NCBI RefSeq assembly: GCF_014268445.2
Contig: NZ_CP077089.1
Coordinates: forward strand, 5,665,001 to 5,729,000
DNA length: 64,000 nucleotides
Origin: Pseudomonas tensinigenes
GTDB lineage: Bacteria > Pseudomonadota > Gammaproteobacteria > Pseudomonadales > Pseudomonadaceae
Direction: 5' to 3'
The translations under genes and the position numbers were made by a program. Position 1 is the first letter of the stretch, and the number at the start of each line of letters is the position of its first letter. Below the pieces are notes generated by a model that made no database searches, had not been told where the DNA came from, and was given only the letters and a program-made list of their open reading frames with translations. Below are positions 1 to 64,000 of this stretch, piece after piece.

Positions 1-1725
1 GCGTTTGTTCATCTTATCGACGTTACTCTCGAAAACGCCCTGCCCTGCGATACGCAAATCGACTATGACCTGCTGATCGACGACACCACTGGCATCGCTG
101 ACTGGGCGGCGCATCTGCTGTACGGCGATGCAACCTGCCCGAACTTCGTCCTGCGCTCGCGGATCGACCAACTGCTGCACGGCTCCTGCCGCAAACCGCA
201 TCACCCGGCGGCGGATGGTTTGCTTTGCGTCGATCAGCTATTGGCAAGCGAAGCCGACCCGCAACAACGCCCGGCCTGGCTGATGATGAGCGGCGACCAG
301 GTTTACGCCGACGATGTCGCCGGCCCGATGTTGCGGGCGACTCATGCCTTGATCGAACGTCTCGGCTTGTTCAACGAACATCTCGAAGGCGCCGTGGTCA
401 GCGACAGCGCGAAGCTCTATGAACACCCGGCCAGTTACTACCACCGCGCGGATTTGTTACCAGCGCTGGAGAGCAACGAGACATTGCGCGAGCGATTTTT
501 CGGCGGTGCGCGTAAGCCGATTTTCACCAGCAGCAGCGCTGACAATCACTTGGTGACCTTCGCCGAAGTCATGGCGATGTACTTGCTGGTGTGGGCGCCG
601 ACGGCTTGGTCGCTGATCGACCCGCAAGCGCCCGAACTGACGCCCGAACGCCTCAAGCGCTACGCCCTCGAGCAGACTCGCATTGACGCCTTCAAGGCTG
701 GACTGGGCAAGGTCGCCCGCGCGCTGGCGCATCTGCCGAGCCTGATGATTTTCGACGATCACGACATCACCGATGACTGGAATCTGTCCGCGCAATGGGA
801 GGAAACAGCCTACGGCCACCCGTTCTCCAAACGCATTATCGGCAATGCGCTGATCGCCTATATGTTGTGTCAGGGCTGGGGCAACAATCCCGATGCGTTC
901 AAGGATGTGCTGGGAAAAACCCTGAGCCTTAGCGCCAGCGGTGATGATCAATACCTCGACAGCCCGGTGCAGGATGCTCTGATCGATGATTTGCTGCGCT
1001 TTCAGCAATGGCATTTCGTCCTGCCAACCAGCCCCGCGCTGGTGGTCATCGACACGCGCACACGGCGCTGGCGCAGTGAGATGGCGCTCAAGCAACCCTC
1101 GGGCCTGCTCGATTGGGAGGCGCTGAGCGAACTGCAACAGGAACTGCTCGATCACCCGTCAGCGATCATCGTTTCCCCGGCGCCGATCTTCGGCGTGAAG
1201 CTGATTGAAACCGTGCAGAAGGTCTTCAGTTGGTGCGGCTACCCGCTGCTGGTCGACGCGGAAAACTGGATGGCTCATCGCGGTGCGGCGCAGGTGATCC
1301 TGAATATTTTCCGCCACTCGCGCACACCGGGTAATTACGTGGTGCTGTCGGGCGATGTGCATTATTCCTTTGTCTACGAAGTGCTTATCCGCCACCGCAA
1401 GGCCGGGCCGCGGATCTGGCAGATCACCAGCAGCGGCATCAAGAACGAGTTTCCGAAAAGCCTGCTGGAATGGTTCGACCGCCTCAACCGCTGGCTCTAC
1501 TCGCCACGCTCACCGCTGAACTGGTTCACCAAACGCCGACGCATGCGCATCGTGCCGTACACGCCGGAACATGCTGAGGCAGGCGAACGCTTGTGGAATT
1601 CGGCGGGGATCGGTCAGGTGTTTTTCAATGAACAGGGGCAGCCGCGCGAGATCATTCAGCACAATTCGAATGGCAAGGCGAAGACACGGATGCTGGCGCC
1701 GGATCTGGCGGATTATCCGGACTAA
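1..1725 (+). CDS. PhoD-like alkaline phosphatase / metallophosphatase family protein (5' end missing)
   Basis: The reading frame is open from the first base of the window, so the N-terminus lies to the left; about 574 codons are visible. PhoD-type metal-binding motifs can be read: GSCRKPHHPAADG near the visible start, MMSGDQVYADDVAGP (GDQxY), IFDDHDITDDWN, and VVLSGDVHYSF near the C-terminus. These fit the PhoD/calcineurin-like phosphoesterase fold, whose members use metal ions to hydrolyse phosphate esters and are often exported. The motifs are intact, so the enzyme is probably active. Its substrate is unknown, and export cannot be judged without the N-terminus. A REP pair follows 15 bp after the stop. 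Confidence 0.85.
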   Translation, partial: AFVHLIDVTLENALPCDTQIDYDLLIDDTTGIADWAAHLLYGDATCPNFVLRSRIDQLLHGSCRKPHHPAADGLLCVDQLLASEADPQQRPAWLMMSGDQVYADDVAGPMLRATHALIERLGLFNEHLEGAVVSDSAKLYEHPASYYHRADLLPALESNETLRERFFGGARKPIFTSSSADNHLVTFAEVMAMYLLVWAPTAWSLIDPQAPELTPERLKRYALEQTRIDAFKAGLGKVARALAHLPSLMIFDDHDITDDWNLSAQWEETAYGHPFSKRIIGNALIAYMLCQGWGNNPDAFKDVLGKTLSLSASGDDQYLDSPVQDALIDDLLRFQQWHFVLPTSPALVVIDTRTRRWRSEMALKQPSGLLDWEALSELQQELLDHPSAIIVSPAPIFGVKLIETVQKVFSWCGYPLLVDAENWMAHRGAAQVILNIFRHSRTPGNYVVLSGDVHYSFVYEVLIRHRKAGPRIWQITSSGIKNEFPKSLLEWFDRLNRWLYSPRSPLNWFTKRRRMRIVPYTPEHAEAGERLWNSAGIGQVFFNEQGQPREIIQHNSNGKAKTRMLAPDLADYPD

Positions 1726-1740
1726 GGCCTACACCGTACA

Positions 1741-1830
1741 TGTGGGAGCGAGCCTGCTCGCGAAAGCGGTCGATCATCCAGCAGAGATGTCGACCGATAG
1801 TCCGCCTTCGCGAGCAGGCTCGCTCCCACA
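1741..1830. repeat. REP pair (REPIN), GTGGGAGCGAGCCTGC family
   Basis: Two inverted REP arms (TGTGGGAGCGAGCCTGCTCG and its complement) enclose about 30 bp. The element sits between the convergent ends of the phosphatase and the aminotransferase genes. Each arm also contains a short internal palindrome (CGAGCCTGCTCG). Confidence 0.9.
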
Positions 1831-1847
1831 GTGCTACTTACAAGCCA

Positions 1848-3020
1848 TCAATGCGCGATCAGTGCTCGCCCCACACCTCTGACAATCATCTCCACCTCAC
1901 GCTCATCAATCGTCAACGGTGGCAGCAGCCGTATCGTCTTGCCCCGCGTGACGTTGATCAACAGCCCATGATCCCGCGCCGCGATCAGGGTCAGATCCCG
2001 CACCGGTTGTTTCAGCTCGATACCGATCATCAAGCCCTGCCCACGAATCGCCAGCACATTGGGATTGTCCGCCAGCTCTGCACGCAGACGAGTCAACAAA
2101 CGCTCGCCCTGAATCCGGGCGTTTTCCAGCAGACCCTGCTCTTCGATGATATCCAGCACCGTGCAACCGACCCGACACGCCAGCGGATTGCCACCGAAAG
2201 TGCTGCCATGGCTGCCGGGCGTGAACAGATCCGCAGCCCTGCCCCGCGCCAGACAAGCGCCGATCGGCACACCATTGCCCAGACCTTTTGCCAGGGTCAT
2301 GACATCCGGAACGATGCCTTCATGTTGAAACGCGAACCAGCGGCCGGTGCGGCCGATGCCGGTCTGGATTTCATCGAGGATCAATAACCACGCATGGCGA
2401 TTGCACAGTTCGCGCAGCGCTTTCAGGTAGTCGGGCGGCGCAAGCTGCACGCCGCTTTCGCCCTGAATCGGCTCGACCAGAATTGCCACGATGCGCTCGC
2501 CGTGCTTTTTCTGCGCCTGCTCGAGCGCCGCGAGATCACCGAACGGTACTTTGAGGAAATCCCCCGGCAATTCGTTGAAACCCAAACGCACCGCCGGGCC
2601 ATCGCTGGCCGACAAGGTGCCAAGTGTGCGGCCATGGAACGCGTTGGCCATGACCACCACCAGCGGCTGTTCGATGCCCTTGCGCCAGCCGTACAAACGC
2701 GCGAGTTTCAGCGCCGTTTCATTGGCCTCGGCACCGGAGTTATTGAAGAATGCACGCTCCATGCCCGACAGCTCAGTCAGCCGTTTGGCCAGTTGTTGTT
2801 GCCAGTCGATGCTGTACAGATTGGACGTATGCAGCAGCAATCCCGCCTGCTCGCTGATCGCCGAAACAATCCGCGGGTGCGAGTGGCCGACATTGGTCAC
2901 CGCGACACCGGCCACCGCATCCAGATACTCGCGGCCGGCCTGATCCCACAGGCGAGTGCCGAGGCCTTTGGTGAAACTCAGGGCCAGTGGTTGGTAGGTG
3001 TTCATCAGGGCGGCGGTCAT
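1848..3020 (-). CDS. argD: Class III PLP aminotransferase, acetylornithine transaminase (ArgD) type
   Basis: A 390-residue protein matching the fold-type I, class III aminotransferases that transfer an amino group between N-acetylornithine (or a related omega-amino acid) and 2-oxoglutarate. Visible family marks are the cofactor-contact stretch [16 protein letters not shown], the FHGRTLG segment, the PLP-ring aspartate in [14 protein letters not shown], and the Schiff-base lysine in [13 protein letters not shown] near residue 240. Length is normal for ArgD. It is divergent from a LysR-type gene 100 bp away, which could control it. Pseudomonads usually carry several ArgD/AruC/AstC paralogues, so this may be an accessory paralogue rather than the main arginine-synthesis enzyme. 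Family certain, exact substrate not. Confidence 0.8.
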
Positions 3021-3122
3021 GACTTCAAACTCCAGTGCAGGTCGGTGTGCTGGCAGTATGGTTAGCCAGCGAAACTGGATAAACTCGGCAAAACTTCATT
3101 CATTTAAAAGCAGAGCTTGATA

Positions 3123-4028
3123 ATGGACCTGTTCCAGTCGATGAGCGTGTACGTCAAAGTCGTCGAAGCCGGGAGCATGACGGCGGCCGCGTTGCAGTGC
3201 GATATGTCGACGACCATGGTCGGCAATCATCTGCGCGCGCTGGAACGACGGCTCGGCGTGCAACTGCTGCAACGCACCACCCGGCGTCAGCGGCTCACTG
3301 AATTCGGCAGTGTTTACTACCAGCGCTGTCTGGAAGTGTTGGGGTTGGTCGCCGATTCCGAACGCCTCGCCGAGCAGACCCTCGATCAACCCCGGGGCAT
3401 GTTGCGCCTCACCGCGCCACTGACCTTCGGCGTTGAACGGCTGGCTCCGGCGCTCAGTGAGTTTTCCCTGCTGTACCCGCAGGTCAAACTCGATGTGGTG
3501 CTGACCAACAGCCGTCCCGATCTACTGGAGAGCGGCCTCGATGTGGCGTTTCGGCTGGGCAATTTCGACCAGTCCAACTTGATCGCCCGGCCCTTGATCG
3601 ACTACACCCTGACTGTGTGCGCCTCGCCGCACTACGTTGCCCGGCGCGGCATGCCGAAAACCCCCGAAGACTTGCAACAGCACGACTGCCTGTCGTTCGC
3701 CTATCCCGCCGGCGACGACTGGCAATCGGTGGAAAAGCGCTGGCGCCTCGGAGGGCCCGACGGGGAAATCATGGTCGACGTCAGCGGGCCTATGCTGATC
3801 AACAGCTCTGCCGGTTTACATCAGGCTGCCCGCACCGGCATGGGCATCGTGATGCTGCCGGATGCGCTGGTAGAACAAGACCTGCGTGAAGGCCGACTGG
3901 TGAAGGTGATCGCCGACTTCCAGCCACCCAGCAGACCGATGCATCTGCTCTACGCGCCAGATCGCTATCGCTTGCCGAAATTGCGCCGGTTCGTGGAGTT
4001 TGCGATGCAGACGTGGGGGAAATCCTGA
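3123..4028 (+). CDS. LysR-family transcriptional regulator
   Basis: About 301 residues, normal LTTR length. The N-terminal 60 residues form the winged helix-turn-helix (MDLFQSMSVYVKVVEAGSMT, then a region ending LLQRTTRRQRLTEFG). The rest is the two-lobed effector-binding domain (LRLTAPLTFGVERLAPALSEF, CASPHYVARRGMPKTPEDL), most like the CrgA/DsdC-like group. The frame also permits a TTG start 6 bp upstream; the ATG at 3123 gives the usual MDxFxSM N-terminus. Divergent from the ArgD-type aminotransferase, the classic LTTR-target arrangement, so that gene is a candidate target by inference. Effector unknown. Confidence 0.88.
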   Translation: MDLFQSMSVYVKVVEAGSMTAAALQCDMSTTMVGNHLRALERRLGVQLLQRTTRRQRLTEFGSVYYQRCLEVLGLVADSERLAEQTLDQPRGMLRLTAPLTFGVERLAPALSEFSLLYPQVKLDVVLTNSRPDLLESGLDVAFRLGNFDQSNLIARPLIDYTLTVCASPHYVARRGMPKTPEDLQQHDCLSFAYPAGDDWQSVEKRWRLGGPDGEIMVDVSGPMLINSSAGLHQAARTGMGIVMLPDALVEQDLREGRLVKVIADFQPPSRPMHLLYAPDRYRLPKLRRFVEFAMQTWGKS

Positions 4029-4082
4029 GACTGCCTGCTCGACGTTCCCCTGAAAACTCGCTGACAAGGACATGAACAGCAG

Positions 4083-4487
4083 ATGAACAACACTCTCAAC
4101 GTACGTGATTTGCTGCCCGCCGAAACGCAATCGGTGCGGCAGTTTCTCGGGGAGCATGGCTGGGGCCATCGCACCGGCTCACCTGAACACTTCGCCCAGT
4201 TGATCAAGAACTCTCAGCGCACCGCCGTCGCCGTCCAGGGTGAGCAGATCATCGGATTCGCTCGTGGGATCAGCGATGGTTTGTCCAATGGTTATCTGTC
4301 GATGGTAGTGGTCGACGACCAGCATCGGCGTGCTGGGATTGGCCGCGCACTGGTCGAGCACATCATGGGCGACAATCCGGATATCACGTGGGTGCTGCGT
4401 GCCGGACGCGAGGGCGCAGAGGCTTTTTTTGCCAGCCTGGGTTTTGAGACCTCGGTGATCGCCATGGAACGGCCGCGCTTGAAATAG
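4083..4487 (+). CDS. GNAT-family N-acetyltransferase
   Basis: A compact 134-residue single-domain GNAT enzyme. The acetyl-CoA pyrophosphate loop (motif A) reads VVDDQHRRAGIGRALVEHI near residues 77-95, preceded by strand YLSMVVV and followed by WVLRAGREGAEAFFASLGFE (motif B). Such proteins transfer acetyl from acetyl-CoA to an amine; the acceptor cannot be read from the sequence. It lies 54 bp downstream of the LysR gene in the same direction and could be co-transcribed with it. Confidence 0.85.
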   Translation: MNNTLNVRDLLPAETQSVRQFLGEHGWGHRTGSPEHFAQLIKNSQRTAVAVQGEQIIGFARGISDGLSNGYLSMVVVDDQHRRAGIGRALVEHIMGDNPDITWVLRAGREGAEAFFASLGFETSVIAMERPRLK

Positions 4488-4620
4488 TGCACGCCGGGAA
4501 AAAACTCGACCGGCAGACCGTTGCTCCGTGACAACGCCGCCGCGCTCCCCTAAATTAGTCGGCCTGAAAAAGCCCTCGGCTTTCTCATCTCCACTCAAGT
4601 TAAAAAGTAGTGAAATTTCA

Positions 4621-5325
4621 ATGTCCGATTTCAACACCGCTGAATCCGTAGTCACCGAATCGTCCAAAGCGGAATACGAAAACTCCATCAATCTTTCACA
4701 ACACCTGCCACAAGCCAAAATCATCAGCGAGATGGTCCTGGACGCGTTCCAGTCGACCCGCGAAAGCGACCAGATCCGCGAGCTGCGCGCGGCGATCCGT
4801 CAGGCTCACGACAGCTTCGATGACGACAAGGCCTACGAGCTGATGGGCGAACTCAAGGCGCTGAAAGACGCCGAAGCCGCCGACCTCGCCGCCCTCGAAG
4901 ACCTCAGCAGCAAGTTCTCGATCGGCCGCATCCTGTCCAGCTTCAAGGACGATCCGGCGTTCCAGGAAATCGTTTACGGCCTCGCGCTGAAAGTGCTGAA
5001 CCAGACCCATCAGGCGATCAGCAATCCGAGCGGCGGCAAGAGCAAGGCTGCGAAGAAGAAGGAAGTCGAAATCTTCACCATCAGCAAGGACGGCATCAGC
5101 GTGACCTTGCCACTGCGCACGCCACGCTCGCGCCTGAACGTTGACCGTGCAGCGCTGGAGTTCCTCGGCTTCACCTTCGTCGGAGAAGGCGAAGAAGCGG
5201 AGCTGGAGAGCGAAACGTTCATCGACAATGCCGGCACCGAACAAACCGTTAACCGCAAGAACATCATCACTGCGTTGCAACAGCAGACTGCATTCGATGG
5301 GTACAGCATCGCCGCGCAGTACTAG
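4621..5325 (+). CDS. Hypothetical protein, helical N-half and lysine-rich hinge
   Basis: A 234-residue protein I do not recognise. The ATG at 4621 is chosen; the frame also stays open upstream to a GTG at 4528, but that stretch reads like non-coding DNA. Residues about 20-115 are rich in Ala, Glu, Leu and Asp and look alpha-helical, possibly coiled coil (AYELMGELKALKDAEAADLA). A basic hinge (SGGKSKAAKKKEVEIF) follows, then a beta-looking C-terminal part (DGISVTLPLRTPRSRLNVD...). No signal peptide or membrane segment. It ends just before a strong terminator and appears to be a single-gene unit. Confidence 0.65.
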   Translation: MSDFNTAESVVTESSKAEYENSINLSQHLPQAKIISEMVLDAFQSTRESDQIRELRAAIRQAHDSFDDDKAYELMGELKALKDAEAADLAALEDLSSKFSIGRILSSFKDDPAFQEIVYGLALKVLNQTHQAISNPSGGKSKAAKKKEVEIFTISKDGISVTLPLRTPRSRLNVDRAALEFLGFTFVGEGEEAELESETFIDNAGTEQTVNRKNIITALQQQTAFDGYSIAAQY

Positions 5326-5339
5326 CGCAGCGCTGAACG

Positions 5340-5376
5340 AAAAAGCCCCGCACTGGGATTCAGTGCGGGGCTTTTT
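5340..5376 (+). terminator. Rho-independent terminator
   Basis: A perfect 11-bp stem (GCCCCGCACTG / CAGTGCGGGGC) with a 5-base loop and a T-run, preceded by an A-run. It lies 15 bp after the hypothetical gene ending at 5325 and could act in both directions. Confidence 0.9.
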
Positions 5377-5415
5377 GTTGTCCGGCTTGGGATTCGTGAG
5401 GAGGCGAAAATCCTC

Positions 5416-5628
5416 GCCCCTCACCCCAGCCCTCTCCCGAGGGAGAGGGAGCCGATTTGGGAATATTGTAGAAGTACACCGAAATGAAAGTGATGTGCCG
5501 AATCCACAATCGCCCCCGAAATGAAAGTGCTGTGCGGAATCCAATCGCCTCGGTCTCTCAGGTCGATGTATAGCGCAAGACACCTCGGTCAGTCCCCTCT
5601 CCCGAGGGAGAGGGTTAGGGTGAGGGCA
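5416..5628. repeat. Intergenic repeat with inverted CTCACCC...GGGAGAGGG ends, about 210 bp
   Basis: Both ends carry inverted copies of a unit reading CCCTCACCCCAGCCCTCTCC, each with its own CTCTCCC/GGGAGAG hairpin. The core contains GAAGTACACCGAAATGAAAG and TCAGGTCGATGTATAGCGC, which recur in the element at 16366-16543. The phrase CCGAAATGAAAGTG is also duplicated inside this copy. No open frame. Related elements lie at 22542-23039 and 29812-30081. Confidence 0.8.
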
Positions 5629-5644
5629 AGCCGTCAAACAACCC

Positions 5645-6136
5645 TCAAGCCGAAGGATGCAACGCCACGATCATGTCGACCTCAATCGCCGCGTTCTTCG
5701 GCAACTGATACACGCCAACCGTAGTGCGCGTGTGCCGGCCGGCATCACCGAGCACATGACTGAACACGTCCGACGCACCGTTGGCGACTTCGCTCAGATC
5801 AACGAAGTCCGGCGTCGACTTCACATACACCGTCACCCGCAACAACGCCTTGATCTTGTCCAGCGAACCCACCGCATCGACGATCAGCGCCAGGCAACGC
5901 ATCGCACTGATGCTGGCGGCGGCTTGCGCATCCTTGAGGGTCAGCTCCAGTCCGACGCGACCCGGGTACTGAATCTTGCCATTAGTGCGCGGCACCATGC
6001 CGCTGATGTACAACTCATCGTGATGTCGGATCAGCGGCGCGTAATTGCCGCCGGCGGTGTTCTCGCCATAGATGTCGTAGTTCAGCTCTTGGGCCAGGGC
6101 AATAAAACGCTCGTCGCAGGTCATCCTCTCAGTCAT
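5645..6136 (-). CDS. RidA/YjgF (Rid) family protein
   Basis: A 163-residue cytoplasmic protein of the Rid superfamily, in the subgroup with a longer N-terminus and an AGRH(T/A)R motif (GDAGRHTRTTVGVYQLPKNA). Rid proteins form trimers; RidA itself hydrolyses reactive enamine/imine intermediates made by PLP enzymes. The Arg in HTRTTVG and the Glu in AAIEVDMIV match the usual active-site positions. The start at 6136 has AAGG 9 bp upstream; an alternative Met four codons later has a poorly placed site. Pairing with the nearby PLP aminotransferase (2.6 kb away) is only suggestive. Confidence 0.85.
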   Translation of the reverse strand: MTERMTCDERFIALAQELNYDIYGENTAGGNYAPLIRHHDELYISGMVPRTNGKIQYPGRVGLELTLKDAQAAASISAMRCLALIVDAVGSLDKIKALLRVTVYVKSTPDFVDLSEVANGASDVFSHVLGDAGRHTRTTVGVYQLPKNAAIEVDMIVALHPSA

Positions 6137-6294
6137 CTCGCCCAGCCTTATGATCAGTGCATGAAGAACCGCAGGTTAAGACAGATGGGCAACCGCAAAT
6201 GGCAAGGAGCTATCACTGTCATGGTTGGATCCAAATCTAGGGGGTTTACCGGAAGTCTGCAACCAGCAACCCAGCAAATTCAGTGACGTTGGGA

Positions 6295-6370
6295 TTCGCG
6301 AGCAGGCTCGCTCCCACATTGGATCTGCGTCGATCGAATATCCCCTGTGGGAGCGAGCCTGCTCGCGAAT
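6295..6370. repeat. REP pair (REPIN)
   Basis: An inverted pair of the TCGCGAGCAGGCTCGCTCCC family with a spacer of about 25 bp, between the divergent 5' side of the Rid gene and the 3' side of cyoE. The rest of the 6137-6457 gap holds only the cyoE terminator. Confidence 0.9.
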
Positions 6371-6403
6371 GGCAGCACATCAAATCAGCATAATCCACCC
6401 AAC

Positions 6404-6442
6404 AAAAAACCCCGCACATCTCTCAATGTGCGGGGTTTTTCT
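6404..6442 (-). terminator. Terminator of the cyo operon
   Basis: Stem CCCCGCACAT / ATGTGCGGGG (10 bp, 6-base loop) flanked by an A-run on the left, which gives a T-run on the minus strand. It lies 15 bp beyond the cyoE stop codon. Confidence 0.9.
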
Positions 6443-6457
6443 TCAAGCCCTTGAGCC

Positions 6458-7345
6458 TTACGGCGCGTACGTCAGCAGCAGCTCTGCGGGCACCTTGAAG
6501 TCCAGGGACATCATGACGCTCAACGCAGTGATGGTGAAGATCGAGAACACGAACAGCTTGCGTGCCCAGACCGTGTCATCCACCGCTTTGTAGCCGGTCC
6601 AGGCCATGTACAACCAGTACATGCCCATGGCCGCGGCGACGGCGAGGTAGCTCATGCCGGCGTAACCGCTGAAGGTCAGCATCAAGGTCGCTACAAGGAA
6701 CGCCAGGATGTAGAGCAGGATGTGCTTCTTGGCCACTTGAATCCCGCGCTTCACTGGCAGCACCGGAATCGATGCGGCCAGGTAATCGTTGAAGCGGAAG
6801 ATCGCGATGGCGTAGGAATGCGGCATCTGCCACAGGCTGAACATCACCAGCAACGTCAGCGCGGCCATGTCGAAGCTGTTGGTTACGGCGACGTAACCGA
6901 TCACTGGCGGCATGGCGCCCGACAGACTGCCCACCAGCGTGCCGTGAACCGACTTGCGCTTGAGGTACAGGCTGTAGAAGCCGACGTAGATGATGAAGCC
7001 GATCACCGCGAACAAAGCGGCCAACGGATTGGCCACCTTGTACAACAATGCAACGCCGAGAACACCAAGGATGGTCGCGTAGACCAGCGCCAGTTTCAGG
7101 GAGATCAAGCCCTGCACCAGCACCCGGTTCTTGGTGCGTTCCATCTTCAGGTCGATGTCGCGGTCGATGCAGTTGTTGAACACGCAACCGGAGGCAACAA
7201 CCAGGGATGTACCGATCATGGCAGCCAGAAACACCGCCAGATCCACATGCCCTTTCGAGGCCAGGAAGAACCCGCCTGCCACAGAAAGCACGTTACCGAA
7301 AATGATCCCCGGTTTGGTGATTTGGATAAAGTGCTTGAGCGACAT
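6458..7345 (-). CDS. cyoE: Heme O synthase (protoheme IX farnesyltransferase)
   Basis: A 295-residue polytopic membrane protein of the UbiA prenyltransferase family that adds a farnesyl group to heme b to give heme O, the cofactor of the bo3 oxidase encoded just upstream. The prenyl-diphosphate/Mg binding motif [18 protein letters not shown] is near residues 57-74, and about seven hydrophobic segments follow. Last gene of the cyo operon, 11 bp after cyoD, followed by a terminator. Confidence 0.97.
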
Positions 7346-7356
7346 CGGGTCTTACC

Positions 7357-7692
7357 TCACTTCGCCATCATGTAGGTGTGGATGCTGAACATGATCCACA
7401 ACGACAGGCCAACCAGCAGCACGATCACGATCGCCGTAAAGACGAATGCAATCACGTTGTTACGCTGAGCAATGGAACGGTCCAGGTGCAGGAAGTAATA
7501 CAGGTGAACGATCACCTGGATCACTGCGAACAGCAGAACGATTGCCAGCGTGGTGGCCTTCGGCAGGCTCGGGTACATCACCAGACCGAATGGGATGACG
7601 GTCAGGATCACCGACAGGATGAAGCCAATGGCGTACGACTTTACGCTGCCGTGGCCAGCATCATGGCTGTCATGGGAGTGTGCATTAGCCAT
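7357..7692 (-). CDS. cyoD: Cytochrome bo3 ubiquinol oxidase subunit IV
   Basis: A 111-residue small subunit with a His/Asp-rich N-terminus ([20 protein letters not shown]) and three hydrophobic helices (for example FILSVILTVIPFGLVMY). The start at 7692 forms a TAATG overlap with the cyoC stop; the longer upstream frame would invade cyoC. Subunit IV helps assemble CuB in subunit I. Confidence 0.96.
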   Translation of the reverse strand: MANAHSHDSHDAGHGSVKSYAIGFILSVILTVIPFGLVMYPSLPKATTLAIVLLFAVIQVIVHLYYFLHLDRSIAQRNNVIAFVFTAIVIVLLVGLSLWIMFSIHTYMMAK

Positions 7693-8315
7693 TACAGAGT
7701 CCCCATCAGGTAAACAACGGTGAATACGCAGATCCACACCACGTCCAGGAAGTGCCAGAACAGGCTCAGGCAGCTCAGACGGGTCTTGTTGGTCGCCGTC
7801 AGGCCGTGCTTGTTGACCTGGTACATCATGATGCCCATCCAGATCAGACCCGCCGAAACGTGCAGACCGTGGGTACCGACCAGGGTGAAGAACGCGGACA
7901 GGAAGCCCGAACGGCTAGGACCGAAGCCCTCGGAGATCAGCAGGTGGAACTCGTTGATCTCCATGGCGATAAAGCCTGCGCCGAGCAGGAAGGTCATGAA
8001 CAACCAGCCCAGGACCGCCTGCTTCTTGCCTTTGTACAACGCCAGCATGGCGAAGCCGTAGGTGATCGAACTGAACAACAGCAGAGCGGTTTCGCCCAGC
8101 ACGTATGGCAGTTCGAAGATGTCGTGGCCCGACGGGCCACCGGCTACGTTGTTTACCAGTACTGCGTACACCGCGAAGATCGACGCAAACAGAATGCAGT
8201 CGGTCATCAGGTAGAGCCAGAAACCGTATACGGTCATCTCGCCCGAGTCGTGGTGATGGTCATCGTGCCCATGGTCACCATGGGCGTGTCCAACATTGGT
8301 CACTAAGTTCGACAT
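7692..8315 (-). CDS. cyoC: Cytochrome bo3 ubiquinol oxidase subunit III
   Basis: A 207-residue protein with five predicted membrane helices, typical of heme-copper oxidase subunit III. The N-terminus is histidine-rich ([18 protein letters not shown]). [19 protein letters not shown] is the conserved subunit III helix. It starts 3 bp after the cyoB stop and shares one base with cyoD. Confidence 0.97.
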
Positions 8316-8318
8316 GGT

Positions 8319-10349
8319 TTAAGCCTGTTCCAACGAGGTTTCAACACGGGTGGCACCGGCCGGGATTTTCCCTGCCGCAACCAGACGCTTGTGCTGCTCG
8401 GCTTCGATACGCTCGATCGTTTCAACCGGAACCATATAGCCCTGGTCGTCACGTGCAGCGTGGATCACGAAGTAAACGACGGTGCCTACCAGGCTCGCGA
8501 TCGCCAGCCACCAGATGTGCCAGATCATTGCGAAACCGAAGACGGTCAACAGTGCGCCCATCACCACGCCAGTGGCGGTGTTGTTCGGCATGTGGATCGG
8601 CTCGTACTTGGCCGGACGCTGGTACGCAGTACCGTTTTCCTTGGCTTCAGTGAACGGGTCGATGCAGTCAGCCTTAGGCAGCACAGCAAAGTTGTAGAAC
8701 GGCGGTGGCGACGAGGTCGACCATTCCAGGGTGTGTGCATTCCACGGGTCACCGTGATCGCAAACGTTCTCTGGCTTGTTGCGGTCACGCACCGACACGT
8801 ACAGCTGGATCAGCTGGCAGGCGATACCCACAGCGATCATCACCGCACCGAACATGGCAACGTACAGGTACGGTACCCACTCAGGGTTGGTGGTGGCGTT
8901 CAGACGACGGGTCATGCCCATGAAGCCCAGTGCATAGAGCGGCATGAACGCGACGAAGAAGCCCGAGATCCAGAACCAGAACGCTGCTTTACCCCAGCCT
9001 TCGTGCAGCTTGAAGCCGAACGCTTTCGGGAAGTAGAACGCGAAACCAGCGATGTAACCGAATACCGCGCCGCCGATGATCACGTTATGGAAGTGCGCGA
9101 TCACGAACAGGCTGTTGTGCAGAACGAAGTCAGCACCCGGGATGGCCAGCAGTACGCCGGTCATGCCGCCAATGGCGAAGGTCACCATGAAGCCCAGAGT
9201 CCACAGAACCTGGCTGGTGAAGCGCAGACGGCCCTGGTAGATGGTGAACAGCCAGTTGAATAGCTTCACACCCGTCGGGATGGAAATCAGCATCGTCGCC
9301 AGACCGAAGAAGGCGTTGACGCTTGCACCCGAACCCATGGTGAAGAAGTGGTGCAGCCAAACCATGAAGCCCAGTACCGAGATCGCGCCCGAGGCGTAGA
9401 TCATCGAGTGGTGGCCGAACAGTTTCTTGCCGGTGAACGCCGAGATCACTTCCGAGAAGATGCCGAATGCCGGCAGGATCAGGATGTAAACCTCAGGGTG
9501 GCCCCACGCCCAGAACAGGTTGACGTACATCATTGGATTGCCACCAAGTTCATTGGTGAAAATGTGGAAATCCATGTAACGGTCAAGGGTCAGCAGTGCC
9601 AGGGTAGCGGTCAGGATCGGGAACGAAGCCACGATCAGAACGTTTGCCCAGGTGCAGGTCCAGGTGAAGATCGGCATGTCCATCAGTTTCATGCCAGGGG
9701 TACGCATTTTCAGTACGGTCGCGAGGAAGTTAACCCCCGTTAACGTCGTACCTAACCCGGATAGCTGTAGCGCCCAGATGTAGTAGTCCATGCCCACGCC
9801 AGGGCTGTATTGCAGACCCGACAATGGTGGATAGGCAACCCAACCGGTCTTGGCGAATTCGCCGACGCCCAGGGACAGGTTGATCAGTACTACGCCGGAT
9901 ACCAGCAGCCAGAAGCTCAGGGAGTTCAGGAACGGGAACGCAACGTCACGCGCGCCGATCTGCAGCGGCACTGCAAGGTTCATCAGGCCGGTGAAGAATG
10001 GCATCGCCATGAAGATGATCATGATCACACCGTGAGCGGTGAATATCTGGTCATAGTGTTCAGGTGGCAGGTAGCCAGGCGAACCCTCGGTGGCCATGGC
10101 CAACTGGGTACGCATCATGATGGCGTCGGCAAAACCGCGCAGCAGCATGACCATGGCGACGATGATGTACATCACGCCGATTTTCTTGTGGTCGACCGAA
10201 GTCAGCCACTCGGTCCACAAGTAGGTCCACTTCTTGAAGTAGGTGATTGCAGCGAACAGCGCCAGACCACCGAGGGCGATCATGGCGATGGTCACCATCA
10301 CGATCGGCTCGTGGAATGGGACTGCTTCCCAACTTAATTTACCAAACAT
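8319..10349 (-). CDS. cyoB: Cytochrome bo3 ubiquinol oxidase subunit I
   Basis: A 676-residue catalytic subunit of the proton-pumping quinol oxidase in the inner membrane. It has the quinone-site segment [15 protein letters not shown] near residues 70-85, the CuB/His-Tyr centre [17 protein letters not shown], and the heme-proximal pair in [12 protein letters not shown]. About 14-15 membrane helices and normal length. It takes electrons from ubiquinol and reduces O2 at heme o3-CuB. It starts 3 bp after the cyoA stop. Confidence 0.98.
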
Positions 10350-10352
10350 CGT

Positions 10353-11294
10353 TTACTCCTCTGCCCCGGCAGCTGAATGCGAACTCGAGTCAATTTCCGT
10401 GGCCGCCACTTCTTTCTCTTTCTTCTCGTGCTTCAGCGGCTTGCCCGGCTTCATACCTTCGTACTTGTCGACGATGATCTGGAACTGGTTCGGCGTGACC
10501 GAGGAGTAGAGCTCGACTGGGTTGTTCTGGCTCGGTTTGGCAAGGGCCGCGTATTCAGCTTGATCAAGCTGTTTAGGTGACTTCTTGACTTCACTTACCC
10601 AGGCGTCGAAATCTTCCTGAGTGGTGGAGATAGCCTTGAATTTCATACCGGTGAAACCCGCGCCGCTGTAGTTGGCGGAGATACCGTCCATTTCAGCGTT
10701 ACGGTCAGCGATCAGGTGCAGCTTGGTCTGCATGCCCGCCATCGCGTAGATCTGGCCGCCCAGACCCGGGATGAAGAACGAGTTCATCACAGCGTCAGAG
10801 GTGATCTTGAAGTTGATTGGCGTGTGCGCCGGGAACACGATCTTGTTGACCGTGGCAATGCCTTGTTCCGGGTAGATGAACAGCCACTTCCAGTCCAGCG
10901 CGACCACTTCGATGGTCACAGGCTTGACGTCGGATTGAATCGGACGATACGGGTCCAGTTCGTGGGTCGAAATGTAGGTGATGTAACCCAGGGCAATGAT
11001 GATCAGAACCGGGATGGTCCAGACTGCCACTTCGATTTTGGTCGAGTGCGACCATTTCGGGGTGTAGACGGCGTTCTTGTTCGACGCGCGGTACTTCCAG
11101 GCGAACAGGAAGGTCATGACGATAACCGGCACAACGACCAACAGCATCAGCAGGGTCGCGGTGATGATCAGGTTGCGCTGTTCCAGGCCGACCTGGCCCG
11201 TTGGATTGAGCAAGGTCATGTTGCAGCCTCCCAGCAACAACGTGCCGAGCAGCGGCACTAGGCCTAGTAATCTGGGGTACCTGTTTTTACTCAT
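10353..11294 (-). CDS. cyoA: Cytochrome bo3 ubiquinol oxidase subunit II (lipoprotein)
   Basis: A 313-residue first gene of the operon. The ATG at 11294 is chosen because it is preceded by AGAGGT and opens a lipoprotein signal ending LLLGGC (Cys24); a longer frame exists upstream without such support. Two membrane helices follow, then a periplasmic cupredoxin-like domain that lacks the CuA ligands, as usual for quinol oxidases. The C-terminal tail is rich in Lys, Glu and Ser. Confidence 0.96.
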   Translation of the reverse strand: MSKNRYPRLLGLVPLLGTLLLGGCNMTLLNPTGQVGLEQRNLIITATLLMLLVVVPVIVMTFLFAWKYRASNKNAVYTPKWSHSTKIEVAVWTIPVLIIIALGYITYISTHELDPYRPIQSDVKPVTIEVVALDWKWLFIYPEQGIATVNKIVFPAHTPINFKITSDAVMNSFFIPGLGGQIYAMAGMQTKLHLIADRNAEMDGISANYSGAGFTGMKFKAISTTQEDFDAWVSEVKKSPKQLDQAEYAALAKPSQNNPVELYSSVTPNQFQIIVDKYEGMKPGKPLKHEKKEKEVAATEIDSSSHSAAGAEE

Positions 11295-11631
11295 CTCACG
11301 ACCTCTAAAGCAGCTTGCGCAATGCAGTTGGGTTTTGATCGCCAACACTTCACCCTGCCAAGGGTTGGCATTTTCTTTGGATTGAATAAGGGCCGCCCGT
11401 CGCGCGTCAGACGCTCGACAAAACCTGGGACAGCGGTCAGTTCTTATTCGAATTCGTGGTCAAAGGCCTTGTTACAGACCAATTCCATTTGGTGCGGAAA
11501 GTTGGAAGGCACCGACACCTGGGTGTCTTGGAAGCCTTGCGACTCACTCGACACCCGACTTTCTGCGCAGCGCCTTAATAAAAAGCGTTCCTTAATAAAG
11601 GCTGAACAGTGCCGGGAATTCAGTGCGGGCG

Positions 11632-11660
11632 ATTGTAGATAGGTAGCGCCCTATACACCA
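11632..11660 (-). promoter_or_regulatory. Possible cyo promoter
   Basis: On the minus strand a good -10 (TACAAT, 11632-11637) has a weak -35 (TGGTGT, 11655-11660) at 17 bp. It would give a leader of about 330 nt before cyoA. Between 11295 and 12066 I see no gene; short open frames there lack ribosome sites and family resemblance. Confidence 0.35.
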
Positions 11661-11730
11661 TGTCTTATCCCGAAATAATTTTTATCCGTTCGAGCAACAA
11701 TCCATCGCCATTTTTGCAAAAGTTCCGCAT

Positions 11731-11744
11731 CTTATCGAAATCAA
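11731..11744. promoter_or_regulatory. Imperfect Anr/Fnr-type box upstream of cyoA
   Basis: CTTATCGAAATCAA matches TTGAT-N4-ATCAA at 8 of the 10 defined positions. It lies about 70 bp upstream of the candidate -35. Oxygen control of terminal oxidases by Anr is established in pseudomonads; its action at this site is inference. Confidence 0.3.
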
Positions 11745-12066
11745 TTCTCAACAAAAACACCAAAAATTGTAGGTGTACCCGCGTCAGTTCAGACAGCTCT
11801 GAAGGCTTTTTCCGAACGCTCGAACAGCGCAAGCCCCGATAACCCAAGGCTTTTGGCCATATGCCCGCGCTTGTTAAAACTGCCTGCTCTGGCACCCGCG
11901 TGCTAAAGCCGAAAAACCCCGAAGCAGACCAATCCTTTTTTGTAACAACGCCCGATTCCGCATCACTGAAGCGTCCTGCGACACCGCGCGTGTGACAACA
12001 TGTCGCACACCTGCCACACCCTGCCTTGCCGTCCGTCACGGTGTTTTCACAAACACTCTGAAATGC

Positions 12067-12108
12067 AAAAACGCCCCGATTGGCTGATCCGCAAATCGGG
12101 GCGTTTTC
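12067..12108 (-). terminator. Terminator of dsbB
   Basis: A perfect 11-bp stem (ACGCCCCGATT / AATCGGGGCGT) with A- and T-runs on either side, 30 bp beyond the dsbB stop. Confidence 0.88.
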
Positions 12109-12137
12109 TGTATCGGCCAGACAGCCGAATAGTTGAC

Positions 12138-12647
12138 TCAGCGCAGTGCTTTTCGGTTACGCGAGGTCAGCAGCGGCACCAGGATCACCACCAGCACGAA
12201 CGCCACGAGCGCCCATTGCGCCAGCGACAGGCCGAGGATCGGCGGGTACGGCGTCGAGCAGAAACCGTCGACCTGGAAGCCCAGCGGGAAAATCTTCGCC
12301 AGCGGCAGATCATCGACAATCGGCTGCAGCACATCGATGCCACAGCTGACCGCCGGGTAGAACTGCGTGTACACGTGATGCCCGGCCACACCGGCCCCGG
12401 CAATCGCGCAAAGCACCACCAGCACTTCGAACACGGTGATGCTGCGACGGCTGCGCATCGCCGCGCCGATGAACGCGAACAGCGCGATCAGCAGCAATGC
12501 ATAGCGCTGCAAAATGCACAGTGGGCACGGTGCTTCGCCGAGCACGATCTGCATGTACAGCGCACCGCCGATCAGTGCCAGGCAGATGATGCCCAGCAGC
12601 ACCAGAAAGCGCCGCTCACGTCCCAGTCGAATCGTTTCCTCGCTCAT
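12138..12647 (-). CDS. dsbB: Disulfide bond formation protein DsbB
   Basis: A 169-residue inner-membrane protein that re-oxidises DsbA and passes electrons to quinone. From the chosen ATG at 12647 (AAGGAAA upstream) the redox cysteines fall at C41-P-L-C44 and at C102 and C130, close to the E. coli DsbB pairs. Four hydrophobic helices are visible. The quinone it reduces can feed the cyo oxidase encoded next door, although the two units have separate terminators. Pseudomonads can carry more than one DsbB paralogue. Confidence 0.93.
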   Translation of the reverse strand: MSEETIRLGRERRFLVLLGIICLALIGGALYMQIVLGEAPCPLCILQRYALLLIALFAFIGAAMRSRRSITVFEVLVVLCAIAGAGVAGHHVYTQFYPAVSCGIDVLQPIVDDLPLAKIFPLGFQVDGFCSTPYPPILGLSLAQWALVAFVLVVILVPLLTSRNRKALR

Positions 12648-12671
12648 CGCGTTTCCTTTATTGTCCATGGT

Positions 12672-13232
12672 TCAGCTGGCCGGCGGCTGCGCTTGCAGTT
12701 GCGCCATCAAGCTGATGTTGTCTTCGATATGCCAATTGGCCGCGATGCGACCGTTATCAATCTGATAGATATCGGTTGCCCGGAAGTCTACACGCTGGCC
12801 CTGCCCTTTGAGAGCCTTGAACGTACCGCTGAAATGCCCGCGAAAATGCAGATGCACCACCACGCGGTCACCGGCGATGATCATTTGCTCGATGTCGCAA
12901 CTCAAGTCCGGCACCGCCGTGCGAAAGAACTTCGACGCCAGTAACGGCCCGGTCGGCCCCTGCACCCGGCCTTCAGGTGGGGTCTGGTCGACAAACTGCG
13001 GCGACAGCGCCGCCGTGGCCAACGCCTCTTCACCGGAATTCCAGAAACTGGCGTAACGCCGCGCGGCCAATTCCATAGCTTCGACCTGCGTCTTGGGCAG
13101 GCTCTGATCGACGATCAGGGTCTGCGGTTTTATCAGGGCAGATTCGGCAAAGGCAAACGGGCTCGTCAGCAACGCGGCCGAAAGACCGATGGCTGCGAAG
13201 CTGAAACGACGGGCGAAGGTGAGGTGCGACAT
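12672..13232 (-). CDS. Secreted SnoaL-like / NTF2-fold protein
   Basis: About 186 residues with a Sec signal peptide (FSFAAIGLSAALLTSPFAFA, cleavage probably after AFA). The mature part resembles the SnoaL/ester-cyclase group of the NTF2-like fold: ARRYASFWNSGEEALATAAL, a central FFRTAVPDLSCDIEQMIIAG, and VVVHLHFRGHFSGTF followed by ATDIYQIDNGRIAANWHIED. SnoaL-like domains bind small hydrophobic or polyketide-like molecules; the role here is unknown. The start at 13232 has AGGA upstream; a Met six codons earlier is possible. It ends 24 bp before the dsbB start and may be co-transcribed with it. Confidence 0.75.
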   Translation of the reverse strand: MSHLTFARRFSFAAIGLSAALLTSPFAFAESALIKPQTLIVDQSLPKTQVEAMELAARRYASFWNSGEEALATAALSPQFVDQTPPEGRVQGPTGPLLASKFFRTAVPDLSCDIEQMIIAGDRVVVHLHFRGHFSGTFKALKGQGQRVDFRATDIYQIDNGRIAANWHIEDNISLMAQLQAQPPAS

Positions 13233-13354
13233 GGGGGCGATCCTGATCATGTAAACGAACGAGCGCCTATCATCAGCATCGGGGAATAAACGATAAACCG
13301 GTTAAGAAATGATTAACCTTTAAACACTTTTTAAGAATCAGCACCGCGTAACGG

Positions 13355-13432
13355 CCTTCGCGAGCAGGCTTGCTCCCACACTGAATCTGCGTCAAACACA
13401 AATCCCCTGTGGGAGCGAGCCTGCTCGCGAAT
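13355..13432. repeat. REP pair (REPIN)
   Basis: Inverted arms of the CTTCGCGAGCAGGCTTGCTC / GTGGGAGCGAGCCTGCTCGC family with a spacer of about 27 bp, just downstream of hmp. The left arm has one T where the other copies have C. Confidence 0.9.
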
Positions 13433-13452
13433 GAAGGCAACCCGGTTTCAGA

Positions 13453-14634
13453 TCACTCCAAAGCAGCAGCCGGCCCAAAGAACTCATAACGGCTCTGCTG
13501 CTCCGGCACACCCAGCGCTTTCAAATGCCGCTTGATCGCCCCCATGAAGCCCTTCGGCCCGAGGAAGTACGCGTCGACATCACGCTCCTGCGGCAACCAC
13601 TCGCCCAACAGCGCCTGATCCAGCATCCCGACCTTGTCTGCCGCCGGGCTCACGCCGTCATCTTCGGCGTAGCAGTAAAAACGCTTGAGTTGCGGATGAC
13701 GCGCCGCCAGCTCATCAATCCAGTCGCGGAACGCATGCACGCTGCCATTGCGCGCGCAGTGGATAAAGTGCACCGGACGCTCGGTTTCCAGCGCGGCTTC
13801 GAGCATCGCCAGAGTCGGCGTGATGCCAACGCCGCCGCTGATCAGCACCAAGGGCTTGTCGCTCGCAGCCAAGGTGAACTCACCCGATGGCGGGAACAGC
13901 TGAATGCTGGCGCCGACATGCAATTGATCGTGCAAGTGGTTGGAGGCACGGCCACCCGGTTCACGCTTGACGCTGATGCGGTACTGACCGTTATTCGCCA
14001 GGGCCGACAACGAGTAATTGCGGCGGATTTCTTCACCGTCGAGGATCAGCTTCATGCCGATGTACTGGCCCGGTTCGGCGGCCAGAATCGGGCCTTTGTC
14101 TGCCGGCTCGAAGTAGAACGAAATGATCTCCGCGCTCTCCTCGACCTTGGCCGCGACGATGAACTCCCGCGCCCCGCGCCAGCCGCCAACGGCTTGTTCT
14201 TTCTGGTCGTAGATCGCGGTTTCGGCGCCGATCAGAATGTCCGCCAGTTGCCCGTACGCCGCGCCCCAGGCGTTCATCACTTCCGGTGTGGCAATCTCTT
14301 CGCCGAGCACTTCGGAAATGGCGCGCAGCAGGCAGGCGCCGACAATCGGGTAATGCTCCGGAAGGATCTGCAGGGCCACGTGCTTGTTGATGATTTTCGC
14401 CACCAGATCGCCCAACTGGTCGAGCTGATCGATGTGCCGCGCATACATCAACACGCCGTTGGCCAGCGCGCGCGGCTGGTCACCGCTGGCCTGGTGCGCC
14501 TGGTTAAACAGCGGGCGGACCTCAGGGTATTCAGAGAGCATCATGCGGTAGAAGTGCGTGATCAGCGCTTCACCGCCGCTTTCCAGCAGAGGCACAGTGG
14601 ATTTGACGATGGCACGATCCTGGACGCTAAGCAT
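13453..14634 (-). CDS. hmp: Flavohaemoglobin, nitric oxide dioxygenase
   Basis: A 393-residue cytoplasmic enzyme that oxidises NO to nitrate with O2 and NAD(P)H. The globin domain (1-140) keeps all key residues at canonical positions: Tyr29 (B10), Phe43 (CD1), Gln53 (E7), proximal His85 and Tyr95. The ferredoxin-reductase part follows, with the FAD motif RRNYSLSA and the NAD motif LISGGVGITPTLAML. AGGAG precedes the start. It is divergent from norR, with three NorR-type sites in the 164-bp gap, so NO-dependent sigma54 control is likely. The gene is called fhp in P. aeruginosa. Confidence 0.97.
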   Translation of the reverse strand: MLSVQDRAIVKSTVPLLESGGEALITHFYRMMLSEYPEVRPLFNQAHQASGDQPRALANGVLMYARHIDQLDQLGDLVAKIINKHVALQILPEHYPIVGACLLRAISEVLGEEIATPEVMNAWGAAYGQLADILIGAETAIYDQKEQAVGGWRGAREFIVAAKVEESAEIISFYFEPADKGPILAAEPGQYIGMKLILDGEEIRRNYSLSALANNGQYRISVKREPGGRASNHLHDQLHVGASIQLFPPSGEFTLAASDKPLVLISGGVGITPTLAMLEAALETERPVHFIHCARNGSVHAFRDWIDELAARHPQLKRFYCYAEDDGVSPAADKVGMLDQALLGEWLPQERDVDAYFLGPKGFMGAIKRHLKALGVPEQQSRYEFFGPAAALE

Positions 14635-14677
14635 AAGGTGGACTCCTGAGCTTCTTGGAAAAGTTACCTTAGAGTTA

Positions 14678-14692
14678 TCAGTATTCGTGCCA
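14678..14692 (-). promoter_or_regulatory. Probable sigma54 promoter of hmp
   Basis: On the minus strand TGGCACG-AATACTGA gives a strong -24 element (TGGCACG, 14686-14692) and a -12 position with GA instead of the usual GC at the N10 spacing. It sits 44-58 bp upstream of hmp and just downstream of the NorR-type sites, as an enhancer-dependent promoter should. Confidence 0.6.
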
Positions 14693-14733
14693 ACTTATTT
14701 ATCCATATAAATCAAAAGTTTGAGATTTAAGTA

Positions 14734-14789
14734 GTCATAAAGACTCAGAGCACATTATAGTCATCCCGACTACATCTTGTCTCTTTGAC
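14734..14789. promoter_or_regulatory. Three NorR/FhpR-type binding sites (GT-N7-AC)
   Basis: Three copies fit GT-N7-AC exactly: GTCATAAAGAC (14734-14744), GTCATCCCGAC (14760-14770) and GTCTCTTTGAC (14779-14789). All three share the core GTC....GAC. NorR of E. coli uses three such sites as an enhancer for sigma54 RNA polymerase. Here they lie upstream of the hmp promoter and run up to 9 bp before the norR start, so autoregulation is also possible. Confidence 0.8.
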
Positions 14790-14798
14790 TACAAGACC

Positions 14799-16358
14799 AT
14801 GACCGCCAAATCACTGCTCACCGCCCTGCTGCCTCTCGTCTCCGACCTGTCCCGCGAACTGCCCGAGGGCGAGCGTTACCGACGCCTGCTCGAAGCCATG
14901 CGCGCCCTGCTGCCCTGCGATGCGGCGGCGTTGTTGCGTCTCGACGGCGAAGCCCTGGTGCCGCTGGCGGTGGACGGTTTAAGCACCGACACCCTCGGCC
15001 GGCGCTTCAAGGTCAGCGAACACCCGCGCTTCGAAATACTGCTGAGCGGTGCCGGCCCCACGCGGTTCGCCGCCGACAGCGACCTGCCCGATCCTTATGA
15101 CGGTTTGGTCGACGGCCTCGACGAGCATCTGGAAGTTCACGATTGCCTCGGCTGTCCTTTATTCGTCGATGAAAAACTCTGGGGCCTGATCACCCTCGAC
15201 GCCCTCGACCCCGAGCGTTTCGAACCGATCGAACTCGACACCCTGCAAGCCTTCGCCAGCCTCGCCTCGGCAACGGTCAACGCAGCCGAACGCATCCAAC
15301 GCTTGGCCAATCGCGCAGAAGACGAACACCAGCGCGCCGAGGTTTATCGTCAGGCCAGCGGCCAGCAGAATCGCGAAATGATCGGCCAGAGCAAGGCGCT
15401 GAAGAAGTTAGTAGAAGAAATCAATCTGGTCGGCGGCAGCGATCTGACCGTGTTGATCACCGGCGAAACCGGGGTCGGCAAAGAGCTGGTCGCCCAGGCC
15501 ATCCACGCCGCTTCTCCCCGCGCCGACAAACCGATCATCAGCCTCAACTGCGCCGCGCTGCCCGACACACTGGTAGAAAGCGAACTGTTCGGCCACGTGC
15601 GCGGCGCCTTCACCGGCGCCACCAACGACCGTCGCGGCAAGTTCGAACTGGCCAATGGCGGCACACTGTTTCTCGATGAAGTCGGTGAGTTGTCGCTGAC
15701 CGTGCAGGCGAAATTGCTGCGCGTCTTGCAGAGCGGTCAGTTGCAGCGTTTGGGCTCGGACAAGGAGCATCAGGTCGATGTGCGCCTGATTGCCGCGACC
15801 AACCGCGACCTCGCCGAAGAAGTGCGCAGCGGTCGCTATCGCGCCGACTTTTACCATCGCCTGAGTGTGTACCCGCTACGCGTACCGGCGCTGCGTGATC
15901 GTGGCCGCGATGTGTTGTTGCTCAGCGGTTTTTTCCTCGAACAGAACCGCTCGCGCATGGGCCTCAACAGCCTGCGCCTGAACAGCGACGCTCAGGAAGC
16001 GCTGCTCGCCTACACTTGGCCGGGTAACGTGCGCGAGCTTGAGCACTTGATCGGGCGCAGTGCGTTGAAAGCGCTGGGCAACTGCAAGGTGCGGCCGAAG
16101 ATACTCAGTTTGAGCGCGGCGGATCTGGATTTACCGCGTGAGGTTGTGGATAACTCGGTTGAGGCGGTTGCAGGTGTGGTGGCTGAGATGCCGTTGATCA
16201 GCGGGGATTTGCGCAGTGCGACCGAGCAGTATCAGCGGCGTTTGATCAGCGCGGCGCTGGAGCGTAATCAGGATAACTGGGCGAGTGCGGCGCGGGAGTT
16301 GGGGCTGGATCGAGCCAACCTCGGCCGCATGGCCAAACGACTCGGCATGAAGAGCTAA
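14799..16358 (+). CDS. norR: NO-responsive sigma54 activator NorR (FhpR)
   Basis: A 519-residue enhancer-binding protein. The N-terminal GAF domain (about 1-170) senses NO through a non-haem iron in the family and carries the motif DSDLPDPYDG (93-102) and the Cys in HDCLGCPL. The AAA+ domain (about 190-430) has Walker A GETGVGKE, the sigma54-contact loop GAFTGA, and GTLFLDEVGEL (Walker B region). A Fis-type helix-turn-helix closes the protein (NWASAARELGLDRANLGRMA). Divergent from hmp with its binding sites between them. No norCB or norVW gene is nearby, so the partner here is the flavohaemoglobin. Confidence 0.95.
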   Translation: MTAKSLLTALLPLVSDLSRELPEGERYRRLLEAMRALLPCDAAALLRLDGEALVPLAVDGLSTDTLGRRFKVSEHPRFEILLSGAGPTRFAADSDLPDPYDGLVDGLDEHLEVHDCLGCPLFVDEKLWGLITLDALDPERFEPIELDTLQAFASLASATVNAAERIQRLANRAEDEHQRAEVYRQASGQQNREMIGQSKALKKLVEEINLVGGSDLTVLITGETGVGKELVAQAIHAASPRADKPIISLNCAALPDTLVESELFGHVRGAFTGATNDRRGKFELANGGTLFLDEVGELSLTVQAKLLRVLQSGQLQRLGSDKEHQVDVRLIAATNRDLAEEVRSGRYRADFYHRLSVYPLRVPALRDRGRDVLLLSGFFLEQNRSRMGLNSLRLNSDAQEALLAYTWPGNVRELEHLIGRSALKALGNCKVRPKILSLSAADLDLPREVVDNSVEAVAGVVAEMPLISGDLRSATEQYQRRLISAALERNQDNWASAARELGLDRANLGRMAKRLGMKS

Positions 16359-16365
16359 AAGCACA

Positions 16366-16543
16366 CCCTCACCCTAGCCCTCTCCCGGAGGGAGAGGGGA
16401 CCGACCCGGGGATGCTTCAGAAATACACCGACTTGAAACTGCTTTACCGAATCCATAATCGACTCCTTCGTTCAGGTCGATGTAAAACGCCAGACACCTC
16501 GGTCGGCCCCCTCTCCCTCCGGGAGAGGGCTGGGGTGAGGGGC
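16366..16543. repeat. Intergenic repeat with inverted CTCACCC...GGGAGAGGG ends, about 180 bp
   Basis: Same architecture as the element at 5416-5628: inverted ends (CCCTCACCCTAGCCCTCTCC and its complement) and a shared core including TACCGAATCCATAATCGA and TCAGGTCGATGTAAAACGCC. It begins 8 bp after the norR stop, so its first hairpin may also end norR transcription. The rest of the gap to cheV is featureless. Confidence 0.8.
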
Positions 16544-16670
16544 TTTGGCTTTTGATCTGCACGCCACCCGACAACTAACCTAAAGCCCACCCCTTTAACG
16601 CCGATAACCCGGCATCAATAGTTTCTGGCGATTTCCACCCTCGCCCACCACCTTTCCACAGAAGGTTCAT

Positions 16671-17573
16671 ATGTCCTCCACCAAAGCCCGCGCAGACTCA
16701 CTTTCGCTTCTGCTGTTTACCTTGCGCAGCGGCAAGCTGATGGCGATCAACCTGCTGAAAGTCAGTGAAATCATCCCCTGCCCGCCGCTGACCAAACTAC
16801 CGGAGTCGCACCCGCACGTTAAAGGCATCGCCACCCTGCGCGGCGCCTCGCTGTCGGTCATCGACCTTAGCCGCGCGATCGGTGAGCGTCCGCTCGAAGA
16901 TCCGAACGGCGGCTGCCTGATCGTCACCGACGTCAGCCGCTCCAAGCAGGGCCTGCACGTACAAGCGGTGAGCAAAATCGTCCACTGCCTGACCACCGAC
17001 ATCAAACCACCGCCATTCGGCTCCGGCGGTTCACGCGCTTACATCACCGGCGTGACGTCGGTGGACGGCACGCTGGTGCAGGTACTGGATATCGAAAAAG
17101 TTATCCACAGCATCGCCCCGGCGCAGATCGAAATGGCCCCGACCGATCTGAGCATGGAAGACGCTGATGTGCTCGGCAATGCGCGGATTCTGGTGGTCGA
17201 CGATAGCCAGGTGGCGCTGCAACAATCGGTGCACACCCTGCGCAACCTCGGCCTGCAATGCCATACCGCACGCAGCGCCAAGGAAGCCATCGACTGCCTG
17301 CTCGACCTGCAAGGCACGGCGCAGCAGATCAACCTGATCGTCTCCGACATCGAAATGTCCGAGATGGACGGTTACGCCTTCACCCGCACCCTGCGCGAGA
17401 CCCCGGACTTCGCCCATTTGTACGTGCTGCTGCACACCTCGCTCGACAGCGCGATGAACAGCGAAAAAGCGCGCCTGGCCGGGGCGAACGGCGTGTTGAC
17501 CAAGTTCTCCTCGCCGGAACTGACCCACTGCCTGATCGAAGCGGCCAAACACGTCGCCGCCCAAGGGCACTGA
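16671..17573 (+). CDS. cheV: Chemotaxis coupling protein CheV
   Basis: A 300-residue cytoplasmic protein with a CheW-like coupling domain (about 1-160; LLFTLRSGKLMAINLLKVSE, TRLPESHPHVKGIATLRG-like segment) fused to a receiver domain (about 172-298; ILVVDDSQ, phospho-acceptor in LIVSDIEMSEMDGY). CheV links chemoreceptors to CheA and acts as an adaptable coupler or phosphate sink. AAGGTT precedes the ATG. Four bases separate it from the following acetyltransferase, so the two are probably co-transcribed. No other che gene is present in the window. Confidence 0.94.
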   Translation: MSSTKARADSLSLLLFTLRSGKLMAINLLKVSEIIPCPPLTKLPESHPHVKGIATLRGASLSVIDLSRAIGERPLEDPNGGCLIVTDVSRSKQGLHVQAVSKIVHCLTTDIKPPPFGSGGSRAYITGVTSVDGTLVQVLDIEKVIHSIAPAQIEMAPTDLSMEDADVLGNARILVVDDSQVALQQSVHTLRNLGLQCHTARSAKEAIDCLLDLQGTAQQINLIVSDIEMSEMDGYAFTRTLRETPDFAHLYVLLHTSLDSAMNSEKARLAGANGVLTKFSSPELTHCLIEAAKHVAAQGH

Positions 17574-17576
17574 GTC

Positions 17577-18059
17577 TTGGCCGAGACGTATTGTTTTTTG
17601 ATGCGACGCGATCTTGCCAAGGACGCGCCTGATGCTCTTTGGCCTCAAGGCATTGAACTGTGCGCGTACTCCGTCGAAATGGCGGCGGACGTGCATCATT
17701 TGATGCAACTCGGTTATCGCGAAGGCGGCGGTCGGGTGCCGGCGCTGGACACTTGGCAGCAGCAATTCGAGACCGATCCTGAATACGATCCGACCCTGTG
17801 CTTTATTGCCCACGATGCCGAAGGCGTGGTCGGCGTGGCGCAATGCTGGACCAGCGCCTATATCAAGAATCTGGTGGTGCATCCGCGCATGCAGGGGCGC
17901 GGATTGGGCCGGGCGCTGTTGCTCAAAGCATTCAAGGTGTTTCAGCAGCGGCGCGAAGGGTTTGTTGATTTGAAGGTACTGGAAGACAACCGGCGGGCGC
18001 AGCGCTTGTATGAAAGTGCCGGGATGTATGTGGTCCGCCGGGAGTTGGTGCCGGACTGA
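17577..18059 (+). CDS. GNAT-family N-acetyltransferase
   Basis: A 160-residue single-domain acetyltransferase. Motif A is clear (KNLVVHPRMQGRGLGRALLLKAF) and is followed by LKVLEDNRRAQRLYESAGM, the motif B region. The start may be TTG at 17577, which has AAGGG about 9 bp upstream inside the cheV end, or ATG at 17601 (MRRDLAKDAP). The acceptor is unknown. Tight linkage to cheV hints at modification of a chemotaxis component, but that is only positional inference. Confidence 0.82.
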   Translation: MAETYCFLMRRDLAKDAPDALWPQGIELCAYSVEMAADVHHLMQLGYREGGGRVPALDTWQQQFETDPEYDPTLCFIAHDAEGVVGVAQCWTSAYIKNLVVHPRMQGRGLGRALLLKAFKVFQQRREGFVDLKVLEDNRRAQRLYESAGMYVVRRELVPD

Positions 18060-18067
18060 TCGACCGT

Positions 18068-18136
18068 CTTCGCGAGCAGGCTCGCTCCCACATTTTGAAA
18101 TGCATTCCAGGGGGGGAGCGAGCCTGCTCGCGAAAG
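18068..18136. repeat. REP pair (REPIN)
   Basis: Inverted REP arms around a 22-bp spacer. The second arm begins GGGGGGAGCGAGCC instead of GTGGGAGCGAGCC, a small decay of the outer end. Starts 9 bp after the acetyltransferase stop. Confidence 0.88.
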
Positions 18137-18207
18137 GGCCGGCATAGGCAACTTCTAACACTCAGGCAGACTCCAACCTTGGCCACCCACGACCAAGGAT
18201 GCCCCCC

Positions 18208-18534
18208 ATGAAAGCCCTCACCTTAAGCCTGCTCTGCCTCACCGCCCTCGCCTCTCAAGCCCACGCCTCCAGCCCCGACGCCTGGGCCGCTTACGACAAA
18301 ACCGTACTCGCCAGTTGCACCAAAGCCAGCAGCCTGAAAAACACCAAACCCGTCGGCACCCCAGCGCAGTTCGATGACCGCGTCGGCTACACCGCCGTTC
18401 TGCTGCAAGGCCAATACCCGCAAAAACACATGAAGGGCCAGCAAGGCACCGAACTCTGTCTGTACAACAAACAGTCGAAAACCGCCTTCGTCACCGAGTG
18501 GGACTCGATCCGTCCGAGCGCCAAATCCCGGTGA
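18208..18534 (+). CDS. Small exported protein of unknown function
   Basis: A 108-residue protein with a clear Sec signal (MKALTLSLLCLTALASQAHA, cleaved after AHA). The ATG at 18208 is preferred because AAGGA lies 8 bp before it; an in-frame ATG three codons earlier is too close to that site. The mature part has two cysteines (ASCTKAS and TELCLYNK), which could form a disulfide, and ends in WDSIRPSAKSR. No family is recognised. Probably periplasmic. Confidence 0.7.
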   Translation: MKALTLSLLCLTALASQAHASSPDAWAAYDKTVLASCTKASSLKNTKPVGTPAQFDDRVGYTAVLLQGQYPQKHMKGQQGTELCLYNKQSKTAFVTEWDSIRPSAKSR

Positions 18535-18617
18535 GTGGCGCATAACTTGCTTCGATCAGCGTCTGTGCGGTGGTTTTCCGCCACCGTTTCACACCCTGAT
18601 TGAAGACAGATCGCTCA

Positions 18618-19367
18618 ATGAATACGACGTTTTCCTGCGTAGGTTGCGGCAAATGCTGCACCGATCACCATGTTCCCCTGACCCTGGCCGAAGCCCGCAT
18701 GTGGGCGGCGGATGGCGGTCAGGTGATTGTGCTGGTGGAGGCTTTTCTCGGTAATGGCCTGGGTCTGCCGGCGCAGCAGCGAGAACATGCCGAACGTCGC
18801 TCAGCGGTCGTTCGCAGCGGCGCAACCGACGCCCATGTGGCAATCACCTTCGCGGCTTACAACGTCGGCCCCTGTCGGAATCTTGACGAAGACAAGTTGT
18901 GCCGGATCTACGAGCGACGGCCGTTGGTCTGCCGCATTTATCCGGCGGAAATCAATCCGCATATCCCGCTCAACCCTGCCGCCAAGGATTGCCCGCCGGA
19001 GTCCTGGCAACAGGGGCCGGTATTGATCGCTGGCGGCGAGTTGGTTGATCAGGAACTGGTCGAATTGATTCAACGTTCGCGCCAGGCCGATCGCGATGAC
19101 ATCGGGATCAAGGACGCGATCTGCGCGATGCTGGGGATTCGCACCACGGCGTTGAAGGGTGACGGGTTTACTGCGTACTTGCCGAATATGGATGCCTTTG
19201 CGGCAGTGATTGATCAGGTGACAGCGCAACCGTTGACGACTGCGCCGAGTGAGTGGGTGTTTCATCTGTCGGGCGATGATGTTGCCGGGCAGGTGTTGGC
19301 AGCCGGGGCTCAGGTGGTGACGGAGCCGGCGCAGACGTATGCGTTTATCTCGTTGCGCGCGGCTTGA
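18618..19367 (+). CDS. YkgJ-type cysteine-cluster protein
   Basis: A 249-residue cytoplasmic protein with an N-terminal CxxCxxCC motif (CVGCGKCC, residues 7-14) and later Cys residues in VGPCRNL, KLCRIYERRPLVCRIYP and KDCPPE. This CxxCxxCC...CxxY..RP..C pattern defines the YkgJ/UPF0153 cysteine-cluster (Fe-S or zinc binding) family. Function is not established. The rest (about 120-249) is less conserved. An upstream TTG at 18600 could add six residues; the ATG is chosen because it starts the family's usual short leader. No linked partner gene. Confidence 0.83.
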   Translation: MNTTFSCVGCGKCCTDHHVPLTLAEARMWAADGGQVIVLVEAFLGNGLGLPAQQREHAERRSAVVRSGATDAHVAITFAAYNVGPCRNLDEDKLCRIYERRPLVCRIYPAEINPHIPLNPAAKDCPPESWQQGPVLIAGGELVDQELVELIQRSRQADRDDIGIKDAICAMLGIRTTALKGDGFTAYLPNMDAFAAVIDQVTAQPLTTAPSEWVFHLSGDDVAGQVLAAGAQVVTEPAQTYAFISLRAA

Positions 19368-19394
19368 TCCAGATTCTTTAGCGTCTGCACGGGC

Positions 19395-19465
19395 CTCATC
19401 CCGAGCAGGCTCACTCCTGCATTTGAAATGCGTTTCCTAGTAAGAGTGAGCCCGCTCGCTGATCC
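19395..19465. repeat. Degenerate REP pair
   Basis: The left arm CCCGAGCAGGCTCACTCCTG and right arm AGAGTGAGCCCGCTCGCTGA are recognisable relatives of the window's main REP family, but each carries several substitutions. The spacer TTTGAAATGCGTTTCC still resembles the spacers at 18068 and 33715. Confidence 0.65.
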
Positions 19466-19469
19466 CGCT

Positions 19470-19577
19470 GTAATGATCGCTGTTCTTGCAACGATTTTTC
19501 ACCAGGCCCATCCACGACTGTCCGTGCTTGAGCGCCTGCCACATAGGCGCAAGCGCCTGCGCCGGCATGCATTTAGC
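19470..19577 (-). pseudogene. Remnant of a PAS-domain chemoreceptor (Aer-like)
   Basis: The minus strand encodes PAQALAPMWQALKHGQSW followed by MGLVKNRCKNSDHY. This strongly resembles the PAS segment of Aer/energy-taxis receptors, which reads MW..LK.G.PW.GLVKNRCKNGDHYWV. The match begins and ends abruptly within a short open frame (19437-19655), with no HAMP or signalling domain on either side. It looks like a relic of a deleted receptor gene. Confidence 0.65.
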
Positions 19578-19630
19578 CATCAACCGCACGCACAACGCAG
19601 CGACGGCTGACGGGAATGCTTGCGACTTTT

Positions 19631-20776
19631 TCAGCTGGCAGCCACTGCCAGACATTCAAGCTCCACTTTAGCTCCCGGCACCACCAGTTGCTTGCCCGCG
19701 AACGTCGTGCGAGCAGGTAACCGGTCGGCAGGGAAATAGCGGCGATAAACCTCATTCATCCCGGCGAAATCCTTGACGTCGGTGAGAATCACGGTGCACT
19801 TGGCCACGTGCGCGAGAGATGAACCACTTCGGTCCAGCGCGCTACGCAGATTCTCCATGACCTGAACCATCTGCGGACGAATCCCGCCCGCCGCCAGTTG
19901 GCCATCGACATCCAGCCCGAGCACACCGGACAAATAGATCGTCTCACCAATCTGTACGGAATCGGAAAACGGCAAATCCTGCGCCTTGGCTCGATAGCGG
20001 GGGAAGTCACTGATAGCAGACGACAGATAGCGCTCAGTGATCGCCTGATACTGGCCGCTCTGTTTTAAACGCTCGAGGGCCGTATTGAGTTCATCACGCA
20101 GTTTGCTGTCGGTTTTGCGCAAAGCCATGGCCACGCCCGTGCCCAGCATCGGATCCTTGAGCGCCGGCCCTGCAAAACCGAACGCCTGACCCTGCGGCCG
20201 GCTCAAGAATGCGTGCGTGATTTCGATGGAATCCTGCAAGGTGGCATCGATTTCACCGCTCTGCAGACTCGCAATCAGTTGATCGTTGAATTGAAAACTA
20301 CGAATCGTCACACCCGACTCAGCCCAGCGCGCCTTGGCGAACGCCTCGCGACTGGTGCCGGCCAACACACCAATACGTGTGCCTTGGAGTGATTTGGCAT
20401 CAGGTTGCAGATGCGTCCCCTTGCGCGCGACCAACTGGCTGCTCAACGGGTAGAGGTTTTCAGTGAAATCGATGCGTTCCCGCCGCGCCGGGGTGGCCGT
20501 CATCGGCATGATCACGTCGAAACGATTGGCCTCAAGCGCCACGATATTGGTCGCGTAATCCTGATCGACCCACACGCAACGTTTTTGCAGTTCGGCGCAC
20601 AAGGCATTGCCCAACTCGATGTTGAGTCCGACCAGTTCACCTTTATCGTTGCGACTTTCAAAGGGAGGTACGAGAGGTTCGACGCCAAACCGCAGCGTCG
20701 GCTCGACCGTCGACGACACACAACCGGTGGTCAGGGCTAACAGCGACAAAGCGGACAGGATTTTTGCCAGAGACAT
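19631..20776 (-). CDS. Lipoprotein fusing a solute-binding domain (SBP_bac_3) to a RidA domain
   Basis: A 381-residue continuous frame. Residues 1-19 form a lipoprotein signal (SLLALTTGC, Cys19). Residues about 28-258 are a family 3 amino-acid-binding domain (LRFGVEPLVPPFESRNDKGE, IVALEANRFDVIMPMTATPA, IGVLAGTSREAFA, LQSGEIDATLQDS). Residues about 264-381 are a RidA/YjgF domain (PFSDSVQIGETIYLSGVLGL through the C-terminus). It keeps the Arg of the PAR motif (Arg356) and the Glu of VELE (Glu372), equivalent to RidA Arg105 and Glu120; the RidA Cys107 position is Thr358. The ATG at 20776 has AAGG about 8 bp upstream. No ABC permease or ATPase gene is adjacent. The lipobox predicts an envelope location, unusual for a Rid domain. 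Domains certain, joint function unknown. Confidence 0.86.
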   Translation of the reverse strand: MSLAKILSALSLLALTTGCVSSTVEPTLRFGVEPLVPPFESRNDKGELVGLNIELGNALCAELQKRCVWVDQDYATNIVALEANRFDVIMPMTATPARRERIDFTENLYPLSSQLVARKGTHLQPDAKSLQGTRIGVLAGTSREAFAKARWAESGVTIRSFQFNDQLIASLQSGEIDATLQDSIEITHAFLSRPQGQAFGFAGPALKDPMLGTGVAMALRKTDSKLRDELNTALERLKQSGQYQAITERYLSSAISDFPRYRAKAQDLPFSDSVQIGETIYLSGVLGLDVDGQLAAGGIRPQMVQVMENLRSALDRSGSSLAHVAKCTVILTDVKDFAGMNEVYRRYFPADRLPARTTFAGKQLVVPGAKVELECLAVAAS

Positions 20777-20906
20777 GGAAGCGACCTTTATCAAAGCGTT
20801 CACGGGGCATGAATCTTTGACGAAAGGTCGCTTGGATTCCCAGAGGGCGAATCTGCTATCTCTGTGGGAATATTCTGCGTCTTGGTGCGATTACCTCAAG
20901 AACAGA

Positions 20907-21146
20907 TCAGCGCTTGCCCATCGAACGACGGGTACCCGGCGGCGCCATGCCCGGGGTCTTGGTGTGGCCATTCTTGGCGCCGTTCTTGTACCACGGCTGG
21001 TTCGAGCCTTTGGCAGAGGCCAGCTCGCCCGGCTTGAACGGAAATTTGAAGGCCGGGATATCGGCTTTGGTATCGCTGGTGTCGGCCAGTTCAGCCGGGA
21101 CATCGCTCACGGCGTCGTCAACCGGCGGCAGGGTCGGGGAAGTCAT
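20907..21146 (-). CDS. Small proline-rich basic-tailed hypothetical protein
   Basis: A 79-residue protein starting at the ATG at 21146 (CGGAG 7 bp upstream). The N-terminal half is acidic and probably disordered (DDAVSDVPAELADTSDTKAD). The C-terminal half is basic and Gly/Lys-rich with a motif-like GSNQPWYKNGAKNGHTKTPG ending TRRSMGKR. No signal peptide or membrane segment. Not recognised; the composition suggests a nucleic-acid or partner-binding tail, but that is a guess. Confidence 0.6.
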   Translation of the reverse strand: MTSPTLPPVDDAVSDVPAELADTSDTKADIPAFKFPFKPGELASAKGSNQPWYKNGAKNGHTKTPGMAPPGTRRSMGKR

Positions 21147-21257
21147 AAAAGCTCCGGAAAGCAAAAAGTCGGGCCCGATCAGTGAGCCGCGAAGGCGCGC
21201 AGTATACCTGTGCGCCAAGGTTGGGCACCTGAAGATTTGCAGCGCACGCCGAACGGT

Positions 21258-21563
21258 TTACAGGTAACTGATGATGACGATGCCTTTGTCGGTCGAGGTC
21301 TTCAGCGCTTCGTAGCGCATGGAAATCGGCAGCGACTGATGACTGCAAGCGTTGCGATCGGAGTCGACATCGACTTTCACGCCGGGTTTGATTTCGATCT
21401 GGCGAGACTCACGATCAGCAAACGCCCCGACCAGTCCGACCTGACAGCCCGAATCGACAATTTGCCCGGTAAAGCGGATCTCGCCGGATTGACTGGCAGG
21501 CGCGGCGGAGGCTATGAGTGGAAGCAAAAGAAGCACAGACGGCAGAGCGGTTTTCAGCTTCAT
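21258..21563 (-). CDS. Short exported fimbrial-subunit-like protein
   Basis: A 101-residue protein with a Sec signal (KTALPSVLLLLPLIASAAPA) and a mature start SQSGEIRFTGQIVDSGCQVG. The G.I.FTG.IVDS.C pattern is typical of the first strands of type 1 (chaperone-usher) pilins, with a second Cys later (DRNACSHQ) that could pair with it. Full pilins are usually 160-190 residues, so this one is short, and no chaperone or usher gene is adjacent. GGGAG precedes the ATG at 21563. Could be a pilin-fold secreted protein with another role. Confidence 0.6.
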   Translation of the reverse strand: MKLKTALPSVLLLLPLIASAAPASQSGEIRFTGQIVDSGCQVGLVGAFADRESRQIEIKPGVKVDVDSDRNACSHQSLPISMRYEALKTSTDKGIVIISYL

Positions 21564-21743
21564 TTCAAGACACTCCCGGGGTGAGCGGCCCAGAGAACCC
21601 GGGCTACACAATGTTTATCCGCGTGCAGGGACGGATCTTGAGAAGCGTAGTGGGCAAATAGGTCCCTGATTGGGACTGATCGGTCCCTTTTGGGGACTGC
21701 TCAACAAATAATTGCCGTTAGAGATGGGGTGCCCAATCAGACG

Positions 21744-21814
21744 TCTTCGCGAGCAGGCTCGCTCCCACAGGTGGACTGCGCTTCAAACGGTGGGAGCGAG
21801 CCTGCTCGCGAAGA
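21744..21814. repeat. REP pair (REPIN)
   Basis: Inverted arms (TCTTCGCGAGCAGGCTCGCT and GTGGGAGCGAGCCTGCTCGC) with a spacer of about 20 bp, just downstream of the DUF6124-like gene. Confidence 0.9.
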
Positions 21815-21838
21815 ACGATGACGCGGTGTTCAGACGGA

Positions 21839-22201
21839 TTACGTTTGTGGATCAACCCGATCCAGCGCCCGGTTCACCGCCAGCTCGGCGAGCATGACGA
21901 TCTGCTGGATCGCCAGCGCCGTACTGCGCTGCGGACGACTGAGCTTATCGGCCAGATCACCGGCCATGACATTGGCTGAAGCCAAAGACTCACAGGCGTG
22001 GGCGAGCAGGCTTTCGGTGTCGATGTTCGGGTGGATGAGGAACATCGTACTGGGCTGACGCGGTTTGACAGGTTCGGGGCAGAGGTAGAAATCGAGCGCA
22101 CGCTTGATGGCTTCGCGGGTTTTGATCTGGTCGTCGGCGCGGATGGCGTCTTCGAGTGGGGTGGTGGGATCGATGGGTGGATCTGGAACTGGCTTAGTCA
22201 T
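21839..22201 (-). CDS. DUF6124/DUF3077-type small Pseudomonas protein
   Basis: A 120-residue cytoplasmic protein. It begins MTKPVPDPPIDP and has the segment NIDTESLLAHACESLASANV followed by DLADKLSRPQRSTALAIQQI, ending ELAVNRALDRVDP. This pattern is familiar from a large Pseudomonas-restricted family of unknown function, often present in many paralogues per genome. The start at 22201 is chosen over an earlier in-frame Met ten codons upstream because it gives the family's usual MxKPVPDPP opening. A structured leader lies about 80-120 bp upstream. Confidence 0.7.
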   Translation of the reverse strand: MTKPVPDPPIDPTTPLEDAIRADDQIKTREAIKRALDFYLCPEPVKPRQPSTMFLIHPNIDTESLLAHACESLASANVMAGDLADKLSRPQRSTALAIQQIVMLAELAVNRALDRVDPQT

Positions 22202-22282
22202 TGGAAACCCTATTTTGCAAATGGGAGCCATCCCTTGCCGTTTCTCACGCGGCGAAGTGGGTGGCAGCTATGTGCGGGGTGA

Positions 22283-22321
22283 GAAACCGGAAAAATAGGA
22301 AACCGGCCAGACCGAAGTCTG
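22283..22321 (-). promoter_or_regulatory. Structured leader upstream of the DUF6124-like gene
   Basis: On the minus strand CAGAC-TTCG-GTCTG (22308-22321) would fold as a five-pair stem with a UUCG tetraloop. Downstream on that strand the phrase CCGGTTTC occurs twice, 16 bp apart. Neither arm has a following T-run, so it is not a typical terminator. The remaining sequence up to 22541 shows no gene. Confidence 0.45.
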
Positions 22322-22541
22322 CCCGCACACAGCCGCCATGAAGCATTTGCAAGCAGCGGACAAGCCGCCGGCAATTATGCGGACTGATGGACTGAATCAC
22401 TAATTTTTCAGGGTTCTCACACCCGATCACCGAGTATTCGGCGACAACCAAAGACTAGAGAGCGCACGTCCGACGGACAACCTGAAAAGCTTGTGGGAAG
22501 GTTCTGGTTATTTGACACAAATTTAAACAGCCAAAAGCCAA

Positions 22542-23039
22542 CCCTCACCCTAGCCCTCTCCCAGAGGGAGAGGGGACTGACCGAGTAGTTTGCGAGAAGT
22601 ACGCCGACGTGAAATACCGAGTCGAACTCAGATTCTGAAACAGATCAAAAGCCCCTCACCCTAGCCCTCTCCCGGAGGGAGAGGGGACTGACCGAGTCGT
22701 TTGGGAGAAGTACGCCGACGTGAAATACCGAGTCGAGCTCAGATTCTGAAACAGATCAAAAGCCCCTCACCCTGGCCCTCCCGAAACGTCGGACCGCCCG
22801 TAAGGAGAGGGGACTGACCGACGTGTTTGGGAGAGCTACGCCGACGTGAAATACCGAGTCGATCCTCAGATTCTGAAACAGATCAAAAGCCCCTCACCCT
22901 AGCCCTCTCCCGGAGGGAGAGGGGACTGACCGCGTGGACTGGAAGAGATACGCCGACTTGGGATACCGAGTTGAACTCAGATGTTGAAAAGCTCACAAAT
23001 CGGCCCCCTCTCCCTCGGGAGAGGGCTGGGGTGAGGGGC
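22542..23039. repeat. Tandem array of the CTCACCC/GGGAGAGGG repeat
   Basis: Four direct copies start at about 22542, 22653, 22764 and 22891 (periods 111, 111 and 127 bp), and one inverted copy closes the array at 23003-23039. Each unit reads CCCTCACCCTAGCCCTCTCC, a GGGAGAGG arm, then AAGTACGCCGACGTGAAATA and GATTCTGAAACAGATCAAAA. The third copy carries a changed hairpin with extra bases (CGTCGGACCGCCCGTAAGG). No open frame runs through it. Confidence 0.85.
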
Positions 23040-23156
23040 AAGAGCACCACAAAAACCAAAGCCGTGCGCGCCGTGCTCTTCACCACTCAATAGGCCGAGT
23101 GTCAGCTCGCCTGCTCTTGATCTTGATCCACGAGCGACGTCGGAAGGCTGAGTGGA

Positions 23157-23364
23157 GGGATTGATCCGGGCGTGGGAGCGCAGCGACCGTTTGGCGCAGC
23201 CAAACACAGCGAGAGGAGGTGCAGCGAAGCAAACCGTAGGCGCTGCGCCCGGATCGATCCCGGAGCGAAGGAACCCCGAGCCCCAGCGAGCGGGCCGCAC
23301 GCAGGAGCAAGCCTTTTTGGTTACTTTTTCGGCGTCTGGAAAAAGTGACCCGCCGTAAGGGCGG
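23157..23364. repeat. Structured non-coding element with nested inverted repeats
   Basis: Outer arms of 16 bp (GGGATTGATCCGGGCG at 23157 and its near-complement at 23246-23261, one mismatch) enclose GTTTGGC-gca-GCCAAAC. A second hairpin follows, GGTTACTTTTTC / GGAAAAAGTGACC (23319-23350), then CCGCC-gtaag-GGCGG. The density of palindromes and lack of a credible gene suggest a repeat or RNA-forming element. The sequence 23365-23507 beyond it holds only the lead-in to the efflux operon. Confidence 0.55.
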
Positions 23365-23507
23365 AACCCTAAGCCGCCGTTACCGCAGCAACGGATATGC
23401 ACCCAACGAAACTGACAGCGCTGACAGCTAGCCGTCACCCTACTGACCCGCAGACAGGTTTATAAAGACAACAACCCTGCCCAAACTCCGTCCGGCGCCC
23501 ACCCCGC

Positions 23508-24668
23508 ATGCGAATCCAAAAAAACAAAGCCCTGCTCGCCACCCTATTGATCGTCCTCGCAGGCGCAGGTCTGTGGTACGCCCTGAAACCCGCCCCGACC
23601 AAACTCGCCACCCCCACCGCCATCCCCGTGCGAGTGATCGCCGTCAGCGAAAAAGACGTCCCCCGCTACACCAGCGGCATCGGCTCCGTACTCTCATTAC
23701 ACAGCGTCGTCGTGCGCCCACAAATAGACGGCATCCTCACCAAAATCCTCGTCAAAGAAGGCCAGCTCGTCAAAGCAGGCGACCTGCTGGCCACCATCGA
23801 CGACCGCTCCATCCGCGCCAGCCTCGATCAGGCCCGCGCCCAACTGGGCGAAAGCCAGGCGCAACTGCAAGTCGCCCTGGTCAACCTCAAACGCTACAAA
23901 CTGCTCACCGTCGACGACGGCATCTCCAAACAAACCTACGACCAGCAACAAGCCCTGGTCAACCAACTGAAGGCCACCGCTCAAGGCAACCAGGCCTCGA
24001 TTGATGCGGCGCAGGTACAGCTTTCCTACACGCAGATCCGCTCGCCGGTCACCGGCCGCGTCGGTATTCGCACAGTCGACGAAGGCAACTTCCTGCGCAT
24101 GACTGACACCGCAGGCCTGTTCACCGTCACCCAGATCGACCCGATCGCCGTCGAATTCTCCCTGCCGCAGCAAATGCTGCCGACCCTGCAAGGCCTGATC
24201 AACGATCCGCAACGCGCACAGGTCAAGGCCTACATCGGCGCAGACACCGACGGCGAAACCGGCAACCTGCTCGGCGAAGGTCACCTGACCCTGATCGATA
24301 ACCAGATCAACGCCAACACCGGCACCATCCGCGCCAAGGCCGAATTCGACAACGCCAGCCAGAAGCTCTGGCCCGGCCTGCTGGTCACGGTAAAAATTCA
24401 GACAGCCCTCGACAAAGATGCGCTGGTCGTCCCGCCCACCGTCGTACAACGAGGCCTCGATCAACACTTCGTTTACCGGGTCAACAGCGACAAGGTCGAA
24501 GCCGTGCAAGTGCAGATGGTTTATCAAGGCAGCGGCCAGGACATCATCAAAGGCGTGAAGGCCGGCGACGTGCTGGTCACCGATGGCCAGTCGCGGCTTA
24601 AACCGGGTTCAACGGTGCAAGTCATGAGCGAGCCGGCGCAGGTAGTGCAAGCGGAGCCGAAACCATGA
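23508..24668 (+). CDS. RND efflux periplasmic adaptor (membrane fusion protein), MdtA-like
   Basis: A 386-residue protein. A membrane anchor or uncleaved signal occupies residues 8-26 (ALLATLLIVLAGAGLWYAL). The lipoyl halves (VVVRPQIDGILTKILVKEGQ and LSYTQIRSPVTGRVGIRTVD) flank an alpha-hairpin rich in Gln, Ala and Leu (about 100-165), followed by beta-barrel and membrane-proximal domains. It bridges the inner-membrane pump encoded next to an outer-membrane channel. Its end overlaps the pump start by 4 bp (ATGA). No outer-membrane factor gene is in the unit, so a shared channel is presumed. Confidence 0.92.
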   Translation: MRIQKNKALLATLLIVLAGAGLWYALKPAPTKLATPTAIPVRVIAVSEKDVPRYTSGIGSVLSLHSVVVRPQIDGILTKILVKEGQLVKAGDLLATIDDRSIRASLDQARAQLGESQAQLQVALVNLKRYKLLTVDDGISKQTYDQQQALVNQLKATAQGNQASIDAAQVQLSYTQIRSPVTGRVGIRTVDEGNFLRMTDTAGLFTVTQIDPIAVEFSLPQQMLPTLQGLINDPQRAQVKAYIGADTDGETGNLLGEGHLTLIDNQINANTGTIRAKAEFDNASQKLWPGLLVTVKIQTALDKDALVVPPTVVQRGLDQHFVYRVNSDKVEAVQVQMVYQGSGQDIIKGVKAGDVLVTDGQSRLKPGSTVQVMSEPAQVVQAEPKP

Positions 24669-27600
24669 AGGCGCACAAAGGCGTCTCGACGTGGTGCATC
24701 GATCACCCGGTCGCAACCATTCTCCTGACCATCGCGCTGGTGCTGGTCGGTTTGATTGCCTTCCCGCGTTTACCGATTGCCCCACTGCCGGAAGCGGAAT
24801 TTCCGACGATTCAGGTTTCCGCACAGTTGCCCGGCGCCAGCCCCGACACCATGGCCTCGTCCGTGGCCACGCCGCTGGAGGTGCAATTCAGCGCTATCCC
24901 CGGCATGACCCAGATGACCTCCAGCAGTGCGCTCGGCTCCAGCCTGTTGACTCTGCAGTTCACCCTCGATAAAAGCATCGACACCGCCGCCCAGGAAGTC
25001 CAAGCGGCGATCAACACCGCCGCCGGCAAACTGCCCAAGGACATGCCGACGCTGCCAACGTGGAAGAAGGTCAACCCGGCCGACAGCCCGGTGCTGATCC
25101 TCAGCGTCAGCTCGACACAAATGCCCGGCACCGAACTCAGCGACCTGGTGGAAACCCTGCTCTCGCGTCAGATCAGTCAGATCGACGGCGTAGGCCAAAT
25201 CAACATCACCGGTCAGCAACGTCCGGCAATTCGCGTACAAGCCTCGGCGGACAAACTCGCCGCGATCGGCCTGACCCTTGCCGACATTCGTCTGGCGATC
25301 CAGCAGACCAGCCTCAACCTCGCCAAAGGTGCGCTGTACGGCGAATCGAGCATCTCGACGCTGTCGACCAACGACCAGTTGTTCCACCCCGAGGACTACA
25401 GCCAGCTCATCGTTTCCTACAAGGATGGCGCCCCGGTTCACCTGCGCGATGTCGCCAAAGTCGTCAACGGTTCGGAAGATGCCTACGTGCAAGCGTGGGC
25501 CGGTGATCAACCCGGGGTGAACCTGGTGATCTCGCGCCAGCCTGGCGCCAACATCGTTGAAACCGTCGACCGCATTCAAGCCGCCCTGCCCGGTCTCGAA
25601 GCGATGCTGCCGGCCTCGGTGCAAGTGAAAACCCTGATCGACCGCACCCAGACCATTCGTGCCTCCCTGCATGAGGTCGAGATCACCCTGTTGATCGCGA
25701 TCCTGCTGGTGGTGGCGGTGATGGCGCTGTTCCTGCGTCAGTTGTCGGCGACCCTGATTGTTTCGGCGGTACTCGGCGTGTCGTTGATCGCCAGTTTCGC
25801 CCTGATGTACATCCTCGGTTTCAGCCTGAACAACCTGACGCTGGTGGCGATCGTCGTCGCGGTCGGCTTCGTCGTCGACGATGCGATCGTGGTGGTGGAA
25901 AACATCCACCGGCATCTCGAGGCCGGTGACGACATGCGCGAAGCGGCGATCAAGGGCGCGGGCGAGATCGGCTTCACCGTGGTGTCGATCAGTTTCTCGC
26001 TGGTGGCGGCGTTTATTCCGCTGCTGTTCATGGGCGGTGTGGTTGGGCGCCTGTTCAAGGAATTCGCCCTGACCGCGACCTCGACCATCATGATTTCCGT
26101 GGTGGTGTCGCTGACTTTGGCGCCAACACTGGCCGCACTGTTCATGCGCAAACCGGTGCATCACGCCCACGCCAAACCGGGCTTCAGCGAACGCTTGCTC
26201 GGCTGGTACGAGAAAGGCCTGCGCCGCGCCCTCGCCCATCAGAAATTGATGATTGGCGTGTTCGGTCTGTCGCTGGCGCTGGCCATCGGCGGTTACATCT
26301 TTATCCCGAAAGGTTTCTTCCCGGTGCAGGACACCGGTTTCGTCCTCGGCACCACCGAAGCCGCTGCGGATATTTCCTACGGTGACATGGTGAAAAAACA
26401 CTTGGCGATGGCGGAAATCGTCGCCGCCGATCCAGCCGTGCAGGCGTTCTCCCATTCGGTCGGTGTGTCCGGCAGCAACCAGACCATCGCCAACGGCCGT
26501 TTCTGGATTGCCCTGAAAAAACGTGGCGACCGCGACGTCAGCGCCAGCCAGTTCATCGACCGTATCCGTCCGCAACTGATGAAAGTCCCCGGCATAGTCC
26601 TCTACCTGCGCGCCGGCCAGGACATCAACCTCAGCTCCGGTCCGAGCCGCGCGCAATACCAATACGTGCTGAAGAGTAACGACGGCGCGACCCTCGCCAC
26701 ATGGACGCAACGCCTCACGGAAAAACTGCGCAGCAACCCGGCGTTCCGCGATATTTCCAACGACCTGCAACTGGGCGGCAGCATCACCCACATCAGCATC
26801 GACCGCAGCGCCGCCGCACGTTTCGGCCTGACCGCCAGCGATGTCGATGAGGCGCTGTACGACGCCTTTGGCCAGCGCCAGATCAACGAATTCCAGACTC
26901 AGGTCAATCAGTACAACGTGATTCTGGAGCTGGACACCAAACAACGCGGCAAGGCCGAAAGCCTCAACTATTTCTACCTGCGCTCACCGCTGAGTGGCGA
27001 AATGGTGCCGCTGTCGGCGCTGGCCAAATTCGACGCGCCGACCATTGGCCCGTTGTCGATTGCCCATGACGGGATGTTCCCGGCGGCCAACCTGTCGTTC
27101 AACTTGGCGCCCGGTGTGGCGTTGGGTGATGCGGTGATTCTGCTCAATCAGGCCAAGGCCGAGATCGGCATGCCAACCGCGATCAGCGGCAATTTCCAGG
27201 GTGCGGCGCAAGCGTTCCAGAGTTCGCTGGCCAGTCAGCCGTGGCTTATCCTCGCGGCGCTGGTGGCGGTGTACATCATTCTGGGTGTGCTTTATGAAAG
27301 CTTCGTGCACCCGCTGACGATCATTTCGACTCTGCCGGCGGCAGGCTTGGGTGCGGTGATCATGCTGTGGATCTGCGGCCAGGACTTTTCGATCATGGCG
27401 CTGATCGGGCTGGTGTTGCTGATCGGTATCGTCAAGAAGAACGGCATCCTGATGATCGACTTCGCCCTCGAAGCCCAGCGCCACCGAGGCCTGTCACCGC
27501 AGGATGCGATTTTCGAGGCGTGCATCACGCGGTTCCGGCCGATCATCATGACCACCCTCGCCGCTCTGCTCGGCGCGCTGCCGCTGATGCTCGGTTACGG

Positions 27601-27766
27601 CACCGGCGCCGAACTGCGCCAACCGTTGGGCATCGCGGTGGTCGGCGGTTTGCTGGTCAGCCAGATGCTGACGTTGTTTACCACTCCGGTCATATACTTG
27701 TGGCTTGAGCGGCTGTTCCACCGGCCCAAACCGATGCCCTCACCGGCATTGGCGACCACAGACTGA
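24665..27766 (+). CDS. RND multidrug efflux permease, MdtB/MdtC-like
   Basis: A 1033-residue inner-membrane pump of the resistance-nodulation-division family with twelve predicted helices in two halves and large periplasmic loops. The proton-relay motif in TM4 is intact (GFVVDDAIVVVENIHRHLE), and the porter region NITGQQRPAIRVQASADKLA is typical. Sequence flavour (STWCIDHPVATILLT, FPRLPIAPLPEAEFP) is closest to MdtB/MdtC/MuxB-type drug pumps, not CusA-like metal pumps. A single pump gene is present, whereas MdtABC has two. Substrates unknown. Confidence 0.93.
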   Translation: MKAHKGVSTWCIDHPVATILLTIALVLVGLIAFPRLPIAPLPEAEFPTIQVSAQLPGASPDTMASSVATPLEVQFSAIPGMTQMTSSSALGSSLLTLQFTLDKSIDTAAQEVQAAINTAAGKLPKDMPTLPTWKKVNPADSPVLILSVSSTQMPGTELSDLVETLLSRQISQIDGVGQINITGQQRPAIRVQASADKLAAIGLTLADIRLAIQQTSLNLAKGALYGESSISTLSTNDQLFHPEDYSQLIVSYKDGAPVHLRDVAKVVNGSEDAYVQAWAGDQPGVNLVISRQPGANIVETVDRIQAALPGLEAMLPASVQVKTLIDRTQTIRASLHEVEITLLIAILLVVAVMALFLRQLSATLIVSAVLGVSLIASFALMYILGFSLNNLTLVAIVVAVGFVVDDAIVVVENIHRHLEAGDDMREAAIKGAGEIGFTVVSISFSLVAAFIPLLFMGGVVGRLFKEFALTATSTIMISVVVSLTLAPTLAALFMRKPVHHAHAKPGFSERLLGWYEKGLRRALAHQKLMIGVFGLSLALAIGGYIFIPKGFFPVQDTGFVLGTTEAAADISYGDMVKKHLAMAEIVAADPAVQAFSHSVGVSGSNQTIANGRFWIALKKRGDRDVSASQFIDRIRPQLMKVPGIVLYLRAGQDINLSSGPSRAQYQYVLKSNDGATLATWTQRLTEKLRSNPAFRDISNDLQLGGSITHISIDRSAAARFGLTASDVDEALYDAFGQRQINEFQTQVNQYNVILELDTKQRGKAESLNYFYLRSPLSGEMVPLSALAKFDAPTIGPLSIAHDGMFPAANLSFNLAPGVALGDAVILLNQAKAEIGMPTAISGNFQGAAQAFQSSLASQPWLILAALVAVYIILGVLYESFVHPLTIISTLPAAGLGAVIMLWICGQDFSIMALIGLVLLIGIVKKNGILMIDFALEAQRHRGLSPQDAIFEACITRFRPIIMTTLAALLGALPLMLGYGTGAELRQPLGIAVVGGLLVSQMLTLFTTPVIYLWLERLFHRPKPMPSPALATTD

Positions 27767-27775
27767 GGCAGGGTC

Positions 27776-28453
27776 ATGCGCGTTCTGATTATCGAAGACG
27801 AGGAAAAAACCGCGGACTATCTGCACCGCGGTCTGACGGAACAGGGTTACATCGTGGATCTGGCCCGCGACGGCGTCGAGGGGCTGCATCTGGCGCTGGA
27901 AAGCGACTACGCGGTGATCGTCCTCGACGTCATGCTGCCGGGCCTCGATGGCTTCGGCGTACTGCGCGCGTTGCGGGCGCGCAAGCAGACCCCGGTGATC
28001 ATGCTCACCGCCCGCGAGCGCGTCGAAGACCGCATCAAAGGCCTGCGCGACGGCGCCGACGATTACCTCGGCAAACCGTTTTCCTTTCTTGAACTGGTCG
28101 CGCGCCTGCAAGCACTGACCCGGCGCAGCGGCGGCCACGAACCGGTGCAAGTGAGCATCGCCGACCTGTGGATAGATTTGATCAGCCGCAAGGCCACTCG
28201 CGCCGGCACCCGACTGGATCTGACCGCTAAAGAGTTCTCGCTGTTGAGCGTGTTGGCCCGCCGGCAAGGTGAAATCCTTTCGAAAACCGCCATCGCCGAG
28301 ATGGTCTGGGACATCAATTTCGACAGCGATGCCAACGTCGTCGAAGTCGCGATCAAACGTCTGCGCGCCAAGCTCGACGGGCCGTTCGACGAGAAACTGC
28401 TGCACACCATTCGCGGCATGGGTTATGTGCTGGAGAGCCGTGGTATCCAGTAA
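27776..28453 (+). CDS. OmpR/PhoB-family response regulator, heavy-metal type
   Basis: A 225-residue regulator. Receiver domain 1-115 with acidic pocket Glu7/Asp8, phospho-acceptor Asp51 (VIVLDVMLPGLDG) and Lys in YLGKPFSF. A winged-helix DNA-binding domain covers about 125-222 (RAGTRLDLTAKEFSLLSVLA, VVEVAIKRLRAKLD). It resembles CopR/CusR/IrlR. It lies 9 bp after the pump gene and overlaps the kinase by 14 bp, so the pump operon encodes its own regulator at its end. Confidence 0.94.
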   Translation: MRVLIIEDEEKTADYLHRGLTEQGYIVDLARDGVEGLHLALESDYAVIVLDVMLPGLDGFGVLRALRARKQTPVIMLTARERVEDRIKGLRDGADDYLGKPFSFLELVARLQALTRRSGGHEPVQVSIADLWIDLISRKATRAGTRLDLTAKEFSLLSVLARRQGEILSKTAIAEMVWDINFDSDANVVEVAIKRLRAKLDGPFDEKLLHTIRGMGYVLESRGIQ

Positions 28454-29807
28454 CTCGATTGCCCTGCGCCTCAGTGGCATGTTCACGCTGGTGGCGCTGC
28501 TGGTGTTTCTGTTGATCGGCGGCGCGCTTTATCAACAGGTGGACAAGGGACTGGGCCTGCTGCCGGAAGCCGAGCTGGATGCGCGTTACAGCGTGCTCGA
28601 ATCGGCGCTCAATCGCTTCGGTACGCCGGAGCATTGGCTGAAGATAAACGCTAAGTTGAAGCTGCTTGGCGAGGAGGACAAACGCATTCGGTTCTGGGTG
28701 GTGAGTGGCGATCCGGGTTACGAGTATGGTCAGCCCGATGCGGCGATTCGCGCGTTCGCCCAAGGGCCGCTGGGCATGCATGACCTGCAGTTGCCCGACC
28801 ATCCTTATCCACTGAAAGTGCTGCTGACCGAACTGCCGGCCAAGGATCAGCGCCCGCCGCTGCGCTTCATGATCGGCATTGATACCGAGACGTTTCATGA
28901 GACTCAGCACAACCTGTTGATCGCGCTGATCGGGCTGGCGATTGTCGGTGTGCTGATGGCTTCGGCGCTGGGTTATTGGGTGGCGCGGATTGGTCTCAAA
29001 CCGTTGATCAAACTGTCCCATGAAGCCCAGCGTCTGGCGCCGCCGCTGCGGGCCGGGCGCTTGCGTTTGTCACCGCTGCCACCGGAGCTTGAACAGTTTG
29101 TCGACTCGTTCAACTCGACGCTGGAACGGGTCGAACAGGCCTACTCGCGGCTGGAATCGTTCAACGCCGACGTCGCCCATGAACTGCGTTCGCCGCTGAC
29201 CAATCTGATCGGGCAGACGCAAGTGGCGCTGACCCGTGGGCGCTCAGCCGAACACTATTTCGAAGTGCTGCAATCGAATCTGGAAGAGCTGGAACGGCTG
29301 CGCTCGATCATCAATGACATGCTGTTTCTGGCCAGTGCCGATCAGGGCAACAAGGCGACCAAACTCACATCCACTTCGCTGGCGGATGAGGTGGCGACGA
29401 CATTGGAATATCTGGACTTCATCCTTGAAGATGCGCAGGTTGAAGTGCAGGTCAGCGGTGATGCGCTGGTGCAGATCGAGGTCGCGCATTTGCGCCGGGC
29501 GTTGATCAATTTGTTGAGTAATGCGGTGCAGCACACCGGGCCGGGACAGGTGATCGAGGTGCGAATCGAGGTTGAAGAGCATCAGGTGAGTATCGGCGTG
29601 GCCAACCCCGGCTCGCCGATTGCCAGCGAGCATTTGCCACGCTTGTTCGAGCGCTTTTATCGGGTGGATGCGTCGCGCAGTAACAGTGGCAATAACCATG
29701 GGTTGGGGCTGGCGATCGTCAAGGCGATTGCGCTGATGCATGGCGGAGATGTGTTTGTGCGCAGTGATCGGGGGATGAATACCTTCGGGATTTATTTACC
29801 GGTCTGA
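28440..29807 (+). CDS. Sensor histidine kinase partner of the efflux regulator
   Basis: A 455-residue membrane kinase. A GTG start at 28440 (GGAG just upstream) is inferred; it puts the start inside the regulator gene, as is common for this pair. TM1 is about residues 12-32, a short periplasmic sensor follows to about 155, TM2 is about 158-180, then HAMP. The H-box is SFNADVAHELRSPLTNLIGQ with His247, the N-box LINLLSNAVQHT, and the G2 box GNNHGLGLAIVKAIA. It resembles heavy-metal sensor kinases (CusS/IrlS-like). The signal is unknown. Confidence 0.92.
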   Translation: MVSSNSIALRLSGMFTLVALLVFLLIGGALYQQVDKGLGLLPEAELDARYSVLESALNRFGTPEHWLKINAKLKLLGEEDKRIRFWVVSGDPGYEYGQPDAAIRAFAQGPLGMHDLQLPDHPYPLKVLLTELPAKDQRPPLRFMIGIDTETFHETQHNLLIALIGLAIVGVLMASALGYWVARIGLKPLIKLSHEAQRLAPPLRAGRLRLSPLPPELEQFVDSFNSTLERVEQAYSRLESFNADVAHELRSPLTNLIGQTQVALTRGRSAEHYFEVLQSNLEELERLRSIINDMLFLASADQGNKATKLTSTSLADEVATTLEYLDFILEDAQVEVQVSGDALVQIEVAHLRRALINLLSNAVQHTGPGQVIEVRIEVEEHQVSIGVANPGSPIASEHLPRLFERFYRVDASRSNSGNNHGLGLAIVKAIALMHGGDVFVRSDRGMNTFGIYLPV

Positions 29808-29811
29808 AAAG

Positions 29812-30081
29812 CCCCTCACCCTAACCCTCTCCCGGAGGGAGAGGGGACTGACCGTGGTGTTCTTTCGAAGTACGCCGACCTGAAAGCTCGAGTCGAACTC
29901 AGGCTTTGAAAAGCCCCCGATCGGATCCCTTTCCCCCTCGCCCCCCTGGGGAAATGGGACTGAGCGAGTTGTTCTCTCGAAGTACGCCGACCTGAAATAT
30001 CCAGTCGAACTCGGATTCTGAAAAGCCCCGGATCTACTCGCTTTCCCCCTCGCCCCCCTGGGGGAGAGGGCTGGGGTGAGG
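29812..30081. repeat. CTCACCC/GGGAGAGGG repeat cluster
   Basis: It begins with CCCTCACCCTAACCCTCTCC 5 bp after the kinase stop, has two internal units containing GAAGTACGCCGACCTGAAA and CCAGTCGAACTCGGATTCTG, and ends in an inverted copy (GGGCTGGGGTGAGGGGG). The middle hairpins have changed to CCCCCTCGCCCCCCTGGGG. The first hairpin may terminate the efflux operon. Between 30082 and 30224 nothing but the next gene's lead-in is seen. Confidence 0.8.
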
Positions 30082-30224
30082 GGGTTGCTCTTGACTACAC
30101 CGCGATCTTCGACTTTTACCTCCTGCGCAACAGTCATTTATGAAAATCACGCTGTTTCCCAACGCCCGGCAACCTTATCTTTGCCCGCACCAAACAGCAC
30201 TCGCCAAGCGAGAAGGTTTTCAAG

Positions 30225-30446
30225 ATGTCCAACAGTATGGGTATTGCCAGCGCTTTCGTTTTGTCCTCATTGATCCTGTCGCCAATGGCGATGGCTGAAG
30301 AATCCCACGCGTTCGTGGCGCAGAACACCGCGCGCGCTCAAGCGTATGACCAGCATCAGGCAGAAATGATGGCCAAGGCCAAAGACGCGACGCAGGCCCC
30401 TCAGGCTGCAACTTCCCAGGCTCAATCGCTGGAAAAAGACAGCTGA
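30225..30446 (+). CDS. Small secreted protein, Ala/Gln-rich
   Basis: A 73-residue protein with GAGAAGG 8 bp before the ATG and a Sec signal (IASAFVLSSLILSPMAMA, cleavage after AMA). The mature 48 residues are rich in Ala, Gln, Lys and Met (AQAYDQHQAEMMAKAKDATQ) and look helical. No family recognised. A terminator follows closely, so it forms its own unit. Confidence 0.68.
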   Translation: MSNSMGIASAFVLSSLILSPMAMAEESHAFVAQNTARAQAYDQHQAEMMAKAKDATQAPQAATSQAQSLEKDS

Positions 30447-30513
30447 GTCGCGCACCACACCGTTTCCCTCGACGCGGTTGTTTGGCTCTTCCCGTTCAAC
30501 CGTCGTCATTCCA

Positions 30514-30540
30514 GGCCGCTGCCTTTCAGCGGCCTTTTTT
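30514..30540 (+). terminator. Rho-independent terminator
   Basis: Stem GGCCGCTG / CAGCGGCC with a 5-base loop followed by six T. It ends the small secreted protein gene and separates it from the porin. Confidence 0.9.
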
Positions 30541-30573
30541 CGTTGTGGTCTGAAAGCCGTTTGGTTCGTCTGT

Positions 30574-30584
30574 AACAACAAGAA
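30574..30584 (+). promoter_or_regulatory. Possible Hfq/Crc CA motif in the porin leader
   Basis: AACAACAAGAA is a run of AAN triplets that fits the AANAANAA signature bound by Hfq-Crc in Pseudomonas. It lies 50-61 nt before the porin start. A perfect 7-bp hairpin (GCGCCTC / GAGGCGC, 30592-30613) stands between it and the ribosome site. Confidence 0.4.
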
Positions 30585-30634
30585 ACATCGAGCGCCTCAA
30601 AATATAGAGGCGCCAGTTGACCCAAGGAGCTCCA

Positions 30635-31957
30635 TTGCACGTGCGTTACCCAGTCCGTTTCACTCCGTTGTTCATTGCAATTGCCGCAACTATTGCCCCC
30701 ATCGCTCACGCTGAAGAACCTGCTAAAGAAGGTTTCGTCGAAGGTTCGAGCCTCAACCTCAACGCCCGCAACTACTACATGAATCGCAACCGCTTGCAGA
30801 AAGCGGACGACAACATCGAGTGGGGCCAGGGCTTTCTCGGGGTCTTCAAGTCGGGTTACACCGAAGGCACAGTCGGTTTCGGCATTGATGCCCACGCCAT
30901 GCTCGGGTTGAAGCTGGATGGCGGTGGCGGCACGGACGGCTCGAGCATCCTGCCGGTCAGAGAGAACGGCGGCAAAGCGCCGGGGGCTTTTTCCACCGCA
31001 GGGGGCACGTTGAAAATGCGTGCGTTCGATACCGAGTTGAAGGCCGGCGACCTGTTCCTCACCAACCCGGTGATTGCCGGCGGTGACACACGCATGCTGC
31101 CGCAGACCTTCCGTGGTGTGAGCCTGACCAACCACAGCTTCGACGGCTGGTTGATCGAAGGCGGCCAGGCCAGTTTCACCAAGCCTTACAACCAGAGTGG
31201 CCACACGCGCATCGGCACTTCCTACGGGACATTGGCCGACGGCGATGAGAGCCAGCACCTGAACTGGGCCGGCGTCGCCTGGAGTGGTGTCGAAGGCCTG
31301 ACCAGCAGCCTATACGCCTCTGAGCTCAAGGACATCTGGAACCAGTACTACTACGACCTGGATTACACTTGGCAGTTGAACGATCTGGTCAGCCTCAATC
31401 CGGGCGTGCATTTCTATCACACGCAAGACACCGGTGATGCGCTGCTGGGCAACATCGACAACAACACCTACAGCCTGCACTTCACTGTCGGCATCGGTAA
31501 TCACAGCGTTACCGCCGCGTATCAGCGCGTCAACGGCAACACACCGTTCGACTACATCAGCCAGGGCGACAGCGTTTACCTCGACAACTCCCAGCAGTAC
31601 TCCGACTTCAACGGCCCGAACGAGCGCTCGTGGAAGCTCAAATACGCCTACGACTTCGCCGGTGTCGGCATGCCGGGACTGACCTCGGCAGTCTCCTATT
31701 CGCGCGGTACGGTGGACCTGACCAAGGTGGATCCGAACAGCAAAGGCTATTCCAACTGGTACAGCGCCGATGGCCGCAACGCCAAGCATTGGGAGCGCGA
31801 TCTCGACTTGCAGTACGTAGTGCAGAGCGGTCAGGCCAAAGATCTGGCGGTGCACTTGCAATGGGCGACCAACCGTGGCGGCAACGGTTACGGCGTGATT
31901 GATTCGGATACAGATGAATACCGCGTAATCATCGACTACCCGATCAACGTCTTCTAA
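30635..31957 (+). CDS. OprD-family outer-membrane porin
   Basis: About 440 residues with a signal peptide ([14 protein letters not shown]) and a beta-barrel typical of the OprD/Opd family of substrate-specific porins: [17 protein letters not shown] at the first strand, [32 protein letters not shown] and a C-terminal [13 protein letters not shown] with terminal Phe for outer-membrane assembly. OprD porins take up amino acids, peptides or aromatic acids. The start is inferred as TTG at 30635, 5 bp after AAGGAG; GTG at 30641 is the alternative. Single gene; substrate not readable. Confidence 0.9.
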
Positions 31958-31999
31958 GATCGGCGCCCATAACGCCGTCTTGAATTCAGTGATGCACCC

Positions 32000-32103
32000 T
32001 GTGGGAGCGAGCCTGCTCGCGAAGGCGGTCTACCATTCGACATCTACGTTGAATGGTAGACCGCCTTCGTCGGAACGCCGCCCGGAGCAGGCTCGCTCCC
32101 ACA
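32000..32103. repeat. REP pair (REPIN) with a variant right arm
   Basis: The left arm is standard (CTGTGGGAGCGAGCCTGCTC). The inner part forms a 14-bp palindrome (GCGGTCTACCATTC / GAATGGTAGACCGC). The right arm has TCGGAACGCCGCCCGGAGCA where other copies have TTCGCGAGCA, then the usual GGCTCGCTCCCAC. It fills the gap between the porin and the diguanylate cyclase. Confidence 0.85.
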
Positions 32104-32181
32104 TTAGGAATGGTTTCTGGCTTCGGCTGTGGTGTTTGTGCAACTACGCTTATAAGACTCCCCCCAACCGACAGCCAAATC

Positions 32182-33690
32182 ATGATCGCGAGCCGTACCC
32201 CACCCGTTTCGGGCAAGACCGGACGCCCCGAGCTGCTGCTGATCTGCGGCAGTTTGCTGACCGTGATCGCGATTCTGTGCATCGTCACGTTCCTGCTGAT
32301 CCGCGAGCACGCCAATGCTCAGGAATCAGCCACCCGCAGCGCTACCACCATCGCGCAACTGATCGATGCTGATGTGCTGCGCACCGTCGAGTTGTACGAC
32401 TTGACCCTGCAAGGCCTGATCGCCGCCGCCCAGCGTGATGACCTGCAAAATGTCTCGCCGCAGATCCGCCATCTGGCGCTGTTCGACCGCTCGACCACGG
32501 CACGCTTCAAGGGCGACATCCTGTTGCTCGACAAACACGGCGACGTGATCGCCGACTCCTCGCGGGTCGAGCCGAAACCGGGAAATTTTGCCGACCGCGA
32601 TTACTTCCTCGCCCACGCGTTCAACCGCGATGTCGGCATGTTTATCAGCCGCCCGTTCAAGACCCGTTGCGACTGCGACGAAGCCAACCAGTGGCGAATC
32701 AGCTTCAGCCGACGGATTTCCTCGGACACCGGTGAGTTCGCCGGTGTGGCCGTGGCGTCGATGAAGCTCGACTACTTCGACCAGTTGTTCAACAGCCTCG
32801 ACATCGGCAAAGACAGCACGTTGAACATCATCGATAACGACGGCGTCCTGCTGGCGCAAAAGCCCTATTTGCAAAGCGACTCCATCGGCAAAAGCTTCGG
32901 CAACCGACCCAACGTGATACGGATTCTGCTCGACAAGAGTGGCAATGGCAGTTTCAACAGTGTTTCGAGCATCGACCATCAACAGCGCCTGTATACCTAT
33001 TCGCGGGTCGGCAATCTGCCGTTGATCGTGATGGTCGCGCTGTCCAGCGACGAGGTATTCGGCACTTGGCGTCGTACCGCCCTGTTGATCAGCGGCGCCA
33101 CGGGGGTGTTGTGCGTGGGGTTGCTGTGGCTGACCTGGCTATTGGCTCGAGAGTTGCGCTTGCGCCAACGGGCCGAGCGCGAACTGGCACAACTGGCCGC
33201 CACCGACGCGCTGACCGGTGTGGCCAATCGGCGGATGCTCGATCAGGCGTTGCGTCATGAGTGGTTCCGCGCCCAGCGCTCGGGTAAACCGATGTCGGTG
33301 ATGATGATCGATGCCGATCACTTCAAGGCGTTCAATGACCGCCATGGGCATCAGGCCGGGGATCAGGCGTTGAAGACGCTGGCCAAGGTCATTACTGAAA
33401 ATGTGCGGCGACCGGCGGATCTGGTGGCGCGTTATGGAGGAGAGGAGTTTTCGGTGATTCTTGCCGAGACTCACGGCAGTGGCGCGCAGCAGATTGCCGA
33501 GCATATTCGTCAGGCTGTGGAACAGTTGCCGTTGGTCGACGGGGCCGGGCGGCCGATGACCGTGAGTATTGGCATCGCCACATGGACGGCGGCGAGCGAG
33601 ATGACGCTGGAGCAGTTGCTGTTTGCGGCGGACAAGGCGTTGTATCAGGCCAAGGAAGGTGGGCGCAATCGGGTGGTGGTGGCTGCCTGA
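32182..33690 (+). CDS. Membrane diguanylate cyclase with periplasmic dCache-like sensor
   Basis: A 502-residue protein from the ATG at 32182; the frame is open further upstream but runs through the REP pair. TM1 is about residues 17-39, a periplasmic sensor of the Cache/PDC type spans about 45-295 (LLDKHGDVIADSSRVEPKPG, FADRDYFLAHAF, and a CDCD pair), and TM2 is about 300-320. The GGDEF domain covers about 335-500, with active-site GGEEF at 419-423 and a product-inhibition I-site RPAD five residues before it. It should make cyclic di-GMP and be feedback-inhibited. Ligand and output unknown. Confidence 0.93.
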   Translation: MIASRTPPVSGKTGRPELLLICGSLLTVIAILCIVTFLLIREHANAQESATRSATTIAQLIDADVLRTVELYDLTLQGLIAAAQRDDLQNVSPQIRHLALFDRSTTARFKGDILLLDKHGDVIADSSRVEPKPGNFADRDYFLAHAFNRDVGMFISRPFKTRCDCDEANQWRISFSRRISSDTGEFAGVAVASMKLDYFDQLFNSLDIGKDSTLNIIDNDGVLLAQKPYLQSDSIGKSFGNRPNVIRILLDKSGNGSFNSVSSIDHQQRLYTYSRVGNLPLIVMVALSSDEVFGTWRRTALLISGATGVLCVGLLWLTWLLARELRLRQRAERELAQLAATDALTGVANRRMLDQALRHEWFRAQRSGKPMSVMMIDADHFKAFNDRHGHQAGDQALKTLAKVITENVRRPADLVARYGGEEFSVILAETHGSGAQQIAEHIRQAVEQLPLVDGAGRPMTVSIGIATWTAASEMTLEQLLFAADKALYQAKEGGRNRVVVAA

Positions 33691-33714
33691 ATGTTCTGGG
33701 GCGATCGCACCGAC

Positions 33715-33785
33715 GCCTTCGCGAGCAGGCTCGCTCCCACATTTGAAATGCATTCCCCTGTGGGAGCGAGCCTGCTCGCGAAGAG
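33715..33785. repeat. REP pair (REPIN)
   Basis: Inverted arms (CCTTCGCGAGCAGGCTCGCT and GTGGGAGCGAGCCTGCTCGC) with spacer TTTGAAATGCATTCCC, nearly the same spacer as at 18068. Confidence 0.9.
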
Positions 33786-33814
33786 GCCGGATCAGCCACT
33801 AGAAAAATTGCAGG

Positions 33815-33849
33815 CATAAAAAAAGGCCATCCGAGGATGGCCTTCAAAA
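33815..33849 (-). terminator. Terminator of lpxC / end of the dcw region
   Basis: A 10-bp stem AAGGCCATCC / GGATGGCCTT flanked by A-runs on the left (T-run on the minus strand), 20 bp beyond the lpxC stop. It may work in both directions. Confidence 0.9.
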
Positions 33850-33868
33850 AACTAGAGAGGTTTTTTAC

Positions 33869-34816
<948 letters not shown>

Positions 34817-34832
34817 TCAACAAAGGCTGGCG

Positions 34833-34841
34833 ATGATAGCA
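34833..34841 (-). promoter_or_regulatory. Probable extended -10 promoter of lpxC
   Basis: On the minus strand TGCTATCAT carries the TGN extension before a good -10 (TATCAT). It would give a leader of about 45-50 nt before lpxC. No clear -35 at the normal distance. Confidence 0.45.
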
Positions 34842-34892
34842 GACCATGCCTTTGCTGAACACCAATCACCTTCATAGCCCTGATACATTCCA

Positions 34893-36089
34893 TCAATCGG
34901 CCTGACGACGCAGGAAAGCCGGGATGTCCAGGTAGTCCAGATCATCTTGCGGATTCATCTTCGCGGCAGCCGCAGCACCGGCCTGAGCCTGGTTGCGCAT
35001 GACGGTCGGACGGTCCAGATCACGGTAGTTGACCGCTGGCGCTTCCTGACGGGCCGCAGCCGGTTGTTGCACCTGGGCGGAAGCCATGGAGGTGTGAACG
35101 GTGTTGTCGATGACCTTCACAGGCTTCTCGATTTTCGCGCCCAGACCAGTGGCAACCACAGTCACGTGCAGCTCGTCGCGCATGTCCGGATCGATAACGG
35201 TACCGACCTTGACCATCGCGTGCTCGGAAGCGAAGGCTTCGATGATGCTACCCACGTCGGAGTACTCACCCAGAGACAGGTCAGGACCGGCGGTGATGTT
35301 CACCAGGATGCCGCGTGCGCCTTGCAGGTTCACGTCTTCCAGCAACGGGTTGCGGATCGCCGCTTCAGTGGCTTCACGTGCACGGTTCGGACCGCTGGCG
35401 CAGCCAGTGCCCATCATCGCCATGCCCATTTCGCTCATCACGGTACGTACGTCGGCGAAGTCGACGTTGATCATGCCCGGACGCTTGATGATGTCGGAGA
35501 TACCGCGAACGGCACCGGCCAGTACATCGTCGGCCTTGGCGAAAGCCGACAAGAGGCTTGCGTCTTTACCGAGGATGGTCAGCAGCTTCTCGTTGGGAAT
35601 GGTGATCAACGAGTCGACGCTTTCCGAGAGCATGCGGATGCCTTCGTCGGCGATCTGCATACGCTTGCGGCCTTCGAACGGGAACGGACGCGTTACTACC
35701 GCAACGGTCAGAATGCCCATTTCCTTGGCCACTTCGGCGATGATCGGCGCAGCACCGGTACCGGTACCGCCGCCCATGCCAGTGGTGATGAACACCATGT
35801 TGGTGCCCTGCAGGACTTCGGCAATGCGCTCACGGTCTTCGAGAGCGGCCTGACGACCTACTTCAGGGTTGGCGCCAGCGCCCAGACCTTTGGTCACGCC
35901 GGTGCCCAGTTGCAGAATGGTACGCGCGCCGATGTTTTTCAGCGCTTGAGCATCAGTGTTGGCGCAGATGAATTCAACGCCTTCGATGTTGCTCTTGACC
36001 ATGTGATTGACAGCGTTGCCGCCGCCACCGCCAACACCGATAACTTTGATTACCGGGCTTGCGGGGATGTTGTCTACGAGTTCGAACAT
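34893..36089 (-). CDS. ftsZ: Cell division GTPase FtsZ
   Basis: A 398-residue tubulin homologue that forms the Z-ring at mid-cell. The nucleotide signature GMGGGTGTGAAPIIA is near residues 105-118, with VKVIGVGGGGGNAVNHM at the N-terminus. A flexible Ala/Gln-rich linker (about 320-380) leads to the conserved tail DLDYLDIPAFLRRQAD that binds FtsA and ZipA. AAGGAGAGGG precedes the ATG. It lies 104 bp after ftsA. Confidence 0.99.
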   Translation of the reverse strand: MFELVDNIPASPVIKVIGVGGGGGNAVNHMVKSNIEGVEFICANTDAQALKNIGARTILQLGTGVTKGLGAGANPEVGRQAALEDRERIAEVLQGTNMVFITTGMGGGTGTGAAPIIAEVAKEMGILTVAVVTRPFPFEGRKRMQIADEGIRMLSESVDSLITIPNEKLLTILGKDASLLSAFAKADDVLAGAVRGISDIIKRPGMINVDFADVRTVMSEMGMAMMGTGCASGPNRAREATEAAIRNPLLEDVNLQGARGILVNITAGPDLSLGEYSDVGSIIEAFASEHAMVKVGTVIDPDMRDELHVTVVATGLGAKIEKPVKVIDNTVHTSMASAQVQQPAAARQEAPAVNYRDLDRPTVMRNQAQAGAAAAAKMNPQDDLDYLDIPAFLRRQAD

Positions 36090-36154
36090 TTTCCCTCTCC
36101 TTACATTCTCTAGTTTTTTCGCCTACTGCATTTTTGTTGCGGTGCATCTACTGC

Positions 36155-36190
36155 TACTGCTTGCCGCTCGAAGCTTGTCGCTTCCAGCTG
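36155..36190. repeat. Short AAGC/GCTT-type repeat between ftsA and ftsZ
   Basis: On the plus strand GCTTGCCGCTCGAAGCTTGT is followed by CGCTTCCAGCTGCTTTT, a run of imperfect GCTT/CAAGC phrases of the kind scattered between Pseudomonas genes. Non-coding; it falls in the ftsZ 5' leader. Confidence 0.5.
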
Positions 36191-36193
36191 CTT

Positions 36194-37453
36194 TTAAAAG
36201 TTGCCTTGAACCCACTTCTTCAATCGGTCCAGCAACGGCGCCTGTGGCTCTTCGTTGCTGTAGCTGTCGCGGCTGCCGATGCCGGAGAACGAAACCCCGT
36301 CGGACTGCTTTTGCAGGCCGTACATCAACAAACCCACGCCAGTGGAATAAATCGGGTTGCGCACCACGTCATCCAGACCTTTCACGCCATGCGGCACACC
36401 GAGGCGTACCGGCATGTGGAAGATTTCTTCGGCCAGTTCAGTGGCGCCTTCCATCTTCGAGGTACCGCCGGTGAGGACGATGCCAGCCGGGATCAGGTCT
36501 TCGTAGCCGCTGCGACGCAGTTCGGCCTGAATCAGCGTGAACAGTTCGTCGTAACGCGGCTCGACCACTTCGGCCAGGGCCTGACGCGACAGTTCGCGCG
36601 GTGGACGGTCGCCGACGCTCGGCACCTTGATGGTTTCACCGGCACCGGCCAGTTTCGCCAGGGCGCAGGCGTAACGGATCTTGATCTCTTCGGCGTACTG
36701 GGTCGGGGTGCGCAACGCCATGGCGATGTCGTTGGTCACCTGATCACCGGCAATCGGGATCACCGCGGTATGACGGATAGCGCCTTCGGTGAAGATCGCG
36801 ATGTCGGTGGTGCCGCCGCCGATGTCGACCAGGCACACGCCCAGTTCTTTCTCGTCATCGGTCAGTACCGAGTAGGCCGAGGCCAGTTGCTCGAGAATGA
36901 TGTCGTCGATTTCCAGACCGCAGCGACGCACGCATTTTTCAATGTTCTGGGCGGCGTTGACGGCGCAGGTGACCACGTGAACCTTGGCTTCCAGGCGTAC
37001 GCCGGACATGCCCAGTGGCTCGCGCACGCCTTCCTGGTTATCGATCACGTAATCCTGCGGCAGGGTGTGCAGCACGCGCTGGTCAGCCGGGATCGCCACG
37101 GCCTGAGCAGCGTCGAGGACGCGTTCAAGGTCAGCCGAGCTGACTTCGCGATCACGGATCGCGACGATGCCGTGGGAGTTCAGGCTGCGGATGTGATTGC
37201 CCGCCACGCCGACGAACGCCGAGTGAATGCGGCAGCCCGCCATCAGTTGGGCTTCTTCGATCGCGCGCTGGATCGATTGCACGGTGGACTCGATGTTGAC
37301 CACCACGCCCTTCTTCAGGCCACGGGACGGATGGGTACCGATCCCGACGATTTCCAGCGAGCCGTCGTCGGAGACCTCGCCGACCAGCGCCACCACCTTG
37401 GAGGTGCCGATATCGAGACCGACGATCATTTTGCCGCTTTGCACGTTTGCCAT
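36194..37453 (-). CDS. ftsA: Cell division protein FtsA
   Basis: A 419-residue actin-like ATPase that anchors FtsZ to the membrane and recruits later division proteins. It begins MANVQSGKMIVGLDIGTSKV, the phosphate 1 motif of the actin fold, with phosphate 2 in VCLVDIGGGTTDIAIFTEGA and adenosine motif GIVLTGGTSKMEGA. The C-terminal amphipathic tail LLDRLKKWVQGNF is the membrane-targeting sequence. It starts 15 bp after ftsQ. Confidence 0.98.
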   Translation of the reverse strand: MANVQSGKMIVGLDIGTSKVVALVGEVSDDGSLEIVGIGTHPSRGLKKGVVVNIESTVQSIQRAIEEAQLMAGCRIHSAFVGVAGNHIRSLNSHGIVAIRDREVSSADLERVLDAAQAVAIPADQRVLHTLPQDYVIDNQEGVREPLGMSGVRLEAKVHVVTCAVNAAQNIEKCVRRCGLEIDDIILEQLASAYSVLTDDEKELGVCLVDIGGGTTDIAIFTEGAIRHTAVIPIAGDQVTNDIAMALRTPTQYAEEIKIRYACALAKLAGAGETIKVPSVGDRPPRELSRQALAEVVEPRYDELFTLIQAELRRSGYEDLIPAGIVLTGGTSKMEGATELAEEIFHMPVRLGVPHGVKGLDDVVRNPIYSTGVGLLMYGLQKQSDGVSFSGIGSRDSYSNEEPQAPLLDRLKKWVQGNF

Positions 37454-37468
37454 GGGTCCTGCCTCTTC

Positions 37469-38335
37469 TTAATTCTTTGCGACAGCGGGTTGGGCTGTCG
37501 TCGGCGCTACTGGTTCCCGCCAGCCAACAGCGAGGCCGTTGGCGTAGCGCAGATCGATGCGCGCAATGTTCGTAATCTGGTCTTTAAGCGTCTTGTCATA
37601 GATGGCGATAAAACGGCGCATCTTTTCCACCAGGTTGCCGCGTCCCAGCAGCAACTCGATGCCGGGGCCAGAACTGCCGGCACCGGTGGTCAGGAACCAA
37701 CTCCCGCGTTCACGCAGTTCCAGGCGTGCGATCGAGAAGCCCAACGGCCGCAGCATCTGGCTCAGCACCTGATACTGCTGCATCACTTGCTGCTGAGCCC
37801 GTTGTGGGCCGAACAGCTGTGGCAAATGTTCGTAGTTCGCCAGCTCCTTTGGCGTAAACGCCTGGCCCTGGTTGTTCAGTAACGACTCGTCGCCCCAACG
37901 CGCCACTGGCAGTTGCTCTTCGAGGCGGATCACCACCTGGTCCGGCCACACGCGACGGACTTCGGCGTGGGCGATCCACGGCATCTGCTCAAGCTCGGTG
38001 CGCATGCCGGCCAGGTCGATGGTGAAGAAGCTCGACGCCACATACGGGGCGATCCGCTGCTGCACCGCTTGCTGGCTGATGTAGCTGAGGTCGCCCTGCA
38101 CGGCGATCTTGGTGATCGGCCGGTCAGCGTACGGCAGCAAACGCGTTGCGCCTTCGTAAGTACCAAAGCCCAGCACCACCAACAGCACCGGCCAGAACAG
38201 ACTTTTCAGAAAGCTGAAATTGGCTTTCGGCAGGCGCGCGGACATCGGCTCTTTCGCCACCATTCGGCTGGCACCCCGTGGCACCGGCTTGCGGCCGGGT
38301 GCGGGAGGCTGATGTCGGAGCTGAGCGCCTTGCAT
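37469..38335 (-). CDS. ftsQ: Cell division protein FtsQ
   Basis: A 288-residue bitopic membrane protein. A basic cytoplasmic N-terminus ([18 protein letters not shown]) leads to one membrane helix (about 47-67, [18 protein letters not shown]), then the periplasmic POTRA domain ([20 protein letters not shown]) and beta domain that hold FtsL-FtsB. The start at 38335, 4 bp after ddlB, is preferred over a longer frame that would overlap ddlB heavily. Confidence 0.97.
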
Positions 38336-38339
38336 CGTC

Positions 38340-40748
<2,409 letters not shown>

Positions 40749-40756
<8 letters not shown>

Positions 40757-41819
40757 GGGCCACCTCCAGACAGGTATCGACCACACTACGAGTGGCATCG
40801 GGTTTCGCCAGACGGCGGGCCGCTTGGGCCATATCTTCGAGTCGTTGCGGTTGCATCAAGACCTCTGTCAGGCGCGCGGCAAGGTCCGCGGCACCAGTCG
40901 TTCTTTGCGGCATCAGGAAGGCAGCGCCTTCGCGGGCCAAATAATCGGCGTTGCGGGTCTGGTGATCGTCGATCGCGTGGGGCAAAGGCACCAGCATCGA
41001 GGGCAGACCGGCGGCAGCCAGCTCACTGATGGTCAACGCGCCTGCGCGGCACACCACCAGGTCAGCCCAGCCATAGGCCTGGGCCATGTCTTTGATGAAC
41101 GGCTGCACCTGCGCTTCCACGCCGGCGGCGCGGTAGCGCTCTGCAGTCACTTCATCGTGGTTTTTGCCGGCCTGATGGAACACTTCCGGGCGCAAGTCGG
41201 CAGCGACTTGGGCCAGGGCTTCAGGCAGCAACTTGTTCAACGGTTCTGCGCCAAGGCTTCCGCCGAGGATCAGCAAACGCGCTTTGCGACCGGCCAGGGC
41301 AGGTCGCGATGTGTCGAGGAACAGCTCGCTGCGCACCGGATTCCCGGTGGTACGGCGGGTGTCCGACAGAGTAAAGGTGTCGGGGAACGCTTCACACACT
41401 CGGGCGGCGAACGGCACCAGCAACCGATTGGCGGTGCCGGCCACGGCGTTCTGCTCGTGAACGATCACCGGCACGCCGGCCAGTTTCGCGGCAAGACCAC
41501 CGGGGCCAGTCACATAACCACCGAAGCCGACCACACACACTGGCTTCAAGCGACGAATGATCGCGCGCGCCTGCCACACTGATTTCAGCAGCATGAACGG
41601 CGCCTTGAGCAGCGACAGCTTGCCCTTGCCGCGCAGGCCGGTGGCGTTGATGCGGTGCAGTTCCAGCCCTGCGGCCGGCACCAGTTCGTTCTCGATCCCG
41701 CGTGGCGTGCCGAGCCAGTGCACGGTGTAGCCGCGCGCCTGAAACTCGCGGGCACAGGCCAGCGCCGGGAACACGTGGCCGCCGGTACCGCCGGCCATGA
41801 TCAATACGTTAGCGCCCAT
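40749..41819 (-). CDS. murG: MurG transferase (lipid II synthesis)
   Basis: A 356-residue GT-B glycosyltransferase at the inner face of the membrane, adding GlcNAc from UDP-GlcNAc to lipid I. The first glycine-rich loop is [14 protein letters not shown], the second [13 protein letters not shown], and the donor-site region is [20 protein letters not shown]. The ATG at 41819 gives the standard N-terminus and an 11-bp overlap with ftsW. Confidence 0.98.
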
Positions 41820-43026
41820 GATTCGGCTCCTCGGCGAAGTCGCTCTCATGGAATTCCATCTCTTCACTGCCCAGATGGGTTCGACTCTCCCACTCGATCC
41901 TCAATAACAATCCGAGACAGGCGCAGCAGATCACCAACGAACTGCCGCCGTAACTGAGGAACGGCAAGGTCAGACCTTTGGTTGGCAACAAGCCGACGTT
42001 CACCCCGATGTTGATCAGGAACTGACCAATCCACAGGAACGACAAACCGTACGCCACATAAGCGGCGAAGAACTGTTTGGCTTTCTCCGCCCACAGGCCG
42101 ATGTACATGCCGCGAATACACACGAACACGAACAGCGCGACGGTGCACAGCGAACCCACCGCGCCGAGTTCTTCAGCCAATACCGAGAACACGAAGTCGG
42201 TGTGCGCTTCCGGCAGGTAGAACTGCTTCTGCACGCTGTTGCCCAGACCAACGCCTAGCCATTCACCGCGACCAAACGCGATCAAGGCTTGCGACAACTG
42301 ATAGCCGGCACCGAACTGGTCGGCCCACGGGTCGGCGAAGTTGGTCAGACGCGCCATACGATACGGCTGCATCTGAATCAGCAAGACCACGGCCCCGACC
42401 GCCAATACCACCATCAGCGAGAAGCGGAACAACCCGACCCCGCCGAGGAACAGCATCGCCGCCGCAGCCCCCATCATCACTACGGTGGCACCGAAGTCCG
42501 GCTCCATCAGCAGCAGGCCCGCCATCGGCAGCAGCACGATGAACGGCTTGAAGAAGCCCATCCAGCTCTCGCGCACTTCCTTTTGACGGCGCACCAGATA
42601 ACCGGCGAGGTAGATCACCACGAATACTTTGGCGATTTCCGACGGCTGCACGTTGAAGAAGCTGAAACCGATCCAGCGCATCGATCCGTTCACTTCTCGT
42701 CCGATGCCAGGAATGATCACCATCACCAGCAAGCCAAACGCACCGATCAGCATCAGCCAGCCGAGGCGTTGCCAGGTGGCGATCGGGATCATCATGGTGA
42801 CGATGCACGCGCCCAGGCCGAGCACCACATAAATAAGGTGGCGAATCATGTAATACAGCGGACTGCCCGACTGCGCGGCTGCCACTTCGGTGGACGCCGA
42901 GGCAATCATGATCAGGCCGAGACCGAGCAGCGCCAGGCAACCGGCGAGCATCGGAAAATCGAGATCGATGCCGCGTCCGGTGATGATCGGCGACGGGTAC
43001 GGCTTGATGATATTGAACAGACTCAT
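41809..43026 (-). CDS. ftsW: Septal peptidoglycan polymerase FtsW
   Basis: A 405-residue polytopic SEDS-family protein with about ten helices. It polymerises lipid II at the septum with FtsI. Family segments include FFNVQPSEIAKVFVVIYLAG, LPMAGLLLMEPDFGATVVM with the catalytic-region Asp, and LLPTKGLTLPFLSYGGSSLV near the C-terminus. It overlaps murD by 4 bp. Confidence 0.98.
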   Translation of the reverse strand: MSLFNIIKPYPSPIITGRGIDLDFPMLAGCLALLGLGLIMIASASTEVAAAQSGSPLYYMIRHLIYVVLGLGACIVTMMIPIATWQRLGWLMLIGAFGLLVMVIIPGIGREVNGSMRWIGFSFFNVQPSEIAKVFVVIYLAGYLVRRQKEVRESWMGFFKPFIVLLPMAGLLLMEPDFGATVVMMGAAAAMLFLGGVGLFRFSLMVVLAVGAVVLLIQMQPYRMARLTNFADPWADQFGAGYQLSQALIAFGRGEWLGVGLGNSVQKQFYLPEAHTDFVFSVLAEELGAVGSLCTVALFVFVCIRGMYIGLWAEKAKQFFAAYVAYGLSFLWIGQFLINIGVNVGLLPTKGLTLPFLSYGGSSLVICCACLGLLLRIEWESRTHLGSEEMEFHESDFAEEPNHGR

Positions 43027-44369
43027 GCCAGATCCTCCACAGCGCGGACGAACTGGTGACCACGGTCTTCGTAATTCTTGAACATGTCGAAACTGGCGCA
43101 GGCCGGCGACAGCAGCACCACATCACCCGGCTGGGCGGCGGCGCGGCATTGCGCAACGGCGTCGACCAGTGAGGTCGCGCGAATCAACGGCACGGCATCA
43201 CCGATGGCATCGCCGATCTTGTCGGAGTCACGGCCCATCAGGATCACGGCGCGGCAGTTGGCCGCCACCGGATCACGCAGATCGTTGAATTCGGCACCCT
43301 TGCCATCGCCACCGGCGATCAGGATGACCTTGCCGTCGATGTCCGCGCCCAAGCCTTCGATGGCGGCCAATGCGGCGCCAACGTTGGTCGCTTTGGAGTC
43401 GTTGTAATACGCCACGCCATCGAGATCACGCACCCACTGGCAGCGATGTTCGAGGCCGGCGAAGGTACGCAAGGCCGAGAGCATGGCGTCGAACGGCAAG
43501 CCCACGGCATGCCCAAGCGCCAATGCCGCGAGGGCGTTGGACTGGTTATGGGCGCCGCGAATCTTCAGTTCACGCACCGGCATCAGGTTCTGGAATTCGA
43601 AGGCCAGATACTTCTCGCCGTCTTCTTCGCGGATACCGAAGGCTTTGAAATCCGGTTTGCTCAGACCGAAGGTCCAGCACGGCTGGCCCTCGCCCATCAA
43701 CGGACGGGTCAGCGCATCCTGACGGTTGACCACAAACTGCTTCGCGCCACGGAAGATACGGTGCTTGGCCAAGTGGTACGCCGGCAGACCGCTGTAGCGA
43801 TCCATGTGGTCTTCGCTGATGTTCAGCACGGTGGCCACTTCAGCGTTGAGCTGGTCGGTGGTTTCCAGCTGGAAACTCGACAGTTCCATCACGTACAGCT
43901 CGACGTCGTCGCTGAGCAGGTCCAACGCCGGGGTGCCGAGGTTGCCGCCGACGGCGACGCGTTTGCCGGCCGCAGCCGCCATCTCGCCGACCAGGGTGGT
44001 GACGGTGCTCTTCGCGTTGGAACCGCTGATGGCCACGATCGGCGCCCGCGCGTTACGCGCGAACAGCTCGATGTCGCCGGACAGTTTCACGCCACGGGCC
44101 GCGGCGGCTTGCAGGGCCGGGGTCGCCAGCGCCAGGCCGGGGCTCACGTAGAGCTCGTCGGCACGGCAGAGGAATTCGACGTCCAGCTCGCCACAACGCA
44201 CTTCCACGTGCGGATAGTCACGCTTGAGCGTGGCCAGTTCCGGTGGATTTTCCCGCGTATCGGCGACGGCAAACGACGTGCCCCGGTTCGCCAGGAAGCG
44301 AACCAGGGACATGCCGCTCTTGCCGAGGCCGACAACGATGCGGAAGTGGTCAGAAGCGATCAGAGACAC
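43023..44369 (-). CDS. murD: UDP-N-acetylmuramoyl-L-alanine--D-glutamate ligase
   Basis: A 448-residue Mur ligase adding D-glutamate. The N-terminal domain begins FRIVVGLGKSGMSLVRFLAN, the ATP loop is GSNAKSTVTTLVGE (an Ala where many homologues have Gly), with YNDSKATNVGAALAAIEGL in the third domain. Five bases separate it from mraY. Confidence 0.98.
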   Translation of the reverse strand: MSLIASDHFRIVVGLGKSGMSLVRFLANRGTSFAVADTRENPPELATLKRDYPHVEVRCGELDVEFLCRADELYVSPGLALATPALQAAAARGVKLSGDIELFARNARAPIVAISGSNAKSTVTTLVGEMAAAAGKRVAVGGNLGTPALDLLSDDVELYVMELSSFQLETTDQLNAEVATVLNISEDHMDRYSGLPAYHLAKHRIFRGAKQFVVNRQDALTRPLMGEGQPCWTFGLSKPDFKAFGIREEDGEKYLAFEFQNLMPVRELKIRGAHNQSNALAALALGHAVGLPFDAMLSALRTFAGLEHRCQWVRDLDGVAYYNDSKATNVGAALAAIEGLGADIDGKVILIAGGDGKGAEFNDLRDPVAANCRAVILMGRDSDKIGDAIGDAVPLIRATSLVDAVAQCRAAAQPGDVVLLSPACASFDMFKNYEDRGHQFVRAVEDLA

Positions 44370-44374
44370 TCGTT

Positions 44375-45457
44375 CTACCTCAGCTTCAGGGTGGCAAGGC
44401 CGATCAACACGAGAATCACGGTGATGATCCAGAAACGGACGATCACGCGCGGCTCGGGCCAGCCCTTGAGTTCAAAATGGTGGTGTATCGGTGCCATGCG
44501 GAACACACGGCGACCGGTCAGCTTAAAGGACGCAACCTGAATGACGACTGACAGGGTTTCCATCACGAACACGCCGCCCATGATGAACAGGACGATTTCC
44601 TGACGGACGATCACCGCGATGGTGCCCAGTGCCGCGCCGAGTGCCAGGGCACCGACGTCACCCATGAACACTTGCGCCGGATAGGTGTTGAACCAGAGGA
44701 AGCCGAGACCGGCACCGATCAGCGCGCCGCAGAACACGATCAGTTCGCCCGCCCCCGGCACATAAGGAATCAGCAGGTATTCGGCGAATTTCACGTTACC
44801 CGACAGGTAGCAGAAAATGCCGAGGCCACCACCAACCATCACGGTCGGCATGATCGCCAGACCGTCGAGGCCGTCAGTCAAGTTGACCGCGTTGCTCGAA
44901 CCGACGATCACGAAGTAGGTCAGCACGATGAAACCGAGGCCCAGCGGAATGCTGTAGTCCTTGAGCATCGGCAGGATCAGCGTGGTTTCCACCGGGGTGG
45001 AAGCGGTCATATAAAGGAAGATCGCCGCGCCGAGGCCGAACACCGACTGCCAGAAATACTTCCAGCGGCTCGGCAAGCCACGGGAGTTCTTCTCGATGAC
45101 TTTGCGGTAATCGTCGACCCAGCCGATGGCGCCGAACAACAGCGTCACCAACAGAACAGTCCAGACGTAGCGGTTGCTCAGGTCAGCCCAAAGCAGAGTG
45201 CTGACGCCGATCGAAGACAGAATCAGCGCGCCGCCCATGGTCGGGGTGCCCGACTTGGACAGGTGCGATTGCGGACCGTCGTTACGCACGGATTGACCGA
45301 TCTGACGGTTCTGCAAAGTGCGGATCATCCACGGGCCATAGCACAGCGACAAAACCAGCGCGGTCAGTACACCGAGAATCCCGCGCAGGGTCAGGTACTG
45401 AAAGACCGCGAAGCCTTTGTAGAACTGTTGCAGATACTCCGCTAGCAGCAGCAGCAT
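44375..45457 (-). CDS. mraY: Phospho-MurNAc-pentapeptide transferase (lipid I synthesis)
   Basis: A 360-residue membrane enzyme with about ten helices that moves phospho-MurNAc-pentapeptide to undecaprenyl phosphate. Family motifs are [34 protein letters not shown] with the Asp pair, [10 protein letters not shown], and [15 protein letters not shown] near the end. The ATG at 45457 makes a TAATG overlap with murF; the longer frame into murF is rejected. Confidence 0.98.
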
Positions 45458-46824
45458 TAATGTTTCTCCAGACTGGACCCGCACAGAGCCGCAACGATGT
45501 TTTCCATCGCTGCACTGCGCGAACCCTTGATCAAAATGGTGGTGTTTGTGTCCTGCTCGGCGTCGAGGGCCTGAATCAGTTCGGCTTGGCTGCCGAAGTG
45601 AAGCGCCTGTTCACCGAAAGCGTTTACGGCGTGAACCATGTTTGGCCCGACGGCATAAAGCGCGGAAACCTTGCCCCGGGCGTACTCGCCCACGTCGCGG
45701 TGCCCCTGCTCCGCCCAATCGCCCAACTCGCCGATATCTCCGAGCACCAGGACGGTGCGGCCGGAAAAGCCGGCGAGTATATCAACGGCCGCGCACATCG
45801 AGGTGGGGTTTGCGTTGTAAGTGTCATCGATCACGCGCATACCGTTTTTCGCCAGTTGCGCGACGGTGCGCCCCTTGACCGGTTGCACGGCGCCAAGCCC
45901 GGTGGCGATGCCGAACAGCGACACGCCCAAGGCGTGAGCGGCAGCGGCGGCGGCCATCGCATTGGCGACGTTGTGCGTGCCGAGCAGGTTCAGTTGAACG
46001 CGCTCGACACCTTCAGGTGTGTGCAGATTGAAAGCCGGGCAACCACGCGCATCGGTGGTCAGATCGCTGGCATGGAAATCCGCCTGAGTGTTGCTCAGGG
46101 CGAACGTCAGTACTTTGCGAGCGCCGGCACGGGTCTTCCAGATACCGAAGGCCTTGTCATCGAGGTTGAGCACGGCGACGCCATCAGCCGCGAGGCCGTC
46201 GATGATTTCGCCTTTGGCTTCGACGATTTTTTCCGGACCGCCAAACTCACCAACGTGCGCGGTGCCGGCATTGTTCAGGATCGCTACGTGTGGCTTGGTC
46301 AGGCCAACGGTGTAAGCGATTTCGCCGAGGCGCGAGGCGCCCAGTTCGATCACCGCCGAAGTGTGTTCCGGGGCCAGTTCGAGCAGGGTCAGCGGCGCGC
46401 CGAGGTCGTTGTTCAGATTGCCACGGGTCGCCAGCACCGGTCCGCGCGTACGCAGGATGCTCGCGAGCATTTCCTTGACCGTGGTCTTGCCGCTGGAACC
46501 GGTGATCGCTGCGACTGGCTGAGTGAATGCAGCACGGTTCAGCGCGCCCAATTGGCCGAGGGCCTGACGGGTATCTTTCACCAGCAGTTGCGGCAAGGTG
46601 CTGTCGGCGACTTCACGCTCGACCAGCGCAGCGACGGCGCCTTTGGCGGCAACATCGTTCAAGTAGTCATGACCATCGAAACGCGGGCCGGTCAACGCAA
46701 TAAACAGTTGTCCGGGCTGAATTGCACGACTGTCGATGCTGACGCCGTCGAAGCTGGCATCGGCGGCGATCAAACGTGCGTCGAGCGCGTTGGTCAGTTC
46801 GCTGAGTTTCAGGGCCTTAAGCAT
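45457..46824 (-). CDS. murF: UDP-MurNAc-tripeptide--D-alanyl-D-alanine ligase
   Basis: A 455-residue Mur ligase that adds the D-Ala-D-Ala dipeptide supplied by DdlB. The ATP loop is [14 protein letters not shown], with [20 protein letters not shown] in the substrate domain and [20 protein letters not shown] in the third domain. It overlaps murE by 8 bp and mraY by 1 bp. Confidence 0.98.
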
Positions 46825-48279
46825 GGGCCACCTCCCAAGCGGTCAGGGCGTGATCAGCCTCGACCAGATCGGAGAAAGCGTGGCGCTCGCCGTTGATTTC
46901 CTGATAGTCCTCGTGACCTTTACCGGCCAGCACAATCACGTCATGCGCCGAAGCGCCGGCAATCAGTTGCGCAATCGCCTGACCACGGCCGGCGACGAAG
47001 GTGACTTTATCCACAGCCGTGAAACCGGCGCGGATGTCATCGAAAATCACTGCAGGATCTTCGGTGCGAGGGTTGTCGTCGGTGACCAGTACCTGATCGG
47101 CCAGACGCTCGACCACTTCGGCCATCAACGGACGCTTGCCGCGATCACGGTCACCGCCGCAGCCGAACAGGCACAGCAATTGACCTTTGACGTGCGGGCG
47201 CAGCGCGGTCAGAACCTTTTCCAATGCATCCGGGGTGTGGGCGTAATCGACCACCACCAACGGCTGAGTGCCACCGCCAAGACGCTGCATGCGACCGGCC
47301 GGGCCTTCGAGTTTCGGCAGTACTTTGAGAATTTCGTCGAGCGCGTAATCCAGACCGAGCAAGGCGCCGACTGCTGCCAGTACGTTGCTCAGGTTGAAGC
47401 GGCCGAGCAGCGTGCTGCGCAGATGATGCTCGCCCTGCGGCGTCACCAATGTGGCGCGCACACCGTGGTCGTCAAACTGCGCTTCGCGGCAGAACAGGTA
47501 CGCGCTGCTGTCGAGCAGGCTGTAGGTGATCAGCCGCGACTCACGTTTTTCAGCGGCCAGTTGCCGGCCGAAATCGTCGTCGAGGTTGACCACGCGGCAC
47601 TTCAGATCATTCCAGGCGAACAGCTTGGCCTTGGCCTCGGCGTACGCCTCCATGGTGCCGTGATAATCCAGATGATCGCGGGACAGGTTGGTCATCACCG
47701 CGACGTCGAACGCCAGCGCCGTGACCCGGCCCTGATCCAGACCGTGGGACGAGACTTCCATGGCAACGGCTTTAGCGCCGGCCTTTTTCAGGTCGCCCAA
47801 GGTCGCCTGCACGGCAATCGGATTCGGCGTGGTATGCAGACCGCTTTGCAGTGCGCCGTAGAAGCCTGACCCCAAGGTGCCGACGATGCCGCAATGCTGG
47901 CCGAGCAAATCCAGCGCCTGCGCGACCAATTGGGTCACGCTGGTCTTGCCGTTGGTGCCAGTGACGCCGATCAGGTTCAAGTGATGGCTTGGCTCGCCGT
48001 AAAAACGCCCGGCGATGTCCGACAGCTGCGCGGCCAGACCTTTGACCGGAATCAGCGGCACGTCGGTAATCGGCAGCACGGTGGCGCCTTCGACTTCATA
48101 AGCAACCGCAGCGGCGCCACGTTGCAGGGCATCGGCAATGTGCGCACGGCCATCGAATTTGCCGCCCGGCACGGCGAGGAACAGATCGCCTGCGCGCACG
48201 TTGCGGCTGTCCAGCGCCAGTTCACGGATCAACAGATCGTGGCCGGCGTGGGGGAATATCTTGTTCAGACTTAATGACA

Positions 48280-48280
<1 letters not shown>
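46817..48280 (-). CDS. murE: UDP-MurNAc-dipeptide--meso-DAP ligase
   Basis: A 487-residue Mur ligase. The ATP loop is GVTGTNGKTSVTQLVAQ. The motif DDNPRTEDP marks enzymes that add meso-diaminopimelate rather than lysine, as expected in a Gram-negative. The carbamylated-lysine region lies in YAEAKAKLFAWND. It shares one base with the ftsI end. Confidence 0.98.
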
Positions 48281-50308
<2,028 letters not shown>

Positions 50309-50312
<4 letters not shown>

Positions 50313-51256
50313 CGCAACTTCTCCGCGACGCGCATGACGGCGCTACGGGAACGTGGGTTGGCTTTGAGTTCGGCGTCGGAGGCCGTCTGCGCTTTGCCAT
50401 GGACTTTGATTTTCGGTTCGAACGCGACATGGCGAACCGGCAGGTTGCGCGGCAGGTTGTCGGCTTCGCCTTTCACCAGCTTGCGCATGAACAGTTTGAC
50501 GATGCGGTCTTCCAGCGAGTGGAAGCTGATCACCACCAGACGGCCGCCAACTTCCAGAGCGTCCAGGGCGGCTTCGAGGCCGGCTTCCAGATCGCCCAGT
50601 TCGTTGTTGACGTGAATGCGCAAACCCTGGAATGCACGGGTGGCCGGATTCTTGCCCTTTTCCCATGCCGGGTTGGCGACTTTCAACACTTCAGCCAGGT
50701 CGGCGGTGCGCTCGAACGGTTTGATATCGCGACGCTCGGCCACGGCACGCGCCATGCGCCCGGAGAAACGTTCTTCGCCATATTCCTTGAACACCCGGGC
50801 GATTTCTTCAGCCGGCGCGGTGTTGACGAATTCGGCAGCGCTGATGCCGCGGGACGGATCCATGCGCATGTCCAGCGGGCCATCGTTGAGGAAACTGAAG
50901 CCGCGTTCAGCGTCGTCGAGTTGCGGCGAAGACACGCCGAGGTCGAGCAGAATACCACTGACCTTGCCGCTCAGACCTTGTTCGGCAACCACCGAACCGA
51001 GCTCGGCAAAGCTGCGCTGCACAACGACAAAGCGGCCGTCTTCGGCCGCTAGCGTTTGCCCGGTGGCAATCGCTTGTGGATCTTTGTCGAATCCGATGAG
51101 CCGACCGTCCGTGCCGAGCTGGCTGAGGATCAACCGGCTGTGTCCGCCGCGCCCGAACGTGCCGTCCAGATAGCAGCCATCAGGACGTACGGCGAGAGCC
51201 TCGACGGCTTCGTCAAGCAGTACGGTGATGTGGTTAAAGCCGCTATCAATAGTCAC
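50309..51256 (-). CDS. rsmH: 16S rRNA (cytosine-1402 N4) methyltransferase
   Basis: A 315-residue SAM-dependent methyltransferase, formerly MraW. Motifs: [19 protein letters not shown], the SAM loop [33 protein letters not shown], and the C-terminal [14 protein letters not shown]. Its partner enzyme RsmI, which methylates the same 16S residue on the ribose, is encoded 1.3 kb away at 52538-53410. It overlaps mraZ by 4 bp. Confidence 0.98.
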
Positions 51257-51708
51257 AGGATCAAATCACGCAGTTCATCAGGCATCGCGCCCGGTTGTTG
51301 AATGGCAGCAAGGTCAGCGGCAGATACCGCATTCCATGCATCCTCGTCCCACAATTGGAACTTGTTCAGTTGGCCTACCAGCATTGCGCGCTTATCGAGC
51401 TTGGCGTATTCGCGCAAACGCGGTGGAACCAGAAAACGACCACTGCCATCGAGCTCGAGGTCGACGGCATTACCAATCAGCAAACGTTGCAGGCGACGGT
51501 TCTCTTCGCGAAGCGAAGGAAGCGCGCGCAACTTGGTTTCAATAATTTCCCACTCGTCGAGCGGATAGACACACAAACACGGATCAACGGCATCAATGGT
51601 CACGACCAGTTGGCCGGAACTGCGCGAATCGAGCTCGTCACGGTACCGGCTCGGCATAGCGAGACGGCCCTTTGCGTCGAGACTGATAGCGTTAGCTCCG
51701 CGAAACAC
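51253..51708 (-). CDS. mraZ: Transcriptional regulator MraZ
   Basis: A 151-residue protein with two SpoVT-AbrB-type halves ([20 protein letters not shown] and [20 protein letters not shown], each with the DxxGR-like signature). MraZ represses its own operon by binding repeats near the promoter; three 10-bp phased repeats lie 43-68 bp upstream of the start here. First gene of the dcw cluster. Confidence 0.98.
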
Positions 51709-51750
51709 GTCTGCGTTTCTCCAATTTTTATCGTTTTGAGCTCAAAAAAC

Positions 51751-51780
51751 CCACTTCATGCCACTTTCCGCCACTTGCGC
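51751..51780 (-). promoter_or_regulatory. MraZ operator: three phased direct repeats
   Basis: On the plus strand CCACTTCATG, CCACTTTCCG and CCACTTGCGC are three perfect CCACTT repeats at exact 10-bp spacing (51751, 51761, 51771); on the coding strand these read AAGTGG. E. coli MraZ binds TGGG-type repeats with the same 10-bp period, so this is very probably the autoregulatory site. It spans roughly +1 to +25. Confidence 0.8.
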
Positions 51781-51782
51781 AC

Positions 51783-51812
51783 ACTATAGGAATGCGCCCA
51801 CCACACCGTCAA
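51783..51812 (-). promoter_or_regulatory. Sigma70 promoter of the dcw operon
   Basis: On the minus strand TTGACG (51807-51812), an 18-bp spacer and TATAGT (51783-51788). Transcription would start about 51776, within the MraZ repeats. The stretch 51813-52112 further upstream has no gene; only A/T-rich spacer is seen. Confidence 0.75.
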
Positions 51813-52112
51813 GGCGCGGATTAAAGGAAAACCCTTACAGAACGGAGATTTAGGAGCATAAAAGGAGGTGCAACGAGAATCTGGCGGATACTTTTGACCA
51901 ATAACTTGATGCAGCACTGAAAGCTGCGCTCGAAAGTTAAAGTAATTTGTTAAGAGTAAGATTTTTTCGGTATTACAGAAGCGCTTCTGCTGTTGATTGA
52001 AGCAAGGTGGGAAATGGCTATTACTGCGTGTGCCGCTGCCGGACTTTCAGAGCAGGCCTGCTGATATTACACAGCCCTGTTGCCAATGATTCAAGCAGGG
52101 AAAGAAAAAGGT

Positions 52113-52465
52113 GGAGAGTCGATCTGTAAGCCGGGTTCTGTCTTGAACAGTCATTCGTCTACGATGGCCATCACTGGACATCTTTAGCAACCTACCCGGT
52201 CCCAGCGCGGGCCACGCCTTGGGACCCTATTTGGTCTTGCTCCAAGTGGGGTTTACCTAGCCACGAACTGTTGCCAGACGTGCGGTGCGCTCTTACCGCA
52301 CCTTTTCACCCTTACCGGCGCCGAAGCGCTTAGGCGGTTATTTTCTGTGGCACTTTCCGTAGGCTCACGCCTCCCAGGCATTACCTGGCACTTCGCCCTA
52401 TGGAGCCCGGACTTTCCTCCCCCCCCTAATTTTCATAGAGGGCAGCGACTGTCCGATCGACTCTC
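52113..52465 (-). ncRNA. rnpB: RNase P RNA, bacterial class A
   Basis: The minus strand begins GGAGAGTCGATCGGACAGTC at about 52465, the usual 5' end, and closes with the complementary 3' end (CAGATCGACTCTCCACC). Conserved core pieces can be read, including GAGGAAAGTCCGGGCTCCAT (P4 region, with GGGGGG insert beside it), GGTAAACCCCACTTGGAGCA and CCGGCTTACAGATC. About 353 nt, normal for class A. It is the catalytic RNA that matures tRNA 5' ends. Ends estimated to a few bases. Confidence 0.96.
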
Positions 52466-52473
52466 CGCCGCGA

Positions 52474-52502
52474 AGGTTAACGGCAGAGCGCCCGAAGAAC
52501 AA
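52474..52502 (-). promoter_or_regulatory. Promoter of rnpB
   Basis: On the minus strand TTGTTC (52497-52502), a 17-bp spacer and TAACCT (52474-52479), followed 7-9 bases later by the RNA 5' end. It lies in the 72-bp gap between rsmI and rnpB. Confidence 0.65.
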
Positions 52503-52537
52503 GCGCTAAAAGCCTCAAGACCGCTATGGGCGACGGC

Positions 52538-53410
52538 TTACACGCCTTTCTGTTTATCCAGCGCGACCTGATACAGCACGTTTTTGCGCTCGCCGGTGAT
52601 CTGCGCGGCCAACGCAGCGGCACGCTTGAGCGGCATCTCTTCAAGCAACAGATCGAGAATGCGCATCGCCTCGCTGCTGACTGCATCTTCAGACTCCGGC
52701 GCGGTCCAGCCAGCCACCAACACGACGCATTCGCCGCGCTGCTGATTGCTGTCCGACTCGACGAACGCGCGTAGCTCAGCCAGCGGCAAACCCTTAAGCG
52801 TCTCGAAAGTCTTGGTGATTTCACGGGCAAGCAATGCCTGACGCTCACCGCCGAACACTGCTTCCATATCCTGCAGGCATTCAAGAATGCGGTGTGGTGC
52901 TTCATAGAAGATCAATGTGCGCGGCTCTTCCTTGACGGCTTCCAGTCGCGCCTTGCGCCCGACCGATTTGGCCGGCAGAAAACCTTCAAAGATAAAGCGA
53001 TCGGATGGCAGACCGGCCGCCGACAGCGCGGCGATAAGGGCACAAGCTCCCGGCACCGGCACCACATTGATTCCAGCCGCCCGAGCCTGGCGCACCAGGT
53101 GATAACCCGGATCGGAAATCAGCGGCGTTCCCGCATCGGAAATCAGCGCGACGTTGTCACCGGCCAGCAAGCGGGTAATAAAACGGCTACCTTCATCTCG
53201 TTCATTGTGTTCGTGACATGCGGCCAGCGGCGTGCCAATCCCGAAGTGCTGCATCAGGCGCGCCGAGTGACGGGTGTCTTCGGCAGCGATCAAGGCCACT
53301 TCGCGGAGGATCTTCAGGGCCCGGGCGCTGATGTCGTCCAGGTTGCCGATGGGCGTCGCCACCACATAAAGCGAGCCAGCAGCGGAATTCAGGGAACCTG
53401 GAGCAGTCAA
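52538..53410 (-). CDS. rsmI: 16S rRNA (cytidine-1402 2'-O) methyltransferase
   Basis: A 290-residue SAM enzyme of the tetrapyrrole methylase fold. It begins MTAPGSLNSAAGSLYVVATP, with IGNLDDISARALKIL, AEDTRHSARLMQHFG, and LISDAGTPLISDPGYHLV. A TTG start at 53410 is inferred because GAGGTG lies 6 bp upstream; the frame continues to earlier ATGs without such a site. It completes the m4Cm1402 modification with RsmH. Confidence 0.95.
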   Translation of the reverse strand: MTAPGSLNSAAGSLYVVATPIGNLDDISARALKILREVALIAAEDTRHSARLMQHFGIGTPLAACHEHNERDEGSRFITRLLAGDNVALISDAGTPLISDPGYHLVRQARAAGINVVPVPGACALIAALSAAGLPSDRFIFEGFLPAKSVGRKARLEAVKEEPRTLIFYEAPHRILECLQDMEAVFGGERQALLAREITKTFETLKGLPLAELRAFVESDSNQQRGECVVLVAGWTAPESEDAVSSEAMRILDLLLEEMPLKRAAALAAQITGERKNVLYQVALDKQKGV

Positions 53411-53620
53411 AGCGCACACCTCGTGATCGGTAAAAGAGGCCATTGTAGCGCGACACGAGGCTTGCGACGCGCCTCGACCCACCCCGGTTTTGCGCACAGT
53501 TGTGCGCCGCCGCAACATTTACTCCAGCTAAATTGTCCGATTCACGCCAGTAACATCGCGCCCCGGCCAGTGCTTGGGTACAATTCGACGCTAATTTGAT
53601 CGAGTATCAGGAACACTTAC

Positions 53621-55431
53621 ATGATCGCTTGCCTGCGGCTGTTCACTGCCCTCTGCCTCGCTGCCCTGTTGGCGGCTTGTGCCAGCTCCCCTTCCTCCAG
53701 CCTTGGCGAACTTCCACGGACTCCGGATGCCAGCATCGAGCAACTGCTCGAACAGGCTAGCCAGGCGAAAACCCCGGAAAAAGCCGCCCTGTTGCGCCTC
53801 AGCGCTGCATATCTGGCTTATCGCCAAGGCAATGCCGGTCAGTCCGCGCAAATCCTGCAACAAGTGCCGATGGAACAACTCAAGCCCGGCCAGCAGATTT
53901 TTGCCAGCACGCTGAATGCTGAACTGGCCATGACCCGCAATCAGCCGAAAGCCGCGCTGACTGCCCTGAGCCATCCAAGCCTGCAACATTTGGGCGAGAT
54001 GCCTGAAGAGCAGCAAGTGCGCACCGGCACCGTTCACGCCCGCGCCCTTGAAGCCGACGGTCAGACACTCGCAGCCGCTCGCGAGCGTGTGTTTATCGCG
54101 CCGATGCTGCAAGGCGAAGCCGCGAGCAAGAACCACGAAGCGATCTGGACCCTGATTGGCTCGCTGCCGACCGACCAACTGCAGCCAAACAGCACCGACG
54201 ATCTCGGCGGCTGGATGGCCCTGGCCATGGCGGTGAAATCCGCAGGCACTCTGGAACAGCAACAAGCCGCGATCGACACCTGGCGCGCGCAGAATCCAAA
54301 GCACCCGGCCGCAATCAACCTGCCGCTGCCGCTGACCAAACTCAAGGAACTGGCCAGCCAGCCGCTGAGCAAAATCGCCCTGCTGCTGCCGCAGGACGGC
54401 CAATTGGCCGCTGTCGGCAAGGCACTGCGTGAAGGTTTCATGGCTGCACACTACCAGGCCCAACAAGCCGGGCAGAAACCGCCAGCGATCGAGTTCTACG
54501 ACAGCTCGAAACTGACCTCGATGGACGAGTTCTACCGCAAGGCTCAGGCTGACGGCGTGCAACTGGTGGTCGGTCCGCTGGAAAAACCACTGGTCAAACA
54601 ACTGAGCACCCGCCCACAACTGCCGATCACCACCCTCGCGCTGAACTACAGCGAAGGCGATCAAGGTCCGGCGCAACTGTTCCAGTTTGGTCTGGCCGCT
54701 GAAGACGAAGCCCGCGAAGTTTCGCGCCGTGCTCGCGCCGATGGCCTGCACCGCGCCGCGATCATGGTGCCGAAAGGCGAATGGGGCGACCGCGTACTGC
54801 GCGCATTCAGTCAGGACTGGCAGGCCAATGGCGGCAGCATCGTCGCCACCGAACGCGTTGATCAGCCAGTGCAGCTGGCCCAGCAGATCGCCGACATGTT
54901 CCAGCTGCGTCAGAGCGAAGCCCGCGCCAAGAGCCTGCAGAACGCCGCCGGCACCAACGTAGCCGCGCAGCCGTCGCGTCGTCAGGACATCGAGTTCATC
55001 TTCTTGGCCGCAACGCCGCAACAGGCGCAGCAGATCAAGCCGACCCTGAACTTCCAGTACGCCGGTGACGTTCCGGTTTACGCGACCTCGCACGTTTACA
55101 GCGCCAGCGGCGACGTCAACCAGTACAACGACATGAACGGCATTCGCTTCTGCGAAACCCCGTGGCTGCTGGACACCAGCGATCCACTGCGTCAGCAAGT
55201 GGTTGCGCAGTGGCCACAAGCCGCCGGTAGCCTCGGCCGCCTGTACGCGATGGGTGTGGATGCCTATCGTCTGGCACCACGCCTGGGTCAACTCAAGGCC
55301 CTGCCGGACAGCCGCATTGACGGTGAGTCGGGCAGCCTCGGCATGACTCAGACCCAACGCGTCGTGCGTCAGTTGCCTTGGGCGCAGTTCGTCAGCGGCC
55401 AGGTTCAGCGCCTGCCGGACACTCCGCGCTG

Positions 55432-55432
<1 letters not shown>
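53621..55432 (+). CDS. lpoA: Penicillin-binding protein activator LpoA
   Basis: A 603-residue outer-membrane lipoprotein with a lipobox AALLAAC (Cys20). The N-terminal half is tetratricopeptide-like helices (about 35-240) and the C-terminal half is a periplasmic-binding-protein-like fold (KIALLLPQDGQLAAVGKALR to the end). LpoA activates the bifunctional synthase PBP1A from the outer membrane. It is divergent from rsmI and followed by yraN with a 1-bp overlap, the usual gene order. Confidence 0.95.
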
Positions 55433-57067
<1,635 letters not shown>

Positions 57068-57080
57068 CTTACCCTCCCTC

Positions 57081-57158
57081 TGTAGGAGCTGCCGAAGACT
57101 GCGATCTTTTGATTCTCAAAACAAGATCAAAAGATCGCAGCCTTCGGCAGTTCCTACA
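57081..57158. repeat. 78-bp near-perfect palindrome, TGTAGGAGCTGCCGAAG family
   Basis: Arms of 33 bp (TGTAGGAGCTGCCGAAGACT then GCGATCTTTTGAT) are complementary except for two bases and flank a 12-bp loop. This is another intergenic repeat type, different from the main REP family. It lies between the convergent ends of dolP and sspB. Confidence 0.88.
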
Positions 57159-57174
57159 GGGGAAAAACAGGCAA

Positions 57175-57208
57175 TAAAAAAGGCGATCCATCCGGATCGC
57201 CTTTTTTA
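57175..57208 (-). terminator. Bidirectional terminator of sspB and dolP
   Basis: Stem GGCGATCC / GGATCGCC with a 4-base loop, A-run on the left and T-run on the right, directly at the sspB stop. Confidence 0.9.
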
Positions 57209-57622
57209 TTACTTCACCACTTTCAAACTCGGCCGACCGCTTGGGCGCGGTGGCTCGCTGTCCGGTGGCGGCAGGTCGTCATCCGGCTCAATGTCATCCT
57301 CGTCATCCATTGGTGACTCGATATCGAACACCATGCCCTGACCGTTCTCCCGGGCATAGATCCCAAGGATCGCGCTGATCGGCACGTACAGGCTGTGCGG
57401 GACGCCACCGAAGCGACCTTCGAAGGTCACCACGTCGTTGTCCATGTGCAGATGACGCACGGCACTGGGCGAGATGTTCAGGACAATCTGCCCGTCACTG
57501 GCGAAACCCTGCGGCACCTGCACCGCCGGGTATTCGGAATTGACCAGCATGTGCGGGGTGCAATCGTTATCAACAATCCACTCGTAGAGCGCGCGGACCA
57601 GATAAGGTCGACTGGAGTTCAT
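57209..57622 (-). CDS. sspB: ClpXP protease specificity-enhancing factor SspB
   Basis: A 137-residue adaptor that hands ssrA-tagged proteins to ClpXP. The folded domain (MNSSRPYLVRALYEWIVDND, RFGGVPHSLYVPISAILGIY) is followed by an acidic, proline-rich flexible linker and the ClpX-binding tail GRPSLKVVK at the C-terminus. It follows sspA by 16 bp in one operon. Confidence 0.97.
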   Translation of the reverse strand: MNSSRPYLVRALYEWIVDNDCTPHMLVNSEYPAVQVPQGFASDGQIVLNISPSAVRHLHMDNDVVTFEGRFGGVPHSLYVPISAILGIYARENGQGMVFDIESPMDDEDDIEPDDDLPPPDSEPPRPSGRPSLKVVK

Positions 57623-57638
57623 AGCGGCTCCTTAAGCC

Positions 57639-58256
57639 TTAGCGCATATCGCGTTCGACACCAGACAGACTCGCCTGGAAAGCCTCACGCGCAAACGAGC
57701 GCTCCATATAATCAAGCAGCGGCTTGGCCGGCCGCGGCAGTTCAATACCCAGAATCGGCAAACGCCAGAGTATTGGCAATAGGCAGCAATCCACCAGACT
57801 TTGTTCCTCACTGAGGAAAAACGGCTTGTCGGCAAACAGCGGCGACACGCCCGTCAGGCTTTCACGCAATTCCTTGCGCGCCACGACACGCGCGGCCTCC
57901 TTGGACTTGGGATCCAGAATCAGATCCACCAGACCACACCAGTCGCGCTGAATACGATGAATCAGCAAACGGCTGTTGGCACGCGCCACCGGATAAACCG
58001 GCATCAACGGCGGGTGCGGGTAACGCTCATCCAGATATTCCATCACCACGGTCGACTCCCACAACGCCAGGTCACGATCGACCAGCGTCGGCAGACTGCC
58101 GTAAGGGTTTACCTCAATCAGTTTAGGCGGCTGGCGACCAGCTTCCACATAAATGATCTCGGCGCTGACACCCTTCTCTGCAAGCACAATGCGCACTCGG
58201 TGGGAATAGTGGTCGGCGGGGTCGGAGTAACAGGCCAACCGATTGGTCACGCCCAT
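57639..58256 (-). CDS. sspA: Stringent starvation protein A
   Basis: A 205-residue glutathione-S-transferase-fold protein lacking the catalytic residue of true GSTs. It begins [20 protein letters not shown] with the thioredoxin-like domain ([20 protein letters not shown]), then a helical C-terminal domain. SspA binds RNA polymerase and modulates promoters during starvation. Order petABC-sspA-sspB is standard for gammaproteobacteria. Confidence 0.96.
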
Positions 58257-58298
58257 GGCGATCCTCCTCGCTTGTTGAAATTATCGGAACCGGAAAAA

Positions 58299-58378
58299 CG
58301 CGCGCGCCCAGAGGGCGCCTCCCGCAACCTCTGGCTGACCAGACGTTGCGTTATCGGAGGCGCCCTTGGGCGCGCGCG
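58299..58378. repeat. 80-bp long hairpin between petC and sspA
   Basis: Outer arms CGCGCGCGCCCAGAGGGCGC with CTCC pair with GGAGGCGCCCTTGGGCGCGC (one bulge). Inside, CGCAAC pairs with GTTGCG and TCTGG-ctga-CCAGA closes the tip, so nearly the whole 80 bp can fold on itself. No T-run follows on either strand, so it is not a classic terminator. Confidence 0.75.
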
Positions 58379-58402
58379 ATTAACAGCAATGCTTGAAGCG
58401 TA

Positions 58403-59185
58403 TCAGTGCACGTCTTTCCAGTATTCACGCTTGAGCAGGTAGGCGAACACAAAGAAGAACGCCAGGTACAGCAAAACGTAAGTACCGATGCGCTGATGTT
58501 GCAGCTTAACCGGGTTAGCCGAGTAAGCCAGGAAGGTTACCAGATTCTTGACCTTCTCATCGAACTGCTCTTCGTTCAGAGCACCGGATTTCGGCACGAT
58601 GGTCAGTTGATCGCACGCTTCATGGGTCAGAGGCGTACCGGTCAGCGGATCATATTGCTTCTTGCCGTCTTCGACGATCTGCACCTGTTTGCAACCCACG
58701 ACCTGACGACCTTGCAGGCCGACCAGTACGTTAGGCATGCCGACGTTCGGGAAGACCTTGTTGTTCACACCCCATGGGCGTGCCGGATCTTCGTAGAACG
58801 ACTTCAGGTAACCGTAGAGCCAGTCAGTGCCACGCACGCGAGCGACCAGGGTCAGATCCGGTGGTGCCGCGCCGAACCAGGTCTTGGCATCCGCCGGCTG
58901 CATGCCGATGTTCATGTGATCGCCAATCTTGGCACCGGTGAACACCAGCTTCTCCAGCATCAGTTCGTGCGGCACACCGAGATCATCGGCAACCCGCTCG
59001 TAACGCTGGAACTTGGCACTGTGACAACCCATGCAATAGTTGGCAAAGGTGCGTGCGCCATCCTGCAGGGCAGCCTTGTCGGAAACGTCGATGTCGACCT
59101 TTTCCAGCTCCGGACCACCGTGTTCAGCGGCGAAAGACAGCACAGGCAACGCAGCAAAAATCAGAGCAAAAAATAACTTTTTCAT
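58403..59185 (-). CDS. petC: Cytochrome c1 of the bc1 complex
   Basis: A 260-residue protein with a signal peptide (KKLFFALIFAALPVLSFAA), covalent heme motif C51-M-G-C54-H55, the methionine-ligand region, and one C-terminal membrane anchor (GTYVLLYLAFFFVFAYLLKR). It passes electrons from the Rieske protein to soluble cytochromes. The ATG at 59185 makes a TGATG overlap with petB; an 80-residue upstream extension inside petB is rejected. Confidence 0.97.
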   Translation of the reverse strand: MKKLFFALIFAALPVLSFAAEHGGPELEKVDIDVSDKAALQDGARTFANYCMGCHSAKFQRYERVADDLGVPHELMLEKLVFTGAKIGDHMNIGMQPADAKTWFGAAPPDLTLVARVRGTDWLYGYLKSFYEDPARPWGVNNKVFPNVGMPNVLVGLQGRQVVGCKQVQIVEDGKKQYDPLTGTPLTHEACDQLTIVPKSGALNEEQFDEKVKNLVTFLAYSANPVKLQHQRIGTYVLLYLAFFFVFAYLLKREYWKDVH

Positions 59186-60399
59186 CAGCCAGTCACCCTT
59201 TCCGGAACCGGTTTGGTCTTCTCGAGCCGGGTGTAGAACGGCATCAGAATGAAGTAGGCGAAGTACAGGAAGGTGCAAACCTGCGACAGCAAGGTTCGCT
59301 CCGGCGTCGGCGCAAGCACACCGAGAATGCCGAGAATCACGAACGAAATGCAGAACACCAGCAGCCAGATTTTGCTCATCCAGCCTTTGTAGCGCATCGA
59401 CTTGACCGGGCTGCGATCGAGCCACGGCAGCACGAACAGCACCGCAATCGCCGCCCCCATGGCGATAACGCCCATGAGTTTGTCAGGGATCGCACGCAGG
59501 ATCGCGTAGAACGGTGTGAAGTACCAGACCGGCGCAATATGCTCTGGCGTCTTGAATGGGTTGGCTTGCTCGAAGTTTGGTTTTTCGAGGAAATAGCCGC
59601 CCATTTCCGGGAAGAAGAACACAATGAAGCAGAAGATAAACAGGAACACCACAACACCGACAATGTCTTTCACGGTGTAGTACGGGTGGAAGGCAATGCC
59701 GTCCAGCGGGATGCCGTTTTCATCTTTGTGCTTCTTGATGTCGACGCCGTCAGGGTTGTTCGAACCGACTTCGTGCAGCGCCAGAATATGCAGCACCACC
59801 AAGCCGAGAATCACGATCGGCAGCGCGACAACGTGCAAGGCAAAGAAGCGGTTCAGGGTGATCCCGGAGATCAGGTAGTCACCACGAATCCACTGAGTCA
59901 GGTCGTTGCCGATCACCGGAATCGCACCGAACAGCGAGATGATCACCTGAGCACCCCAATAGGACATCTGGCCCCACGGCAGCAGATAACCCATGAAGGC
60001 TTCGGCCATCAGCGCCAGGTAAATCAGCATGCCGAACACCCAGACCAGCTCACGCGGTTTCTGGTACGAGCCGTAGAGCAGACCCCGGAACATGTGCAGA
60101 TAAACCACGATGAAGAACGCCGAAGCGCCGGTCGAGTGCAGCAGACGCAGGATCGAGCCGTACTCGACGTCACGCATGATGTATTCAACGGAGGCGAAGG
60201 CTTCTTCTGCCGACGGCGTGTAGCTCATCGTCAACCAGACACCGGTGACGATCTGATTTACCAGAACCAGCAGCGCCAGGGAGCCGAAGAAATAGAAGAA
60301 GTTAAAGTTTTTTGGCGCGTAATACTTGCTGAGATGGTCTTCCCACATTTTTGTCGCAGGAAAGCGCGCATCAACCCAATCCATGAATTTGCTCATCAC
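59185..60399 (-). CDS. petB: Cytochrome b of the bc1 complex
   Basis: A 404-residue membrane subunit with eight helices holding two b hemes and both quinone sites. Visible are the heme-binding stretches LLHSTGASAFFIVVYLHMFR and FALHVVALPIVILGLVVLHI, and the Qo-site motif PEHIAPVWYFTPFYAIL (PEW-like element, here PVWY after PEH). It overlaps petA by 4 bp. Confidence 0.97.
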   Translation of the reverse strand: MMSKFMDWVDARFPATKMWEDHLSKYYAPKNFNFFYFFGSLALLVLVNQIVTGVWLTMSYTPSAEEAFASVEYIMRDVEYGSILRLLHSTGASAFFIVVYLHMFRGLLYGSYQKPRELVWVFGMLIYLALMAEAFMGYLLPWGQMSYWGAQVIISLFGAIPVIGNDLTQWIRGDYLISGITLNRFFALHVVALPIVILGLVVLHILALHEVGSNNPDGVDIKKHKDENGIPLDGIAFHPYYTVKDIVGVVVFLFIFCFIVFFFPEMGGYFLEKPNFEQANPFKTPEHIAPVWYFTPFYAILRAIPDKLMGVIAMGAAIAVLFVLPWLDRSPVKSMRYKGWMSKIWLLVFCISFVILGILGVLAPTPERTLLSQVCTFLYFAYFILMPFYTRLEKTKPVPERVTG

Positions 60400-60989
60400 G
60401 CTTTCTCCGTATCGACGCCAATGACAATCAGGTCATCGGTCTCATAGGAATGCGGGGGAACTGGCAGGTTCAAAGGCGCAGGTTGCGACTTGTAGACACG
60501 GCCAGCCAGATCGTAGTGGGAACCGTGGCAAGGGCAGAAATAGCCACCGACCCAGTCTTTGCCCAGATCCGCAGGTGCCACTTCGGGACGGAAAGTTGGC
60601 GAGCAACCCAGGTGCGTGCAGATCCCGATCAGCAGCAGAATTTCCGGCTTGATCGAGCGCACTTCAGGGTCGACATAGGTGGGTTGCGTGGAGTTTTTGG
60701 AGGTTGGATCGGAGAGCTGGCCCTCGATCTTCTTGAGATTCCCCAGGATTTCCTCGGTACGGCGGACAATGAACACCGGCTGGCCGCGCCACTCAGCAAT
60801 CATCTGCTGTCCTGGCTCGATTTTGCTGACATTCACTTTCACCGGTGCACCGGCGGCTTTCGCCTTGGCACTGGGAAACCATGACCCCACGAACGGGACC
60901 GCAGCCCCCAACGCTCCTGCAGCACCCACCACGGATGTGGCTGCTACCAAGAAGCGACGCCGGCCTGCATTCACGCCGTCATTGCTCAT
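60396..60989 (-). CDS. petA: Rieske iron-sulfur subunit of the bc1 complex
   Basis: A 197-residue protein with a twin-arginine-type N-terminus (NAGRRRFLVAAT) that also serves as membrane anchor. The [2Fe-2S] cluster ligands are in GICTHLGCSP and CPCHGSHYDLAGR. It takes the first electron from ubiquinol at the Qo site. First gene of petABC. Confidence 0.98.
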   Translation of the reverse strand: MSNDGVNAGRRRFLVAATSVVGAAGALGAAVPFVGSWFPSAKAKAAGAPVKVNVSKIEPGQQMIAEWRGQPVFIVRRTEEILGNLKKIEGQLSDPTSKNSTQPTYVDPEVRSIKPEILLLIGICTHLGCSPTFRPEVAPADLGKDWVGGYFCPCHGSHYDLAGRVYKSQPAPLNLPVPPHSYETDDLIVIGVDTEKA

Positions 60990-61138
60990 TCAGTCCTCTC
61001 CCATCAGCTTTTGTGGCCTGTTAAATCAGGCGTCTACTAAATAAATCAATGTTACTTATAAAAATTTTGCCGAGATGTTAATGAAAAGCCCCAATTCTGA
61101 CAAGGGAATTACCCGGAGCTCGTACCCTCAAGCCTTGC

Positions 61139-61165
61139 AGTATAGGGGGTCTACGGAAGTGGCAA
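61139..61165 (-). promoter_or_regulatory. Possible petABC promoter
   Basis: On the minus strand TATACT (61139-61144) is a strong -10; TTGCCA (61160-61165) is the nearest -35 at a short 15-bp spacing. It gives a leader of about 145 nt. Confidence 0.4.
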
Positions 61166-61201
61166 GTTGTCGCAGCGCAATTCTTTGATAAATCACAGGC
61201 A

Positions 61202-61243
61202 TAAAAAAACGCCCGCTTCCGTGAGGAGGCGGGCGTTCTTTTT
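61202..61243 (-). terminator. Terminator of rplM-rpsI
   Basis: A GC-rich stem (AACGCCCGC / GCGGGCGTT, extended by TTCC/GGAG) with A-run left and T-run right, 17 bp beyond the rpsI stop. Confidence 0.9.
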
Positions 61244-61259
61244 GAACGCGGAAGCGGAA

Positions 61260-61652
61260 TTAACGCTTCGAGTACTGCGGACGCTTACGCGCTTTACGCA
61301 GACCAACTTTCTTACGTTCAACTTCACGGGCGTCGCGAGTAACGAAGCCAGCTTTGCGCAGAGCGCCACGCAGGGTTTCGTCGTAGTCCATCAGAGCGCG
61401 AGTGATGCCGTGGCGGATTGCGCCAGCTTGACCACTTACACCACCGCCGATCACGGTGACGTAGATGTCGAACTTCTCGACAGTCTCAGTCAGCTCCAGC
61501 GGCTGGCGAACTACCATGCGGGCAGTTTCGCGGCCGAAGAAGTTTTCCAGCGAACGGTTGTTGATGGAGATGTTACCAGTACCCGGACGCAGGAAAACGC
61601 GTGCGGTTGCGGTCTTGCGACGGCCAGTGCCGTAATTTTGAGTCGCCGACAT
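61260..61652 (-). CDS. rpsI: 30S ribosomal protein S9
   Basis: A 130-residue ribosomal protein. It begins [20 protein letters not shown] and ends with the basic tail [11 protein letters not shown], whose terminal Arg reaches the P-site tRNA. Normal length. It follows rplM by 14 bp in the universal rplM-rpsI pair. Confidence 0.99.
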
Positions 61653-61666
61653 AATGTACTATTCCG

Positions 61667-62095
61667 TTAAAACTTCAGTTCTTGGGGCTGCTGAGCAGTA
61701 TGTGGGTGTGCAGCGCCCGCATAGACTTTCAGCTTACGGTACATGTCGCGACCCAGTGGGTTTTTAGGCAGCATGCCTTTAACCGCGGTCTCGATCACGC
61801 GCTCAGGGGCTTTAGCGATCAGCTTTTCAAAGTTGATCGACTTGATGCCGCCCGGGAAACCGGAGTGGGAGTAGTACATTTTGTCAGTGGTTTTAGCACC
61901 GGTAACACGAATCTGCTCAGCATTGATTACGACGATGTAGTCGCCGGTATCAACGTGAGGAGTGTACTCAGGCTTGTGCTTGCCACGCAGACGGCTCGCG
62001 ATTTCGGTGGCCAGACGACCCAGGGTCTGACCAGCAGCGTCGACGACAAACCAGTCGCGCTTTACTGTTTCCGGTTTAGCAGTAAAAGTTTTCAT
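61667..62095 (-). CDS. rplM: 50S ribosomal protein L13
   Basis: A 142-residue ribosomal protein, [20 protein letters not shown] at the start, [20 protein letters not shown] and [20 protein letters not shown] in the body. First gene of rplM-rpsI. Its leader is about 40-50 nt. Confidence 0.99.
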
Positions 62096-62136
62096 TCTTT
62101 ATAGCCTCAGGGGCCGCCCTGTAAATTAGACGGCGG

Positions 62137-62165
62137 ATCTTACTGAATAGTGCGTACTTTGACAA
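62137..62165 (-). promoter_or_regulatory. Promoter of rplM-rpsI
   Basis: On the minus strand TTGTCA (62160-62165), 17-bp spacer, TAAGAT (62137-62142). The -35 lies within a TTGACTTGTCAA palindrome. Confidence 0.65.
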
Positions 62166-62340
62166 GTCAAAGGCAGCCGGATACAGACGCTTTCGGGGGC
62201 TCGGGTCGGCGCGTCCGTTCAACGGCAAGATTCTTCGGCGGCGGCGCATCACTTCCACTGCAGAAAGAGGTCGGCAATTATGCAGATTGCGAAAAATATT
62301 TCAACCTGCTTTTATGATTGTTTTGCCCAAGGAGCACCCG

Positions 62341-63381
62341 ATGGACTATCGCCAGCTAGGCCGTACCGACCTGAACGTGAGTGCAATCTGCCTCGGCACC
62401 ATGACCTGGGGCGAGCAAAACACTGAAGCTGAAGCCTTCGCCCAGATCGGACGGGCCAAAGAAGCGGGGATCAATTTCATCGACACCGCCGAGATGTACC
62501 CGGTGCCGCCGAAAGCCGAAACCTATGCCACCACCGAGCGCTATATCGGCAATTACTTCAAAAGTCGCGGCGACCGGGCCGACTGGATCCTCGCCAGCAA
62601 GATCGCCGGCCCCGGCAACACCATCGACTACATCCGCGACAAAAACCTGCGCCACAACCGCCAGCACATTACCGCCGCGGTGGACGCCAGCCTCGAACGC
62701 CTGCAGACCGACTACATCGATCTGTATCAACTGCACTGGCCGGAGCGCAGCACCAACTTTTTCGGACAGCTGGGCTACAAACACAAGATCGAAGCCAACC
62801 TGACGCCGCTGGAAGACACCCTCGAAGCGCTCGACGAGCAGGTGAAGGCCGGCAAGATCCGTCACATCGGCCTGTCCAACGAAACCCCGTGGGGCACCAT
62901 GCGTTTTCTGGCGCTGGCCGAAGCCCGTGGCTGGCCGCGTGCCGTGTCGATCCAGAACCCGTACAACCTGCTCAACCGCAGTTTTGAAGTCGGCCTGGCG
63001 GAAATCGCCATCCGCGAACAGTGCGGCCTGCTGGCCTATTCGCCGCTGGCGTTTGGTTTCCTCTCAGGCAAGTACGAGGGCGGCGCCCGCCCACCGAAAG
63101 GTCGCCTGAGCCTCTACAGCCGCTTCAGCCGCTATTTCAATGCGCAGTCGGAAGCAGCGTGCAGCCGTTATGTGGCGCTGGCCCGTGAACATGGTCTGGA
63201 TCCGGCGCAAATGGCGCTGTCGTTTGTCACGCAGCAACCGTTTGTCACCAGCAACATCATTGGGGCGACGACGCTTGAGCAACTGGACAGCAACATCGCC
63301 AGCTTCGATCTGAAGCTTTCCGATGAGGTGCTGGCTGGGATTGAGGCGATTCACAAGGATCACCCGAACCCAGCGCCTTGA
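62341..63381 (+). CDS. NADP(H)-dependent aldo/keto reductase, Tas-like
   Basis: A 346-residue TIM-barrel oxidoreductase, the same length as E. coli Tas. Catalytic tetrad positions can be read in FIDTAEMYPVPP (Asp and Tyr), LASKIAGPG (Lys) and YQLHWPERST (His). The NADP site near the C-terminus is IIGATTLEQLDSNIASF. AAGGAG lies 7 bp before the ATG at 62341, which settles the start; the frame is open further upstream. Substrate unknown; stands alone. Confidence 0.92.
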   Translation: MDYRQLGRTDLNVSAICLGTMTWGEQNTEAEAFAQIGRAKEAGINFIDTAEMYPVPPKAETYATTERYIGNYFKSRGDRADWILASKIAGPGNTIDYIRDKNLRHNRQHITAAVDASLERLQTDYIDLYQLHWPERSTNFFGQLGYKHKIEANLTPLEDTLEALDEQVKAGKIRHIGLSNETPWGTMRFLALAEARGWPRAVSIQNPYNLLNRSFEVGLAEIAIREQCGLLAYSPLAFGFLSGKYEGGARPPKGRLSLYSRFSRYFNAQSEAACSRYVALAREHGLDPAQMALSFVTQQPFVTSNIIGATTLEQLDSNIASFDLKLSDEVLAGIEAIHKDHPNPAP

Positions 63382-63395
63382 TCGACCGCTAAAAG

Positions 63396-63461
63396 CTTCG
63401 CGAGCAGGCTCGCTCCCACAGGTACAGCGTGATCCTTGTGGGAGCGAGCCTGCTCGCGAAG
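63396..63461. repeat. REP pair (REPIN)
   Basis: Inverted arms (CTTCGCGAGCAGGCTCGCTC and TGTGGGAGCGAGCCTGCTCG) with a short spacer of about 17 bp, 15 bp after the reductase gene. Confidence 0.9.
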
Positions 63462-63486
63462 AGGCCGATCAGAGCACCACCAAAGC

Positions 63487-63537
63487 GGAACGCGGAGCGT
63501 CCCAGGCGGCATTCCCACGCAGAGCGTGGGAACGATC
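63487..63537. repeat. Second REP type: GGAACGCGGAGCGTCCC / CCCACGC-AGA-GCGTGGG
   Basis: Two small hairpins in tandem (GGAACGC-gga-GCGTCC and TTCCCACGCAGAGCGTGGGA). A different intergenic family from the pair 26 bp to its left; the two together fill the space before the acyl-CoA dehydrogenase end. Confidence 0.8.
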
Positions 63538-63538
63538 A

Positions 63539-64000
63539 TCAAAGCGACCGCGCAATGATCTCCTTCATGATTTCATTGGTGCCGGCATAGATCCGTTGCA
63601 CCCGCGCATCCGCCCACGCCCGGGCCACCGGGTATTCCCACATGAAGCCGTAGCCACCATGCAACTGCACGCACTCGTCGAGCACCTTGCATTGCAGGTC
63701 GGTGCCCCAGTACTTGGCCATCGCCGCCGTCGGCACGTCGAGCTTGCCTTGCAGATGCAACTCAAGACAGCGATCAACGAACACACGACCGATCTGAATT
63801 TCCGTGGCCATTTCCGCCAGTTTGAAGCGGGTATTCTGGAAGTCCGCGATCGCCTTGCCGAATGCCTTGCGATCACGGGTGTAATCGATTGTCCATTGCA
63901 ACGCTGCTTCTGCCGAAGCCAGGCCACCAATCGCCACGGTCAGGCGCTCTTGCGGCAATTCCTGCATCAGATAAGCGAACCCCGCCCCGGCCTGCCCCAG
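63539..64000 (-). CDS. Acyl-CoA dehydrogenase, C-terminal part (cut by window edge)
   Basis: The visible 153 codons are the C-terminal helical domain. They start LGQAGAGFAYLMQELPQERL at the edge and contain DYTRDRKAFGKAIADFQNTR, the ACAD signature 2 region (LHGGYGFMWEYPVARAWADA) and the closing RVQRIYAGTNEIMKEIIARS. The N-terminal half and start lie to the right. The enzyme oxidises acyl-CoA thioesters with FAD; the pattern resembles long-chain or AidB-like relatives used in fatty-acid or branched-chain catabolism. Exact substrate unknown. Confidence 0.93.
   Translation of the reverse strand: MGQAGAGFAYLMQELPQERLTVAIGGLASAEAALQWTIDYTRDRKAFGKAIADFQNTRFKLAEMATEIQIGRVFVDRCLELHLQGKLDVPTAAMAKYWGTDLQCKVLDECVQLHGGYGFMWEYPVARAWADARVQRIYAGTNEIMKEIIARSL

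Follow-up and report, generated by a model that had tools for sequence, protein, structure and literature searches.

We analyzed a window of DNA of 64,000 nucleotides from the Pseudomonas tensinigenes genome (genome positions 5665001 to 5729000). At 19631..20776 of this window, on the minus strand, lies a single gene that joins an amino-acid-type solute-binding protein (SBP) domain to a Rid domain. The frame begins with an ATG at 20776, runs without an internal stop, and comprises 381 codons plus a stop codon ending at 19631; the first frame of the plus strand over 19631-20776 has internal stops, and a codon-usage gene caller selected the same minus-strand frame at the same place. A preliminary reading made from the letters alone (the sequence-only reading) had given the frame and its coordinates correctly and omitted the strand. 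The predicted chain starts with an export signal (residues 1 to 18; 20723..20776, minus strand like all parts of the gene) that ends in the lipobox LTTG-C, with Cys19 (20720..20722) as the candidate lipidated residue. Pfam places an SBP_bac_3 domain (PF00497) at residues 28 to 252 (20021..20695; E value, 1.3e-29, far over the cut-off) and a Ribonuc_L-PSP (Rid) domain (PF01042) at residues 269 to 378 (19643..19972; E value, 2e-26; 92.8 bits against a cut-off of 27.3), confirming that both domains stand in one chain. Between them is a linker of residues 253 to 268 (19973..20020), near which model confidence is low at residues 254 to 258 and 265 to 269.

The fused architecture is not peculiar to this genome. 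A protein search yielded 253 relatives from 8,000 scored candidates, and 118 of the 120 listed had both domains, a count that includes six near-identical rows without a source; the other two sit on contigs of 1,520 and 1,007 bases. Among 298 sampled Pseudomonas genomes, 31, including that of P. tensinigenes, carry a full-length fusion, and many of the others match the SBP part only. In a phylum-wide sample of 398 genomes, a full-length fusion was found in 3, all Pseudomonas. Loci from named genomes numbered 42, of which 41 are from Pseudomonas and 1 is from Nitratireductor soli; 41 of the 42 matched as far as the end of the Rid domain, one of these 41 (L103) with an internal in-frame deletion. 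Further fusions occur in Nitratireductor thuwali and Herbaspirillum rhizosphaerae, and a record named Rhodococcus (P0054) is probably mislabeled, which is our guess. Long frames in two genomes, G612 and G614, are not fusions: in each, the frame merely stays open ahead of an ordinary SBP.

Across 210 pairs drawn from 37 coding sequences, limited to pairs with dS between 0.05 and 1.5, median omega was 0.140 for the SBP domain, 0.143 for the Rid domain, and 0.348 for the signal; omega exceeded 0.5 in 3 pairs for the Rid domain and in none for the SBP domain. Both domains are under purifying selection. The sequence-only reading had named, as its own possible undoing, two separate orthologous genes joined here by a sequencing error. 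This is ruled out by the whole-length homologues (118 of 120 listed relatives and 41 of 42 loci) together with the omega values of ~0.14. Since homologues occur across many species and omega is this low, the architecture itself has been selected, and we conclude that the SBP-Rid fusion is a real, selected protein. It is not indispensable: at L103 (9977-10882), most of the Rid domain is gone by the in-frame deletion and the SBP part is intact, and at L109 (Pseudomonas psychrophila), an SBP 65% identical to that of the fusion has no Rid domain, so the Rid part is dispensable somewhere.

To compare residues, we gathered 135 full-length fusions, with a duplicate (P0002) and four entries shorter than 365 amino acids dropped, and thinned these to 88 below 90% identity. 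A simple pattern test, as distinct from a trained predictor, found a hydrophobic N-terminal signal in all 88, in line with an exported SBP-plus-Rid protein, and a lipobox in 59, with 29 lacking it. Thus, export appears to be the rule and lipid anchoring variable; Cys19 is not universal. In the P. tensinigenes protein, the lipobox with Cys19 is present as read earlier, in the form LTTGC, with Thr at position -3, where we take Leu to be usual. The earlier word "lipoprotein" is therefore weakly supported.

By sequence and by fold, the SBP half is closest to LAO/HisJ. It has the PF00497 domain and the LAO fold and falls short of the TIGR01096 cut-off (192.8 against 256.35 bits). We examined the LAO positions that others have mutated (as given in structure entry titles), mapped through ArgT. 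One of them is kept: LAO Arg77, presumably the carboxylate-binding position, is Arg98 (20483..20485) in 87 of the 88 fusions. Compared with LAO/ArgT and HisJ, most of the other positions differ. Asp11 is Glu33 in 88/88 (Glu also stands here in a P. tensinigenes protein that we call AotJ-like), Tyr14 is Val36 in 87/88, Ser69 is deleted in 88/88, and Ser70 is Pro91 in 86/88. Gln122, which is Q in ArgT and HisJ, is replaced by Arg143 (20348..20350) in every fusion, and Ala164, which is A in both, by Glu185 (20222..20224), likewise in all 88. LAO Asp161 corresponds to Asp182 (20231..20233), which is Asp in 75 fusions and Asn in 13. To judge by its charges, the altered pocket may still accommodate a cationic amino-acid-like molecule. 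We describe the SBP half as an orphan clamp of the LAO type whose pocket has been rewired, with Arg143 and Glu185 invariant.

Fourteen stand-alone SBP relatives (a set that omits L069, which has ordinary residues at several places, and a partial tandem copy at L092) share Arg143, Asn164, and Glu185 and have Ala (12) or Val (2) at the place of LAO Asp11; nine of them are tandem neighbors, placed ahead of a fusion or of a fusion site. All 14 have Gly at the LAO Asp161 position, and this clade (L064 to L068 and the tandem copies in L090 to L106) perhaps does not consist of ordinary amino-acid binders. In the SBP tree, the fusions, L109, and the 14 stand-alone relatives form one group with a base support of 0.274, and the tree does not separate loss of the Rid domain from its original absence in the stand-alone forms.

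Glu185 aligns with Glu173 of cyclohexadienyl dehydratase, the catalytic general acid of an enzyme held to derive from such a binding protein (PMC10520331, PMC7683729). Like cyclohexadienyl dehydratase and the exported CM-CDT fusions, the protein described here is an exported SBP derivative with a second small-molecule enzyme and a Glu at the catalytic position (PMC10520331). The fusion might accordingly be a bifunctional periplasmic enzyme, whose SBP half is catalytic in the manner of cyclohexadienyl dehydratase and makes an enamine or imine that the Rid half hydrolyzes. We consider this unlikely. In an alignment with PaCDT, only two of the nine active-site residues (Asn152 and Glu173) are found at the same places and the other seven differ; moreover, Glu185 is present in all 14 Rid-less stand-alone relatives, which have no Asp182.

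The Rid half is only 25% identical to Escherichia coli RidA, and the fusion misses the NCBIfam TIGR00004 cut-off (84.0 against 106.25 bits). Because a structure search with the whole-protein model spanned residues 24 to 254 only, we modeled and searched the Rid part alone, and it has the RidA fold. Its active-site residues are retained, as the sequence-only reading had noted for the last two: Ser283, Asn341, Arg356 (19709..19711), and Glu372 (19661..19663), at the places of RidA Ser30, Asn88, Arg105, and Glu120, are kept in 86, 84, 88, and 87 of the 88 fusions, respectively, and these four positions are kept in 11/11 fusions aligned against E. coli RidA, TdcF, RutC, YoaB, and YjgH. Imine hydrolysis by RidA depends on Arg105, which sets RidA and Rid1 to Rid3 apart from Rid4 to Rid7 (PMC4433059). 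The fusion differs from RidA and Rid1 to Rid3 (PF01042) in being exported and joined to an SBP, in having Thr at the Cys107 position, and in having a cysteine pair, Cys327 (19796..19798) and Cys375 (19652..19654). Both cysteines are present in 88/88 fusions, and their places are Thr and Ala in E. coli RidA.

With the Rid part of another fusion (P0125) as the query, we found 401 stand-alone Rid relatives. Among the best 120 of the 401, a crude hydrophobicity test scores the N terminus of 104 as signal-like, and 36 combine a hydrophobic core with a lipobox. Cysteines matching Cys327 and Cys375 are present in 112, a count that is biased upwards because the search for the nearest Rids relied on shared words, the Cys regions among them. 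The 30 best Rid loci of the genome sample comprised three fusions and 27 others that were aligned. The Cys pair is present in 18 of the 27, 15 of which have a signal by eye; L157, L158, and L172 do not, and L157 and L158 adjoin sarcosine oxidase genes. The nine unpaired Rids, with Thr/Ala (six), Ser/Val, Ser/Ala, and Thr/Val at these places, have no clear signal. The pair in the three signal-less Rids means that it is no proof of a periplasmic disulfide. Since the nearest stand-alone relatives mostly look exported (104/120) and share the Cys pair (112/120), the Rid part was probably periplasmic or otherwise exported before it joined the SBP. The view of the Rid half as a usual cytoplasmic enzyme newly exported is thus probably wrong. 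Eleven fusions form one clade in the Rid tree (0.994). In a larger tree of 13 fusions and relatives, stand-alone P0141 lies inside the fusions (0.958) and P0142 beside them (0.967); P0142 passes the signal test, and P0141 looks signal-like by eye and scores below the cut (1.65 against 1.9). P0141, being nested within the fusions, might be a broken-off fusion. The deeper nodes of the larger tree are weak and do not support one origin of all Cys-pair Rids.

Rid proteins are typically trimers (PMC4433059), and N-chlorination turns E. coli RidA into a chaperone (PMC4284807); the envelope would be the first to meet HOCl. On these grounds the Rid half could be a trimerization scaffold or a stress-activated holdase, with the SBP half doing the work. 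A scaffold, however, has no need to keep Arg356 in 88/88 and Glu372 in 87/88 fusions, and we regard this explanation as quite improbable.

Directly upstream of the fusion, by 130 bp, is a 79-amino-acid open reading frame (ORF) with no Pfam or NCBIfam match (20907-21146, minus strand). Relatives of this small ORF, of ~80 amino acids, occur in 31 of the 43 loci compared and immediately precede the fusion in 23 of them; a tandem SBP copy takes that position in 8 loci. An RND-type efflux operon begins farther upstream, at 23508. The window also holds an ORF with a CxxCxxCC domain (18618-19367; found in 34/43 loci) and, downstream of the fusion, a GNAT gene and a CheW-plus-response-regulator gene (16671-17573). 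A second, divergent Rid-domain gene lies at 5645-6124 on the minus strand (PF01042, 46.6 bits; called as 159 amino acids). No operon partner that could reveal the substrate was conserved, either across the 43 loci as read with the codon-usage gene caller or across 18 regions surrounding other Rids that were inspected visually, and no imine-producing enzyme was recognized beside the fusion in the window. Lineage-restricted neighbors are the tandem SBP (8 loci) and a chemoreceptor (MCP) gene with PAS domains (3 loci). Lineage-restricted too are what we take to be an acyl-CoA cluster, which has an ABC importer of its own (L096, L099, and L100), and a presumably pst-like locus (L102, L104, and L111). 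A promoter scan upstream of the fusion gave nothing above shuffled sequences. A gene for a DJ-1/PfpI protein, with a signal-like start by eye, stands beside the fusion at L089 (11135-11977) and beside the Rid-less SBP at L109 (9061-9903); DJ-1/PfpI is another metabolite-repair family that is found next to the fusion or a Rid-less relative.

The sequence-only reading had proposed a periplasmic sensor or scavenger. A sensor of this kind would use its SBP half to pass a ligand on to a chemoreceptor or a kinase, and its Rid half would convert or buffer the signal. The MCP gene adjoins the fusion at L087 and L092 and is one gene away at L089, and in the window the CheW-plus-response-regulator gene is ~2 kb from the fusion. 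However, the two MCPs scanned have PAS domains and so probably do not read a periplasmic ligand, and no gene from the MCP cluster was called at the other 40 of the 43 loci. A sensor role is therefore a long shot; of the two proposals, that of a scavenger, or modifier, fares better. Orphan SBPs are common, and the SBP half, with its fold and sequence closest to LAO/HisJ, could serve an unlinked ABC importer with the Rid half as a passenger, which is very unlikely given the pocket changes (Ser69 deletion, Gln122 to Arg143, and Tyr14 to Val36), the retained Rid active site, and the window's lack of ABC importer genes: none of the 81 permease matches (PF00528) in the genome, nor of the 115 ATPase matches (PF00005) obtained by scoring 150 of 199 candidates, falls inside it. 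This agrees with the earlier observation that no transporter is linked. The missing importer link and the appended Rid also set the protein apart from LAO/ArgT and HisJ.

Related parts occur in other arrangements. Elsewhere in the P. tensinigenes genome (L204, 4775-10482), an SBP, two permeases, an ATPase, RidA, an IclR regulator, and a D-serine-dehydratase-like pyridoxal phosphate (PLP) enzyme are separate neighbors, an unfused counterpart of the SBP-Rid fusion. In one other genome (L203, 6313-8264), a PvdN-like class V PLP aminotransferase gene, with a Tat-like signal by eye and 88.1 bits against a family cut-off of 650, lies 41 bp before an exported-looking Rid. Periplasmic PLP enzymes, PvdN and PtaA, are described in Pseudomonas (PMC6206403), and the P. 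tensinigenes genome carries PvdN (782.4 bits). Exported-looking amidohydrolase-Rid fusions are found in two genomes (L200, 7911-9554, and L201, 7830-9461), the second adjoining an M19 dipeptidase gene. Like the SBP-Rid protein, these are signal-like chains with the Rid domain at the end and the same Cys pair, Arg, and Glu; unlike it, their partner is an amidohydrolase (PF01979). At L187 and L188, sarcosine oxidase genes are followed directly by a signal-less Rid with the Cys pair.

The reading that we favor, to which we assign a probability of about 0.5, is that the fusion is an envelope imine/enamine deaminase of two domains, exported and often lipid-anchored, with the SBP as its capture arm. 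The Rid halves would trimerize, with active sites between subunits, and the SBP halves, on their flexible linkers, would bind a cationic amino-acid-like substrate in the periplasm, such as an imino acid derived from arginine or lysine, or the source of one. Such binding would raise the substrate concentration at the Rid sites, where the imine or enamine would be hydrolyzed to a keto acid and ammonium. Rid2 and Rid3 proteins deaminate iminoarginine (PMC5619798). Envelope FAD dehydrogenases or periplasmic PLP enzymes might make such reactive intermediates, which could also arise by chemical oxidation, and the damage that they cause would thereby be averted.

The kept Rid residues, the signal in 88/88 fusions, the omega values, the exported-looking Rid relatives, the affinity of the SBP half to LAO/HisJ with its kept Arg98, and the known deamination of iminoarginine by Rid2 and Rid3 count for the deaminase, as do, by analogy, the L204 cluster, PvdN and PtaA, and the L203 pair. 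Against it count the lack of a conserved partner and of a recognized imine-producing neighbor in the window, the occurrence in only 31 of 298 Pseudomonas genomes, the missed TIGR00004 cut-off, the forms without an intact Rid (L109 and L103), the Cys pair in signal-less Rids, and the perhaps broken-off P0141. The Asn in place of Asp182 in 13/88 fusions also counts against it, since an ordinary amino-acid binder would hardly change in this way. A wider and more tentative proposal is a Rid-based damage control of the Gram-negative envelope: exported, Cys-paired Rids would have been fused, in separate lineages, to amino-acid- or peptide-handling proteins of the envelope, an SBP in the present case and an amidohydrolase in others, and the SBP half, no longer a carrier, would hand over or make (through Glu185) the enamine or imine that the Rid half destroys. 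This is possible, although we would not bet on it.

Most work on Rid enzymes has treated them as protectors of PLP enzymes in the cytoplasm. Among the open-license papers listed by full-text searches, we found none that describes SBP-Rid fusions or the export of Rid proteins; OngD, a RidA protein, is 127 amino acids long (PMC9537276). One fusion (P0056) bears the source name "lysine-arginine-ornithine-binding protein/reactive intermediate/imine deaminase," so annotation pipelines have met the architecture, of which no study was found in those texts. The fusion suggests that detoxification of reactive amino-acid intermediates may, in some bacteria, extend beyond the cytoplasm. Should Rid chemistry take place in the periplasm too, reactive imines would have to be formed there. 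This would link envelope damage with periplasmic PLP enzymes and with amino-acid dehydrogenases and would show how a binding protein can become the substrate-delivery arm of an enzyme.
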